From the NCBI GenBank assembly GCA_021846665.1, contig JAJZWM010000002.1, positions 1 to 59,741 on the forward strand: a stretch of DNA of 59,741 bases, in the 5' to 3' direction. The translations under genes were made by a program, and so were the position numbers. This DNA is from Nanobdellota archaeon. GTDB lineage: Archaea > Nanobdellota > Nanobdellia > Parvarchaeales > Parvarchaeaceae. Below are positions 1 through 59,741 of this stretch, in pieces. The first letter of the stretch is position 1. The number at the start of each line of letters is the position of its first letter. The notes under the pieces are model-generated. The model was not told where the DNA came from and searched no databases. It saw only the letters and a list, made by a program, of their open reading frames with translations.

Positions 1-60
1 TTTACGATTTACCCATCAAAGGTATCCTGCGACGAAACATGGGGATCAAACACCACTTAA
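1..60 (+). CDS. possible 3' end of a CDS truncated by the window start (...FTIYPSKVSCDETWGSNTT*)
   Basis: Frame 1 is open from nt 1 to TAA at 58-60 and is followed by consecutive T-runs typical of an archaeal terminator. Confidence 0.3.
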   Translation, partial: FTIYPSKVSCDETWGSNTT

Positions 61-72
61 GTATAATTCTAA

Positions 73-112
73 TGCTTTTTGCATGTTTTTTATGCTTTTT
101 TTAATGATTTTT
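73..112 (+). terminator. multi-T-tract archaeal-type terminator
   Basis: Four successive T-runs (76-80, 86-91, 96-102, 108-112) separated by short ATGC/GCATG spacers, just after the stop at 58-60. Confidence 0.4.
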
Positions 113-208
113 GAGCTTTGTTTTCTACCTTTATAGAGTATCTAGATTACGCTTAAAGACTAATTATAACGACAGAAAATAGTCAAAATTGTTGATTTTT
201 CTAGTAAA

Positions 209-742
209 TTATCTACTACCATTCTCACTTTCGCCGCAATATATACACCTATCTATGTTTTCCCTATCATATCGGAATTCTCCTGGGCAATTTTCACTTA
301 TAAATAGAGCACCTACAATCTTAGTAGGTTGGCCGTATTTAATAATCTCTTCTATATGGCCATTGATATAACCAAGAGTAATCTTTCCTTTACTTTCTAA
401 GTATTTATGGATATCAATTGTCCATTTAGTTTTAGCTTTTTTAGAGTTTATATAATATATTCCGCCTTTACCATATAAGATACTGTAACCCTTTTCAGGA
501 TTTTGAAGATTGAGGATATATAGATCGCCATTCGGCAAATGCGCTTTATTTTCTAAGTCTCTTAATACACCCTCAAGATAAGAGCCTTCTGCATGTATAG
601 TAGAGTGGTGCTGGGATTTAGGTAATAGGCCTCTATGGAATATTATCCCTCTATTATCGTATTTATTTATCTCAGTATAGGTATTAAAGTCTCTCTTATA
701 TGATGCTTCTACACCACCAATGCACCCTTCTATTCCTGCCAT
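209..742 (-). CDS. hypothetical protein with C-terminal CxxC (CIYCGES)
   Basis: 177-aa ORF, good codon structure, no family recognised. Confidence 0.6.
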   Translation of the reverse strand: MAGIEGCIGGVEASYKRDFNTYTEINKYDNRGIIFHRGLLPKSQHHSTIHAEGSYLEGVLRDLENKAHLPNGDLYILNLQNPEKGYSILYGKGGIYYINSKKAKTKWTIDIHKYLESKGKITLGYINGHIEEIIKYGQPTKIVGALFISENCPGEFRYDRENIDRCIYCGESENGSR

Positions 743-885
743 AATTTATTCTTCTAAATTTATTACTATGTAATACTGAGAGAATAACTGATATAAATAG
801 TTTATTTAGAATTTGATACACTTAAAAACTAAAGAGAATGGGCTAAATTAGTCAAAAATTAACCTCTAAACATTACCTCTGCTGA

Positions 886-1296
886 TTAACTTTTATCAGT
901 AACTTTTTTGAAAAGATCTAGATAAGCTTTTACCTTATCATAAACGCGATCTATTACTGTCTTTAAGTCTTCTAAAGATGCAGCAGATTCAAACATATAC
1001 CCGCTTATATTTCTAAATTTTATAAGTAAGTTAAATGCATCTTTTATTCCATCTAATTCTTTATAGATATCCATAATCTTGTTATCATTTACCACCAAAA
1101 TAAATGCATCTAATATGTTGTGTGTTTTTGGGACCTCTTTGTTTTTTGATAATAGAATAGCTTTCATCCCTATCTCAAGAGCCATTTCTAAACAGTATAA
1201 TGCCCCATCGTAATCCTTTTGCTTTATACCGGCACTAGCCAGATCAAACCATCTAGTAGCGCTCTCCATTGCTTTTTTAGATACTATTCTTTCCAT
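886..1296 (-). CDS. HEPN domain protein (module 1)
   Basis: Helical HEPN pattern (ALYCLEMALEIGMKAILL...KTHNI...RNISGYMF); overlaps the upstream nucleotidyltransferase gene by 13 bp. Confidence 0.75.
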   Translation of the reverse strand: MERIVSKKAMESATRWFDLASAGIKQKDYDGALYCLEMALEIGMKAILLSKNKEVPKTHNILDAFILVVNDNKIMDIYKELDGIKDAFNLLIKFRNISGYMFESAASLEDLKTVIDRVYDKVKAYLDLFKKVTDKS

Positions 1297-1871
1297 TCCA
1301 GCACTAAATTATTACCCATTTTTAGCCAGGTATACCTTATTTTCTTAAGATTACTAATAAATTCACTTAATATTCCATCTTTTTCGTATAAGATTATACC
1401 CTCCTCTAATAATGAAATATAAAATGGTCTAAACTCTGCTAAATCTTCTTTCTTTAAAATAACCTCACTTATGTACAGATATAACCCTTTTGTAACTAAT
1501 TTCTGTCTAATAGAGTCAATTTCCTTAATTATTTGCTCTAATTTATCGAAATATGTTAATACATTTCCATCAACAACGACTAATACATCTATGTCACTAT
1601 AACTATTAAAAGTTCCCCGAGCAATTGATCCAAAAAGCATAATTCCAAGAACATTTTTATCCTGTTTAACTTGATCTACAAATGTTAAGATATAATTTTG
1701 TATATCTACGTCTAATTTCAAAAAATTTACTTTTTTCTTTATAAATTCATTAATAACATCAGAAAAGGTAACTTTTCTATTCGACTTTGCCTGTATCACA
1801 GCCTTTGCATCAACAAGTGTATTATATGCATTTTCATCAAGTAAGGTCTGCTTATATTTTTTATTTCTCAT
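1284..1871 (-). CDS. MNT-type nucleotidyltransferase with N-terminal RHH-like segment (module 1)
   Basis: GSIARGTFNSYSDIDVLVV nucleotidyltransferase motif; N-terminus KQTLLDENAYNTLVDAKAVIQAKSNRKVTFSDVINEFI resembles ribbon-helix-helix. Confidence 0.82.
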   Translation of the reverse strand: MRNKKYKQTLLDENAYNTLVDAKAVIQAKSNRKVTFSDVINEFIKKKVNFLKLDVDIQNYILTFVDQVKQDKNVLGIMLFGSIARGTFNSYSDIDVLVVVDGNVLTYFDKLEQIIKEIDSIRQKLVTKGLYLYISEVILKKEDLAEFRPFYISLLEEGIILYEKDGILSEFISNLKKIRYTWLKMGNNLVLEWKE

Positions 1872-1881
1872 ATGTATTATG

Positions 1882-1896
1882 TATACACTGTGTATA
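1882..1896. promoter_or_regulatory. inverted repeat TATACAC-t-GTGTATA upstream of the MNT-1 start
   Basis: Perfect 7-bp arms, 1-nt spacer, 10 bp upstream of the start codon. Confidence 0.55.
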
Positions 1897-2042
1897 TATA
1901 AAAGTTAGTTCGAATTTAGAACATTTTATTCGGAGATACTAACATACCTTTTAACATAGATTTGATCAAATGCCACTTAATTACAAGGTTATTATGAAAT
2001 TTATACCTAAATAAGCTAAAACTCTAATAATAGAAATAAAGC

Positions 2043-2588
2043 TTACATGGTCTTTACTTCTTTCTTCCTCTCATCTCTTAACTCAAATATAACCGTTTGT
2101 ATCTTCTTAGCTTCATCTACATTCAAGGCCCTAAGATAATTTACGCTTGGTATCCGCCTATTATTTACCATTATCATTCCACCAATAGCAGATATATAAA
2201 GAGAAGTTAATCCAAGAATCCTATCTAATATAGATCTGTTAAGTATAACATCCTGAACCATCTCAAGAGGCAATGAATCTACTGAGTAACCTATTACACC
2301 TCTTCCGCTTATTAGCCTCTTATTTGTTATCCAGTATCTATATTTATTGTAAGATACCATAGAAACGAAAATTCCAATTAGTATAATGGCGACCATAATA
2401 CCAAAGAAGGATATAAGAATATACGGAGTTGGAAGGGGCGGAGTACCGGTTGCTAAAAGTAAGGAACTAAAAGCCGCAATAACAATACCAGCTACAACCA
2501 CTCCAATGAATCTCTGCAGTATGAAACCTTTTTTGTTGGGCCTAACTTCATATTTTACAACTTCTCCCTGCTGCAAAGAAAAAGGCAA
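2043..2588 (-). CDS. membrane protein with bacterial PH-like (DUF304/YdbT-type) domain
   Basis: Two TM segments followed by YRYWITNKRLISGRGVIGYSVDSLPLEMVQDV. Confidence 0.75.
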   Translation of the reverse strand: MPFSLQQGEVVKYEVRPNKKGFILQRFIGVVVAGIVIAAFSSLLLATGTPPLPTPYILISFFGIMVAIILIGIFVSMVSYNKYRYWITNKRLISGRGVIGYSVDSLPLEMVQDVILNRSILDRILGLTSLYISAIGGMIMVNNRRIPSVNYLRALNVDEAKKIQTVIFELRDERKKEVKTM

Positions 2589-2769
2589 TTCTGCTTCTGC
2601 CGCTATTATGATAAGAGGTTTATAAGATATTTAAAGCTTTCTACAGTAATGTGGAAAATAATAAATAAACTACCCATTTATCGTAATTATGACCTTAACC
2701 CCTGATTAAATTTGAAGATTAATTAAAATAGACAAAAAATCGGACAAATAGCTGTTTTGCACGAGTTAT

Positions 2770-3363
2770 CTACGACTTTGAGTCTTTATCCCCTTCCAGC
2801 ACATAGAAATCCGGATAAACATCTTTATAGAGGGCTTTCCCTTTATAATTAATAGGGAAAGTTCTCCATCTGTCTTCTTCAAGTTTTTCTTCATACTTTT
2901 TCTCAAGTACTTCTTCCCATTTTCCGGGTTCATACTCTGTAATATCCGTGGTAAGGCCATGTTTCAAATAACGAGGATCAAATGAGTAAAGACTCAATAT
3001 AAGTACTCTTTTAAAGTTCCTGCGACTAGTGCTGTATAAATCTAATACGTCTATATCGAATTGAGGGACGGTATGAAATTCAGGGTCTGAAGGAACATAT
3101 GTGAGTATAATTTTATAAATCCCTGTTTTAATTGTATCTTTAATGCCGGTTTTAATTTCTGTCCGACGATGGCCAGTGCGATCAACGTTATAACAATTCT
3201 TCTGCAGAAAAACTGACATTTCATATAATTTTCTTATTCTTTCTATTTCCTCGTTTCCGGTGTTAGTCGGACCAACAGACCTGCCACAAATTGGCTTTCT
3301 AACCTCTTTTTCATGTTTATTGTTTTCCTCGCTAATTATACCGTCTAATTTTTCTTTTCCCAT
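2770..3363 (-). CDS. hypothetical protein
   Basis: 197-aa ORF, no family recognised. Confidence 0.5.
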   Translation of the reverse strand: MGKEKLDGIISEENNKHEKEVRKPICGRSVGPTNTGNEEIERIRKLYEMSVFLQKNCYNVDRTGHRRTEIKTGIKDTIKTGIYKIILTYVPSDPEFHTVPQFDIDVLDLYSTSRRNFKRVLILSLYSFDPRYLKHGLTTDITEYEPGKWEEVLEKKYEEKLEEDRWRTFPINYKGKALYKDVYPDFYVLEGDKDSKS

Positions 3364-3560
3364 ATTTTACCTTCTAATATGGTCTAAAACTTTATCTAGA
3401 GTCTCTTTTTCTGGCATTTCCATAGTTTATCTTCTTAAATTCATTACTACGGAGTATTATAGAAAATAGGTTATATAAATACTTTATTGGGGAGGATAAA
3501 AAGATTAAAAACAAGAGTTTAATTGATTAGTCATGTTTTACATCTTGCAAATACTTAAAC

Positions 3561-4100
3561 TTAGGAGTTTAATTCCTTTACACCCTTTTTCTCCCACATT
3601 TTATGGCTATTTTTAATTATATTTTCAGTTGTACTTTCCATCCAAAGAGAATCTACGTATTCTTTGTTTATTTTCAGAACTTTTCCCATTAGACCAACCT
3701 TTTTACCACCAGACTTACTAAATAAAGTTATAGATGCCTTATTTAACGGAATTGTATTCATTAGGATGATTTTTATACCCCTATTAAGCACACTTTTAGC
3801 TATATCATATACCATATAATAAGATAATCCGCTACCTCTAAATCCTTTAGCTACAAAATACCCTATCTCTCCAACATGTTTACTATAATAAATCCCATGT
3901 ACTGTTGTTGGTCTAGTAACATTAAAACTAGCAACTTTCTTTGAATTATAAAAAGCAGTCAATATATAGTTATTAATCTGGCGTCTACTAACTTTTTTGC
4001 CATTTATAATTACTCTAGAGATAACTCTTTCGCTCTGTACTTTTTCTATTTTTACTTCTCTACCATCTTTAAGTTTTATCAACATATCGAAATTAAACAT
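3561..4100 (-). CDS. GNAT-family N-acetyltransferase
   Basis: VGEIGYFVAKGFRGSGLSYYMVYDIAKSVLNRGIKIILMNTIPLNKASITLFSKSGGKKVG pattern. Confidence 0.7.
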   Translation of the reverse strand: MFNFDMLIKLKDGREVKIEKVQSERVISRVIINGKKVSRRQINNYILTAFYNSKKVASFNVTRPTTVHGIYYSKHVGEIGYFVAKGFRGSGLSYYMVYDIAKSVLNRGIKIILMNTIPLNKASITLFSKSGGKKVGLMGKVLKINKEYVDSLWMESTTENIIKNSHKMWEKKGVKELNS

Positions 4101-4202
4101 TATAGATTTATTAACTTACATAATATAGATATATTTTTATTGAGAATTTTATACAGAACTTATTAACTTAGATTTATTTGCTCAAAAATAATAAAATAGT
4201 TA

Positions 4203-5078
4203 ATGGAATTAGAACTTGGTATATTACTAGCGTTAGCTACACTTTTTTTATGGGGTGGCGGAGATTTCCTTATACAAAGAACAACAAGAAAATTTGGAGA
4301 TTGGGAGACTACATTTCTTATTGCAGCAGTAGGTACTGTCATTCTAACACCACTTGCTTATCAGGATATAATAAGGTACCTAAGTTCTGTAACAATAATT
4401 GTAGTATCAATTATAGCTTCGGTTTTTGTGATTGCTGCTTCAATATTTGATTTTGAATCATTAAAAAAGGGAAAAATTGCAGCGGTAGAGCCTCTTCTAG
4501 CCCTGGAAATCCCAACGGTTGCAGTTTTCTCATTTATCTTATTAAACAAAGGATTATCGGCATTCGAGATATTGCTTATTTCTATAGTAATTATTGGTTT
4601 AGTTCTTGTTTCATTAAAGGAATATAATTTCAAGCTATTAAGATCAAAAGGACTTGAAAAGGGGGTGATATTAATGACAATTGCAGCCATTCTTATGGGA
4701 GGAACTGCTTTTTTTATTGGATACGGTTCACGGATAACTAATCCTTTTTTTATAAACTGGTTTATTGATTTAATCATCACTATCTCTATAGCTATTTACC
4801 TTTTCTTTAATGGTAACCTGCACCATCTTATAAGAAATACCCTAAAATTTCCAAAACTTGTACTCACTACCTCTATTTTTGACAATCTTGCATGGATATC
4901 GTTTGCAGCTGCTGTACTTTATATACCGATAACTATAGCAATGACTGTATCCGAAAATTTCATAGTAGTTGCAGTTTTATTAGGCTTAATTATTAATAAA
5001 GAGGCTTTACGATCTCATCAAAAAATTGGATTTATTCTAGCACTTGTTGGAACAGTTATACTCTGCTTATCAATATAA
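4203..5078 (+). CDS. EamA/DMT-family transporter
   Basis: ~10 TM segments in two repeats; terminal GFILALVGTVIL. Confidence 0.75.
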   Translation: MELELGILLALATLFLWGGGDFLIQRTTRKFGDWETTFLIAAVGTVILTPLAYQDIIRYLSSVTIIVVSIIASVFVIAASIFDFESLKKGKIAAVEPLLALEIPTVAVFSFILLNKGLSAFEILLISIVIIGLVLVSLKEYNFKLLRSKGLEKGVILMTIAAILMGGTAFFIGYGSRITNPFFINWFIDLIITISIAIYLFFNGNLHHLIRNTLKFPKLVLTTSIFDNLAWISFAAAVLYIPITIAMTVSENFIVVAVLLGLIINKEALRSHQKIGFILALVGTVILCLSI

Positions 5079-5156
5079 AAGAAAAGAGAGATTTTTATTA
5101 TAGATATAAATACAGATTAAAGATATGTTAAAATTGTTATATTATCAAACTATTTA

Positions 5157-5546
5157 TTATCGATTATATTTCATTAGTTCATTAAGTTTTTCCTCAAATT
5201 CTCTCTTAGATATCTCACCATTTACATATCTTCTCTTTAATATATCTTCTGGACTTTCGTAGTTATACCACCTATAATGAGGTCTGTGATACCTGTATTT
5301 TCCTGGTAAAAACCAGCTTATAATCCATAATATAAAAAGCACACCTAACAATGCGTCAAATGCATTCCAAAATATGTTATGGGAATAATTAAATGGAAAA
5401 GAGATTATAGCTAATATCGCAGCAAAAACAGCTGCAACTATAACAATAAGTATTAAAATACGAAAAATTAAACGAAATAATCCATCAAAAGGATCGAAAT
5501 CATATTGATTAGAAGCCCAATTAGTTTTCTGTGTTTTACTTGTCAT
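5157..5546 (-). CDS. membrane protein with C-terminal SHOCT domain
   Basis: Two TM segments, then SPEDILKRRYVNGEISKREFEEKLNELMK. Confidence 0.75.
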   Translation of the reverse strand: MTSKTQKTNWASNQYDFDPFDGLFRLIFRILILIVIVAAVFAAILAIISFPFNYSHNIFWNAFDALLGVLFILWIISWFLPGKYRYHRPHYRWYNYESPEDILKRRYVNGEISKREFEEKLNELMKYNR

Positions 5547-5865
5547 ATCTTAGAAATGCTTTATAAATTTAAATGATTTATTATAATAAATATAATAATA
5601 TTTTAATATATTTTATATTAAATATATATTTTATTATTAAATCATTTAATTTGATATAAATAATAAATATTTTCATAGATTGTTTTTATTGAGTTATCTA
5701 TTATACATAATATGATATAATAATATAATTTATAATAATTATATAAATAATATTATATTGATATTAGTAATATCTAAATATATGTAAAATTATGAATTCA
5801 TAAATAATGCAATATCTTTCTTTTAATTTAAATGATTCTAGACGCAATAATAAGTATTAATTATC
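5547..5865. other. extremely AT-rich intergenic region
   Basis: ~320 bp between genes; 5581-5640 contains no G or C. Confidence 0.85.
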
Positions 5866-6288
5866 TTATGCTATCAAATGTTTTATTCCTGATATTATAT
5901 CATTCTCATTCAGATTTTCATTAGCGATCTTAAAAACTTCCTCATCAAACTGTTCACTTTTATATTCATGTATAAGTTTATTTCTAATGTCCCTTAACCT
6001 CCTTATCTTCTCGTTTATATTGTCTTTAAAAATTTCTGAAAAAGCTGCGATCAATGATAAATCTTCTCCAACGACTTTTAAATTTAGCTCTTTGTAAAGA
6101 ATAGCGAGTATGTCTATCTCAGTATCGCTTATCAATTGGAGTCTTCTCTCAACAGTGCTTTTAACAAGTATGTTGCTTTTTTTATATTCCTCTTGTGTCT
6201 TTGGTAAAACTTGGGCAAGTTCCTTTGAAAATCTTTCTAAATCCAGAGATTTTTCTAGTATCCTATCCTTTATTGTTTCATTATTCAT
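5866..6288 (-). CDS. HepT-like (DUF86) HEPN protein (module 2)
   Basis: RRLRDIRNKLIHEY carries a canonical RX4HXY motif; overlaps the MNT gene by 4 bp. Confidence 0.82.
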   Translation of the reverse strand: MNNETIKDRILEKSLDLERFSKELAQVLPKTQEEYKKSNILVKSTVERRLQLISDTEIDILAILYKELNLKVVGEDLSLIAAFSEIFKDNINEKIRRLRDIRNKLIHEYKSEQFDEEVFKIANENLNENDIISGIKHLIA

Positions 6289-6797
6289 ACAGTTTTTAAT
6301 GCCTCTCTTAATGTATGCCTTAAATCGGCAGATTTCTTTATTAAAGCAATTGTATAATCATACAAAACAGAACTATTTGAGCAGTATAAAACAACTGCAT
6401 CATTAAAAACGTTGATTTGAACTTCAGCAGGAAGAGAATTGATTATAGAAAGATCTAAGTAATCTTCTCCACCCAAAAATGATACATAATCAGAGTATAC
6501 CTTTGAAGAATCCTCTGATTTATATAATAATAAACCTATATCGACATCTCTGAAATCAGGATCTTTTCTAGCGTAACTGCCAAATAAAATGACTGATAGT
6601 ATCCTATCATCTTTTTTTGACTTTTCTACTATCTTTTCAATTAAGAAATTTATTTTATTTATAGTCTTTGTCCATCTAATCAAAGATTCCTCTGCAGCTT
6701 TACTTATGGCCCCTCTGCCGTAACCAAAACGCTTCATAGCAGTAGCTCTAAATGATTGATCAATTCTTTCTGTAGAATATATCTTTATTTGAGACAT
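6285..6797 (-). CDS. MNT-type nucleotidyltransferase (MntA-like) with N-terminal RHH-like segment (module 2)
   Basis: LFGSYARKDPDFRDVDIGLLL; N-terminus RIDQSFRATAMKRFGYGRGAISKAAEESLIRW is RHH-like. Confidence 0.82.
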   Translation of the reverse strand: MSQIKIYSTERIDQSFRATAMKRFGYGRGAISKAAEESLIRWTKTINKINFLIEKIVEKSKKDDRILSVILFGSYARKDPDFRDVDIGLLLYKSEDSSKVYSDYVSFLGGEDYLDLSIINSLPAEVQINVFNDAVVLYCSNSSVLYDYTIALIKKSADLRHTLREALKTV

Positions 6798-6800
6798 ATT

Positions 6801-6814
6801 AGAACTATAGTTCT
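6801..6814. promoter_or_regulatory. 14-bp perfect palindrome AGAACTATAGTTCT upstream of the MNT-2 start
   Basis: Direct reading; 3 bp upstream of the start codon. Confidence 0.55.
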
Positions 6815-6939
6815 TTTAGTATAAATAATTTATTATAAAGTTATATAAGAATACTTAATTTATTTATAGTAGTATTCTAAGATATAAATCAAAAGCAAAT
6901 AAATAAAACCAATTTAAATAATAATAAGCAATTAAAAGT

Positions 6940-8298
6940 TTACTTTATCTTTGAAAGATCTTCCTTGTAGGTTTCCTTGGAAAGCAAAGCTGAAGATAGT
7001 ATGAATATCTCACCTACTATTATCCCTATCGCTGTAATCCACCAAAAAGAACCTAAAGCCGCATGTAATGTAGTTACGTTTGTAGTATTAGTTAAAGGAT
7101 TCACTGCACCAACTGCTGCTAGTATTATAACTGAACTCCAAGAACCCACTATAAACCCGCCGTTAAATGCTATCCCTACACCAGTGCTCCTTACTCTAGT
7201 AGGGAATTTCTCTGCCAGGTAAGCAGGTATAACTCCATACGCTCCTGTTGTTACAAATGCCAATACTGATGCTAAAAAGCCGGCCATTAATATACCGTAA
7301 GCTCCAGTGAACATCCCATACATTGTTGGAAATGCCAGTATTATTGCTAATCCTGAAAATATATATAATGCTTTCTTCCTTCCAATAAGATCACTTATAT
7401 AACCTGAGGAGAAGTACCCAAGTAATGAAGTTAAAATCGCGACTATAACTATATACAAGAAATCAGGAAAACCTATCCCAAAGAATTCTGGCAAAGTAGT
7501 TGGATAAAATCCTAAAGTTAAACTGTATATCCATGCTATTCCTGTCATTGCAAGTAAACCTACAAAAAATGAGTTTCTATACTGCTTGTTCGAAAAAACT
7601 GTTTTAATTGGATGTGGATCAAGCTTTTTCTTCTTACTTATATCTGACCAAAGATATGATTCAGGCATTCTCAGCCTTATTATTAAACCAACTATTACTG
7701 GTATTATACCTATAAAGAAGAACACTCTCCATCCAGCACCGTAAGCAGCGCTTATAAATGAGCTACCATAAGCTGTCCTTAAAGTAAGATATACTCCTCC
7801 GGCTAGGGCATAACCGATAGGATAACCGCCTTGTAAAAGAGAGCCTATTCTGCCCCTGTATTTTGTATTTACACTTTCTGTCACTATAGAAGAGCTGTTC
7901 CCGTATTCTCCTCCGGCAAATACGCCGGTTATCATTCTGAAAAGCGCAAGAAATATTGGTGCTGCTATACCAATCTGTGCATAAGTAGGCAACAGGCCAG
8001 TCGCAAATATTATAATTCCCAATCCTAATAAGGTAATTACCATTGCCAGTTTTCTTCCTCTTCTATCTGCAAATCTACCGAATATAAGACCACCGACGGG
8101 CCTGAAAACAAGGCTTATGAAATATATTGCAAACGCCCCTATTATAGCTAGGATAAGATCACCAGCTGGGAAAAACAACGTAGCGATCACTGGAACAAGA
8201 AGAAACATTGCGCTTAAGTCATAAGAATCTAGAATCCAGCCTGATAAACCGCCAGCAAATATTCCTTTTAGTTTTTTGCCGTTTATACCCAGTTGCAT
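6940..8298 (-). CDS. MFS transporter (metabolite:H+ symporter type)
   Basis: 12 TM segments; GRFADRRGRKLAM and SDLIGRKKAL MFS motifs. Confidence 0.88.
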   Translation of the reverse strand: MQLGINGKKLKGIFAGGLSGWILDSYDLSAMFLLVPVIATLFFPAGDLILAIIGAFAIYFISLVFRPVGGLIFGRFADRRGRKLAMVITLLGLGIIIFATGLLPTYAQIGIAAPIFLALFRMITGVFAGGEYGNSSSIVTESVNTKYRGRIGSLLQGGYPIGYALAGGVYLTLRTAYGSSFISAAYGAGWRVFFFIGIIPVIVGLIIRLRMPESYLWSDISKKKKLDPHPIKTVFSNKQYRNSFFVGLLAMTGIAWIYSLTLGFYPTTLPEFFGIGFPDFLYIVIVAILTSLLGYFSSGYISDLIGRKKALYIFSGLAIILAFPTMYGMFTGAYGILMAGFLASVLAFVTTGAYGVIPAYLAEKFPTRVRSTGVGIAFNGGFIVGSWSSVIILAAVGAVNPLTNTTNVTTLHAALGSFWWITAIGIIVGEIFILSSALLSKETYKEDLSKIK

Positions 8299-8358
8299 TT
8301 AAATTTCAACATTTTTAAGTATTTAAATATTACTTTTATTAGTAATCTATGGGTATAT

Positions 8359-9081
8359 CTAAATTTTCTCTTTGGAAGTTTTTGCATATACCTTTACAGG
8401 TATATTAGTATCTATATATAATGTAAAATCTTGTTCTTGCAAAAGGTTTCCCTTCTTTTTAGTATCTCCTAAAGATAAGGATATACCTGGAAATATGTGC
8501 CTAAATGATTGTTTTAAGTATTTTAAAGAATAATCTCCATTGGTATCTAATTGTACCAAGGTATTATTATCGTATAGCGCTGTAAATTTAGTTAGATCCT
8601 TGGATGGAATATACTTTAAATCTATCTCAATGCTGTGGATATTTCTCTCTTTATCCATAGAATAAAATTCAAAGTGATTTAAATCTAAAGGCATAAGGCG
8701 AGTTTTATATCTTTTACCTACATCTGGAAGTTTACCATATAATTCATCTTTGCCGTAGTAGTATTCATCACTAGCTATAAGCCAATTGTGTACATTCATT
8801 TTAAGCTTTTTTCTATCGATATATACTATTTCGTCAACCAAAGCCCCATTTTTTATTTCTGGTTTCCAGTAAGCGAAGGAGTGACTCAAATTAAATACTT
8901 GTGCTGAGCGATCACCAGATACAGCATCAATCAAGAGGACTTCTAAGCTCCTATTATGTCCCTTCCTAGTTACCATAAATTGTCCAGGGAACTTTTCCGG
9001 CTGTATGTAATCTAGTTCATCCGGATTATCTACAGGAAGATCTCCCATATCAAATTTTATGGCCTTTATCTTATTTTCCAT
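8359..9081 (-). CDS. hypothetical protein
   Basis: 240-aa ORF, no family recognised. Confidence 0.55.
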   Translation of the reverse strand: MENKIKAIKFDMGDLPVDNPDELDYIQPEKFPGQFMVTRKGHNRSLEVLLIDAVSGDRSAQVFNLSHSFAYWKPEIKNGALVDEIVYIDRKKLKMNVHNWLIASDEYYYGKDELYGKLPDVGKRYKTRLMPLDLNHFEFYSMDKERNIHSIEIDLKYIPSKDLTKFTALYDNNTLVQLDTNGDYSLKYLKQSFRHIFPGISLSLGDTKKKGNLLQEQDFTLYIDTNIPVKVYAKTSKEKI

Positions 9082-9164
9082 TTTATTATATAATTATACA
9101 CGTATTAATAATTATTTCAGAAGATATTTTAGAAAATCCTATATTTAAATCACTCATCGTCATG

Positions 9165-9587
9165 CTACAAATTTTCTTCTATTATGTTATTACACAATTT
9201 AACTGCATTTCTTGTTAGATCTAAGTATTTTAGTGCAAGAGTTTCTAAGTCTTTTTTATCAATGTTATAATTGAAGGTATACCCACTCACCTGTCTATTC
9301 ACAAGTAATTCTGGCAGGAGATATCTTGTAATCTCTCTTATTTCTTCTCTTTTTTCCTTAGATAGTTTTTCTGAGTTTATTATCTTACTGTCCACGATTT
9401 CTATTATGTTGTGCATTTTTGGTGGCTCTACGCGGAATGATAGAAGCAAAGCCTTTAATGCGATCTCGACAGCCATTTCTTCGCTGTACAAAGCCGTATT
9501 GTAAATTTTTTTATCTGCCATTGTCTCCGCAGTCAAAAGCCAATTTTTCGCTATTTTCATAGCTTCTGCCGCTGTTTCTATTCCCAT
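9165..9587 (-). CDS. HEPN domain protein (module 3)
   Basis: ALYSEEMAVEIALKALLLSF..PPKMHNI..RQVSGYTF; paralogous to module 1; 10-bp overlap with the MNT gene. Confidence 0.78.
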   Translation of the reverse strand: MGIETAAEAMKIAKNWLLTAETMADKKIYNTALYSEEMAVEIALKALLLSFRVEPPKMHNIIEIVDSKIINSEKLSKEKREEIREITRYLLPELLVNRQVSGYTFNYNIDKKDLETLALKYLDLTRNAVKLCNNIIEENL

Positions 9588-10156
9588 ACAATTATCTCAC
9601 CAAACTCTGTATTTACTCGTTTATGATGTATATTTGTAATATATTTAAGGAATTCAGAAACTGCATTACCACGTTGAAATAAAACTATGCCATAATCTAC
9701 TATTTCAAAGTATATTGGATTAATTTTTTTCACGTCTTCTATGTTTATTATAAGCGGACTTATGTAAAGTGATAAACCTCTTTTTATTAAATTTTCTTGA
9801 TATTGTTCCAATTCTCTCCTACTTTTATTTAGATATTCTAGATAATTTAGGTACTTTGAATCGGTTATTACTGCTATGTCTATGTCACTAAATTTAGTAA
9901 AATTACCCTTTGCAACCGAACCAAAAAGGATTATTCCCAAAGTATGTGGATTTTCGACTATCTTATCCACAAAAGCCATTATGTAGCTTTTGATATCCTG
10001 ATCCATTTTCAACATGACCAGCTGTTTTCCAACCATCTGTGTTATGACTTCTGTAAATGAGCTTCTTCTGCCTGTATTCCTTTCGAAAATTTCTTTAGCC
10101 TCTTTTAATTGTGAATATGCTTTATTTGTCAGTAAAGTCTGTTTAAACTTTCCCAT
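9578..10156 (-). CDS. MNT-type nucleotidyltransferase with N-terminal RHH-like segment (module 3)
   Basis: LFGSVAKGNFTKFSDIDIAV; full-length similarity to the 1284..1871 product (KQTLL..AY..L..AK..). Confidence 0.83.
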   Translation of the reverse strand: MGKFKQTLLTNKAYSQLKEAKEIFERNTGRRSSFTEVITQMVGKQLVMLKMDQDIKSYIMAFVDKIVENPHTLGIILFGSVAKGNFTKFSDIDIAVITDSKYLNYLEYLNKSRRELEQYQENLIKRGLSLYISPLIINIEDVKKINPIYFEIVDYGIVLFQRGNAVSEFLKYITNIHHKRVNTEFGEIIVWE

Positions 10157-10158
10157 AA

Positions 10159-10181
10159 TATATGTATGTAGTTTACATATA
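10159..10181. promoter_or_regulatory. inverted repeat TATATGTA-N7-TACATATA upstream of the MNT-3 start
   Basis: Perfect 8-bp arms immediately upstream of the start codon. Confidence 0.5.
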
Positions 10182-10338
10182 TAAGTTTTCTTATTTCTTA
10201 ATTTTCCGAATTATTTATCGTTTTGTATTAAGTATCTTATTAAATAAAAGTTAATTTATGAGGTAAAAACTCTAAATTAAAAGATATAATAGGTATTTAT
10301 AACTCAGAATAATTTAAGCTGCAAAAAAGTTGAAGCTT

Positions 10339-10758
10339 TCAGTTTATAGCTGCTATCTCTATATCAAACTTTAATGTTTTACCTGCTAATGGAAAATTAA
10401 AATCTAATGTTACCTCATTCTCATTTACTCCAACCACTGTTGCCTGCATTCCGTTGTTTGAACTAACCATCATCCCTTCTTTTACTTCTTCTCCTTGGAA
10501 TTGAGTTTTTGGAATTTTTAATACCATCTCTTCATGCCTTTCACCGTAAGCTTCTTCAGGTTTAATTGTTATACTCTTTTTTCCTCCAACTTTCATTCCA
10601 ACCACAGCATCATCAAATCCCTTTATTACCTGTCCAGCACCAACTTCAAATAATAATGCATCTTTACCTTCATTAGAATCAAAAATTGAACCATCTTCCA
10701 GATAACCTGTATATATTACCTTTATTTTATCTCCTTTTTTAACTTCTTCATCTACCAT
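10339..10758 (-). CDS. FKBP-type peptidyl-prolyl cis-trans isomerase
   Basis: GDKIKVIYTGYLEDGSIFDSN...GAGQVIKGFDDAVVGMKVG...EEAYGERHEEM; SD-like GAGGTG upstream. Confidence 0.93.
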   Translation of the reverse strand: MVDEEVKKGDKIKVIYTGYLEDGSIFDSNEGKDALLFEVGAGQVIKGFDDAVVGMKVGGKKSITIKPEEAYGERHEEMVLKIPKTQFQGEEVKEGMMVSSNNGMQATVVGVNENEVTLDFNFPLAGKTLKFDIEIAAIN

Positions 10759-10901
10759 TTAATCCGCACCTCAAAATTTAATTTATCATGTATAGAAAGC
10801 TATACAAGACTTAATTAAAATACACTAGTAATATATTAAACTTACTACAGAAATAAAAATATGGTTTAAATCCTTTTATTGGATAAATTACTTTAAATAA
10901 T

Positions 10902-11249
10902 ATGAGTTTTTACTATTCATTTGAGGCATTTTGGGGGATATTTGAACTTATAAATGTAGTTGTCATTTCGATTATTTCCTTGTTATTGATTTATATACTT
11001 AGAAAGCACAAAAAGGATAGAGCTCCGATATTTATCTGGGCTTTAAATCTTAAAAAATCTACAAATCAGATATATTTATTAATCACTGCAACTTTACTAT
11101 TCATATTAGTTTTTTCCATGTATATACTTGGAGAAATATTTAAAATATTGTACATAATATTCGCAGCACAGGTCATAGGATTAATTTCTTATCTGTTAAT
11201 TTCATATGTGATAGTATTATGGTTTAAATCTTTTTTGAGGTTCATATGA
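10902..11249 (+). CDS. small multi-TM membrane protein
   Basis: 115 aa, about 3 TM segments, 4-bp overlap with the next ORF. Confidence 0.55.
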   Translation: MSFYYSFEAFWGIFELINVVVISIISLLLIYILRKHKKDRAPIFIWALNLKKSTNQIYLLITATLLFILVFSMYILGEIFKILYIIFAAQVIGLISYLLISYVIVLWFKSFLRFI

Positions 11250-11569
11250 TAATTGAAATAGAGGGTATAATTGCATTGATAAGTGGCTTTTTTGTGCTTT
11301 TTTCTCTCCTTAGATTTCTACATTACTTTAAAATTTACAAAAACGTTGCATTACATAGGATAAAACTATCTAAGAACGTTGTAAACTATTTTATATTTCT
11401 TCTCTGCGCTAATTTTATATTAGTTATTACTTATTCTTTTGCTATTAAACCTAATTATATAGAATATGGTATAGCCGGAGCAATATTATATACTTTCATT
11501 TTTGGCTTATTCTTTTTATATCTTTCATATGCTGTGGAAGGTAGAAAATATCAGAAAAATTTAGATTAA
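11246..11569 (+). CDS. small multi-TM membrane protein
   Basis: 107 aa, about 3 TM segments, translationally coupled to the preceding ORF. Confidence 0.55.
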   Translation: MIIEIEGIIALISGFFVLFSLLRFLHYFKIYKNVALHRIKLSKNVVNYFIFLLCANFILVITYSFAIKPNYIEYGIAGAILYTFIFGLFFLYLSYAVEGRKYQKNLD

Positions 11570-11655
11570 TGCTAATTTTATTTATAATCTTTATAAAAAC
11601 AGGCTTAATTAAAGATTACTTTATTTTAAATTAGTTTTTACAATTAAATTACGAA

Positions 11656-13155
11656 TTAAGGTATATCCTGCAATGGCAAGTCCTTTACCATTTTTAGTAT
11701 AGTATTATTTAATTCAGTTAAGTAAGAGGTATTCAATGGAGCAGAAGCAGATATAGCATACTCTTTTCCATTATATATTGTATAAAATATATAAGAATAT
11801 TCCGATACAAATGAGAAGTTACTACCAACGGCCGGTTGCCCATCGATCGTGAGATTATAGATATTTGAAAGATATGAAGAAGAATTGTATAGATCACTAC
11901 TATTAATAAGTGCAGGAGAATAACCAAATGTTTCAGCTATTCCATTACTAGGGCTATTTAAATAGAAGTAGAAATCTGTTTGGTTTCCAAAGTTATAGCT
12001 AAGATTGCTTGCAAAAACCATCCCTGGTACATATGAATCAACATATGAAAGTAGTGCTTTTGGTGTTGAAACGGTAACAGGTTGTGAAGTAGGAGCAAAT
12101 GAAGATATTAACCTTGAAAGCATAGTCTTATTAAGTACGTAGGAACCTTTTGGAAGTATAGCTAGACCTGCTGAAGAAGTAGGTGGGGGATTAAATGCAG
12201 ACTTAAGAGACGCAGATAATATTACATCGGAGAAATTCGGTGCAGCTGCCATATTTCCAGATGAATTCAAAATTTTCGTTATCATTGAAGAATCTTTTGT
12301 TAAATTAAGAATAAAGTTACCATACAATGGTATACCATAAGAATTAGAGAAGCAGAAACTATAGCCCATTGAAACATTGTATTTACTCTCAAATGCTGGA
12401 GTAGTGTTTATATCTAATAAAGAACAAGGGTTTCCATTGTAACTCGCTCCTTTTATATACTTTACTTGTAGATAATTGCTAAACTGACTTAAATTTGAAA
12501 CGATTGCCGATTGATTAATAGTAGGTAAAGTTGAATTCGTTAAGTTGCTTGTCTTCAAAGAAGCGCAAAACAATGAATTACTTGTTACACTTGAATCATT
12601 CAATGCAGCTCCAACAGTAGATATACTAGAATTAGTCAAAGAAGCTATCATTGAAAAGGGGATACATAAAGTAGCATAGGATATATTTGAAAACAAAGTT
12701 AAATTTATTGTATCAAGAGCTTTTGGAAAGGAGGATACATTTATACTGCTACTTAAGCTAGCTATGTCTTTTGCAAGCGCTCCTAAATCTATATTTGCTG
12801 TTCCTCTTGTGTATGGAGTATAATGAGCGATATAACCGTTAATTGGCAAATTAAAGGAAAACACTGAAGATCCAGCAGTAGCGCTTAAACTTAAAAGTAA
12901 GTTGTATGATAAATTGAATGGCCCACTAGAGTTTTGAAGTTTTGAAATTGTGGAACTTAACTGCTGAATATTAGCAACGCTATAATATGGAGTTGAAGAG
13001 CTTGAAATCTTCAAAAAAGGAACATAACCTTCATATGATGCAAATATGAATATTAAAAAAACCGCTAGAATTACTACAGCAACTATTCCAACTAACTTAC
13101 GCTTTTTTGCTTCGTTATTTGGAATCTTATTTATCTGTATACTGTTATCATCCAT
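11656..13155 (-). CDS. membrane-anchored extracytoplasmic Ser/Asn/Thr-rich protein
   Basis: N-terminal TM anchor (VGIVAVVILAVFLIFIFAS), then ~460 aa rich in NxS/T sequons. Confidence 0.7.
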   Translation of the reverse strand: MDDNSIQINKIPNNEAKKRKLVGIVAVVILAVFLIFIFASYEGYVPFLKISSSSTPYYSVANIQQLSSTISKLQNSSGPFNLSYNLLLSLSATAGSSVFSFNLPINGYIAHYTPYTRGTANIDLGALAKDIASLSSSINVSSFPKALDTINLTLFSNISYATLCIPFSMIASLTNSSISTVGAALNDSSVTSNSLFCASLKTSNLTNSTLPTINQSAIVSNLSQFSNYLQVKYIKGASYNGNPCSLLDINTTPAFESKYNVSMGYSFCFSNSYGIPLYGNFILNLTKDSSMITKILNSSGNMAAAPNFSDVILSASLKSAFNPPPTSSAGLAILPKGSYVLNKTMLSRLISSFAPTSQPVTVSTPKALLSYVDSYVPGMVFASNLSYNFGNQTDFYFYLNSPSNGIAETFGYSPALINSSDLYNSSSYLSNIYNLTIDGQPAVGSNFSFVSEYSYIFYTIYNGKEYAISASAPLNTSYLTELNNTILKMVKDLPLQDIP

Positions 13156-13190
13156 AGTAATATATCAAAAAAGATATATAAAAACCTTTA

Positions 13191-13409
13191 CTATTTCACT
13201 AGTGACTTGTTTTGTTTGTGAAAACCGATAAGAGTTATTATAACCCCTAATATAAATATGCCCAAACTTGCAAATAATATGAAACTTCCAATTGATTCTG
13301 CGGCTTTACCATAGTATTTTATTATAAAAACATCAATAAAAGGAAGAACCAAGCCTACAACAAACAGAGACAGACCTATTAGGATTATAGAATTAAATTT
13401 TAATCCCAT
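13191..13409 (-). CDS. small two-TM membrane protein
   Basis: 72 aa, lies 4 bp from the FKBP gene on the same strand. Confidence 0.5.
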   Translation of the reverse strand: MGLKFNSIILIGLSLFVVGLVLPFIDVFIIKYYGKAAESIGSFILFASLGIFILGVIITLIGFHKQNKSLVK

Positions 13410-13413
13410 AAAT

Positions 13414-13941
13414 TTAATTAATTTTAACCACCTTTATTTCGAAAATGAGCGTTTTTCCAGCAAGAGGCGAATTAAAATTGACAGTAACGGACGTAGAATT
13501 CAATGCAGTTATTACACCTGCAGCGCCATTTGAATTAGATACTCGCTCACCTACATATAAAGAGCTATTACCAAAATCCGATTTTGGTACAGTTATTATA
13601 AGTGAATCATTAATATTTCCATATGCTTCTGCTGGTGATAGAGTAACATTTTTTACCTGCCCTTCTCTCATGCCTAGGACTGCATTGCTAAAACCTTTAA
13701 TTACCTGTGAAGAGCCTGCTATAAAACTAAAAGGAGTAGAATTAAAATTAGTCTGAACAAGGGTTCCATTTGAAAGCCAAAGCGAATAGAATACCGTTAC
13801 ATTATCTCCGCTTTTAACTGAAACGGCATTATTACTGTGACTTAAAAGATAGAATGAAACTATTAAAACTGCAATAACTGCAACTATTACAATAATGTAT
13901 GCCTTATTAAAATGCAATTTAAATGTAGATTTAGATGACAT
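13414..13941 (-). CDS. membrane-anchored extracytoplasmic FKBP-type PPIase
   Basis: N-terminal TM, then GDNVTVFYSLWLSNGTLVQTN..SQVIKGFSNAVLGMREGQ..PAEAYG. Confidence 0.88.
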   Translation of the reverse strand: MSSKSTFKLHFNKAYIIVIVAVIAVLIVSFYLLSHSNNAVSVKSGDNVTVFYSLWLSNGTLVQTNFNSTPFSFIAGSSQVIKGFSNAVLGMREGQVKNVTLSPAEAYGNINDSLIITVPKSDFGNSSLYVGERVSNSNGAAGVITALNSTSVTVNFNSPLAGKTLIFEIKVVKIN

Positions 13942-14187
13942 ATTTTATACACTTATAATTTAATAGATAATCTCATGTTTTATTTACTTTTCTATACTTT
14001 TATACTCTACTGTTCTTATTATCCAAAATTATTAAACGTATTTCTTAAAAACTTATCAATTTTTTAGGTATTAAACTTAAAAATAACGTATTATTTTAGC
14101 ATTTCCATCTATTTAGCTTTGATAAGTATATGTTAACTGTAACATTTTATTATCTTCAATTCTTGAAAATAGTAAATTTTAAGAATA

Positions 14188-14742
14188 ATGACAACAATAT
14201 ATATGACTATGAAAGGACTTTATATGATGTTTAAAGTGTGGCCGCCTAAAACACTAGAAGACATAATCATAGAAAATTCAGAAGAGGACATAGATAAGGA
14301 AATAATACCTTTGGTGAAGGCTATAAATTTATTTGGTGTTCCTACTTACTCTTCATGTGCTGGCCATGTCGATGGTGCTGGACTACCTTACCCATGGATT
14401 GGCATTCTTAAAACGCAATATGACCTATTTGATTATTCATATTCAATAGAAAATCTAGACACTAAACAAAAGCAGTACATGCAATCTTATTTAAAGAAAT
14501 CATTAAAAAGATTTTATATTACTTTAGATAAATTCAATAAAAAGAATAAAGAAAATATTTGGGTATTGAATAATAAGACTTACTCGCAATTAAAACCGTA
14601 TAAACCTTGTAAAAATGAAATTGACCTTAATAACGAAAGGAAAAAATCAGTAATACTAGCAAACCTGCTATTTACCGAATTTAACAAAAAATACCATCTT
14701 TATACAGATATTAAAAGTATTTGTATTAAAAATAGCCATTAA
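14188..14742 (+). CDS. hypothetical protein
   Basis: 184-aa ORF; TYSSCAGHVDGAGLPYPWIGI segment; start may be internal (MMFKVWPP). Confidence 0.5.
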   Translation: MTTIYMTMKGLYMMFKVWPPKTLEDIIIENSEEDIDKEIIPLVKAINLFGVPTYSSCAGHVDGAGLPYPWIGILKTQYDLFDYSYSIENLDTKQKQYMQSYLKKSLKRFYITLDKFNKKNKENIWVLNNKTYSQLKPYKPCKNEIDLNNERKKSVILANLLFTEFNKKYHLYTDIKSICIKNSH

Positions 14743-14772
14743 ATATATTGACAGAGGAGTTTTTGAATTCAA

Positions 14773-15411
14773 ATGGGTATAATAATAATTATAAGACATG
14801 GCTTCAGCGAATCAAATAAAAAAGGTTATTTGACTCATGACATAGATGGATATCCTTTAACAGTAGAAGGAGAAAAATACCTTATAAAATCTGCAGAGGA
14901 ACTTAAAAAACTGGATAACATTAAAGAGATAATATCCAGCCCAATATTAAGAGCATCGCAAACAGCAGAGATAATATCAAAAATCACTGGCTTGAAAGTG
15001 AAAAAAGATACAAGATTAGCTGAAAGATATATGGGTAAGTACAACAATAAGAAGATACCTACTGACAATAAAGGTTATCAAATTGGTTATAACTGGCATA
15101 TAAAAGAGATTTTAAATGGTTATCCAAATGGATTAGAAAGATGGGAAGAAATTGAAAGGAGGATTATTGAATTACTTAATGAAATACCTGAAAATAATAA
15201 TGTGATAATAGTTTCTCATGGAGATATAATAAAAGCGATATTGGCCTATTTTCTTGATCTTGATGAATTTGGAGTATGGGGAATAAGAGTCAACCATGGG
15301 CATTTTACAGTTATAGATAGAAAAAGGAAGAAAATACTTGCAATAGGGGCTCCAATTATATCAGACGCTATATTAGATAAAATAAAAAATGCAATGGCAG
15401 ATACTAAATAA
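14773..15411 (+). CDS. histidine phosphatase (phosphoglycerate mutase-like) family protein
   Basis: IIIRHGFSESN ... SSPILRASQTAEII ... IIVSHGDIIKAIL. Confidence 0.9.
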   Translation: MGIIIIIRHGFSESNKKGYLTHDIDGYPLTVEGEKYLIKSAEELKKLDNIKEIISSPILRASQTAEIISKITGLKVKKDTRLAERYMGKYNNKKIPTDNKGYQIGYNWHIKEILNGYPNGLERWEEIERRIIELLNEIPENNNVIIVSHGDIIKAILAYFLDLDEFGVWGIRVNHGHFTVIDRKRKKILAIGAPIISDAILDKIKNAMADTK

Positions 15412-15412
15412 G

Positions 15413-15949
15413 ATGAAAACCTCAAAAGATGAGCTAAAAAGACTATTTGAAAGGCATGCTTTTCTCAAACTTAATGAAAAAACACGAAAAATGCTTTCTG
15501 GATCTCATGGAAAAATTCTTTCGGGAGAAAAATTTATTGAACTTATCTCGAAACAGAAATATTATGTTATAACTGTAGGAGATATGGTTACATTAACAGC
15601 GATATCAGCGGGGATAATACCAGATATGGCGATATTCGATCTAAAAACCGAAAGAAGAAAAATTAATGGAACAAAGATAATAAAGGCTTACAAAAACATT
15701 AAAAAAGTGAAGAATCCAGCAGGAAAGCTAACAAAAGAATTATTTTCTATAATAAATAAAAACCTTGGTAAAAAAAGAGTAGGCATAAAAGTAAGTGGAG
15801 AAGAAGACTTAGCGGCTCCTTTATGTATTGCTTTATCTGATTATAATACTATAGTTGCATGGGGTGTCCCTAAAAAAGGAATAAACGCAGTCAAGATAAA
15901 TAATGTGAGAATAAAGCATGCATTATCTATAATAAAGAAAATGAATTAA
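15413..15949 (+). CDS. GTP-dependent dephospho-CoA kinase (DUF359)
   Basis: VITVGDMVTLTAISAGIIPDMAIFDLKTERR..KNPAGKLT..IKVSGEEDLAAPLCIAL..VAWGVPKKGI; start chosen at MKTSKDEL just after the preceding stop. Confidence 0.85.
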   Translation: MKTSKDELKRLFERHAFLKLNEKTRKMLSGSHGKILSGEKFIELISKQKYYVITVGDMVTLTAISAGIIPDMAIFDLKTERRKINGTKIIKAYKNIKKVKNPAGKLTKELFSIINKNLGKKRVGIKVSGEEDLAAPLCIALSDYNTIVAWGVPKKGINAVKINNVRIKHALSIIKKMN

Positions 15950-15995
15950 ATTATCATATACAATTATAACAAAAATTATTACTTTTTAAACTGCA

Positions 15996-16562
15996 CTACT
16001 TGTTAGATTTTTTAAACTCTCTATACATATAGTTTATTACTGATTTTACTGCTTTATTATCGAGATCTATAAAAACGTCTTTGTATTCGAAATTCTTTGG
16101 GATATAAAGTTGATCTATTAATTTTATTTCTCCTTTATTTGTAAGCATTATATTGTTTCCACCAACTAAATCTCCATGCACATAACCATTACTATGCAGT
16201 CTTTTAATAGTATCCTTAAGCTGATCCTTAATACTATAAAAAAGCTCATTATTCCCTCTTATTTTGTAAAGAGAACCCATGAGCATATCTCCGTCTATTC
16301 TTTCAAGCACATAGACTTTTTTACCATTAACCTCCTCAAGTGCAATGGGCTTAACAATATTATTTGGGGCCAAGTTATATTCTCTTTTCATCATCTTGAA
16401 CCTCTCCTTTTGACTATATTTTGATTTAAGATAATTCTCTGCCTTCTTGCCTAGACCCATCTCTTCAACTATAAAAAACTCTGTATCTAAACCTATTTCA
16501 GGCTTTACAAAAACATCCGATATAGTTTCATCAAGTTTTTTATACATATTATTATTGTGCAT
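15996..16562 (-). CDS. atypical small protein kinase-like protein
   Basis: LHSNGYVHGDLVGGNNIMLTNKGEIKLID (HGD..N and D of a kinase catalytic core; DFG replaced by DQL). Confidence 0.65.
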   Translation of the reverse strand: MHNNNMYKKLDETISDVFVKPEIGLDTEFFIVEEMGLGKKAENYLKSKYSQKERFKMMKREYNLAPNNIVKPIALEEVNGKKVYVLERIDGDMLMGSLYKIRGNNELFYSIKDQLKDTIKRLHSNGYVHGDLVGGNNIMLTNKGEIKLIDQLYIPKNFEYKDVFIDLDNKAVKSVINYMYREFKKSNK

Positions 16563-16682
16563 TCATCTACTATAAATATTTTACTATTAGATTATAATAA
16601 AAAATATTAGTAAGTTATTACTATTTTTCGGTCTTTTTTGTTAAAAAGCTTAACCTGTCCTAAAAATTAAAATATAAATGAT

Positions 16683-17426
16683 CTATTCTTCTCTCCATCT
16701 AGAACGTTTTATGGCAAATACTATCAAAGCTATAGAAACTATAATAAGAACTGCCCAGGAAAGTAATATAAAAGAGCTTGAGAATTTCACAAAACCTATA
16801 CTACCCTGTGCTATTATCGCGGAAAATGTAGTCGGAGAAATATAAGCAAGATACCTAAAAGGTAGCGGTATATATGTAACTGGATAATAAACAGGGGGTA
16901 AAGTGGATAAAACCATTGAGATAAGGCCCATAAATGCCCAACCCTCTATAACATCTCTGCTTATTGTTGAGATAAAAAAACCTAGAGCTATGGAAAACAT
17001 AAATGTAAGAAGCATAACTGCTGCAACGGTTAAAGCAGCTATCGCTGAGATGTGAATAAATATAACAGCAAGAATTGAAAGAACTATCAAGTCAGGAATA
17101 GAAAAAACAAGTTCAGATAATGCTATGCCAGCAACATAAATTGTAGGAGAAACTGGAGAACTAACTAGCATATCCTGCAATTTCATATCATTTTTTAGAT
17201 GTGTAAGATCACCTTGAATAGATATGCCATTATTTACCATTACCAAAATGAATCCACCAAGTATACCTACATTAAGCAGTGTTCCATGACTTACAAAAAA
17301 TATTATTATAAGTAAACCAAATGGGGCAAGTATTGTATTTATAAGCATAACAGGAAAGTTCTTCATGGCGTAGATAGCATTAGCCATCACTGATGCAGAA
17401 AGCTGACTGAAGGTATTAGTTTTCAT
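16683..17426 (-). CDS. ABC-2 type transporter permease
   Basis: 6 TM segments; follows an ABC ATPase gene with an 11-bp overlap. Confidence 0.82.
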   Translation of the reverse strand: MKTNTFSQLSASVMANAIYAMKNFPVMLINTILAPFGLLIIIFFVSHGTLLNVGILGGFILVMVNNGISIQGDLTHLKNDMKLQDMLVSSPVSPTIYVAGIALSELVFSIPDLIVLSILAVIFIHISAIAALTVAAVMLLTFMFSIALGFFISTISRDVIEGWAFMGLISMVLSTLPPVYYPVTYIPLPFRYLAYISPTTFSAIIAQGSIGFVKFSSSFILLSWAVLIIVSIALIVFAIKRSRWREE

Positions 17427-18342
17427 TTTCTTCCCCCTTATTTATATCCCCTACTAGCATGTAAAATATATCTTCTAAAGAAGTTGGATTTATGGAAAAC
17501 TTTACCTTTTCCTTTATCAACTTTTTAGCAAGGTTATTAGCAGTAATTTCATCAGAGAAAACCTGAAAAGTACCATCGTTTTTCTTCACAATTTTTCCCT
17601 TCAATTTAATATTTTTATTTAAGCCATTAAAGATTTTTATCGCATATGGATAACCAATAGCATTTCTTATATCATTTATAGTACCAGCTTTTACAAGCTT
17701 TCCTTTGTTTAATACAATTATATAGTCAGACAATTCCTCTGCTTCCTCAAGATAATGTGTTGTCAATATAACAAGGTGTTCTTTTTTTAATTCGTTAAGT
17801 ACATCCCAAAGCTCTTTTCTTGATATTGGATCTAAACCTGTTGTAGGTTCATCTAAAAAGATTATTTTTGCATCGGATGAAATTACTAAAGCAACCAAAA
17901 CTTTTCGTTTTGTACCGCCAGACAACTTTCTTGGTAATTTATCAGCATATTTTTCCAATTTAAATCGGGATATTACTGCAATTGTCCTTTCTTTTGCTTC
18001 TTTAAAACTTAAACCTCTCCATAGAAGGTAAGAATAGATATTCTCTCTCGCTGTCATCCATGGTATAAGCTCCGCTTCTTGGGGTATTACTGCTATCCTA
18101 TTTCTTATTTCTTTTGGATTTTTAACAACATCAACTCCATCTAAGTAAACTTTCCCTTTAGTTGGAAGAAGCTCAGTAGAAACTATCCTTATAAAAGTGG
18201 TTTTGCCTGCCCCATTTCTGCCTATTAATGTAAATATCCCATTTATATCCAAATCTAAAGATACGTTTTTTAAGGCTAATGATCTTTTATCTTTCTTATC
18301 TTTATAGTTCTTACTTAGATTTCTTACAATTAATCTTACCAT
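17416..18342 (-). CDS. ABC transporter ATP-binding protein
   Basis: Walker A GRNGAGKTT, signature LSGGTKRKV, Walker B IIFLDEPTTGLD. Confidence 0.93.
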   Translation of the reverse strand: MVRLIVRNLSKNYKDKKDKRSLALKNVSLDLDINGIFTLIGRNGAGKTTFIRIVSTELLPTKGKVYLDGVDVVKNPKEIRNRIAVIPQEAELIPWMTARENIYSYLLWRGLSFKEAKERTIAVISRFKLEKYADKLPRKLSGGTKRKVLVALVISSDAKIIFLDEPTTGLDPISRKELWDVLNELKKEHLVILTTHYLEEAEELSDYIIVLNKGKLVKAGTINDIRNAIGYPYAIKIFNGLNKNIKLKGKIVKKNDGTFQVFSDEITANNLAKKLIKEKVKFSINPTSLEDIFYMLVGDINKGEENEN

Positions 18343-18428
18343 ACAAGTAAATAGTTTTTTAAGTATTAAATTATGTCAGTATAATATAATTTTATTAAAT
18401 ATTAATTTTACAAAAATGTGATAGAATA

Positions 18429-19157
18429 ATGGAGATAAAAACTGTTAACCTTACAAAGAGATTTAAAAATAATATTGCGTTAGATTCAATAAACTTTGAC
18501 ATAAAAGGCAAAGGAATAACAGGTTATCTTGGTCCAAACGGTGCAGGAAAAACTACTACATTGAAAATACTCTCAAGCTTAGAAAGAGCTGATTCTGGAG
18601 AAGCATTTATCAACGGAATAAACATAAAAAACTATAAGATGGCATTGAAAAATGTCTCTGCATTGATTGACGAACCAGAACCATACGATGAAATGACAAT
18701 ACGTGAATTTCTTGAATTTATCGGAAAGATAAGAAAGATGAATAAACTACTGATTGAAAACAGGATAAAAGAGCTTGAAAAGGAATTAAATTTAGAAGAT
18801 TTAAACAAAAAATGCGGCCAGCTTTCTAAAGGAAACAGGCAAAGAGTAGTGATAGCAGCGGTACTTCTGCCTGACACGGATATTTTGCTGCTAGATGAAC
18901 CAACGAGCGGGTTAGATCCTGCAGAAGCATATGACATAAAAAAACTACTTAAAAAGCTAAAGAAAACAAAACTGATAATACTAAGCTCTCATTTGCTGGA
19001 TGAGATAAAGGAACTATGCGATTATGTTATACTGTTAGATAAAGGAAAAATAATCGCACAGGGATCAGTAAAGAGCATAATAAAGAAATTCGGCAGCGGA
19101 AAAGGAGAGAAAGGCCTTGAAAAGGCATATATAAATTTGGTGCGTGGCAAAACATGA
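18429..19157 (+). CDS. ABC transporter ATP-binding protein
   Basis: GPNGAGKTTT, LSKGNRQRV, ILLLDEPTSGLD. Confidence 0.93.
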   Translation: MEIKTVNLTKRFKNNIALDSINFDIKGKGITGYLGPNGAGKTTTLKILSSLERADSGEAFINGINIKNYKMALKNVSALIDEPEPYDEMTIREFLEFIGKIRKMNKLLIENRIKELEKELNLEDLNKKCGQLSKGNRQRVVIAAVLLPDTDILLLDEPTSGLDPAEAYDIKKLLKKLKKTKLIILSSHLLDEIKELCDYVILLDKGKIIAQGSVKSIIKKFGSGKGEKGLEKAYINLVRGKT

Positions 19158-19915
19158 AAAATAGGGCTTTTTATGCGTTTTTTAATGCAGAGTTAAAGAT
19201 GGCAAAAAGCCAGATTATAGCTTTTTCCTTCCTTTCATTTATAATAGTGGTATTAACAGGCATGCTTTCGATAAAGGCCCTGTTCAACAGTACTGATTTC
19301 TTTGAAAGTATAGGTTTAGTAATATGGCTTATGATAGGAATTGCCGCAACTAACGTAGCAGCGGGTATAGGTGTAATAGACTTTAATAAAAGAACGGGTT
19401 TACTTGTTCTATCGCAGCCAGTAGACAGGAAATTAATCTTTTTATCAAGGCTTTTTGCTGCTTTTTTGATAATTTTACTTCCTATAACAGTGCTTTATAT
19501 CTCCGGGTTCGCAATGAGTTTATTGCTTTACAAGGTAAGCATACCTAACATCTTTTTATCATATGCATTATCTGTTCTATACGCTTTTTCATTCACGGCA
19601 ATGATTTCGGGAATAAGTGCAATGTCTAGGGAGAAAAGCACGCCCATAAGCTTTGGTTTGACATTTGCTTTCCTTGCAGTTTTTGTTTTCGCAATATTTA
19701 GTAAGTTTATTGGAATGCAGCCATGGTTCTTTTTGCCCTACGGCGGATTGATAATAAGCAAGGTGATGGCGGCCCCTTATCTAATGCACATTAACCCCGG
19801 AAACTATTTTTTCTACTATATGCCATATCTGAATGAGGCATTACTTATAATGCTCTTATACTTACTGATATTCGCAGCACTCGGTACATTCTACTACTCC
19901 CGAAGAGAGCTATGA
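19154..19915 (+). CDS. ABC-2 type transporter permease
   Basis: 6 TM segments, 4-bp overlap with the ATPase gene. Confidence 0.82.
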   Translation: MKNRAFYAFFNAELKMAKSQIIAFSFLSFIIVVLTGMLSIKALFNSTDFFESIGLVIWLMIGIAATNVAAGIGVIDFNKRTGLLVLSQPVDRKLIFLSRLFAAFLIILLPITVLYISGFAMSLLLYKVSIPNIFLSYALSVLYAFSFTAMISGISAMSREKSTPISFGLTFAFLAVFVFAIFSKFIGMQPWFFLPYGGLIISKVMAAPYLMHINPGNYFFYYMPYLNEALLIMLLYLLIFAALGTFYYSRREL

Positions 19916-20970
19916 ACTTCTTTGAATAATCTTATAAAATGACTTAGATTTCTTACTTTGTTTTCTCCAGCTGCTTTCGCAACTCTATTTCTTACAGCAA
20001 GATCGAATGAATCAAGCTTCATATCAACTATTAATCCTATCTCTGCATCGATTTCATCCAGTTTCCTAAATGAACTGAAAAGGTTTCTAGCGATTTCGCT
20101 TGCCTTACTTTCACTGCCTAGAATTATTTTTTCATTTCCGTTTACCTTTTTACTGTATTCTGAAGGTATCAAAGCAGCAAATTTAATACCCTTTGATTCA
20201 AGAAACCTGCTTGCAGATATAAGTTCTCGAATGTTATTAAACAAAAAAAGCGGCTTTTTTGGAGAATAATGCCTGTATTTCATGCCAGGAGATAGCACTC
20301 TGCCCTTTTTTACAGTTTTATTTATTTTACCGGATACATATATTTTCCCTAAGAACTTTTCCAGTTCGGATACATCATAAGAACCTGGCCTAAGCAGTCT
20401 ATAAGGTTTCTTGCTTATATCTATAACTGTAGATTCAAGCCCAAACGCTGATTTACCACCATCAATTATAACTGCAACTTTTCCAAAGAAATCTGCAACT
20501 GCGTGCTTTGCTTCAGTTGCACTTGGAAAGGTAGAAATATTTGCACTGGGCGCGGCTATTGGAGCATCGCTTTCTTTTATCAATTCAAGTGCAATCTTAT
20601 TTCTGGGCATCCTTACTGCTACAGTATTTAAACCTGCTGTAACCGTTTTTGACAGATCTCTGTTTTTAAAGATAAAGGTCACAGGGCCTGGCCAAAGCCT
20701 CTTTAAAATTACCATTATATTATCGGGGATAACTGCCACTTCCTTCAGCTGACCAAAACTGCAGACATGCACAATTAAAGGGTTATCTGCTGCCCTATTT
20801 TTTACTTTAAATATTTCTTTGCATGCCTTTTCATTAAAAGCATTTGCCCCTATTCCATAAACTGTTTCCGTTGGAAAAACTACAAGTTTTCCGTTTTTAA
20901 TCTGATTTGCAGCGTATTTTATTCCTTTTTTATCAATTCTCTTCTCAGACATCTTTATTATCCTTGTCAT
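19894..20970 (-). CDS. sua5: threonylcarbamoyl-AMP synthase (Sua5/YrdC)
   Basis: FPTETVYGIGANAFN..KNRAADNPLIVH..APSANIS..GLESTVIDI..LRPGSYD plus C-terminal Sua5 domain. Confidence 0.93.
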   Translation of the reverse strand: MTRIIKMSEKRIDKKGIKYAANQIKNGKLVVFPTETVYGIGANAFNEKACKEIFKVKNRAADNPLIVHVCSFGQLKEVAVIPDNIMVILKRLWPGPVTFIFKNRDLSKTVTAGLNTVAVRMPRNKIALELIKESDAPIAAPSANISTFPSATEAKHAVADFFGKVAVIIDGGKSAFGLESTVIDISKKPYRLLRPGSYDVSELEKFLGKIYVSGKINKTVKKGRVLSPGMKYRHYSPKKPLFLFNNIRELISASRFLESKGIKFAALIPSEYSKKVNGNEKIILGSESKASEIARNLFSSFRKLDEIDAEIGLIVDMKLDSFDLAVRNRVAKAAGENKVRNLSHFIRLFKEVHSSLRE

Positions 20971-22136
20971 ACATTAATCTTCCATTTCCTGAAATTAAGA
21001 TTATTTAAAATCAATAAAACAAGTATAAGCAGAGCTATAAAAACAAATGTAAGCTTAAAACCTACATTATCTATTGAAAAACCTGACAATGTCGGCAAAA
21101 GCACACCAACTGCCATCATTATTGCGAAGAAGTAGCTGTTTGCAGCATTTCTGAATTTGTCTTTAAATGATCTACCTAATGTAATTATTGAAGTGGGATA
21201 TGCAAATCCATGCGGTATACCTAAAAGCATAAATGAAACTATGAATATATCTAGGTTCCTTGATAAAATCATTACCATTATGCCTATGAATGTTAAAATT
21301 ATAGTTTCATTCATCATAAATTTTATGTTGCGCGGGGGCTTAACCGAAAGGTATATCCTGGATAAGAAAGATGTAAGGAAAAACAATGAAAACACTAATG
21401 TAACGAGAGACAATGAAATATCAAAAGTATCCTTTTCATATATCCCTGCAAATGCTATCAAAACCGCAAAGGGTATGTTATATGCCATTATATTAAAAAC
21501 CGCCGAACGGAAACCGTAGTTTGAGAATACTTTAACTTTAACTTTCTTTTTATTTTCAATCGGAAACTTCATAAAAGGCGAAAGAACAAATGAAAGAAAA
21601 CCGAATGAGGCAAATATAAGAAAAGCTTCCCGTATATTTACAAATTTAAGAAGCTCTGACTCTATTAAAGGCCCAATTATAAGACTAAAACTCAACACAA
21701 CTGTATAGATAGAAAGTACTCTATCTCTTGTCTTTGGATCACTGAAAAGGCCTGCAGAAGTTATTATATTCGGCATTATAAAGCCTAGAAGAATTCCCAT
21801 TACTGCGGATAATATCCATATACTATAAAAATTAGAAACCCATATACCTAAAAATACAAGCATGTAAACAAAATTAGAAATTATAAAGGCCATACGTCTT
21901 TTATTTGCTGATAATTTAACATTCAAAATAGCAGTTGTCAAGAAAGTAGTAAAAGATATTAAAGCTGATATTAAACCTACTTCTGTCTCTGAAAATCCAA
22001 AGTAGTACTTAACGAGTAATGGAACAGAAGTTGTAAGCATGTTGTTGCTAGCACGTATTGAAAATGTTATTATCATTATTATTAAAACTATGTGAATAAA
22101 TGAGATACTTGAGCTACTAACCTTATTTTTTATCAT
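20967..22136 (-). CDS. MFS transporter
   Basis: 12 hydrophobic segments; 4-bp overlap with sua5. Confidence 0.8.
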   Translation of the reverse strand: MIKNKVSSSSISFIHIVLIIMIITFSIRASNNMLTTSVPLLVKYYFGFSETEVGLISALISFTTFLTTAILNVKLSANKRRMAFIISNFVYMLVFLGIWVSNFYSIWILSAVMGILLGFIMPNIITSAGLFSDPKTRDRVLSIYTVVLSFSLIIGPLIESELLKFVNIREAFLIFASFGFLSFVLSPFMKFPIENKKKVKVKVFSNYGFRSAVFNIMAYNIPFAVLIAFAGIYEKDTFDISLSLVTLVFSLFFLTSFLSRIYLSVKPPRNIKFMMNETIILTFIGIMVMILSRNLDIFIVSFMLLGIPHGFAYPTSIITLGRSFKDKFRNAANSYFFAIMMAVGVLLPTLSGFSIDNVGFKLTFVFIALLILVLLILNNLNFRKWKINV

Positions 22137-22141
22137 AGACT

Positions 22142-22360
22142 TTACTTATATTTTATTTTCATTATCTTGAATAAGCCTTTCCAACGGTATAAAACAAGCC
22201 ATCCAAATCCAAGGTATACTATCCCTATAAGGCTTGCTCCATTAGGACCAAAATATTTCGTTAAAAAAACTAATATAAGCACAAAACCAACTAAAAAATA
22301 AAGTATTACCACAGAAAAGAATATCTTTTTCTTTCTACTACTTAATTCTTCAGTTATCAT
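22142..22360 (-). CDS. small two-TM membrane protein
   Basis: 72 aa, co-directional with the MFS gene. Confidence 0.5.
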   Translation of the reverse strand: MITEELSSRKKKIFFSVVILYFLVGFVLILVFLTKYFGPNGASLIGIVYLGFGWLVLYRWKGLFKIMKIKYK

Positions 22361-22440
22361 TAAGAATTAATAACTCATTCAGTTATATTATTTTAATTAT
22401 ATGAAAAACTATTTATATTATAACTAATAACTATTATAGA

Positions 22441-23535
22441 ATGAATAATTATATAAAAAACATTAAAAACTATTCTAAAAGGGAAGATTTCTTTAAAGGA
22501 GAATGGTACAGATTCAAAGACCCATTTGAAAAGACAATTTCAAGTAATAATAGTGAAGATGGCATGTTAATTTGGCTAAAAGCAATAGCAAAATATCATA
22601 TAAACAAAGACACTGGTTCGGTATACTGGATAGAAAAGGCAAAGTCAAACGGAATAACAAACGAAGAAATAGATAAGGTCAAAAATTTAGATTCGCTTGT
22701 ATCATTACTTGGAAACTCAGATTCTAGTCTTTTAAAGAAAGAAAATGGTTACAAAGATTATTACATGCCCAAAAACTTTGGATTGGAGAATATGTTCAAA
22801 AGCTCGTCATCAGGCACAACGGGGCCGGCAAAGACTGTTTATCATACCACCCAGTCTTTGTCTATTTCTGCAGTCAACGAATACACAGGGATAAAAGCAC
22901 AGTACCCTGTAAAAGGATTAAAAAATAAGATGTTATTGGCTGCTGGACCTGTAGGTGCTTATCAGGAAGAACACAAGAAGCTTGCAGAGCTTCTCGAAAT
23001 GAAATATGTAGGAAATGAATTTGAAACAAAGGGATTGAAGCTTTTAAGTCCACAGGAAATGATGGAGAAAATGAAGCCTGTCATGGAAAAAGAGGTATAC
23101 ACATTGAAGCAAGGTAACGTCGGAATAGCAACCGCTGCAATGGAAATGCTTTCAATGATGCCAAAAGAGGTATTTTATGGTACAGACATAATAAAAGTAT
23201 CAGGAACCCAGATAAACGCAGATATGCTAAAAAATATGGAAAATAAGCTAGGTAAAAAACTCATACCAATGTATGGCCACTATGCAGGAAAATCTTCAAT
23301 AGGCTTTACAGATAATAATATAGTTTATTTCCCATCCTTTCCTGTTACATACATTTATATGAACTATCAGGGAAAAACTCCTGAATACAAAGAAAAAGCT
23401 CCTACAAAGCTGATAGTCGCTGAACCGGAATTATTGCTGATAAACGATGAAGATTACGCAGTAAAGACAAAGTCAACAAAAACAACAAAATCTTTTAAAA
23501 ATATAGATGGGATTTCGAATCTCTCAAGAGCTTAA
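22441..23535 (+). CDS. divergent, short ANL/LuxE-like (acyl-adenylase fold) protein
   Basis: SSSSGTTGPAKTVYHT phosphate-binding motif; lacks an obvious ANL C-terminal domain. Confidence 0.6.
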   Translation: MNNYIKNIKNYSKREDFFKGEWYRFKDPFEKTISSNNSEDGMLIWLKAIAKYHINKDTGSVYWIEKAKSNGITNEEIDKVKNLDSLVSLLGNSDSSLLKKENGYKDYYMPKNFGLENMFKSSSSGTTGPAKTVYHTTQSLSISAVNEYTGIKAQYPVKGLKNKMLLAAGPVGAYQEEHKKLAELLEMKYVGNEFETKGLKLLSPQEMMEKMKPVMEKEVYTLKQGNVGIATAAMEMLSMMPKEVFYGTDIIKVSGTQINADMLKNMENKLGKKLIPMYGHYAGKSSIGFTDNNIVYFPSFPVTYIYMNYQGKTPEYKEKAPTKLIVAEPELLLINDEDYAVKTKSTKTTKSFKNIDGISNLSRA

Positions 23536-23536
23536 A

Positions 23537-24892
23537 CTAATAGTGCTCTATTCCCCTTTTATCTATAATCTTAGGGCTTTTAAGTTTTTTAGGATCATAG
23601 AAAGGAATTTTGTCTTTATCGACCAGCTCAACATCAAGCGAAGCTAATTTTTTGTCAAGTACATACTTTAGTTCCATCTCTTTTTGGGATAATTTATCTA
23701 AGACTAGATTCATTACTACTTCTTTATTTCCTTTAAACTCATTTTTATAGAAGTAAAAAGTCATCTTATCTAAACCATTTTCTCTAGTTATTTCAGCATA
23801 GCCTTCTCCCAGATTTAATTTTCTTGATGTAAAAGCAAGAACATCGTCTAGTATTATGTCATCTAATTTTGATACGCTGAAGTTAACAAGTTTATTTGTC
23901 CTGCCAAGAAATTCTAAATACATATAATCCTTGTCTATGCCTATGAACCTAACTTTTTCCTTTGTATTATAATTTATTAGAGGTACATGATCATGACCCT
24001 TTAATCCTTTGCTTATCAAAAGCAATTCTCCTTCAAGTCCCTTAAGTTTATTATTTGAAGGATAATAAACTTTGCCACTGGAGTAAATACCAAATTCATT
24101 GTTATACCTAGAGAGTTTAAACATAGAGGTATCTTGTGTATCTTCATTCTTTAACATCTCCTCTGAATAGAACTTACTACCACAAACTCTTTCAGTGGAA
24201 GCTAGTAAATCTATTATACCTTTTACGGGTATAAGAGAATAAAGTAGTTTGCTTCTCTCAAGATTTAGAGGCTCGCCGCCTACTGCGACATATACTTCAT
24301 TTTTACTCACTAGATAATTTAATTCTTCTCTCGATTTTGCATCTAGATTATATATCTCTCTAAATAAAATAGAGGGTAATCCTGTTATTAGTATCTTTTT
24401 ATTAACTTTTGGATGCGAATTTAATATATAATTTGACTTTTTCAAAACATCTAAAGTCGTTTGACCTGGCCCAGGATTTAATTCTATAGATTTTCCAACA
24501 TCTGATATAGATGACATGGTTATTCCACTTATAGCTGGCCTGGGTGGAGCAATATTTATATTTATATAAGGTATCTCTCCGAGTAACTCCTTATACACGT
24601 TTACAAAAGTCTGCCCAAAAATTTTCATATCATCATAAGTTATAGGTATAACTTTAGGTTTTCCGGTTGAACCAGAAGTTTGAAATAAGGATACATTTGT
24701 ACGTATATTAGGTATAAATTTATAGAAATCATCAATGAAAATCGCTCCTGAAATTATTGGGACATTAGCAATTACCTCTTCTAAATTCTTTGAATTTAAA
24801 TTTCTTAGGTTTTTATATGAATCTGACTTATAAAATTCTATATTATTTAATGCATATTCAAAAGCAGATTTAACGTTAGGCTTTGCTGTCAT
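23537..24892 (-). CDS. ANL-superfamily (PaaK/LuxE-like) adenylate-forming enzyme
   Basis: FQTSGSTGKPKVIPIT, STERVCGSKF, GRTNKLVNFS, C-terminal KSPKIIDKRG. Confidence 0.72.
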   Translation of the reverse strand: MTAKPNVKSAFEYALNNIEFYKSDSYKNLRNLNSKNLEEVIANVPIISGAIFIDDFYKFIPNIRTNVSLFQTSGSTGKPKVIPITYDDMKIFGQTFVNVYKELLGEIPYININIAPPRPAISGITMSSISDVGKSIELNPGPGQTTLDVLKKSNYILNSHPKVNKKILITGLPSILFREIYNLDAKSREELNYLVSKNEVYVAVGGEPLNLERSKLLYSLIPVKGIIDLLASTERVCGSKFYSEEMLKNEDTQDTSMFKLSRYNNEFGIYSSGKVYYPSNNKLKGLEGELLLISKGLKGHDHVPLINYNTKEKVRFIGIDKDYMYLEFLGRTNKLVNFSVSKLDDIILDDVLAFTSRKLNLGEGYAEITRENGLDKMTFYFYKNEFKGNKEVVMNLVLDKLSQKEMELKYVLDKKLASLDVELVDKDKIPFYDPKKLKSPKIIDKRGIEHY

Positions 24893-25416
24893 AATGAAAC
24901 CTCAGAGACAAATTTACATTCTGTATCTCCTTTTGCTTTGCAATATATCTCTTTAGTTGAATATTTTTTATTGAGTAAACTTGTAAAAATTGCATTCAGA
25001 CCTCCCGCTAAAAAAAAGCACACTGGTTTTTCTGCTTTACCAAATATATCTATATATGCTTCCGCCATTGGAGAAGGATTAATTGTGATTAAAATTTTAT
25101 CTTTATCAAAATTAAAAACTAACTTTCCAAGACCCGAAGTTGCAACGACGTCGGATATTAAATCAATTGTTTTATTTATATCATTATTAAATCTATTTTT
25201 ATAATCGCTTATTATGTTTCCTATACTAATTGAACCAGCATTGTATGCCTCGTTTTCATTATATTTCATGAGTTTACCAATCAAAGATACAAATATGCTC
25301 ATATTTATAAGTACACCGGGCCTATTCATTAACAATAACCTATTATTCTCAAATCTTATGTTTCTAGTCAAAAGCATCTCATTTAAGAAATTATTTGGAG
25401 CGGTATCACTTGACAT
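24889..25416 (-). CDS. V4R-domain small-molecule-binding protein
   Basis: C-terminal IYCKAKGDTECKFV (CxxxGDxxCxF); overlaps the next gene by 4 bp. Confidence 0.72.
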   Translation of the reverse strand: MSSDTAPNNFLNEMLLTRNIRFENNRLLLMNRPGVLINMSIFVSLIGKLMKYNENEAYNAGSISIGNIISDYKNRFNNDINKTIDLISDVVATSGLGKLVFNFDKDKILITINPSPMAEAYIDIFGKAEKPVCFFLAGGLNAIFTSLLNKKYSTKEIYCKAKGDTECKFVSEVSL

Positions 25417-26071
25417 ATATCCCGCCCTGGTCTATTCTCATAGGAAGCATTGATCTATCATTATTTGTCCTTCTCATCTTTATTATCTGCATACTCCTAT
25501 CGAAATCTCCACCTAAACCAGTATAGAAAAGCTTTATAACTGCATCAGAGAGATATTCTCCACTAAAATAAAGAGTATCGTTTTCTGATACCTGTGGCTG
25601 TTCATCAGTAACTATTGCAGTTACCTTTAACTTTTTAAGTTCGGTAACTAAATCGAGCATAAATTTTCTGAATTTGCTTCTATCTTCCATATACATCGAG
25701 ATAGCAGACAAAGAATCAATTACAACCCTAGAAATCTTATTTTGGTTGATAACATCAAGTACCCCTAAATATTCAAAATTTATGGGAGAGTTAAATAAAA
25801 TGATTAATTTTTTCTTAGAAATAAAATCCTTTACATCATTTAACCCTATAGTTTCCATGTCGCTTATCAAATCATCAACGTTTTCTTCAAATGATACTAA
25901 TAAACAAGTTTCTCCATTCTTCAAACCTTCATATAAAAATGACATCCCAAGAAGTGATTTTCCAGAACCGGGCCCACCTAATACACTTATTACAGAACCG
26001 AGTTCAAATCCCCCATCTATTTTTTGATCTAGACCATGTATACCACTAGGTATTCTTTTTACTCCTGTCAT
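25406..26071 (-). CDS. KaiC/RadA-like RecA-superfamily ATPase
   Basis: IPSGIHGLDQKIDGGFELGSVISVLGGPGSGKS; ISRVVIDSLSAI Walker B. Confidence 0.92.
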   Translation of the reverse strand: MTGVKRIPSGIHGLDQKIDGGFELGSVISVLGGPGSGKSLLGMSFLYEGLKNGETCLLVSFEENVDDLISDMETIGLNDVKDFISKKKLIILFNSPINFEYLGVLDVINQNKISRVVIDSLSAISMYMEDRSKFRKFMLDLVTELKKLKVTAIVTDEQPQVSENDTLYFSGEYLSDAVIKLFYTGLGGDFDRSMQIIKMRRTNNDRSMLPMRIDQGGIYVK

Positions 26072-26126
26072 ATTAGTTTATATGGAAAAAGTATTTAATA
26101 AACTTTTAGGTTTATCTTTTAAATAA

Positions 26127-27074
26127 TTAACTATTATCCTGTGTTTTTTCTTCTTTTTCATCGTTTTTATCTGGTACATTCTTTACATTGCTCTTTTCAA
26201 ATAAATCTTTTATTCCTTCAACTCCTACAGGTGTAGGTATACTAAATCCTTTGCTATCAGTTGGGATAAATATCATAAGGTTCTTACCGCTTAGACTTAT
26301 TTCATACATCATATTAAGAGATCTTAGCTGCATTGCGAACAAATCTTTTTTGTACTTTGAACTTGCTTCTATAATTTTATCTGCAGCAAGCGATTCGCTC
26401 TCTGCCAGTTTAACTCTTGCCTGTTTCTCTCTATCTGCTACAGCAACTCTTGCCATTGCATCCTGCAAATCCGGCGGTATGCTTACATCTCTTATTTCAA
26501 CAGATATTGCTTCTATCCCCCAGTTCGATACTCTATCTTGTATCAAGTTCTTCACATCCTTGCCTATTACGTCCCTGCCAGCCAGCATTTCCGATAATTC
26601 AGTTTTACCGATTATATCCCTTAAAGCTGTTTGTGCTGCTAATTGCACGGAATCTCTATAAATTTGAACGTTTAAAACGGCGTTCTCTGAGTTAAGGACT
26701 TTCCAAAAAAGAAGTGCATCAACATCTACAGGAACATTGTCCTTTGTAAGCGTTTTCTCTGCCTTGAAAATAGTATTAATTACTCTTAAATCCAATGTAA
26801 TCGGTGTAGTCTGCACAAAAGGTATAAGAATATGTATGCCTGGCCCCATTATGCCAACATACTTTCCAAATGAAAGAACAGCTTTTCTATTCCACTGATT
26901 GACTATTCTTATTGCAGCGACTAAAAACACAATGAAAAATAATACTCCAATTACTATACCCGCATACAAATTAACAATAGAAAGCAGATATCCTATAACT
27001 GCAGGAATGAGAATAACGAAAATTATACCAAGTATATCTCCATTAAAGTTTTTCATCTCTTCGGCCATAAACAT
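26127..27074 (-). CDS. SPFH/Band 7 (stomatin/slipin-like) protein
   Basis: N-terminal TM pair; RIVNQWNRKAVLSFGKYVGIMGPGIHILIPFVQ..TKDNVPVDVDALLFWKV. Confidence 0.92.
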   Translation of the reverse strand: MFMAEEMKNFNGDILGIIFVILIPAVIGYLLSIVNLYAGIVIGVLFFIVFLVAAIRIVNQWNRKAVLSFGKYVGIMGPGIHILIPFVQTTPITLDLRVINTIFKAEKTLTKDNVPVDVDALLFWKVLNSENAVLNVQIYRDSVQLAAQTALRDIIGKTELSEMLAGRDVIGKDVKNLIQDRVSNWGIEAISVEIRDVSIPPDLQDAMARVAVADREKQARVKLAESESLAADKIIEASSKYKKDLFAMQLRSLNMMYEISLSGKNLMIFIPTDSKGFSIPTPVGVEGIKDLFEKSNVKNVPDKNDEKEEKTQDNS

Positions 27075-27208
27075 TAAACAAAATCTCAGGTTAAATAGTT
27101 TATATTTAAAAATTTAGTAACAATAGCCAGATTTTATTACAATTATATAAAAGAATTTTCTTTTAGAGATAATTATAAACAGTTGCTGTTGAATTAAATT
27201 CCTTTATT

Positions 27209-28042
27209 TTATGAACTTTTCTTTCTAAGTATAATAGGGCCATTGTCTATCCAGTATTTTATGCCATCCTTTGAAATAAAATACCTATCATTTTTATTTA
27301 GATATCCTACAACATCTGATATTGGGTCCAATAAAATTCTTTCGCCTTTTCTATTTCTGAGCTCTATCCAAACATGACCTGCTTTTTCTCCATATCTTTC
27401 TACTATGCCCATAACATATGATGGCTTTAAACCAGTTCTTTTTTCTTCTTTATTAAGTAAAATAGTTAATGTAACGGCAAATTCGTGGCAGAGGAAAGGG
27501 CCATCAATCAATGAATCTTCTAATGGTATAGCTTTTCCATCACGCTTATTATTACTCTCTAGATATGATAAATCCGCATTTGTTAGTATTCCCTCCTCTT
27601 TGCTATAATCATCAGTATAATCCATCATACGGTAATACAATTTTAGATATACTGAATTTGCTATCGTCAAAGCTCTATCCAATCCCGTTTTATTGCTAGC
27701 TTCTGAGCTCGCGAATTTGTAAATTTCATATAAAGTAGAGGATTTATTCCATAGATTGTTATTTATATATATCCCATAAACTTCTGACAAAAAATCCTTT
27801 GTAAAACTATCATCATGAATTTTAGAGGATATCTCATCGGTTAATCCGGCGTTTAAAACTATATCCCCTTTTTCGATTTTGTTAGGATAATTTAACACAA
27901 TTTTATAATCCTTTAATTCATTTAAATTCACTACTGAATTTTTATATTCACTTTTTTTGAGGATAGCGGATAAATCCGATGTCATATAGTTTATAGAAAT
28001 AAAATTATATATAAATTTTAATTTATCAAATCTTGTTTCCAA
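27209..28042 (-). CDS. transglutaminase-like domain protein
   Basis: Putative C/H/D triad: GPFLCHEFAVTL .. AGHVWIEL .. LLDPISD. Confidence 0.65.
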   Translation of the reverse strand: METRFDKLKFIYNFISINYMTSDLSAILKKSEYKNSVVNLNELKDYKIVLNYPNKIEKGDIVLNAGLTDEISSKIHDDSFTKDFLSEVYGIYINNNLWNKSSTLYEIYKFASSEASNKTGLDRALTIANSVYLKLYYRMMDYTDDYSKEEGILTNADLSYLESNNKRDGKAIPLEDSLIDGPFLCHEFAVTLTILLNKEEKRTGLKPSYVMGIVERYGEKAGHVWIELRNRKGERILLDPISDVVGYLNKNDRYFISKDGIKYWIDNGPIILRKKSS

Positions 28043-29291
28043 AATCTCTTATTTTATGACCACCAACATATGCTCTGTTAAATATCATAATAGAAGACAA
28101 AGTAAATATTATGCTTAATATAAATGTAAATATATAACCAATGTAAAACGACAAAAGGCCTGAAGAAAATGCTCCCAAAACACCAGATAAGCCTATTATT
28201 GCAGACCATAGACCTACATAATGCGCTTCCATCTTACCTGCTATGTTGACGTATATTATGACTGAAGCAGAGATGTTCCAAAGTGCATATCCTAAGCCTG
28301 CTACAAAATATGAGAAAAAGTTGAGATAAAGAACAGCAGTTAATGACAGGATAGAAATTATTGCAATAAAATAACTAGTTGAACGTATAAGAGTTGAAAG
28401 CTTATAATATCTTCTTAGCGTATTTTTTGCCTTTCCCAACATAAAAATTGTATAAACAATAACTTGGCCAAAACCATTCAGGATATTTATAAGGAATATA
28501 TCAGAATAAGATATTTTATAAGAATAAAGAAACGGAATGTAAGAAGTATTAAAAAGATAAATCCCAAAATTTACAATGGCAATGGCAGCAAATATGGTCA
28601 TTATCCTTACTGTCTTTTGTCTTCTCCTTATTTTCGCAAGCTCAATTATAAGTCGATGACTTGTGAGTATCTGTGGAAACTTGCTTAAAGCATTCAGCAT
28701 TGGAAACATCCTGTGCAAATGCTTCTCTTTATCTTGCTTAATCTTTTCTGTTTCTTCCTTTACGAAAAAGATAGTAAATATCAAAGAGATTATATTGAAT
28801 GCAAACAGTATCAGTAGATATCTTGCAATTACATCGCTAAAAAGCAGTACCCCTGGTATATACCCTATAATATTACCTACTATACTCATCAAACCGTATA
28901 TCCCATAATAAGACCTTAATAGAGTATTTTTCCTTCGGTTCATTATCAACATATTTATGGCAGGAGAGGAAGCAGTCAGAATAAAAGCATAAGCGGCGTA
29001 TATTATCACTGCCAGCAGTATGCTATGCAATAAATACAAAAGTACTATTAAAGGGATAACTCCAATAACAGAGATCATTATAAATAATTTTATCTTTCTA
29101 AGATTCTGAGTAAGCTCACCCCAAAACAGAGACGCAGGAATAACTGCAAGAGAATACGCAGTGGTAGCAAGACTAACATCAACTACATTTCCATGTAATT
29201 CCAATATATATAGTGGGATTATAACGCTGAAACCAGAGGAAATAGCAGCGATTGGAAATATAATCGAAAGCCAATACTTGTCTTTATCCAT
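28026..29291 (-). CDS. MFS transporter
   Basis: 12 TM segments; 17-bp overlap with the following gene. Confidence 0.8.
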   Translation of the reverse strand: MDKDKYWLSIIFPIAAISSGFSVIIPLYILELHGNVVDVSLATTAYSLAVIPASLFWGELTQNLRKIKLFIMISVIGVIPLIVLLYLLHSILLAVIIYAAYAFILTASSPAINMLIMNRRKNTLLRSYYGIYGLMSIVGNIIGYIPGVLLFSDVIARYLLILFAFNIISLIFTIFFVKEETEKIKQDKEKHLHRMFPMLNALSKFPQILTSHRLIIELAKIRRRQKTVRIMTIFAAIAIVNFGIYLFNTSYIPFLYSYKISYSDIFLINILNGFGQVIVYTIFMLGKAKNTLRRYYKLSTLIRSTSYFIAIISILSLTAVLYLNFFSYFVAGLGYALWNISASVIIYVNIAGKMEAHYVGLWSAIIGLSGVLGAFSSGLLSFYIGYIFTFILSIIFTLSSIMIFNRAYVGGHKIRDFGNKI

Positions 29292-29383
29292 ATAATATTA
29301 GGACGATACAGATTTAGTTATTAAATTTTAACTTTTAGATATTAAACGATAAGTAATTAAAGTAAATCAGTTCTAATATATTT

Positions 29384-30733
29384 ATGTCTGACTTTCAAAA
29401 TAGAGAAAGAACAGAGATGTTAGAGATTTTCCCAAAAAAAGAGAGAATCGAAACAATAAGGAAAGTCATTACAGAAGTAAAGAGACATTTTATACCTTTT
29501 AATGATTTGGTAAAAACTCCGGCATCATTAAAATACCCCGATTATAACCTTATGTGGAATAGAGATGCAGCATATTCTTCATATTATATTACAGAATTTA
29601 TAAAAAATGCAAAAAAAAGTAATTTATATGATTTATTAAGTGAAGAAATCGATGAATTAGATACTTTAAATGGAAAGCTAGTAGCAACTTTATGGGAAAA
29701 CTTAGAGTCTGAGATTAAAAAAATAAAAATGAATGGATATGAAACAGATATATCTAAGGTAGAATCTAAACTAGGTGATAATCATATACTATCAAGATTT
29801 GATGTTGATGAAAATGGGGTAAAACGAGCTGACAAAGATAAAGCAGAAGGAAAGATAACAAGAAGCTGGACTATGCAGTATGACTCCGCCCCTTTAGTGA
29901 TTATGGCCACTGAAAACTATATTCAGGAACATGGAAAAGAAGGATTAAAAAATACAAATAAAAAAATTGTAAAGAATCTAGACTTTTTAGTAAACTATAT
30001 GTACACTTTCCATAAAACCCCTTGCGCAGATGCATGGGAACAGTACTATTTTTATGATAGGGATAATACACTGAATGGACAGAATTACGTTGGCAAAACC
30101 ATAGATTCATATACTGTTTCTTCGCTTTATAAAGGAATAAAAAGTGCAAAAGAGATAGCAAAGACATTAGATATTAAATTAACAGATGTAGATGAATCTG
30201 AGATATCTTCTTTCTTGCTAGATAATTTCATTGTAAATGATGGAAAAAGAGGCACTTTCCTTGCAAAATCAAAAATAGAATATAGTGAAACTATGCCAAG
30301 CATAGGAGCAGAAGAAATAGAGATATTCAACACTTTTAAGCCGAAAGGAGTGGAACAATTAGAAGAAAACACGTTAAAAACAATAGAAAATGAACTTTTT
30401 CATGGAGAATATCTGCCAATAAGATATCGATTTTTTGGAAAATACCGTGGTATAATAGACACATATTTTGGTAGAGGCTCTTGGTTCCATCTAGGATTGC
30501 AGTATTCTATGTATCTTATGGAAAAAGGAAAAAAAGAGCAGGCAGAGGACATAATTAACTATATAGAGAGAAAAATAGAAAATGATGGATCATTACCTGA
30601 GCAGGAAGTTTATGATAAAAATAAGGTGAATGATAATAATAACTTCTTTGAAAGAAATGGCAATTCGACTATAAAGTGTCTTCTTTGGGCAGAAACTGCA
30701 TATTTAGCTGCTGTCTCTAAACTAGTAAAATAA
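29384..30733 (+). CDS. glycoside hydrolase, GH15-like (alpha/alpha)6 barrel
   Basis: YNLMWNRDAAYSSYYITEF, KITRSWTMQYDSAPLVIMA, DAWEQYYFYD, RGSWFHLGLQYSMYLMEKGKKEQAEDI. Confidence 0.6.
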   Translation: MSDFQNRERTEMLEIFPKKERIETIRKVITEVKRHFIPFNDLVKTPASLKYPDYNLMWNRDAAYSSYYITEFIKNAKKSNLYDLLSEEIDELDTLNGKLVATLWENLESEIKKIKMNGYETDISKVESKLGDNHILSRFDVDENGVKRADKDKAEGKITRSWTMQYDSAPLVIMATENYIQEHGKEGLKNTNKKIVKNLDFLVNYMYTFHKTPCADAWEQYYFYDRDNTLNGQNYVGKTIDSYTVSSLYKGIKSAKEIAKTLDIKLTDVDESEISSFLLDNFIVNDGKRGTFLAKSKIEYSETMPSIGAEEIEIFNTFKPKGVEQLEENTLKTIENELFHGEYLPIRYRFFGKYRGIIDTYFGRGSWFHLGLQYSMYLMEKGKKEQAEDIINYIERKIENDGSLPEQEVYDKNKVNDNNNFFERNGNSTIKCLLWAETAYLAAVSKLVK

Positions 30734-30763
30734 TTTAAACAACAAAAATAATTTATACTATAT

Positions 30764-31198
30764 ATGATAAAAAAGCAAAAAATAGTGGTAGGTTTTGATG
30801 GTTCTAATCACTCGAAAAAAGCTGTTAAATATGTCATTGATAACTTTGATAGAGGTAGCACGATTTACCTTGTTTATGTAGAAGAAATGCTTACACCGTT
30901 ATACCTTTCTAATCCTAGCCTTTTCATAGATGATAGCATAATTAAAAAAATTAGAGAAAAAACTAAAAAGGAGCTTAAACAACAAGCAGATATGATAAAA
31001 AAGAAGAAATTCAAAGTAGAATATAAGTATATAGAAGGCTATCCTCCCAACCAGATAATAAACGAGGCAAAGAGAGAAAATGCAAATATAATAGTAGTAG
31101 GAAGCCGTGGAATGGGGAGATGGAAGGGTTCTGTACTAGGCTCAGTTAGTCAGGCATTAACAGTAATTAGCAATATTCCTTTACTAATAATAAAATAG
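30764..31198 (+). CDS. universal stress protein (UspA family)
   Basis: VVGFDGSNHSKKAV..IIVVGSRGMGRWKGSVLGSVSQAL. Confidence 0.93.
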   Translation: MIKKQKIVVGFDGSNHSKKAVKYVIDNFDRGSTIYLVYVEEMLTPLYLSNPSLFIDDSIIKKIREKTKKELKQQADMIKKKKFKVEYKYIEGYPPNQIINEAKRENANIIVVGSRGMGRWKGSVLGSVSQALTVISNIPLLIIK

Positions 31199-31199
31199 T

Positions 31200-31703
31200 T
31201 TAAGGCAGGTATTCCCAGATGTAGTAATCCTGTTTTCCTAGATATCTTCTTAGTTTTCCAACTTTTCTAAATCCAGCTTTTTTAAGAAACTTTTTGGACT
31301 CTTTATCTATACTAAGTGAAACACACTGTATATTATGTATCCCATTTTTCTTAGCATAGCCAATAACTTTTAGTATTAACATAAGACCCACACCCTGCCT
31401 TCTATATTCTTTTCCGACTATTAGCTTATCTATCTTTAGCAAACCACCTTCGTATAATTCAGATATACATGCACCAATTATTCTATTATTCTCTAAACTA
31501 GCGGAAAAGACAGAATATGTATTAGTAGACAAATTTTCTGGTTTATAGTTCTTTAAATCGAAATTCTTGCTTTCCTTATTTTCAAGTTGATCTGCTTTTA
31601 TATAATTTCTTATAAAATTTATCACTTTTTTACGCCTATTCTCCAATTTTTCTAGAGTCACTTCAAATATTACTCTTTCTCTAATTTTGAATTCCATATG
31701 CAC
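31200..31703 (-). CDS. GNAT-family N-acetyltransferase
   Basis: LIVGKEYRRQGVGLMLILKVIGYAKKNGIHNIQCVSL; convergent with usp. Confidence 0.85.
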   Translation of the reverse strand: MHMEFKIRERVIFEVTLEKLENRRKKVINFIRNYIKADQLENKESKNFDLKNYKPENLSTNTYSVFSASLENNRIIGACISELYEGGLLKIDKLIVGKEYRRQGVGLMLILKVIGYAKKNGIHNIQCVSLSIDKESKKFLKKAGFRKVGKLRRYLGKQDYYIWEYLP

Positions 31704-31864
31704 TAAATAGCGATTATATTGAAACTAGTTATTGTTTTAACTATACTGATAAAATTACAATTATTTATAGTTTCCATTTAACTGTAGTATCTACGTATTT
31801 AAAACTTATAAAAACTAAATTATTTTATTATTTATTAGTAACAATAAAGCTTTTATATGAGTAG

Positions 31865-31878
31865 CTTTCATATGAAAG
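31865..31878. promoter_or_regulatory. 14-bp perfect palindrome CTTTCATATGAAAG adjacent to the start codon of 31880..32809
   Basis: Direct reading; ends 1 bp before ATG. Confidence 0.4.
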
Positions 31879-31879
31879 T

Positions 31880-32809
31880 ATGAAATTAGCACAAAATTCA
31901 TATAATAGAATAGAAAAAACGTTACAGTGGGAAGATATAAAGAAAGAAAATTCTCTTTATAATCACATTTATAAGTTTTTAAGTAATGCAAACAAAGCAG
32001 GATATGGCTATACAGATGTAGATACCAATAAAAATAGCAATGAGATATCACTTATTTTTGGAAATTACAAAGATAATAATGAATACTACCGTATAAAACT
32101 TTCAAATATAGTATATAAAAATGGAACAGAAGGTAGCAGTAAAGGAATAATAAAAAGTGATACTAACCTGGAAAAATTAATAGGATATAATGAAACCAAT
32201 GGAAAATACGATAAAATAGAGATACTTTCAAGAGAAAAAGAGACAAAAGCAACGCCTAGACAGTATAGTAAGCTTTTTATGAGAGAGTATAACCTTAATA
32301 AGGAAGCAAATCTACCAAAGATAAGAAATTATGATCTGAATAAAGTGCTTCTTTATTCTTTTGCGGCTGCTTATGGTGCAACTGCAGTATCTGCACTCGA
32401 TAACACCCCATTAGTAAATAACACATACTATGGTTTGCTTCATTTAGGCGTGTTATTAGCACCATTTATACCATTACAATTTAGTAAGAAAATGAGATCA
32501 TTACCACAGTTATTTAGTCTGGCACTTGTTTCATGGGTCGCAAATAGCCTAGCTTATTATCCAATTGGGATGTTAATGGGACATACTGCTGATAACTTAA
32601 CAGATATGATAAACTTTTACAAATTCCAAGTTGGATTAGGAAATGGTAGTTATATTGACAAGTATGGCCCTATTGCCTTAAAAATAAGTTCTAAGACAAA
32701 GGCTTTATCATATATCGGAAGACTAGGGTTGGCAGGAGTTTTATCACAATTTGATAAAATTCTTGACAAATTTAAAAGTGGCGAAAAGGAGGTAAAAAAT
32801 GGAAAATAA
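31880..32809 (+). CDS. hypothetical membrane protein (soluble N-terminus, several TM segments)
   Basis: 309 aa; TM segments around LLYSFAAAYGATAV, GLLHLGVLLAPFIPL; 11-bp overlap with the next ORF. Confidence 0.6.
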   Translation: MKLAQNSYNRIEKTLQWEDIKKENSLYNHIYKFLSNANKAGYGYTDVDTNKNSNEISLIFGNYKDNNEYYRIKLSNIVYKNGTEGSSKGIIKSDTNLEKLIGYNETNGKYDKIEILSREKETKATPRQYSKLFMREYNLNKEANLPKIRNYDLNKVLLYSFAAAYGATAVSALDNTPLVNNTYYGLLHLGVLLAPFIPLQFSKKMRSLPQLFSLALVSWVANSLAYYPIGMLMGHTADNLTDMINFYKFQVGLGNGSYIDKYGPIALKISSKTKALSYIGRLGLAGVLSQFDKILDKFKSGEKEVKNGK

Positions 32810-33500
32810 CTCACGTAATTTGGAAGAACTAATAAGAGAAAGTAATGATAAAAGAAAATACATAGATATTGCTTCTTTGACAGGAAAATCCAATATGGAT
32901 AATAACGGCTATCACTTTATAGACGAAAAGGAGTATATAGCAATAACTGCAGGTAATCTATCAGTATTCCATCCGGAGATTACTTCTTTTGCACAATACA
33001 TGGTATTTAAGAGAGATTTTGAATACGAATTCAAAAACCTTGATAAAATAAATAAAATTATACCAGAAAACTCAGTAAAGCCAATTGCTTTAGTATATGA
33101 TAATTCGATCTCAAAAAATTACATACGTGGGTATATAACTAAAACGAATGGAAAAATAACCAATCTTAAGGATTATTTAAAAGAAAAGAGAAATGTAGAT
33201 TTAAGCGCAGATCAAATACTTGATATAAAAAACCAGCTTATAACCGCAAAAGAAAAGCTTAAAAAAGCTGATATATATAACAGACTACCAGAGAGCACCT
33301 TTTCTATAAAAGACATATATATAACGGAAAAGAATAAAGTGGTTTTAATGAATATGAACTATTTACTGGATTTTTCAGTTAAGAATACTAAAGGTTTAGA
33401 CAAAGAGCTTAAAAACACAATAAAATACCTCGATAAAACGAAGGTTAAAAACTTATATTATATGTACGGCGGGAAAAATAATGCTACTCCATCTTATTGA
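32799..33500 (+). CDS. hypothetical protein, possible pseudokinase
   Basis: SVKPIAL..IKNQLITAKEKLKKADIYNRLPESTFSIKDIYITEKNKVVLMNMNYLL follows the layout of the 15996..16562 kinase without catalytic residues. Confidence 0.5.
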   Translation: MENNSRNLEELIRESNDKRKYIDIASLTGKSNMDNNGYHFIDEKEYIAITAGNLSVFHPEITSFAQYMVFKRDFEYEFKNLDKINKIIPENSVKPIALVYDNSISKNYIRGYITKTNGKITNLKDYLKEKRNVDLSADQILDIKNQLITAKEKLKKADIYNRLPESTFSIKDIYITEKNKVVLMNMNYLLDFSVKNTKGLDKELKNTIKYLDKTKVKNLYYMYGGKNNATPSY

Positions 33501-33825
33501 TCTTATAAGTTCTGTTTATTTTAAGTAAGTCGTGCTATTTATATTCCATGTAATAAATGGATTTTTTCATCTGACTAAATTTATGTAAATAATTTAAATT
33601 ATCCTTACTTTTCTTATTGTTGTATTTCTACTGTTAATTGATGCTTTTGTTCAAAAAATCAATAATAAGGGTATTTACTGCGAACTAATATCATATATTA
33701 ATCCAGTATATAATCCACATGATTCGTAAACAATAACTATATTAATACATTATTTAAGGCAAAATAGGGATTTGTAAGAAAAAATAAAACGTTGAATACT
33801 TATAAAAAATAAATGTTATAACACA

Positions 33826-34455
33826 TTAGCTTATTACAGTTTTCTTTATCCTCTTCCAAATATCACTTTCGAATCTTTCTTGGTTTGCCCATCTGCCTCT
33901 TGCATGATAGCCATATCTTTCCCAGTAACCATCCTTATAATCTTTTACTAAAAAGATAAGCTTTAGCCATTTTGCGCTTTTCCAACCATATAAAGAAGGT
34001 ATAAATGGCCTCGCTGGAAAACCTTGCTGTTTTTTCAGAACTTCGCCATTTAGCCTCAAAGCTATGATAGAATCGGCGGTTATATCCTCTAAATTTATTG
34101 GCACAGTATAACCATCTAAACAATAAAAAATAGCAAATTTTGCTTCTTTTTTTACCTCTGCCATTTCAAGAATCTTTTTTAATGAAGGTCCCTCCCACAA
34201 AACATTTTTAATAGACCACTTTGTGACACAATTGAAATCTAAACTATATTTCAAATGCTCCATATTATTTAATTCATCATATGAGAATGCAAGTTTTTTG
34301 TTTACAAGCCCGTCAATTTCCAATTTCCACTTTCCTAAATCAACGTCCAAAGAATTACCGTTTAATGCATCATACAGAATGAAGTTTTTTATGTAAAACT
34401 GGCCCTTTGCAAGTGGAGTTTCTCTTTCCATAATAGGATAGAGACTTCCTAGCAA
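33826..34455 (-). CDS. sulfite-oxidase-fold molybdopterin-dependent oxidoreductase (YedY-like)
   Basis: WKLEIDGLVNKKLAFSYDELNNM..LDFNCVTKWS..FPARPFIPSLYGWKSAKWLKLIFLV..GYWERYGYHARGRWANQERF. Confidence 0.87.
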   Translation of the reverse strand: MLGSLYPIMERETPLAKGQFYIKNFILYDALNGNSLDVDLGKWKLEIDGLVNKKLAFSYDELNNMEHLKYSLDFNCVTKWSIKNVLWEGPSLKKILEMAEVKKEAKFAIFYCLDGYTVPINLEDITADSIIALRLNGEVLKKQQGFPARPFIPSLYGWKSAKWLKLIFLVKDYKDGYWERYGYHARGRWANQERFESDIWKRIKKTVIS

Positions 34456-34491
34456 TTAAATAATTGCAGTGCAGTAAAAAGTAGAATAATT

Positions 34492-35388
34492 TTAGTGCTT
34501 TTTTCGTTTATCTAGAGAATTTTTTATTTTTATTAACGTCATAATTATATCGTTTCTTGGCAGATCATCTGACTGAGACTTACACACAGCATTGACTGAG
34601 AAGATATTACTTTTGTTTGCAAAACTGGTTTCAGATATAAAAACTGACGGAATTTCTTTTATAAATGAAAGTTTTTTCAATTCAGATTTTGCAGTTTCTA
34701 TAAATTTATTAGGATCTATCGATGATGGAACTTCATACCTTACTTTTACATTCCTATATTCTTCATTATTCAAGAATATAGAAGCCTGTAATACAATACT
34801 ATTCGGGATTTTTATTGGTATATTGTTATCCAAGCGTATAGTAGTAAATGTAAGTGTCATCTTTTCTACTATTCCAGTATAACCTGGAACAAGAAAATCC
34901 TGGGAAAAGAATTTTGGAGGATAACTGGGTGCAATCAAACCGTACTGCCACGTACTTAATGTTATTCTATCACCGATATTAAATGGTTTTGAGAAAAGAA
35001 GAACTATCCCGCTGAAAAAGTTTGAAAGAGAAGCTTGTGCTGCTAAACCTACTACAACGCCTACAAACCCGCCTCCTAATATAACGGAGGTTAAACCTAT
35101 TTTAAAAGAAGACAGCGCAATTGCTATTACTATTATATACCCTGCCAATCTTGTAACAAAAACTATTGTATTGCTAACTTGTTTGTTCTTGCTATTTGCT
35201 TTTGCCTCTATTATATCGCTTACTAGATTAACTATTAAAACTCCTGCGATTAGTATAAGAACCATGTATATTACATCGTTAATGTTGGATGGAATGCCAG
35301 GTATCAAGGTAATAATGTAAGCTATCACTGAGAACAACACTAAAACTGAAATTATAAAATAAATTTTATTCTTAACTTTTGTATCCAT
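34492..35388 (-). CDS. MscS-family mechanosensitive ion channel
   Basis: LGGGFVGVVVGLAAQASLSNFFSGIVLLFSKPFNIGDRI. Confidence 0.93.
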   Translation of the reverse strand: MDTKVKNKIYFIISVLVLFSVIAYIITLIPGIPSNINDVIYMVLILIAGVLIVNLVSDIIEAKANSKNKQVSNTIVFVTRLAGYIIVIAIALSSFKIGLTSVILGGGFVGVVVGLAAQASLSNFFSGIVLLFSKPFNIGDRITLSTWQYGLIAPSYPPKFFSQDFLVPGYTGIVEKMTLTFTTIRLDNNIPIKIPNSIVLQASIFLNNEEYRNVKVRYEVPSSIDPNKFIETAKSELKKLSFIKEIPSVFISETSFANKSNIFSVNAVCKSQSDDLPRNDIIMTLIKIKNSLDKRKKH

Positions 35389-35546
35389 TACCTTAAAAAG
35401 AATTCATTATATAAAATCGTTATTATCTGGTTTCCTTTTAAGCACATAATTTTTGATTTTTCAGATAAACTTAAAATGTATAGAATAATAAACTCTGACA
35501 ATGTCTCATTTCATTAGAAGATAAACGCAGATACATAAACCTTAAT

Positions 35547-36209
35547 CTAAGGTTTTATGTAATCTTTCCAATTTTCATTATCTTTTTCAATAGGTACATA
35601 ATGAGTATTTTCATTTATCTCATTTTCACTAATACTTGCAAGTCTAGGATTACTTGGATTGTTATGCTCTAATATATCTAGAATTTTCTTGCCATTCTCA
35701 AAAGAAGGGTAGATATGCCAACAAACTGTTTGTCCATCTCTATTTTTTCTTATATCCTCTAACACATATTCCCGCTTTTCGTCTATATCACTATTCTCTG
35801 GGTTATCTGCCAACATAACTTTATAGTATCTAAAAAAGTTATCCTCGGTATTAATTCTCTTTTTATCAGATAAATCTATTAGATAGAGAAGATTCTCTTT
35901 CAAGCGATTACTAAAAAAGTCACTGTCATTTACTTCAGAGGTGTAATTAACTCTTAAAGGAACACTGTTTTTAAATAAATAAAGAAAGTCCTCTCCGTCC
36001 TTATTAACGATATACGCATGTAACCTTTTATAAGTCAAAAGCTCTGAATTTTTATACAATTTATATTCTGGATCTAATTCATTACCAGATGGATTTATCT
36101 TCAAAACTGCAAAAGAAAATGCAAACTCCTCATCGGCTGTATATCCATTATAAGAATCTATTTTTTCGGCTCCAGTTAATAATGATTCTAATAATTTTTC
36201 TTTTTCCAT
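35547..36209 (-). CDS. hypothetical protein
   Basis: 220-aa ORF, no family recognised. Confidence 0.5.
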   Translation of the reverse strand: MEKEKLLESLLTGAEKIDSYNGYTADEEFAFSFAVLKINPSGNELDPEYKLYKNSELLTYKRLHAYIVNKDGEDFLYLFKNSVPLRVNYTSEVNDSDFFSNRLKENLLYLIDLSDKKRINTEDNFFRYYKVMLADNPENSDIDEKREYVLEDIRKNRDGQTVCWHIYPSFENGKKILDILEHNNPSNPRLASISENEINENTHYVPIEKDNENWKDYIKP

Positions 36210-36292
36210 AATTTTTATAGAAAAATTCTAATATATAAAGATTATTATTTGTAAAATTTACAATAATACCTATTAAAATTGAAATCTAACAA

Positions 36293-38071
36293 TTAATATT
36301 CCTGAACGCTTTTGTACATTTTATCGAACTCATACCAAAGTTTGGAAGGTAGATTCTTTTCAAATTTTTTAAAGAAGACTTTTACTTCATTTAATTCCTT
36401 TAACCAGCCTTGCTTATCAAAATAGAATAACTCCTCAATTTTTTCTTTTCTTATATTCAACCCCTTTAAATCTAAATCTTTTATATTAGGTATAAAACCA
36501 ATAGGCAATTCAATTGCATTTACTTTTTTATCAACTCTATCAATCATCCATTTTAGCACTCTAAAATTTTCACCAAAACCCGGCCATATATAATTTCCTT
36601 TTTCATCTTTTCTAAACCAATTTACATTAAAAACCTTTGGTGGATTTTTTACTTTATCAGCAACATCAAACCAATGTTTAAAATAATCCCCCATATTATA
36701 ACCACAAAATGCAAGCATTGACATCGGATCAGATCTTACTATGCCTGTAGAAGCAGACTGCGCAGCAGTTGTTTCTGCTCTCGTCATCGCTCCTAGTAAT
36801 ATACCTTGTTCAAATGTCTTTGCTTCATATACTAAAGGGATAAGTGAAGAGCGTCTGCCACCAAATAACATTATTGATAATTCAACACCATTTGGATCTT
36901 CATATGACTTAGATTTGAATTTATACTGTTTTAACGGGGTAGTAAATCTTGAATTTTTATGTGCTGCTTCTTTACCGTTTCCAGTATGCCATTCCGTACC
37001 TGTCCAATCATATAGGAGTTCTGTAGGCTCACTTAAACCTTCCCACCAAGGTGTATTGTTCTTTGGATTTAAAGCGACGTTCGTAAAAATCGTATTTTTC
37101 TTAAGTGACTCCAGTATATTTGGATTACTACTTGGGCCCGTACCATATGCAACTCCAAAGAAACCATTTTCAGGGTTTATACCTCTAAGTTCTCCTCCTT
37201 TACCTACAAAAAGCCAGCTTATATCATCACCAACTGTTCTTGCTTCAAATTCATTGAAATTAGAAGGCGGCTTTATCATTGCCAAGTTTGTTTTACCGCT
37301 TGCACTTGGTAATGCACCGCTTATATAATACTTATTTTTTCTCTTCTTATCAGATACTTCAAGAAGAAACATGTGCTCTGCTAACCATCCTTCATCTCTT
37401 GCAGCTACACTTGCTATTCTTAAAGCGTGTGGTTTTTTGCTTAGTATCGCATTTCCACCGTATTCTGTGTTTATACTCATTAACAACAATTCATCTGGAA
37501 AATGGCAGATATACCTATTTTTAATGCTTAAATCGCCTGTCGAATGTAATGCTCTCACATATTTTTTCTTCTTTCCTATCTCTTTTACAGCAACTTGACC
37601 CATCCTTGTAAGTATACGCATATTTAATACTACATATGCACTATCAGTTATTTCAATACCAACCTGAGAAAAATCTGAATTTTCAGGGCCCATTAAATAT
37701 GGAATAATATACATTGTCTTCCCTCTCATCACTCCATCAAAAAGTCCCCACATCATTTTAAATGCTTTTTCTTTTTTCATCCACCTATTTGTTGGCCCTG
37801 CCTCTTCCGCATTTTCAGTGCATATCAAGGTTCTATCTTCTACTCTTGCAACATCATCTCTCTGCGTGCGATAAAGATAGCAGTTTTCATATTCTTTTTC
37901 ATTAAGTTTTATCCATTTTCCTTCATTTGTAAGTAGATTATTTAACTCAGCGTTCTCTTCATCGGATCCATCACACCAGTATACTTTGTCAGGCTTTGTT
38001 CTTTCCTTGACTTCATAAACCCATGAAACCAAAGAACCTGGTAAAGACTTAATATCTTTTTCATCTAGCAT
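36293..38071 (-). CDS. pckG: phosphoenolpyruvate carboxykinase (GTP)
   Basis: GALPSASGKTNLAMI, TVGDDISWL, YIWPGFGENFRVLKWMIDR; SD-like GGTGA upstream. Confidence 0.95.
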   Translation of the reverse strand: MLDEKDIKSLPGSLVSWVYEVKERTKPDKVYWCDGSDEENAELNNLLTNEGKWIKLNEKEYENCYLYRTQRDDVARVEDRTLICTENAEEAGPTNRWMKKEKAFKMMWGLFDGVMRGKTMYIIPYLMGPENSDFSQVGIEITDSAYVVLNMRILTRMGQVAVKEIGKKKKYVRALHSTGDLSIKNRYICHFPDELLLMSINTEYGGNAILSKKPHALRIASVAARDEGWLAEHMFLLEVSDKKRKNKYYISGALPSASGKTNLAMIKPPSNFNEFEARTVGDDISWLFVGKGGELRGINPENGFFGVAYGTGPSSNPNILESLKKNTIFTNVALNPKNNTPWWEGLSEPTELLYDWTGTEWHTGNGKEAAHKNSRFTTPLKQYKFKSKSYEDPNGVELSIMLFGGRRSSLIPLVYEAKTFEQGILLGAMTRAETTAAQSASTGIVRSDPMSMLAFCGYNMGDYFKHWFDVADKVKNPPKVFNVNWFRKDEKGNYIWPGFGENFRVLKWMIDRVDKKVNAIELPIGFIPNIKDLDLKGLNIRKEKIEELFYFDKQGWLKELNEVKVFFKKFEKNLPSKLWYEFDKMYKSVQEY

Positions 38072-38256
38072 TATTATTCACCTACAATGTTTTTCGAAGC
38101 TTTTGTACTAAAGATAACTAATTCAAAAGCCGAAACATAGTATTAATATTCATTTAATTGATTTATAGTTTTTTTATTAATGCTATTATTAAAAATACTT
38201 TTTTACTATACCATAAAGTAAAAATTATCTTTTAAAGTCAATTAAAAGCTTAAATA

Positions 38257-39705
38257 TTGGAAGTTTTCAAAGAGTTAGATATGACTTTCAACAATAATGC
38301 AATCGATTCTTTGTATACAGCTAAAAAAGAAGTGGGAGAATTAATAAAAGAGAATAAAAACAATGAAAAGTTGAATGAGATAATAAAAAACAAAGGAATA
38401 AAACTTGATGATTTACTGAATGCTGAAGTAAACTTAGAATATAATACTCTTAATATAAAAACTTCATATTATACTAGAGACTACAAAAGTAATATTGTCT
38501 ATCTCATAAACGCAATAGGAGATATAAAGGCTTTTTCCAAAAGCGTTTATAAAAATATACGATTTGATATTGAAAATAATGAAAACGATGAAAGCTATTC
38601 TATAACAGCAATTAATGAAAAAGACGAAAACTTATTCTATTTTAGACTTTCTAAAGGTATTCTTGACAACAATGGATTAAAACATGCCTTTTTATATACA
38701 ACTATATACAAAAATTTCGCAGAAAAACAATCATTTGCAAAGGAATTGTTCTCAATATTGAATGAAAAAGTAATAATAAAAGATATAGAAAATACATATA
38801 AGAATTTATTAATCGAAGGTTCTGACCTGGAAAACCAAAAAAGTTTAACTGATATTCTCAAGGATCTTGGACTAGAAGTTTACAATAGCGATATAAATAT
38901 GAATGCAGTTGGAGGATATGATGATATAAAAGATAGAATTGAAAGAGAAGTATTTACTCCTTTTACACATAAGGATATACTTAATGAAATAAGAAAAATT
39001 ACACGAATAACAAAAAAGAATGAAACGAATAGTGCATTGTTTTATGGAGAACCAGGAACGGGCAAGACATTAATGGCAAGAGTAATATCAAATGAAAACA
39101 AACTAAATTTCATTTATATGAATATGTCACAGATATATTCGCATTGGTATGGCGATTCTCCAAAAAGGATGGAAGCCGCATTTAATCTTGTAAACAGATA
39201 TTCAAAACAAAACGGTAAAACAGTATTATTTATAGATGAAATAGATTCATTAGGAAATAGACAGTACAACAGCAACGAAAGTAACAAGGTACTAAATGTC
39301 CTACTTACAAAATTAAGTGGTATTAAATCTGAAGATAATGAAGATTTACTTTTAATTGGCTGTACAAACCTAATTGAAAATATTGACCCTGCTTTAATAT
39401 CAAGATTCAAAAGCAAAATCCTATTTAGAAAACCAAACGAAGAGGATAGAATCGGTATAATCTCAACATATTCACAAAAACTTTCAGAAAATGATATAAG
39501 ATCATTTGCAAAAAATACTGAAGGACTAACTGGCAGAGACATAGAATCTATAATTTCAATAGCAGAAGAGAATCTTGCATACGATATAGCAAATAAAAAA
39601 ATAGATTACAAAACTCCAAAAATAGAGGATTATATGCATGCATTAAATTTATTCAAAGAGAATCATGAAAAGGAAAAACAGAAAACAAGTGGTCTTTACA
39701 GTTAA
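38257..39705 (+). CDS. AAA+ ATPase with an unrecognised ~220-aa N-terminal domain
   Basis: GEPGTGKTLMARVI, TVLFIDEIDSLG, NIDPALISRFKSKILF. Confidence 0.88.
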   Translation: MEVFKELDMTFNNNAIDSLYTAKKEVGELIKENKNNEKLNEIIKNKGIKLDDLLNAEVNLEYNTLNIKTSYYTRDYKSNIVYLINAIGDIKAFSKSVYKNIRFDIENNENDESYSITAINEKDENLFYFRLSKGILDNNGLKHAFLYTTIYKNFAEKQSFAKELFSILNEKVIIKDIENTYKNLLIEGSDLENQKSLTDILKDLGLEVYNSDINMNAVGGYDDIKDRIEREVFTPFTHKDILNEIRKITRITKKNETNSALFYGEPGTGKTLMARVISNENKLNFIYMNMSQIYSHWYGDSPKRMEAAFNLVNRYSKQNGKTVLFIDEIDSLGNRQYNSNESNKVLNVLLTKLSGIKSEDNEDLLLIGCTNLIENIDPALISRFKSKILFRKPNEEDRIGIISTYSQKLSENDIRSFAKNTEGLTGRDIESIISIAEENLAYDIANKKIDYKTPKIEDYMHALNLFKENHEKEKQKTSGLYS

Positions 39706-39750
39706 CAATTATAAATTTACTTTTAAATAATATTAAAAGATATAATAATA

Positions 39751-40710
39751 ATGCAAGAACTAAGTAATATATTCCAAAATAAGCAATTTAAAAAGATAAT
39801 ACTAAAACCTCCAAATCATAAACCTGGTTCATTTAGAGGAGCAGGTGATTTATTGATAAATGGCTTTGGATACTGGCTGACATCTAGGACTAGAACTAAA
39901 GAAAAAAGAGGATACGAAGTAGAGATATTTCATTCAAAAGATGGATATAATTATAAATTAGTTAAAAAAATAAACATAAAAGAATTAGAAAAAGATTTAA
40001 ATTCTAAATTATCAAGTATCGAAGGCCAGCAGATACTTTATAATGAAAAGGAAAAAATTTATTATCTCTATATTTCAATAGATTTCGGAGACAAAAATGC
40101 TCACCTGTGGGAAACTGTTCTAATGACAACCAAAAACCCCTCAAAAAACTGGAAAAACAAAGGTGTTGTGATAAAGCCAGTAAAACCATTTAATACTGCA
40201 AAAGACTTTAACATAAGTTATATAGATGGGCAGTATATAGGTTTATGCAAGGCGTATATTGACACAAAAAACCAGCTTAAAGCAGCGTTGTTTAAAAGTA
40301 AAGACGGGTTAAATTGGAAGTATGAAGGAGTTCCGTTACTAGATAATAGAGAACAACCTAAAGTATTTGCAATTGATGGAAAGCTCTATAAATTTGATAA
40401 TAATATTATATTTTTGGGTTCTTTAGGGAGTTTCTTTAAAAATGGATTAACTGCATCTGACAAGGTGTGTGGATTTAAACTAGACTTAAAAAAGAAGAGA
40501 TTAAAAACAATTTTTATAAATGACTGGGAAATAAAATCAGAATATGAAAATAAAAGGTACCCTCTGCATACTTATTGCACCCCAACATTAGATTACAAAA
40601 AGAAGGAATGGAAAATAGTTATTGAAGCAATAGACCCTAGATACACTAAAAAATTAGGGGTATTTGAAGTAGTCGATAATGTTATATTGTATACATCAAA
40701 AGTATACTAA
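39751..40710 (+). CDS. beta-propeller (GH43/GH32/GH130-like) putative glycosidase
   Basis: Repeated HSKDGYNYKLV / FKSKDGLNWKYEGVPLL blades; position next to a sugar-uptake locus. Confidence 0.45.
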   Translation: MQELSNIFQNKQFKKIILKPPNHKPGSFRGAGDLLINGFGYWLTSRTRTKEKRGYEVEIFHSKDGYNYKLVKKINIKELEKDLNSKLSSIEGQQILYNEKEKIYYLYISIDFGDKNAHLWETVLMTTKNPSKNWKNKGVVIKPVKPFNTAKDFNISYIDGQYIGLCKAYIDTKNQLKAALFKSKDGLNWKYEGVPLLDNREQPKVFAIDGKLYKFDNNIIFLGSLGSFFKNGLTASDKVCGFKLDLKKKRLKTIFINDWEIKSEYENKRYPLHTYCTPTLDYKKKEWKIVIEAIDPRYTKKLGVFEVVDNVILYTSKVY

Positions 40711-40716
40711 AGCAAT

Positions 40717-41553
40717 ATGAATTTAGAAAAAATAAGGACAAAAACAAAAGACGGTTTATTTTTAGATGGACTTATTTACAAATCCAAAAACAACAATAAA
40801 ACGGTTATTATAAATATACACGGTACTGCAGGTAATTTTTATATACATAATTTTATAGATGAAATGTCGATTGAGTACACAAAGAATAATATTGATTTCA
40901 TGGCAGTTAATAATAGGGGCCATGACTTCATTTCAGAATTTCAGAAAGTTAATAACGAAAACACAGAAATAATTGGATATGCTTACGAAAAATTTGATGA
41001 CTGTATATATGATATAAGTGCTTGGGTGAATTTTGCATCTAGACTAAAATATAGGAATATAATACTACAGGGGCATAGTCTCGGAGCTATAAAAACAACA
41101 TATTATACTTATAAAACAGGAGATAAAAAGATAAAGGGTTTAATCCTTGCTTCTCCTCCCGATATTGTAGGATTATTCTCTAGAAGAGAAACACCAGTTA
41201 AATTGACAAATAACCTATTATTAATAAAGAATAAAAACAGTTTTCAGCTAATATCAAAAAGAACTTTCGATGAGCTTAGAAAAAGAGGGGGGCATGCCGA
41301 TATATTTAACACTTATGATGAAAACAAAAACTCTGTGCTCAAAAAAATAAATATCCCTATATTCGCTTTCCTTGGAGATGTAAAAGAAGCTACGATAATG
41401 AACCCAGTTAAAGCACTTAAAATATTATACAATAAATCACAGAAAACGAATTTTAGTTTTAAGGTCATCCACGGAGCAAACCATGTATATTATAAAAAAG
41501 AAAAAATAGTGGCCAAGGAAGTAGCCAAATGGGTAAAGAAAAATTTTAATTAG
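40717..41553 (+). CDS. alpha/beta hydrolase
   Basis: IINIHGTAGNF, ILQGHSLGAIKTTYY, GANHVYYKKE. Confidence 0.82.
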   Translation: MNLEKIRTKTKDGLFLDGLIYKSKNNNKTVIINIHGTAGNFYIHNFIDEMSIEYTKNNIDFMAVNNRGHDFISEFQKVNNENTEIIGYAYEKFDDCIYDISAWVNFASRLKYRNIILQGHSLGAIKTTYYTYKTGDKKIKGLILASPPDIVGLFSRRETPVKLTNNLLLIKNKNSFQLISKRTFDELRKRGGHADIFNTYDENKNSVLKKINIPIFAFLGDVKEATIMNPVKALKILYNKSQKTNFSFKVIHGANHVYYKKEKIVAKEVAKWVKKNFN

Positions 41554-42540
41554 TTATGAGATTTGCTTTACAAAGCTATTGTCTTTATAAATATTATATT
41601 TGTTTAGTTTGAAATTTATAATTGAACCTACTTCTTTTGGTTTATCTCCTCTCAATACAACCATTGAGCCGTCTTTCATTTCACACATCCAATAGTTAAT
41701 ATCTCCTACTAATTCATTTGTTACAACTTTTGCAGATAGATTTCCTCTCCCAGCTATAGCCCATTCCGGTCTAAAACCCCAGCTTATTGAATCAGTCTTC
41801 TTCATAAAACTCATTGGAAAATTACCTATAAAATCCCCAACCCATTTATTCTTTGGAAAATTATATAGATTTTCAAAAGAATCTATCTGCTGAAATTTAC
41901 CATCATTTAGAACACCTACTCTTGAAGTTATATTTGAAGTCTCTCTTTGATCATGAGTAACGTAAACAAATGTGCTATGAAGCTGTTCACGTAATCTTTT
42001 AAGTTCCTCTCTAGCAGTAAACCTCACTCTTGCATCTAAATTCGAGAAGGGTTCATCCAAAAGAAACATTGAAGGTTCACGCACTAATGCCCTTGCTAAT
42101 GCAACCCTTTGTTTTTGGCCCCCGCTTATTTTTGAAACTGCTGAGGAGAGTATTTCCGAGATACCTAATAGTTTTGCTGCAGAGTTAACTTTCTTTTCAA
42201 TATCATATTTTTTAAATCCGGCAATTTTAAGTGGAAACGCAATGTTTCTATAAACATCCATGTTAGGATACAAAGCAAAACTTTGAAATACCATAGCTAT
42301 ATTTCTTCTATTTGGTGGCAGATCCGTAATATCTTTTCCATCCAAAAGTATCTGTCCAGAATCCGGTTCTTCTATTCCAACTATAATTCTAAGCAAAGTG
42401 CTTTTCCCTGTTCCTGAAGGACCTAATATAGCAAAAAGTTCTCCTTCATAAATTTTAAGGTTAAGATTATCTATAACAATTTTTTTACCAAATTTCTTTG
42501 TTATCCTTTTTAGTTCCAATTTTACTTTATTAGTTTTCAT
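41554..42540 (-). CDS. sugar ABC transporter ATP-binding protein (MalK/UgpC-like)
   Basis: GPSGTGKST, ISGGQKQRVALARALVREPSMFLLDEPFSNLDA, C-terminal TOBE-like region. Confidence 0.93.
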   Translation of the reverse strand: MKTNKVKLELKRITKKFGKKIVIDNLNLKIYEGELFAILGPSGTGKSTLLRIIVGIEEPDSGQILLDGKDITDLPPNRRNIAMVFQSFALYPNMDVYRNIAFPLKIAGFKKYDIEKKVNSAAKLLGISEILSSAVSKISGGQKQRVALARALVREPSMFLLDEPFSNLDARVRFTAREELKRLREQLHSTFVYVTHDQRETSNITSRVGVLNDGKFQQIDSFENLYNFPKNKWVGDFIGNFPMSFMKKTDSISWGFRPEWAIAGRGNLSAKVVTNELVGDINYWMCEMKDGSMVVLRGDKPKEVGSIINFKLNKYNIYKDNSFVKQIS

Positions 42541-43358
42541 CCTGTTATACCTCCTGTCAAGTATATCCCCCTTATATATTTTTGTAGTACTACAGTTAAA
42601 ATAATTACTGGTATCGAAACAACTGCAGCGAAAGCTGCAGCTTGTATTAGGCTACCTTCAGTTATATTTATGTACACTATTACCGGTAGAGTTGGTTTTA
42701 AAGGCGAAAGTATAACTGCAAATGTAAATTCATCCCAGGAAGTAAGCCAAGAAAGTAAAAAGGCTGCGGCTACACCTGCTTTTGCAAGAGGTACTAATAT
42801 GGTGTATATCGTTCTAAAAAGTCCCATACCATCGACTCTTGCTTGACTTTCAAGATCTTTGGGTATAGCTCTAAATGAACCCAATAAAATAAACGTTGCT
42901 AATGGTAAAGTAAACAATGATTGAGCAAGCGCTAAAGCAAACGGACTGTCAAATAATCCAGCCTTTATAAACTCAACAGAGATAGGTATTGCGATTATAA
43001 GTGCCGGTACTAAATTTGCTATAAATAGAAACACCATTATTAAATTCCCTAGTCTTCTATTAAGCTTACTTAGCCCATAAGCAGCTGGTATTGCGATAGC
43101 TAATGTTATAGCCCCAACCATAAAAGCGACTTCTAGGCTTTTGAATAACGGTGCGACAAAATGATATTGTGTTAAAGCACTTATAAAGTTATTCAAAGTC
43201 AATTTAATAGGCAATTGCGATGGAAATAACTTGTCAAGAGTAGTTGTGGTAGGTGAAAAGGAAACTAAAAAAAGTATATACAACGGGTAAATAAAAATTA
43301 TTGCAAAAAGTATAGCCACTGCATATAAGAGGTATTTTTTTATTTGTTTTGTTTTCAT
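42537..43358 (-). CDS. sugar ABC transporter permease (MalG-like)
   Basis: EAA loop SQARVDGMGLFRTIYTILVPLAKAGV. Confidence 0.9.
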   Translation of the reverse strand: MKTKQIKKYLLYAVAILFAIIFIYPLYILFLVSFSPTTTTLDKLFPSQLPIKLTLNNFISALTQYHFVAPLFKSLEVAFMVGAITLAIAIPAAYGLSKLNRRLGNLIMVFLFIANLVPALIIAIPISVEFIKAGLFDSPFALALAQSLFTLPLATFILLGSFRAIPKDLESQARVDGMGLFRTIYTILVPLAKAGVAAAFLLSWLTSWDEFTFAVILSPLKPTLPVIVYINITEGSLIQAAAFAAVVSIPVIILTVVLQKYIRGIYLTGGITG

Positions 43359-43359
43359 A

Positions 43360-44217
43360 TCAATCAGTTACCTCATAAACACCCATTAACCTTTTTCTGA
43401 ATACAACTATCAATGCAAAACCTAAAACAAACGCAAAGAGAATTGTCGCAGAAGAAAGAGAATAATACAAAGTAGAAGTTGTTGAATAAAATTCATATGT
43501 TATTGTAGTAAGAAGCGGTGGGTTATATCCAAACAGTATTAAAGGCAGTGCAAAAATATTAAACTCTGCAATTCCTCGGACTATCAGTGCTATTGTAACA
43601 AAATCGGCAACATTCGGTAAAGTTATACTAAAAAATCTCCTTATTGGTCCAGCGCCATCAACTGCTGCTGCATTGTATAATTCTGGAGGTATTTGACTCA
43701 TGCCTGCAAAAAGGATTAATGCAACTATGGGGGTAGTTTTCCAAGAGTCTGCAAGCATTGTTGTGAACAATGTCATATAAGTATTTGCATACCAATTTAT
43801 TGCATGTATACCAAATAAAGCCAAGAAGGAGTTGGCATAACCTCCAACTGCAGGAAATATTAATGAAAAAGTATAAGCAGAGACAACCGTAGCTATTCCA
43901 AAAGGTAATATATATATTGTAGAGAAGATAGCCTTTCCCTTCAAAGCCTTTGTAAGTAAAGTGGCAATTATAAAACCAAGAGTAAACTCTATTGTTAAAG
44001 CTCCCGCCGTTAATATAAATGTATTTAGTATTGCTGAAATTATTTTATAATGACCAAGATCAATAAAGTTACTCAATGTCAATTTTCCTGTAGACGGGGA
44101 ATGAAAACTCTGAAAGACGGCAGACAAAGCAGGATAAAAAGAAATCCCAACCAAATAAGCTACTAATGGAAGAATTAAAAGAATTGGTATATACTTACGC
44201 TTTATCCTAAATTTCAT
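43360..44217 (-). CDS. sugar ABC transporter permease (MalF-like)
   Basis: EAA loop YNAAAVDGAGPIRRFFSITLPNVADFV. Confidence 0.9.
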   Translation of the reverse strand: MKFRIKRKYIPILLILPLVAYLVGISFYPALSAVFQSFHSPSTGKLTLSNFIDLGHYKIISAILNTFILTAGALTIEFTLGFIIATLLTKALKGKAIFSTIYILPFGIATVVSAYTFSLIFPAVGGYANSFLALFGIHAINWYANTYMTLFTTMLADSWKTTPIVALILFAGMSQIPPELYNAAAVDGAGPIRRFFSITLPNVADFVTIALIVRGIAEFNIFALPLILFGYNPPLLTTITYEFYSTTSTLYYSLSSATILFAFVLGFALIVVFRKRLMGVYEVTD

Positions 44218-44266
44218 AATAGCATATAACTCTTTAAATATTTAAAATTTAGTACAATGATGTTAA

Positions 44267-45736
44267 TCAAGCAGCTTTCAGTGGTGCAAAGTATCCTGCT
44301 TCGTACTGATTTGCATAAGTTGTATTGTAATTACTCACTAGATAATTGTACATCGCTAGATTCTCGCCGTTTAATATTGTCTGTATACTGCTTTTAGTGC
44401 ATGCGGTACTGCCACAATCATTTGTAACTATCTCAGTGAAAGCATTATCTGCTAAAGCATCCCACTCTGTTATCCATGCTACTGGCGGTCTGAAAAATGC
44501 TCCTTGATTAAATGCGGCCAGTATTGCCTGCGAAGCAGCAGATGCATTTGTATAAGTAGCATTAGTAGTATTGTAAACCACCGTACCAGAAGTAGCAATC
44601 GATTCATAATTATCTAAAGAACCAGGCCACTGATAATCGAAAAAGTTATACTCATTGCTGTTTAGTCCTTTATAAGATGCCCAATAATCATGTGTATACG
44701 CCGGAGAGAAATACTTGCTTAAATTGTATATATAATAATAAGCAGCTACATCCCCACTATCATTCAAAAGCATTGGATTACCGCCAGCTTGCACCATCCA
44801 CTGGAACATTTCAGTTGAAGTACTTGCTCCACCATGTCCCTGCATGCTTATACCTCCTAAACCTTTTGAAGTAAGCGCCTTTCCCAAGCTAAGTAATTGC
44901 GTCCAAGTTGATGGTGGCGTAGTAAAGCCTGCTTTTGCTAATGCAGAAGGGTTGTACCAAACGAGGGCTAAATTCGCTCTATAAGGTAAAAAGAACACCC
45001 CATGGTATGTTTCCTTTTCATATGTAACTAAACCGGCCATTGATGGAATTAAGTCGCTAGGTAATAATAAGCTAGCGTTTGTTATATTATATAGGTCTCC
45101 TGCGTAAAACAACTCACCTATGGCAAGGTTATCCTGTGCAATCACTGTTGCACCGACATCGTGACCCTGCACTAATGCTTCAACATCATTCGTTATTTGA
45201 TCAGGTCTTAACTGCATCCAATTTATCTTTATATTAGGATAAATCGACTCAAATTCAGGTATCAATACCTTCTCCATAATCTGCGTAGCTGAAGCACTAA
45301 CCCCTAAATCATCATACATTGTAACAGTAACTGCTGGTCCATTATAGACTGGCAGAGTAGTATTTACTGGATGTGCTGCGTAAGCTTCAGTATCAATTGG
45401 AGGCCAACCTAATTTATATAATTCCTCCTGAGCTTGTGTTGATAAAAAGAAAGTAATCACTGTATCTATTGCATTCAAATTAGTCGCACCCTTTGGGATT
45501 GCAAAAACATCTCCACCAATTAAGTGTTCGGTATTATTCAAGCCTGAAGGGCCAGCGTAAACCCCTATTGTAGATGACGGAGAAAACGAACTAGACGTAC
45601 TTATATTGGCAGATGGTGAAGTGATGATAGTCTTTGAAACATGAACAAAATAACCTATAAAGAAGAATATTATAGCGATCACAATTATTACAGCGATTAG
45701 GGGTCCACTAAAGTTATTTTTTGTGGGTTTATCCAT
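44267..45736 (-). CDS. extracellular solute-binding protein (family 1), apparently circularly permuted
   Basis: N-terminal TM anchor; GGDVFAIPKGATNLNAIDTVITFFLSTQAQEEL before VTVTMYDDLG..LIPEFESIYPNIKINW; first gene of the permease/ATPase operon. Confidence 0.88.
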   Translation of the reverse strand: MDKPTKNNFSGPLIAVIIVIAIIFFFIGYFVHVSKTIITSPSANISTSSSFSPSSTIGVYAGPSGLNNTEHLIGGDVFAIPKGATNLNAIDTVITFFLSTQAQEELYKLGWPPIDTEAYAAHPVNTTLPVYNGPAVTVTMYDDLGVSASATQIMEKVLIPEFESIYPNIKINWMQLRPDQITNDVEALVQGHDVGATVIAQDNLAIGELFYAGDLYNITNASLLLPSDLIPSMAGLVTYEKETYHGVFFLPYRANLALVWYNPSALAKAGFTTPPSTWTQLLSLGKALTSKGLGGISMQGHGGASTSTEMFQWMVQAGGNPMLLNDSGDVAAYYYIYNLSKYFSPAYTHDYWASYKGLNSNEYNFFDYQWPGSLDNYESIATSGTVVYNTTNATYTNASAASQAILAAFNQGAFFRPPVAWITEWDALADNAFTEIVTNDCGSTACTKSSIQTILNGENLAMYNYLVSNYNTTYANQYEAGYFAPLKAA

Positions 45737-45779
45737 AACTTTTAAAATGATTTATTAGTATTTAAGCTTTTCCATTACT

Positions 45780-45923
45780 CGAGGCTGTCGCATAATTCAT
45801 TTGGAGACAGCTCCTCCGGGAAGTGGAATAACCTGAAAAAAGAAACGATTACTATGTATTATGTATAATAAGCTGCTTAAAATAACTTAAACCTTAAGTA
45901 AAAGGATTTATGCAACGGGCTAT
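45780..45923. mobile_element. MITE / IS-remnant-like element (~144 bp)
   Basis: Imperfect TIRs CGAGGCTGTCGCATAA and ATAGCCCGTTGCATAA (right end read on the minus strand; 11/16), flanked by ATTACT at 45774-45779 and 45924-45929. Confidence 0.5.
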
Positions 45924-45943
45924 ATTACTTAGAATTAGGTAAT

Positions 45944-45964
45944 AATTTATTTATCAAATAAATT
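45944..45964. promoter_or_regulatory. inverted repeat AATTTATTT-ATC-AAATAAATT upstream of the GH31 gene
   Basis: Perfect 9-bp arms, 3-nt spacer, 8 bp before ATG. Confidence 0.4.
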
Positions 45965-45972
45965 TAAACTAT

Positions 45973-47754
45973 ATGAAAATAAAATATAAACAATCAAATG
46001 GTATACATGAGATAAATATAAACGATTACCAACCAATCGTCAAGTTTAATCTACTTAAAGGCCAAAGTAAAGAGCTATATTCAAATAGCATTTACATAGC
46101 AGGAGAGAAATTCTCTTTGTATGAAAGTGAAGACAAACTAATTCTATCAAAGGATTTGGATATAAAAGAACATATTTTGGGATTAGGAGAAAACGCTTTT
46201 AAGTTAGATAAGCGAAGATCAAAATTAACAATGTGGAATACCGATGCGCATGATTATACTCCAAATACTGATAAAATGTATGTTTCAATTCCTTTCTTTA
46301 TATCTGTTAAAAAAAATAATAAAATAGGAGTATTAATCAATTACCCTGGAAGAATAAACTTTGATTTTGGCATAAAAGAATATGACAAAATAATTGTAGA
46401 GATATTTAACAAAAATGCAGAAATATTTATTATCGAGGGAAAAGGCCTCAAAGAAATATTGAATAAATTCATATCAATAACCGGTAAACCATTTAAAATC
46501 CCCGAATGGGCACTCGGTCATTCGATATCACGATACAGCTATTTCCCACAAAAAACCGTTATTAGAGTATTAAGAGAATACAAGAGATATTCAAATGTTG
46601 ATACTATTTATTTAGACATAGATTATATGGACAGATACAAAATATTTGAATGGAATAAAAATTATTTTCCAAACCCAAAAAAGATGATAGAAGAAATACA
46701 CAAAATAAAAACTAAAGTAGTAACGATAGTTGATCCTGCTATAAGAATAGAACAGAATTATAAAACATTTCTAGATGGAATGGGTTATTATTGTGAGAAA
46801 GAATCAGGAGAAATTTACACTTCAAAGATGTGGGCAGGTAATTGCGTTTTTCCAGATTTCTTAAATGAAAACGCAAGAAAATGGTGGACTTCCAAAATAA
46901 AAAAATGGGTAGAGGATTATTCAATCGATGGCATTTGGTTAGATATGAATGAACCTACTGTATTTAACTTAAGTAAAACCTTTGACGTGGATGTAGTTCA
47001 TAAAATAGGTAATAATCATTATATAATGCATGATAAGGTGCATAATGCTTATCCCTATTTTGAGGCAATGGCGACTTATAAGGGCATAAAAAATGGATTT
47101 ATTTTATCTAGAGCAGGATATGCTGGAATACAAAAATTCGCTGCGATATGGAGTGGAGATTCTGTTTCTTCTTGGGAAGATATGAAATTACAGATACCAA
47201 TAATGTTGAATTTAAGTTTATCCGGCGTACCGTATGTCGGCTGTGACTTGGGAGGCTTCAATGGAAGAAACGATCCTGATTTACTGGTGGGATATTACCG
47301 TATGGCCATTTTTTTCCCAATATTTAGAAACCATAAAAACAAACTTGAAAACGACCAAGAGATTTACACTTTAAAAGATAGAGACAGAGAAAGCATTAAA
47401 AAAGCGATAGATTTACGATATATGTTTATGGATTATATAAAAGAATTGGCCAGATTAGCACATAACAAAGGAAGCCCTATAATAAGACCGTTACTTTATG
47501 AATTTGAAAATGATGAGAATGCATATGAAATAAATGATGAGTACATGTTGGGTAGTCATTTATTATATGCTCCTCAAATTGGAAAAAAGATAGAAGAGAG
47601 GGAGATTTACCTACCAAAAGACAAGTGGTTTGACTTAAATACAAAAAAAGAACTCAGCGGGCCTTGTTATATAAGGTCAGATGCAGAATTCCCGATATTT
47701 ATAAGAAGGGGAACAAATATAAAGCTACCAAATGGTAAAAGAATTATTTATTAG
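45973..47754 (+). CDS. alpha-glucosidase (GH31)
   Basis: IDGIWLDMNEPTVF, GENAFKLDKRR, AAIWSGDSVSSWEDMKLQIPIMLNLSLSGVPYVGCDLGGF. Confidence 0.95.
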   Translation: MKIKYKQSNGIHEININDYQPIVKFNLLKGQSKELYSNSIYIAGEKFSLYESEDKLILSKDLDIKEHILGLGENAFKLDKRRSKLTMWNTDAHDYTPNTDKMYVSIPFFISVKKNNKIGVLINYPGRINFDFGIKEYDKIIVEIFNKNAEIFIIEGKGLKEILNKFISITGKPFKIPEWALGHSISRYSYFPQKTVIRVLREYKRYSNVDTIYLDIDYMDRYKIFEWNKNYFPNPKKMIEEIHKIKTKVVTIVDPAIRIEQNYKTFLDGMGYYCEKESGEIYTSKMWAGNCVFPDFLNENARKWWTSKIKKWVEDYSIDGIWLDMNEPTVFNLSKTFDVDVVHKIGNNHYIMHDKVHNAYPYFEAMATYKGIKNGFILSRAGYAGIQKFAAIWSGDSVSSWEDMKLQIPIMLNLSLSGVPYVGCDLGGFNGRNDPDLLVGYYRMAIFFPIFRNHKNKLENDQEIYTLKDRDRESIKKAIDLRYMFMDYIKELARLAHNKGSPIIRPLLYEFENDENAYEINDEYMLGSHLLYAPQIGKKIEEREIYLPKDKWFDLNTKKELSGPCYIRSDAEFPIFIRRGTNIKLPNGKRIIY

Positions 47755-49504
47755 ACTTTATAATGTCTAAAAGTGCACTTATAAATGTAGCGTGTACAAA
47801 CCCCTGCGGGAAATTGCCTGTAAATACTTTATTATGAACGTCTATATCCTCGCCAATTAAATTATTCGGACCGACTATGCTTTTCACATTTTTAAGCAGC
47901 TGGACAGCTTCATTTTTTCTTTTCAGCTGCGAATAAACAGAGGCAAGCCACATCGAACAGAGAACAAAGGCATGATTTGCCTTGCCTATAGAATCGAAAT
48001 TATACCTGTAAACGAAGCCTTTCACAAAAAGAGTTTTCTCAACAACTTTTAGAGTTTTAATGAATACAGGATCATTGACTTCAATAAAGCCGTAAATTGG
48101 GAATGACAGTACCGTAGAATCAACTTCATTGCTTTTTGGAAAAGTCACAAAGTAATTATCTTTTATGCAATTTGACATGACCCAGCTCTTTATTTCATCT
48201 CTCGTTTCTTTCCATCTGTCTATCCCCTCTATAGCTGAAATCAGTTTTCCTGCGCTTTCTAAGGCCACCCATATCATTACTTTTGAATGTGTGTATTCAT
48301 GATCTTCTGGCTTTTCCCATATCCCAGAATCCGCAAGCTGCCAATTATCAGATAGCCAATCTGCTACGTATTCTATCGCTTTTGAATGATTTTGTATAAA
48401 TTCCTTATCCTGTGTAGAATCAAAATAACCCCTTACGGCGTATAAAAACTCTCCTTCTATATCTAACTGTATTTGATTTGTAGCCCGATTACCTATCCTT
48501 ACTGGCTTTGAATTCATAAAGCCGTTCAAAGAATCGATATACCTCTCGCCGTATATTTTTGTACCGTCTACTTTGTATAGATTATATAAGGGTTTGCCAG
48601 AGTAATCTATCATGCTAAATAAGAATTCAAGCGCCCTTCTACCTTCTATATAAAGACCTAATCTGCAGAGGGCAGATGCCATTATCGCCGAATCTCTTAC
48701 CCAAACGTATCTGTAATCCCAGTTTCTATTACCACCAGGATCTTCGGGCAAAGAAGCAGTAGGTGCAGCTATTATGCTGCCTGTTGGTGAGTAAGTAAGC
48801 CCAAGAATAGTAAAAATAGATGACCTCAAAAGCGGTTCGAATTCCTCCAAATCTGTGCTAGATAAACTTAAGTTTATTCTTTCTGTGTATGCTCCCCAAT
48901 AATCTATAGTTGAATCTAGAGCTTTTGACAGATTAGAAGAAGAAATATTTTTACTTTCTAATTCGTATATCTCTGCGGATTGGTAATAAGAGAGTATAAT
49001 CTGAGTTAGTCCTTTTTCTATCTCCCATGTAAACTCTTGAGTTTTCTTGTATTCTCCTATTATCTCTAAAACTAGCCTTCCTTTACCATTCTTACTATCA
49101 AATATTATTTTTCCATCGTTCTCTGAATAATTAAAATTCATTTTATGAAAACCAAATAAGGGATTAAAGTTAAGTTGCAGTTTTATCTCTGAGGTTATGT
49201 CTCTAACAAATATTGTTTTACCTGGTATCAAAAAATCATTTATATCTGCACTTCCTTCTGAAGTTTTAAAACTAGTGTGCAAAACGTTAGGTGCAGTGTA
49301 CTTATGCAAAGATGAAAACTGTTCTATAGGACTTACTCTGAAAATCCCCCCGTTATTCTCATCTAACAAATATGCTATAAATGGATCAGAATCAAATCTT
49401 GGAAAGCAAAGCCAAAGTACATTGCCGTTTTTGTCTATCAAAGAGCTTGTTAATTGGTTGCTTATAAATCCGATATCCTTAAAATCTGCAAAAGTCAATG
49501 TCAT
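47744..49504 (-). CDS. glucoamylase / GH15-family glycoside hydrolase
   Basis: IGFISNQLTSSLIDKNGNVLWLCFPRFDS, NWDYRYVWVRDSAIMASAL, GNFPQGFVHATFI. Confidence 0.95.
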   Translation of the reverse strand: MTLTFADFKDIGFISNQLTSSLIDKNGNVLWLCFPRFDSDPFIAYLLDENNGGIFRVSPIEQFSSLHKYTAPNVLHTSFKTSEGSADINDFLIPGKTIFVRDITSEIKLQLNFNPLFGFHKMNFNYSENDGKIIFDSKNGKGRLVLEIIGEYKKTQEFTWEIEKGLTQIILSYYQSAEIYELESKNISSSNLSKALDSTIDYWGAYTERINLSLSSTDLEEFEPLLRSSIFTILGLTYSPTGSIIAAPTASLPEDPGGNRNWDYRYVWVRDSAIMASALCRLGLYIEGRRALEFLFSMIDYSGKPLYNLYKVDGTKIYGERYIDSLNGFMNSKPVRIGNRATNQIQLDIEGEFLYAVRGYFDSTQDKEFIQNHSKAIEYVADWLSDNWQLADSGIWEKPEDHEYTHSKVMIWVALESAGKLISAIEGIDRWKETRDEIKSWVMSNCIKDNYFVTFPKSNEVDSTVLSFPIYGFIEVNDPVFIKTLKVVEKTLFVKGFVYRYNFDSIGKANHAFVLCSMWLASVYSQLKRKNEAVQLLKNVKSIVGPNNLIGEDIDVHNKVFTGNFPQGFVHATFISALLDIIKSNK

Positions 49505-49550
49505 TACTATTGTTACAAGTTATTATAATATTAAACTTTTGCAAATATCA

Positions 49551-49591
49551 ATTTATATTTGTACATAATATATATTTATATTTGTACATAA
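49551..49591 (+). repeat. two direct copies of ATTTATATTTGTACATAA (49551-49568, 49574-49591)
   Basis: Exact 18-nt repeat, 23-bp period, in the GH15/ADH divergent promoter. Confidence 0.7.
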
Positions 49592-49604
49592 CATATATGT
49601 TATG
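49587..49604. promoter_or_regulatory. 18-bp perfect palindrome CATAACATATATGTTATG including the ADH start codon
   Basis: Direct reading. Confidence 0.6.
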
Positions 49605-50621
49605 AAAACAAAAGCAGCTTTTCTTGAAAAACCAGAAAAGATTGAAGAAAATCCTTTAAAAATAAAGGAACTAGAATTACCAGAATTAAAAGAAAATGAA
49701 GTGCTAATAAAAGTAAATGCCTGTGGTGTGTGCAGAACAGATTTACATGTTGTAGAAGGAGAGCTTGGAGAAATAAAGAATATTGTTCCAGGACATGAAG
49801 TAGTAGGGATTATTGAAAAGATAGGTAAAGAAGTCAAGACACAAAAAATCGGTAATAGAGTGGGAGTTGCCTGGTTGTACAGTTCATGTGGAAGCTGTGA
49901 ATACTGCCTTAGCGGAAGAGAAAACCTCTGCCAAAATAAGCAATTTACTGGCTTTTCTAAAAATGGTGGTTACTCTGAATATATAATAGCAGATAACCGA
50001 TTTATATTTGATCTCCCTACAGGATTAAAAGACGAAGAAATTGCACCTTTACTTTGTTCCGGCGCAATAGGTTACCGTTCATTTAAACTAGCAAATGCTT
50101 CTCCTGGAAGTACAATTGCAATGTTCGGATTTGGAGGCTCAGCACACCTAACACTGCAGCTTGCGAAGAAACTAGGACATAAAGTTATAATAGTAAGCAG
50201 GAACGAAAATCATCTAAAACTTGCTAGTGAACTTGGAGCAGATTTCACTTTTTCACCAAAAAATGGAGATGTATACGAAAATTTAAAAGATAAAGATATC
50301 GAGGCTGCAATAATCTTTGCGCCTTCAGCTATACCTATAATGAATGCCTTAAAAGTAATTAAACCCAGCGGAAGAGTAGTTGTTGCAGGTATTCACATAT
50401 ACGGAGAAATAAAAATAGATTATGATTCACAATTATTCCATGAAAAGACTTTACTTTCCGTAGAATCCTACACGAGAGAAGACATGATAGAGTATTTAAG
50501 ACTTGCTACAAATCTAAACATAAAACCAGTATACACTAACATAAAATTAGAGGATGTTAATTCTGCATTAACCGAGATCAAAAACAGCGAAGTAATGGGT
50601 GTAAAAGTGATTAAATTTTAG
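49602..50621 (+). CDS. zinc-dependent alcohol dehydrogenase (MDR family)
   Basis: CGVCRTDLHVVEGEL, PGHEVVGIIEKIGKEV, CGSCEYCLSGRENLC, GFGGSAHLTLQLAKKLG. Confidence 0.95.
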   Translation: MKTKAAFLEKPEKIEENPLKIKELELPELKENEVLIKVNACGVCRTDLHVVEGELGEIKNIVPGHEVVGIIEKIGKEVKTQKIGNRVGVAWLYSSCGSCEYCLSGRENLCQNKQFTGFSKNGGYSEYIIADNRFIFDLPTGLKDEEIAPLLCSGAIGYRSFKLANASPGSTIAMFGFGGSAHLTLQLAKKLGHKVIIVSRNENHLKLASELGADFTFSPKNGDVYENLKDKDIEAAIIFAPSAIPIMNALKVIKPSGRVVVAGIHIYGEIKIDYDSQLFHEKTLLSVESYTREDMIEYLRLATNLNIKPVYTNIKLEDVNSALTEIKNSEVMGVKVIKF

Positions 50622-50652
50622 ATATTTAAACTTTAAGGACTTCTAATAATAA

Positions 50653-50970
50653 ATGAAAGAATCGAATGGGAAAATGTATAGCTTAGAAGAAATACTTGGA
50701 AAACCACTTATAATATCATCTGACAAGAAAACTAGGATTTATGGATTAGATATTAAAGGAAGAGAGATTGAGATTTCTGCTTACGCAGAAAGTGAATCAA
50801 GAAAAGGTTATTTTCATAAAGTAGAGATAGAATATCTCCCTGCTTCAATGTATCTTATAAATGGCAGCTGCACGTGTGAATCTTTCCAATACTATGGTAT
50901 GCCTTGTAAACACATGCTAAAAGTAAGAAATATATACCTTAAAAACAAGAATAAAATTAATAAATACTAG
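50653..50970 (+). CDS. SWIM zinc-finger protein
   Basis: GSCTCESFQYYGMPCKHMLKV (CxCx(n)CxH). Confidence 0.8.
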   Translation: MKESNGKMYSLEEILGKPLIISSDKKTRIYGLDIKGREIEISAYAESESRKGYFHKVEIEYLPASMYLINGSCTCESFQYYGMPCKHMLKVRNIYLKNKNKINKY

Positions 50971-51448
50971 AGAAAATTTTTTTAGGTATAAGTTCCTTTA
51001 TGCCTTTATTTTCTATGTCTTTTTTCACCAAATCCTTTATAGTGTTATCATTTAATTCATCAAGAGAGAATACCTTTTCTATAAATTCTATTCCTTTTGA
51101 ATTCTTATAACTTAAGTCTATTAGGTTGATATAAAATGAAACGTAATCCTTTCCAAAAACCTCTAATGTATCCATGATCTTTTCTTTATTCAAAGAAAAA
51201 AGCTTATTTGACAGATATGAAATAGTGTCTGGATAGGAATACTGACTAATAGTATCTACTGCCTTTTCATAAAATAATTTTCTATACTGCTTTTCTAGAG
51301 TTCTTCCGTAAAGGGTTATATCCTTAGCTAACTTGTTGCTATTAAAGTCAAATTTCAAAAGTTTACTTTCCAATAAGGATATCTTTGAGCTAGATATTCC
51401 AGATCCGAAAAGTTCATTTCTGAACAGATATTTTGTTCTATCTTCCAT
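50957..51448 (-). CDS. hypothetical protein
   Basis: 163 aa; 3' end overlaps the convergent SWIM gene by 14 bp. Confidence 0.55.
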   Translation of the reverse strand: MEDRTKYLFRNELFGSGISSSKISLLESKLLKFDFNSNKLAKDITLYGRTLEKQYRKLFYEKAVDTISQYSYPDTISYLSNKLFSLNKEKIMDTLEVFGKDYVSFYINLIDLSYKNSKGIEFIEKVFSLDELNDNTIKDLVKKDIENKGIKELIPKKIFSSIY

Positions 51449-51525
51449 TTTTTTATATGAATAGAAACAATATAAATACTTTTAATGAAAAAATAGAAAG
51501 CAACTAAAAAATATTATTTAGTTAT

Positions 51526-51591
51526 TTATTCATCTGAGCATCCACAACTACAGCCGCAGCCGCACTTATCCTCATTTTCTTCTTCTGCCAT
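51526..51591 (-). CDS. 21-aa Cys-rich peptide MAEEENEDKCGCGCSCGCSDE (candidate)
   Basis: ATG-to-TAA reading of the minus strand, 31 bp downstream of pyrG on the same strand; below the ORF-track size cutoff. Confidence 0.5.
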   Translation of the reverse strand: MAEEENEDKCGCGCSCGCSDE

Positions 51592-51622
51592 ATATCTTAA
51601 AGCAAACTCTTATCTTATAAAG

Positions 51623-53227
51623 TTAACTTTTGTTCTTCGCAGCATTCAAAAAAGACAAAAATAGCGGAGATGGTGCTTCTATTCTGGATTTTAGTTCTGG
51701 ATGAGCTTGGGTAGCAATACCAAAACCACTCTGCCACTCTATTATCTCAACTAATTTATTGTCTTTAGTAGTTGCAGTTATCTTTAAACCGTTCTTTTGA
51801 AGAACTTTTCTGAATTTATTGTTAAATTCATATCTGTGCCTATGTCTTTCTGATACTACCTTCTTATGATAAGAAGAAAAAGCTATTGAATCTTTTCCTT
51901 TTATAACCATACTCCATGCACCCAACCGCATTGTTCCTCCTTTCTGCTTTACAGATAACTGTGAAGGGAGTATATCAATTATATTGTATTTTGTATTTGG
52001 ATTAAACTCTGTTGAATTTGCCCCTTTTAAATTGCACACATCTCTTGCAAATTCCACGGCCATAAGCTGCATTCCCAAACATAATCCAAGATAGGGTATG
52101 TCATTCTCTCTAGCATACTTTATTGCATTTATCATGCCTTCTATACCTCTATTTCCAAAGCCCCCTGGAACTATGATACCATCAACACCTTTTAACATGC
52201 TTTCTGTATCAGACTTTTCAAGCAACTCAGATTCTACCCATTTTATATTAAGATTAACTGATAATTTGCCAGCAGCATGCATTAAAGCTTCTCTAACGCT
52301 TACATAAGAATCCTTTAGTTCTACGTATTTTCCAACTACTGCTACAGTTACTATTTTTTCATATTTGTTTATTATCTTATCAACATTGTTTCTCCACTTT
52401 TCAACTTTTTCTACATTTATCTTTTTCTTCGGCAAATTGAACGCTTGCAATAACAACTTATCAAAATTCTGGTCTATAAGATACTGTGGCAATTGGTAAG
52501 GAGAAGTCATATCTGGATCGTTTATTACTCTGCTTTCGTCCAAACTTGTAAACATTGCAAGCTTCTTTTTGACCCCATCGGCCATTTCTCCATCTGTTCT
52601 ACATATCAAAAACTGTGGGATTATGCCCATGCCCATCAAAGTTCTAAATGCAGACTGAGTTGGCTTGGTTTTCTGTTCTCCTACAGTCTTTAATCTCGGT
52701 ACGTATGTAACATCAACAAACACTACTTGCTCCTTAAGCGAAAGTTGCCTCATAGCTTCTATAAAATAACCATTTTCAATATCCCCTACAGTTCCGCCAA
52801 CTTCTATCACAACAAAATCTAAATTACTTTTTACTGCAAAATCTTTTACTTTTTCCTGTATCTCATTTGTAAGATGAGGTATTACCTGAACATCTTCTCC
52901 AAGATATTCTCCTTTTCTTTCTTTTTCGATTATTTCTCCGAAAAGTTTCCCTCCTGTTATGGAAGAACTACTAGTAAGACTACGATTTAGGAATCTTTCA
53001 TATGTACCAAAATCCATGTCTACCTCTCCTTTATCATCTAATACGAAGACTTCTCCATGCCTGTAAGGGTTCATCGTACCACAGTCATAATTCAGGTAGC
53101 CATCGAACTTTATTGGAAGAACCTTAAAATCGTACATATCTAGTATTTTCATTATAGAAGATGATACTACTCCTTTACCCAAGCCACTCATTATTGATCC
53201 AAGTACTACTATGAACTTTGTCGGCAT
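51623..53227 (-). CDS. pyrG: CTP synthase
   Basis: FIVVLGSIMSGLGKGVVSSS; GGFGNRGIEG, PYLGLCLGMQL glutamine amidotransferase motifs. Confidence 0.97.
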   Translation of the reverse strand: MPTKFIVVLGSIMSGLGKGVVSSSIMKILDMYDFKVLPIKFDGYLNYDCGTMNPYRHGEVFVLDDKGEVDMDFGTYERFLNRSLTSSSSITGGKLFGEIIEKERKGEYLGEDVQVIPHLTNEIQEKVKDFAVKSNLDFVVIEVGGTVGDIENGYFIEAMRQLSLKEQVVFVDVTYVPRLKTVGEQKTKPTQSAFRTLMGMGIIPQFLICRTDGEMADGVKKKLAMFTSLDESRVINDPDMTSPYQLPQYLIDQNFDKLLLQAFNLPKKKINVEKVEKWRNNVDKIINKYEKIVTVAVVGKYVELKDSYVSVREALMHAAGKLSVNLNIKWVESELLEKSDTESMLKGVDGIIVPGGFGNRGIEGMINAIKYARENDIPYLGLCLGMQLMAVEFARDVCNLKGANSTEFNPNTKYNIIDILPSQLSVKQKGGTMRLGAWSMVIKGKDSIAFSSYHKKVVSERHRHRYEFNNKFRKVLQKNGLKITATTKDNKLVEIIEWQSGFGIATQAHPELKSRIEAPSPLFLSFLNAAKNKS

Positions 53228-53289
53228 TTAATTTAACTTATTTTGAGCTTTTATATTTTTCCTTATTAATACCTATATTAAAAAGAGGA

Positions 53290-53925
53290 TCAAATAAAAC
53301 CAAGCCAAAGAAGAAGTATACCTATAAATTCAGAGTAATATAAAAACGCGGGAAAATGAGCAATATAAAGGGAACCAGCTATGCTAACTATCACAACCCC
53401 AGCTATTATTGAAAGCATTTTCTTGTTAGAAGTTTTTCTGTAAGATATTAATGCTACAGCTATAAGCGTTGCCGCAGCAGGAAATGTCATTATTGATGAG
53501 GATATTACTACTAGAAGAGGTAGTATACCAAATACAACATAATTTGTAAGTATATTACTTATGCTTGATACTATCAAAGAGTATACTACGAAAATTGCTG
53601 ATAAAATGAAGAATATAGCATAGTAATTAAAAATTTTCTTGTTTTTCAGCAATGCTGTAGAACCAAGCGCTAAAAAACTAACCAAAAATGCAACCGCAAC
53701 AAGATAAGTTTTTATCAAAAAAGCATTATAAATGTTAAATGAAAAAAGAACTTCGAGTAAAACTCCTAAACCAAAAAGCCAAAGCCCTATTGACCAATAA
53801 AGCTGACTTTTTCCCTTCTTTTTTATAAACTTGTAAGTCATTAATGATGCTAGCGGAACAGTTAAAAGAAATATAAGAATTGTTGAAAACTCAATGAAAA
53901 GCTCACTTGAAAATATACTTGACAT
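53290..53925 (-). CDS. multi-TM membrane protein
   Basis: 211 aa, about 7 hydrophobic segments. Confidence 0.65.
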   Translation of the reverse strand: MSSIFSSELFIEFSTILIFLLTVPLASLMTYKFIKKKGKSQLYWSIGLWLFGLGVLLEVLFSFNIYNAFLIKTYLVAVAFLVSFLALGSTALLKNKKIFNYYAIFFILSAIFVVYSLIVSSISNILTNYVVFGILPLLVVISSSIMTFPAAATLIAVALISYRKTSNKKMLSIIAGVVIVSIAGSLYIAHFPAFLYYSEFIGILLLWLGFI

Positions 53926-53955
53926 TTATTTTTATAGATTCTTATAGTATTTAAA

Positions 53956-54786
53956 TTATATGAAAAAAACAAGAGACAAAAGAATCGCTATAATCGCTAT
54001 AAAAATATTATCATCAATTGGACTAAATCTTTCAGCTAATGAAAGAATAAATGCGAAAATAGCACCAAATAAGCCGAAAAGGATAACTCCTGGGATCAAG
54101 GAAGATATAAAAAAGGCAGTGCTTCCACTAATAGATTTTCTGCCTGGTTTTTTTAATATTTCCAAGCCAACTACTGTAGCTATTGGATCCGAAATTAATA
54201 AAGAAAAAAGACTGAAAAAAAGAAAATCAAATCGGTTTATAAATCCCAGCAATAAAATAGCACCGACTGCCATTGAAATTGCTCCAGAACCGAATATTGC
54301 CCCATCTCTTTCTAGCAGCTTTATTAATTTCTTCATTTTTCTACCGTAAATATATATGGTATATGCTACCAATAGCCCTAAAAAAACCAATGCCAGTAAT
54401 ATCTGCTTGTAAGATGAAATAAGAATTGAAAGAAATATTCCCCCTATTAAAATCTGTACTAAATCTCTCCTTATCTCTAGTTTACTACTTATTTTTACGG
54501 TTTTTATCGTTAATTTCTTTGTAAGCAAAAATTGAATAAGTAGACTTACAGAGATTATTTCAATAGAAAATTTAATTGGGAATGATTGAGAAAAAACAAC
54601 TGCAAAAAGAGCTACAAACACAAAGTAAAAATAATATCTTCGCGAAGTATAAGTCAATAGAAGCAATGAAGAAAGCACCGCAATAGGTATTGCATAATAA
54701 TATAGATAAACATTATGTAGTAAAAAATAAACGAGATAAGAAAATAAAAATGAAAGAGAAAAAACAATTAAATTATTTGTTTTCAT
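53956..54786 (-). CDS. CTP-dependent dolichol/polyprenol (or diacylglycerol) kinase-like membrane protein
   Basis: EIRRDLVQILIGG..LISDPIATVVGLEILKKPGRKSISGSTAFF..LAERFSPIDDNIFIAI matches the Sec59/DGK1-type pattern. Confidence 0.65.
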   Translation of the reverse strand: MKTNNLIVFSLSFLFSYLVYFLLHNVYLYYYAIPIAVLSSLLLLTYTSRRYYFYFVFVALFAVVFSQSFPIKFSIEIISVSLLIQFLLTKKLTIKTVKISSKLEIRRDLVQILIGGIFLSILISSYKQILLALVFLGLLVAYTIYIYGRKMKKLIKLLERDGAIFGSGAISMAVGAILLLGFINRFDFLFFSLFSLLISDPIATVVGLEILKKPGRKSISGSTAFFISSLIPGVILFGLFGAIFAFILSLAERFSPIDDNIFIAIIAILLSLVFFI

Positions 54787-54790
54787 GTGA

Positions 54791-57205
54791 TTAAAGAAGA
54801 GAGAACTCCTTGTCTTTTTTATAAGCGAATATCTTTATAATATCTGTTACAAAAAGAAAGACGAAAGATAAAACAAACATAAACAGAATATATGACAAGC
54901 TTATACTTGACATTAATAATCCGAATTTCGCTATTATGAAGGTTATTATAAAGGCTAAGACTATCTGCAATATTACAGGTATACTTGGCCTTGAATGGAA
55001 GAACCTCCTTCTAGACCTTATTGACAAAAGAAGCGCTTCTATGGAAAAGATAAACGCAACGAACATGAAAGTTTCAAATGAAGCATTACTTAAGTGGAAA
55101 TAAAATAGCCCAAGATAAGCAAGTATAGATACCTCTATTATTGCCATTATGCCAAAAATAATGGATGCGAACAGTATTGCTTTTATATTCCATGTATCCG
55201 GTTTCTTTGAATAACTTTCCTTATCAGTCGAAAGGGCTATACTGCCTATATCATTTATGAATATCATTAAGATAAGCTGTATTGCTCTTATTGGCAGGAA
55301 CCTTAGAATTATAAACGCAATCGAAAGGAAAAATGCTATCTGAAATATTCTAGTTACCTTATTTAAGGTATAACTTATCATCCTTTCAAATATAGACCGA
55401 CTTTCTTTTACAGCGTTTACTATCGGTTCTATCCCAGGAGAGGTTAAAACTATAGTCGCCGCGCTTTTTGCAACATCGGTTGCATTTGAAACAGCTATTC
55501 CCACTTCTGCCTGTTTAAGAGCAGGAGCATCATTTACGCCATCTCCAGTCATTCCTACATGATAACCTGCATCCTGCAAGGCCTTCACTATTGTATACTT
55601 GTCCTTTGGAAACACTCCTGCGAAGCCATCATGCTCTATTACCAGCTTTGAAAGTGTTTTCTCATCCAACCCTTCAAGAGTCTTAACATCAAGTATTTTA
55701 TCGCCTATACCAACTTCTTTTGCAATCTCCTTTGCAGTATCAATATTGTCTCCTGTAAGCATTTTTGTCTTTATTCCAAGTGCTCTAAGCTCTTCTATAA
55801 GTTTTTTACTATCTACCCTTGGTTTATCATTCAAAGGAATTACACCAACAAAAGACCATTCCTTTCTGCTACCTAATTTAGCCGCTACTGCTATAGTACG
55901 ATAGCCTTTTAATGACATCTCCTTTATCTTAGCATTAATTTTTTTTATTTCGGAGTTATCCAAAGAGCATTTCTTTATTATAACTGCAGGGAATCCCTTA
56001 ATAGCTGACATTTTTTTACCATTTAGTATGACATCTGCTTGTGACATTTTTGTAGAAGGATTAAAAGGTGTAAACTTTACCAGTTTGTAGTTCAATTCCA
56101 GATTTTTTGTATCATATTTTTTTAATCCGCTTATTATTGCATCATCTATCTCATCATTATCTTCTTTCCTAGATGCAATGGTTCCATAAAAAAGAACCTC
56201 TTGTACTGAGAATTTTCCATAGCCAAATGGATCAGAAACTGAAAGTTGATTGCCTGTTATTGTTCCAGTTTTATCAAGACAGACTACATTCATAGTAGAA
56301 GCTTCCTCAATTGCTTCAAGTTTTGTTACAAGAATATTCTTTGAAGATAGTCTTTCGGTACCATACGCCATGGCAATTGTAAACGCTGCAGGTAGACCTA
56401 CTGGTACAGATGCCAAAAGTATAAGAAGCGAAAATGGAATGATTGTAAGTAAATTTATTTTAAAGATGTAAGAGAATATAAAAACTGCAGCTATAAGCAT
56501 TATATCAACGAATATAAGATATTTAAGCAGCTTCAAGATATCACTTTCTAAATGAGTTTTACCACCAGCTATTCTTACAAGATCTGCTGTTTTACCAAAT
56601 GAGGTATTCTTTCCTGTTTTCAAAACGAGGGCCGTTGCCTCCCCTTCTCTTACTGTTGATGATGAGAATATAGTATCTCCTCCTTTTTTATCTACTGGAA
56701 GAGATTCTCCTGTTAACATTGACTGGTCAACTGAAAGATAATCTCCTTCTATTATAATACAGTCTGCAGGAATTATATCACCAAGTCTTACCCTTATTAT
56801 ATCTCCAGGTACAAGCAATTTTGCAGGTATCTTCCCCCACTTATTGTCTCTCTGGACATTAACATTTACTGAAAGTTTATTCTTTAAAAGCTCTAGAGTA
56901 TTATCCGCTTTGAATTCCTCCAGAAAACCTGCTATTGCATTAAACAAAAGCAGACCTATAACTATGTAAGCATCTATATTTTTTCCAAGAACAAATGATA
57001 TTATTATAACAATAAAAAGCATCAATGGTATCGGGCCCCAAAATTTTAACAAAAACTTTTTTATGGGATTTACTTTTTTGCTTTCAATTTCATTGTAACC
57101 ATATTTTTTCAGTCTTTCTTCTGCCTCTTTTTCCGAAAGTCCATTTTTGCTAGAGGATAATTTTCTGAATTCATCTTCTTTTTTTATCTCTACATTTTTA
57201 TCCAT
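54791..57205 (-). CDS. P-type (PMA/type IIIA-like) H+-transporting ATPase
   Basis: CLDKTGTITGNQLSV, MLTGDNIDTAKEIAKEVGIG, GMTGDGVNDAPALKQAEVGIAV; short C-terminus. Confidence 0.93.
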   Translation of the reverse strand: MDKNVEIKKEDEFRKLSSSKNGLSEKEAEERLKKYGYNEIESKKVNPIKKFLLKFWGPIPLMLFIVIIISFVLGKNIDAYIVIGLLLFNAIAGFLEEFKADNTLELLKNKLSVNVNVQRDNKWGKIPAKLLVPGDIIRVRLGDIIPADCIIIEGDYLSVDQSMLTGESLPVDKKGGDTIFSSSTVREGEATALVLKTGKNTSFGKTADLVRIAGGKTHLESDILKLLKYLIFVDIMLIAAVFIFSYIFKINLLTIIPFSLLILLASVPVGLPAAFTIAMAYGTERLSSKNILVTKLEAIEEASTMNVVCLDKTGTITGNQLSVSDPFGYGKFSVQEVLFYGTIASRKEDNDEIDDAIISGLKKYDTKNLELNYKLVKFTPFNPSTKMSQADVILNGKKMSAIKGFPAVIIKKCSLDNSEIKKINAKIKEMSLKGYRTIAVAAKLGSRKEWSFVGVIPLNDKPRVDSKKLIEELRALGIKTKMLTGDNIDTAKEIAKEVGIGDKILDVKTLEGLDEKTLSKLVIEHDGFAGVFPKDKYTIVKALQDAGYHVGMTGDGVNDAPALKQAEVGIAVSNATDVAKSAATIVLTSPGIEPIVNAVKESRSIFERMISYTLNKVTRIFQIAFFLSIAFIILRFLPIRAIQLILMIFINDIGSIALSTDKESYSKKPDTWNIKAILFASIIFGIMAIIEVSILAYLGLFYFHLSNASFETFMFVAFIFSIEALLLSIRSRRRFFHSRPSIPVILQIVLAFIITFIIAKFGLLMSSISLSYILFMFVLSFVFLFVTDIIKIFAYKKDKEFSLL

Positions 57206-57206
57206 A

Positions 57207-57743
57207 TCAATCGCTTATCAAGCCTATAAAAAGTTTGTCATCACCCTTGAATTTTTTCTCGCCTGGAAGTCTTAAAAATAGGTATACGGTCTTACCGTTA
57301 AAGACAAAACGTAAAGGAGGTGAGTATGGATAAAATTCTCTCTTGAAAAGCTTATCATAACCAATGGTTATCTTTGAGATTGATTTCTTTTCAACCCTCA
57401 TAATAAGCGTATCGAGTTTTTTATTGTAGAATTCTATACTTTCCTGGGTTATCTCAACAAAGCCAGAATGCTTATGTAATGGCCTAATCGAACTTCTACC
57501 AACTCTTGCCATAACCTTTTTATGCAGACTTAATTCCAATAACTCGCTCTTGAATATCCATACTGCTTCAAACAAGCCAAGCCCTCTTTTCAGTGAGTCA
57601 TTTATAAATTTCATTCTAGGTGTTTCTCCACGAAATATATCTACTATATTCAGTATATTCTTATCAACTGAAACGCTTGCATTCTCCTTTACCAAATTTT
57701 TACCATAAGATTTATATGAAATGGATTTAATGGCCATAAACAT
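57207..57743 (-). CDS. hypothetical protein
   Basis: 178 aa; 1 bp upstream of the ATPase gene. Confidence 0.55.
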   Translation of the reverse strand: MFMAIKSISYKSYGKNLVKENASVSVDKNILNIVDIFRGETPRMKFINDSLKRGLGLFEAVWIFKSELLELSLHKKVMARVGRSSIRPLHKHSGFVEITQESIEFYNKKLDTLIMRVEKKSISKITIGYDKLFKREFYPYSPPLRFVFNGKTVYLFLRLPGEKKFKGDDKLFIGLISD

Positions 57744-57831
57744 ATTATTATGTTGCCTTTAATTCATTTATAGTTTCTTATTTGTTTAATTTATAGCAGT
57801 AAAAGAAATAATCTTTAATCTTTCTTAAGAC

Positions 57832-58299
57832 TTAGATAACCTGGATTATCATTTGAATTATAAAACCAAGCACTCCTATGATGAATGTACCGATAATAAC
57901 CATTATTGAAAGTTCCTTAAATTCCTGCTTTGTGGGTTTTCTTGCAAGATGAAGTATCCTACTGTATTCAAACCTATAATGTTCTAGCTTTGCCTTTATG
58001 TTAAGAGGGTGGGCCTTTTTAATTGCATTTTTTATATGATATAAATGAAATCTTCTTTTCTTTATATTTATCTTTTCTTCTTTATGACTGCTGTTTGAAT
58101 TATTTTGTACAACTGCTTCTGCAGGGTTTTTCTTCTGTTCATTCTGAGCTACGTTTTTAGTAGCATTAGAATTCTGTTGTTCTATTGTATTTTCAGCATG
58201 CTCAATATTCTCTATAGGCTTTATATCACTTACTTCTTGCTGCTTATCCGAATTACCCAGATTTGCATCTGCTAAGCTCTTATTTTCATCCATAATCAA
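57832..58299 (-). CDS. secE: preprotein translocase subunit SecE/Sec61-gamma with long N-terminal extension
   Basis: C-terminal EYSRILHLARKPTKQEFKELSIMVIIGTFIIGVLGFIIQMIIQVI; 4-bp overlap with upstream ftsZ (conserved archaeal neighbourhood). Confidence 0.83.
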   Translation of the reverse strand: MIMDENKSLADANLGNSDKQQEVSDIKPIENIEHAENTIEQQNSNATKNVAQNEQKKNPAEAVVQNNSNSSHKEEKINIKKRRFHLYHIKNAIKKAHPLNIKAKLEHYRFEYSRILHLARKPTKQEFKELSIMVIIGTFIIGVLGFIIQMIIQVI

Positions 58300-59423
58300 C
58301 TTAGAAAGGTTATTCCTAGTTCATCTTCGACTTCCTGTTTCTCCTTTAGCTGCTGATCCTCTGCTATTGATTTACCACTTATTTGTTTGGAAGTTACGCC
58401 TGTTATTATAGCCAAAACCTTTATAGTATTCTTTAAATCTGGAAATATATGTGCACCCCATATTATGTTTATATCATCTGGTAGTTTCTGGCCTATAAGA
58501 TCAACTAATTTATTTGCCTCTTCAAGTGTAAGCGAAGGCCCTCCACTCACATCTATAAGCATTCCTTTTGCAGTTGAAACATCAACATCTATAAGCGGAT
58601 TATTAAGTACTTTCTCAACAACAGTTTCAAGTTTCTTATCCTTTGCATCACTTTCCCCTGTTCCTATAAGTGCTACTCCCCCATTAGACATTATCCTCTT
58701 TACATCTGCGAAATCAACGTTTATTAAACCAGGTTTTGTTATCAATTCGGTTATTCCTTTAACTGCATTTGTAAGAACGTCATCTGCTATCTTCAATGCT
58801 ATAGGTAATGGTAACCCCGGAGCAATAGCCATGAGCTTTTCATTAGGAACAGTTATCAAAGTATCTACAGTATTCTTAAGCTTTTCTACACCGTTAAGTG
58901 CAGAATTCATTCTCCTTTTGCCTTCTGCCTTAAATGGCAAAGTAACTACTGCTATTGTAAGTGCGTTTATTTTCTTTGAAACAGATGCAACGATAGGAGC
59001 TGCACCAGTACCTGTTCCACCACCCATACCACAACATATGAAAACTAAATCTGCCCCCTGAAGAGCTTCTTTAATCTCCTGCTCTTGCTCTTTTGCAGCG
59101 GCTTCACCAACCGCAGGATCAGCACCAGCACCTAGTCCATTTGTTAATTCCTTCCCTATAAGTATCTTTTTATCAGAGGGAGTGCAAAGAAGATCTGCAG
59201 CATCGGTATTGACCGCTATAAATTCAGCTCCTTTTATACCAACTTCAAACATTCTGTTAAGAGTGTTATTTCCAGATCCGCCTACACCGACTACTTTTAT
59301 ATTAGCTCTTCTCGACGCTATCAACTCTTCTAAGGACTTATCAAATTCCTTAGTTTTACTAGCATCGTACTTTATTCCTTTTATTCCTTGGCTAAGTGAA
59401 TTATTCATTTGTATATCATCCAT
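58296..59423 (-). CDS. ftsZ: cell division protein FtsZ
   Basis: IKVVGVGGSGNNTLNRM, GMGGGTGTGAAPIVA tubulin signature, NVDFADVKRIMSNGGVALIGTG; SD-like GAGGT upstream. Confidence 0.97.
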   Translation of the reverse strand: MDDIQMNNSLSQGIKGIKYDASKTKEFDKSLEELIASRRANIKVVGVGGSGNNTLNRMFEVGIKGAEFIAVNTDAADLLCTPSDKKILIGKELTNGLGAGADPAVGEAAAKEQEQEIKEALQGADLVFICCGMGGGTGTGAAPIVASVSKKINALTIAVVTLPFKAEGKRRMNSALNGVEKLKNTVDTLITVPNEKLMAIAPGLPLPIALKIADDVLTNAVKGITELITKPGLINVDFADVKRIMSNGGVALIGTGESDAKDKKLETVVEKVLNNPLIDVDVSTAKGMLIDVSGGPSLTLEEANKLVDLIGQKLPDDINIIWGAHIFPDLKNTIKVLAIITGVTSKQISGKSIAEDQQLKEKQEVEDELGITFLS

Positions 59424-59471
59424 AAGTTTACCTCAATAGATTAATTATCTTGGATTATATATAAATATCTC

Positions 59472-59741
59472 CTAATCTTTTATTATCTCAGTCTTAATTT
59501 TTTTGTTTATATATTTCCCTACATCCATCGCTATACTGTCCTTTATATAGGGTTTAACGTCCTCTTTTGTGTGTATTTTAACATTTTCATTATCAATATC
59601 CACGCTCTCTGGTTTCTTGCCTATGTAATGCTCAAATATTGCCGAGTATTTTTCCTTCTCGTCTTCTAATATTGAAATTATTTCAATTTCATATTTCAGT
59701 TCCTTCCCAGCTAGTGGATGATTGTAGCTTACAAGCACCCT
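59472..59741 (-). CDS. FKBP-type PPIase, C-terminal part (truncated by the window end)
   Basis: LVSYNHPLAGKELKYEIEIISI flap typical of FKBP/SlyD-like archaeal PPIases, with C-terminal extension. Confidence 0.8.
   Translation of the reverse strand, partial: RVLVSYNHPLAGKELKYEIEIISILEDEKEKYSAIFEHYIGKKPESVDIDNENVKIHTKEDVKPYIKDSIAMDVGKYINKKIKTEIIKD

Follow-up and report, generated by a model that had tools for sequence, protein, structure and literature searches.

Three gene pairs of a tiny acid-loving archaeon each probably form a HEPN/MNT operon in which the antitoxin, composed of a VapB-type ribbon-helix-helix (RHH) domain and an MntA-like nucleotidyltransferase, represses its own expression and neutralizes the HEPN protein. 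They lie within 9.3 kb of a 725-kb genome, in the window that we analyzed, a 59,741-nt stretch of contig JAJZWM010000002.1. The best reading of each is a HEPN/MNT (type VII) module carrying a dedicated autorepressor domain, with DNA binding and AMPylation as predicted activities. One chain would probably both disarm the toxin and switch off its own operon.

Gene pairs and MNT proteins

A sequence-only reading had reported three MNT-then-HEPN pairs on the minus strand, and all six genes are found where it had placed them (table 1). In all three modules, the MNT gene is directly upstream of the HEPN gene and overlaps it, by 13, 4, and 10 bp in modules 1, 2, and 3, respectively. Modules 1 and 3 belong to one family, that we named A, and module 2 to another, B; the two differ in their HEPN types and in their RHH types. 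The chance that three pairs of this kind fall within 9.3 kb in this genome is ~5e-4 according to a simple, post hoc length estimate; the genome-wide statistics derive from searches. Other genomes of the genus, and one contig from Thermoplasmata, also contain clusters of HEPN/MNT pairs. PADLOC returned only generic nucleotidyltransferase matches, and a scan for sigma-70 promoters and terminators was uninformative, as expected in archaea.

Table 1. Features of the three HEPN/MNT modules, in window coordinates
Feature	Positions	Strand	Description	Basis
Module 1 HEPN	886..1296	-	Predicted toxin, family A, PF05168	Pfam, alignment
Module 1 MNT	1284..1871	-	Predicted antitoxin, 195 aa, putative N-terminal RHH	Pfam, alignments
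Module 1 RHH-like domain	1716..1871	-	Residues 1-52, VapB (PF02697) type	
Module 1 candidate operator	1877..1901	-	TTATATATACACAGTGTATACATAA	Shuffle p 0.003, footprint
Module 2 HEPN	5866..6288	-	HepT-like, PF01934	Pfam, alignment
Module 2 MNT	6285..6797	-	Predicted antitoxin, 170 aa, putative N-terminal RHH	Pfam, alignment
Module 2 putative RHH domain	6660..6797	-	Residues 1-46, related to free-standing PIN-operon antitoxins	
Module 2 candidate operator	6801..6814	none	AGAACTATAGTTCT, perfect 14-bp palindrome	
Module 3 HEPN	9165..9587	-	Predicted toxin, family A, PF05168, without Rx4-6H	Pfam, alignment
Module 3 MNT	9578..10156	-	Predicted antitoxin, 192 aa, putative N-terminal RHH	AlphaFold2, PDB folds
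Module 3 RHH-like domain	10007..10156	-	Residues 1-50	AlphaFold2 model
Module 3 candidate operator	10158..10182	-	ATATATGTAAACTACATACATATAT	Shuffle p 0.02, footprint

The three MNT proteins match the Pfam NTP_transf_2/Polbeta families above curated cut-offs; with 31.6-40.1 bits, they fall below the 60-bit NCBIfam cut-off for MntA. Their catalytic motif is intact and invariant in the alignments: GSX10DXD in family A (G81 S82, D93, and D95 in module 1; G79 S80, D91, and D93 in module 3) and GSX9DXD in family B (G73 S74, D84, and D86 in module 2, where D115 is also conserved). The PDB folds nearest to the AlphaFold2 model of the module 3 protein (pLDDT 90.3) are MNT/MntA antitoxins, and aminoglycoside adenylyltransferases are among those that come next. 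An upstream MNT gene overlapping a HEPN gene is likewise the organization of the HepT/MntA type VII systems, such as SO_3166/SO_3165 of Shewanella oneidensis (PMC7641770; PMC4621449). The likeness extends to the GSX9-10DXD motif, to the MntA-like fold, and, for module 2, to the Rx4HxY motif of the HEPN. However, known MNT antitoxins are shorter than 150 aa, without any predicted DNA-binding domain, whereas those described here reach 170-195 aa with their putative RHH domain, and the RNase motif is missing from the HEPN in modules 1 and 3.

HEPN partners

The HEPN proteins all score above the curated Pfam cut-offs of their families; that of module 2 stays below the NCBIfam HepT_toxin cut-off (32.8 bits vs. 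60). Their reading as RNases held for module 2, in which the RNase/AMPylation motif Rx4HxY is intact (RNKLIHEY; R102, H107, and Y109), but not for modules 1 and 3, which lack the Rx4-6H RNase motif. Rx4HxY was not found in the 21 aligned family A sequences. Rx3GY replaces Rx4-6H in these proteins, with R in more than 90% of them and an invariant GY, and a PKxH motif is conserved with an invariant H (H59, R95, and Y100 in module 1).

These modules are patchily distributed, and in every intact pair examined the partner is a HEPN and not the PIN toxin cognate to a VapB antitoxin. The HEPN gene is lost or damaged beside four RHH-MNT genes; in family A, it is lost or broken at three loci where the MNT gene remained (small numbers). 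Loss of the HEPN with retention of the MNT is as expected if the HEPN is a toxin. No intact orphan HEPN was seen among the loci examined; one candidate, G007, was rejected, its locus being cut by a contig end.

The family A HEPNs could nevertheless have another role. In modules 1 and 3, they might serve a nucleotidyltransferase of two chains as its scaffold or substrate-binding subunit, the enzyme acting on a different target, outside any toxin-antitoxin system, with the RHH domain regulating the operon. We consider this unlikely. The missing Rx4-6H motif and the proximity of the fold to aminoglycoside adenylyltransferases are in its favor, as is the use of motif-less HEPN domains as substrate-binding parts of other nucleotidyltransferases (PMC3710099). 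However, the antitoxin-first overlapping gene order, the patchy distribution, and the three family A losses, few as they are, all argue for a toxin, and motif-less HEPNs scored toxic in a genome-scale screen cited in PMC3710099.

N-terminal extensions and upstream palindromes

All three MNT proteins carry an N-terminal extension of ~46-52 aa, the nucleotidyltransferase domain beginning at residue 52-68 according to Pfam. These extensions are most likely VapB-type RHH domains. In family A, 15 of the 22 relatives match the Pfam family VAPB_antitox below its curated cut-off, and the extension also matches small proteins encoded upstream of PIN-like genes in Thermoplasmata. Family B members match FitA-like_RHH, RHH_6, RHH_1, ParD, and Antitox_RHH, again below cut-off; none of the family A and B extensions scanned singly passed a Pfam RHH cut-off. 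The N-terminal profile of module 2 aligns with free-standing proteins of 79-95 aa at an hhalign probability of 99.6%. Most of these are encoded directly upstream of an overlapping PIN (VapC-like) gene, and five sampled neighbors score above the PIN cut-off. Searches of PDB sequences with the N-terminal profiles gave chance matches only.

Structure prediction gave a beta-alpha-alpha layout for module 3 (pLDDT 90): an extended segment (residues 1-10), a helix (11-28), a turn, and a second helix (34-50) precede the MntA-like core. The strand of this layout is extended but unpaired, in a monomer model that cannot display an intermolecular ribbon. The model of module 2 was too poor at the N-terminus (pLDDT 27-54) and was left out of the fold comparison. 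The extensions are conserved in 22-24 relatives across the genus. In nearly all pairs with a measurable dS, their dN is much lower than dS, and their dN/dS resembles that of the MNT core; judging from these substitution patterns, they are under purifying selection.

Each module is preceded, in the 40 bp next to the start codon, by a conserved palindrome. That of module 1 contains the perfect core TATACAC-A-GTGTATA (within 1882-1897), that of module 2 ends 3 bp ahead of the start codon and is the single copy in the genome at one mismatch or fewer, and that of module 3 is also conserved in Thermoplasmata orthologues. At shuffle p <= 0.05, palindromes were detected at 14 of 38 family A and 12 of 25 family B starts, counts inflated by relatedness, compared with 2 of 40 other window genes and 0 of 13 MNTs without RHH (Mann-Whitney: 8e-7, 2e-7, and 1e-4). 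Some family A and B members showed no significant palindrome in this test of their starts. Palindromes are alike within RHH subgroups. Orthologues share 70-85% identity over positions -40 to -1, and farther upstream identity is mostly near the shuffle level. The promoters are AT-rich and TATA-like.

Autoregulation by an MNT antitoxin is in itself not new: SO_3165, without an RHH domain, binds its own promoter and represses it 1.6-fold (PMC4621449). This precedent, the base composition of the promoters, and the members without a significant palindrome would suit an extension that is an RHH-like dimerization element and has lost DNA binding, any repression being due to the MNT part and the palindromes being promoter features. 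Such an arrangement is quite improbable, as significant palindromes are absent upstream of the 13 MNTs without RHH and, where present, are conserved between orthologues and similar within RHH subgroups. Very improbable is an unrelated helical linker, for which the subthreshold single-sequence Pfam matches and the competing PF08823 (PG_binding_2) matches in family B would speak, against the profile match to antitoxin-position proteins of PIN operons, the several different RHH and VapB families matched across members, and the beta-alpha-alpha layout of module 3. Good support for the RHH-like N-terminus of the earlier reading comes from its homology with free-standing antitoxins, from the structure predicted for modules 1 and 3, and from the palindromes.

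The explanation with the best support is a single chain joining a neutralizing enzyme and an autorepressor. In the mechanism that we infer, the RHH part of the antitoxin would dimerize via its N-terminal strand, and the dimer would repress its own operon by binding the palindrome, which overlaps the start region and the TATA box. The MNT part would neutralize the HEPN by binding and, most likely, also by (poly)AMPylation. The module 2 HEPN would be a canonical RNase toxin with Rx4HxY. Those of modules 1 and 3, divergent and without the RNase histidine, would be toxic either non-catalytically or through a different residue, perhaps the invariant PKxH histidine.

Origins and significance of the RHH-MNT fusions

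Families A and B are separate RHH-MNT fusions, and a third, family C, occurs in sister genomes of the same genus. The N-terminal profiles of families A and B do not align with each other, and the tree of MNT cores led us to reject one shared origin for all RHH-MNTs. In viral contigs, plasmids, and phages we found no full-length relative; the one viral match is limited to 31 residues of the MNT motif. The best reading is that MNTs acquired the RHH domain on three or more occasions and that acidophilic archaea have shared it. This DNA-binding domain apparently came from a different kind of antitoxin. Like the RHH-type VapB (PF02697/COG1753) of archaeal VapBC, the fusion proteins have the first position in a toxin-antitoxin pair of overlapping genes. 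However, the partner there is a PIN protein and here a HEPN, and the RHH domain is followed there by a toxin-binding tail and here by an enzyme domain. In the paREP1 fusions of Thermoproteales, an RHH is likewise fused to a member of the HEPN/MNT network, but it is carried by the HEPN, none being reported in an operon with an MNT (PMC2701414), and not by the MNT antitoxin as here. MNTs beside HEPN genes at L108, L110, and G000 contig 31 also bear an N-terminal DNA-binding domain, in their case a winged helix, as read from sequence, and of separate origin.

A broader scenario is possible but doubtful as a whole: it combines repeated capture of RHH domains from VapB, operator occupancy coupled to the HEPN and its AMPylation, and a non-canonical active site in family A. 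If true, at least three independent fusions would have arisen in one small acidophilic archaeal lineage, and RHH-MNTs would have spread among co-occurring Thermoplasmata, Micrarchaeota, and Marsarchaeota. How far the operator is occupied would depend on antitoxin-bound HEPN and its AMPylation state. Covalent toxin modification would be coupled to transcription, in an enzyme-based analogue of conditional cooperativity. In family A, the HEPN would be toxic through a non-canonical active site.

HEPN/MNT has been described as the most abundant prokaryotic toxin-antitoxin module (PMC7641770). The control of its operons is little known because no DNA-binding domain is predicted in MNT antitoxins. 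The RHH-MNT fusions would offer a modular version, with repression separable from enzymatic neutralization. Family A, whose HEPNs do not have the RNase histidine, would be a tractable set in which to examine if such proteins are toxic and by what means. An earlier survey found the HEPN/MNT pair isolated from the RHH/PIN network (PMC2701414); the fusions connect the two and point to RHH domains moving between classes of toxin-antitoxin systems.

Gene pairs and their relatives

The sequence-only reading had described three MNT-then-HEPN pairs on the minus strand, with overlaps of 4-13 bp and an N-terminal extension on each MNT, the nucleotidyltransferase and predicted antitoxin. All six genes lie exactly where it placed them, the measured overlaps fall within this range, and the NTase domain starts only at residue 52-68 according to Pfam, which confirms the extensions. 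In each pair, Pfam assigns the upstream gene to NTP_transf_2/Polbeta and the downstream gene, the predicted toxin, to HEPN domains. The modules form two families, not one, that we named A and B; the HEPN partner belongs to PF05168 in the former and to the HepT-like PF01934 in the latter.

Features of the window and of loci in relatives
Feature	Location	Description
Module 1	window 1871-886, minus strand	family A; 13-bp overlap
Module 2	window 6797-5866, minus strand	family B; 4-bp overlap
Module 3	window 10156-9165, minus strand	family A; 10-bp overlap
Three genes around the modules	window 209-742, 2770-3363, 8359-9081	177-240 aa; no Pfam match at E 10
Intergenic stretch	window 5580-5830	very AT-rich; between module 2 and a small membrane-protein-like gene
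Family C fusion	L084:14087-14500	HepT partner
Family A HEPN	L084:10689 onward	truncated by inserted sequence with short repeats (CCTTCACCCnAAAnnATGATTTGGCTTGTAC...); RHH-MNT intact
Close relative of module 2 HEPN	L046:1060-1488	RNKLIYEY
Family A-related MNT-HEPN, uncultured archaeon	L108:9668-10862	winged-helix-like N-terminus instead of RHH
Family A-related MNT-HEPN, Prometheoarchaeum (Asgard MAG)	L110:1475-2640	winged-helix-like N-terminus, not RHH
NTase on contig 31 of the window's genome	L212:2180-3313	winged-helix-like N-terminal region; immediately precedes a small HEPN-like gene
NTase on contig 33 of the window's genome	L213:2019-2801	260 aa
Free-standing RHH-like antitoxin beside a PIN gene	L150:843-1127	over the Pfam cut-off for PF08823 (PG_binding_2)

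Counting the window, we gathered RHH-MNT proteins (RHH, ribbon-helix-helix) of family A (25) and family B (24), nearly all encoded next to the matching HEPN. Close family A relatives were found in metagenome-assembled genomes that carry the label Nanoarchaeota or Candidatus Parvarchaeota, in keeping with a Parvarchaeum-like DPANN host. Alignments show an invariant GSX10DXD in family A MNTs and an invariant GSX9DXD, with a nearly invariant D115, in family B. The model of the module 3 MNT is confident (pLDDT 90.3), and its best PDB folds are the MNT/MntA antitoxins 8xeo, 7ae9, and 7bxo.

An earlier survey described a fusion of RHH to HEPN (paREP1) but none to MNT, and regarded HEPN-MNT as unconnected to the remaining toxin-antitoxin network (PMC2701414). 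MNT antitoxins are said to have no predicted DNA-binding domain (PMC7641770, PMC4621449). RHH is carried by the HEPN in paREP1 but by the MNT here and, unlike the MNT of Shewanella oneidensis HepT/MntA, those reported here carry a predicted DNA-binding domain. No earlier description of RHH-MNT fusions was found in the open-access literature searched. The window is contig 11 of a 725-kb genome in which two further NTases were noticed. Given the contig 31 pair, all separate MNT-HEPN pairs noticed in this genome have a DNA-binding-like MNT N-terminus. The contig 33 protein, of which a version of ~272 aa occurs in most genomes of the genus, probably corresponds to cls.004259, a conserved single-chain MNT-HEPN protein of DPANN archaea (PMC6393860).

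Identity and origins of the N-terminal extension

Most likely, the extension is a VapB-type RHH domain; both profile homology and the layout of the module 3 model favor the RHH-like fold proposed from sequence. In a search of 371 genomes of the phylum, full-length matches to the family B profile were confined to the window's genus; a separate search yielded one in G031, from a different genus within the same taxonomic family. Outside the genus, profile positions 1-57 match free-standing frames of ~85-110 aa, and positions ~47-167 match MNTs devoid of the extension. A PIN-like gene overlaps downstream at most of the 17 free-standing loci read, and five sampled neighbors exceed the Pfam PIN cut-off. 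The family B N-terminal profile aligns with that of the free-standing proteins over 48 columns (99.6% probability). Family B members match FitA-like_RHH (1.4e-5 for one, best 6.6e-6), RHH_6, ParD, RHH_1, and Antitox_RHH, and 15 of 22 family A members match VAPB_antitox; the members scanned singly all stay below the curated Pfam cut-offs. The family A N-terminal profile matches 63- to 83-aa proteins in Thermoplasmata, two of which (L197, L198) adjoin PIN-like genes and one (L203) a RelE-like gene, as read from their sequences. The N-terminus of the module 3 model comprises an extended segment, helix 11-28, a turn, helix 34-50, and a linker helix; pairing of the strand would require a dimer. For module 2, the model was too poor to serve as evidence. 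The extension is under purifying selection, with a dN/dS similar to that of the MNT core. Like the L150 antitoxin, though weakly, several relatives match PF08823; this Pfam family may contain RHH antitoxins or be mistaken for them.

Family C, identified at L084 and in four sister genomes, is a third such fusion. Its RHH matches VAPB_antitox (5e-4) and exceeds the cut-off of DUF7557, and its MNT is of yet another type, common alone in the phylum but seen fused in this genus only. On a tree of MNT cores with the extension removed, the B (99/95) and C (94/83) fusions each form a single group, the latter within plain C-type MNTs, and the A fusions group with MNTs bearing a winged helix or no extension. 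A single clade of all fusions (p-AU 4e-60) and a B+C clade (p-AU 5e-6) were rejected on these cores. No alignment was found between the family A and B N-terminal profiles. At least three separate RHH captures are the simplest reading. An ancestral RHH followed by many losses is possible, but fits poorly with the unrelated RHH types.

Full-length family A occurs in Parvarchaeota/Nanoarchaeota, Micrarchaeota, Marsarchaeota, and Thermoplasmata, and family B in the window's genus and at least 4 of 250 Thermoplasmata genomes searched, one match beginning at profile position 13. No full-length relative was found on the phage, plasmid, or viral contigs searched. Strongly supported neighbors on the MNT-core tree cross phyla (L040 with Marsarchaeota L101, L029 with Thermoplasmatales L092, and L050 with Thermoplasmata L095), and the modules are therefore transferred horizontally. 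Physical interaction of Parvarchaeota and Micrarchaeota with Thermoplasmatales is known (PMC5864196) and may explain the route of transfer.

Candidate operators, toxins, and mode of action

In upstream alignments, a palindrome lies no more than about 40 bp from the start in most members and overlaps the TATA-like element. Against dinucleotide shuffles (p <= 0.05), palindromes were significant in 14 of 38 family A and 12 of 25 family B upstream regions, 2 of 40 other window genes, and 0 of 13 MNTs without RHH, counts inflated by kinship and with many control genes possibly inside operons. Mann-Whitney comparisons gave 8e-7, 2e-7, and 1e-4, also inflated by relatedness. Orthologues are 70-85% identical at -40 to -1 and about at shuffle level at -80 to -41. 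Palindromes are shared within subgroups and vary between them: AGAACTATAGTTCT, AAGGTATTAATACCTT, and ACTAGTATAACTAGTATAA in family B, TATATGTAnnnTACATACATA in the family A subgroup of module 3. At <=1 mismatch, AGAACTATAGTTCT has a single copy in the whole genome, ahead of module 2, as expected of a local autorepressor.

The proposal of an AMPylated HEPN RNase fits module 2, whose HEPN carries RNKLIHEY. This is the Rx4HxY motif, of which R and H confer toxicity and Y accepts AMP in S. oneidensis HepT (PMC4621449, PMC7641770). We restrict it to this module because the family A HEPNs of modules 1 and 3 lack the motif; the 21 aligned show Rx3GY, with tyrosine at the histidine's place, together with E37/E41/K45 and an invariant K-x-H (H59). 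The motif is also missing from several other HEPNs associated with MNTs, a conserved H lies elsewhere in some PF05168 proteins, and HEPNs devoid of the motif nonetheless scored as toxic in a screen (PMC3710099). The L046 HEPN has tyrosine instead of the catalytic histidine and offers a natural experiment on whether the RNase is required by the module.

Four loci keep an intact RHH-MNT frame while the HEPN is deleted (L025), interrupted by a nonsense codon (L031), absent (L053), or truncated (L084). Conversely, 55 genomes yielded no intact HEPN that lacked its MNT, the sole candidate ending at a contig edge. Four losses against zero orphans are suggestive of toxin-antitoxin behavior but fall short of proof.

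We infer DNA binding, repression, AMPylation, and toxicity for these modules. An RHH-MNT dimer would probably occupy the palindrome over the promoter and repress the operon. The MNT domain would probably neutralize HEPN by binding it; in module 2 at least, it would probably also AMPylate Y109. Loss of the antitoxin, whether degraded or titrated, would then both release the toxin and lift repression. The RHH-less MNT of S. oneidensis binds its own promoter, with a 1.6-fold effect (PMC4621449). The RHH may therefore strengthen or specialize a promoter-binding habit already present in MNTs.
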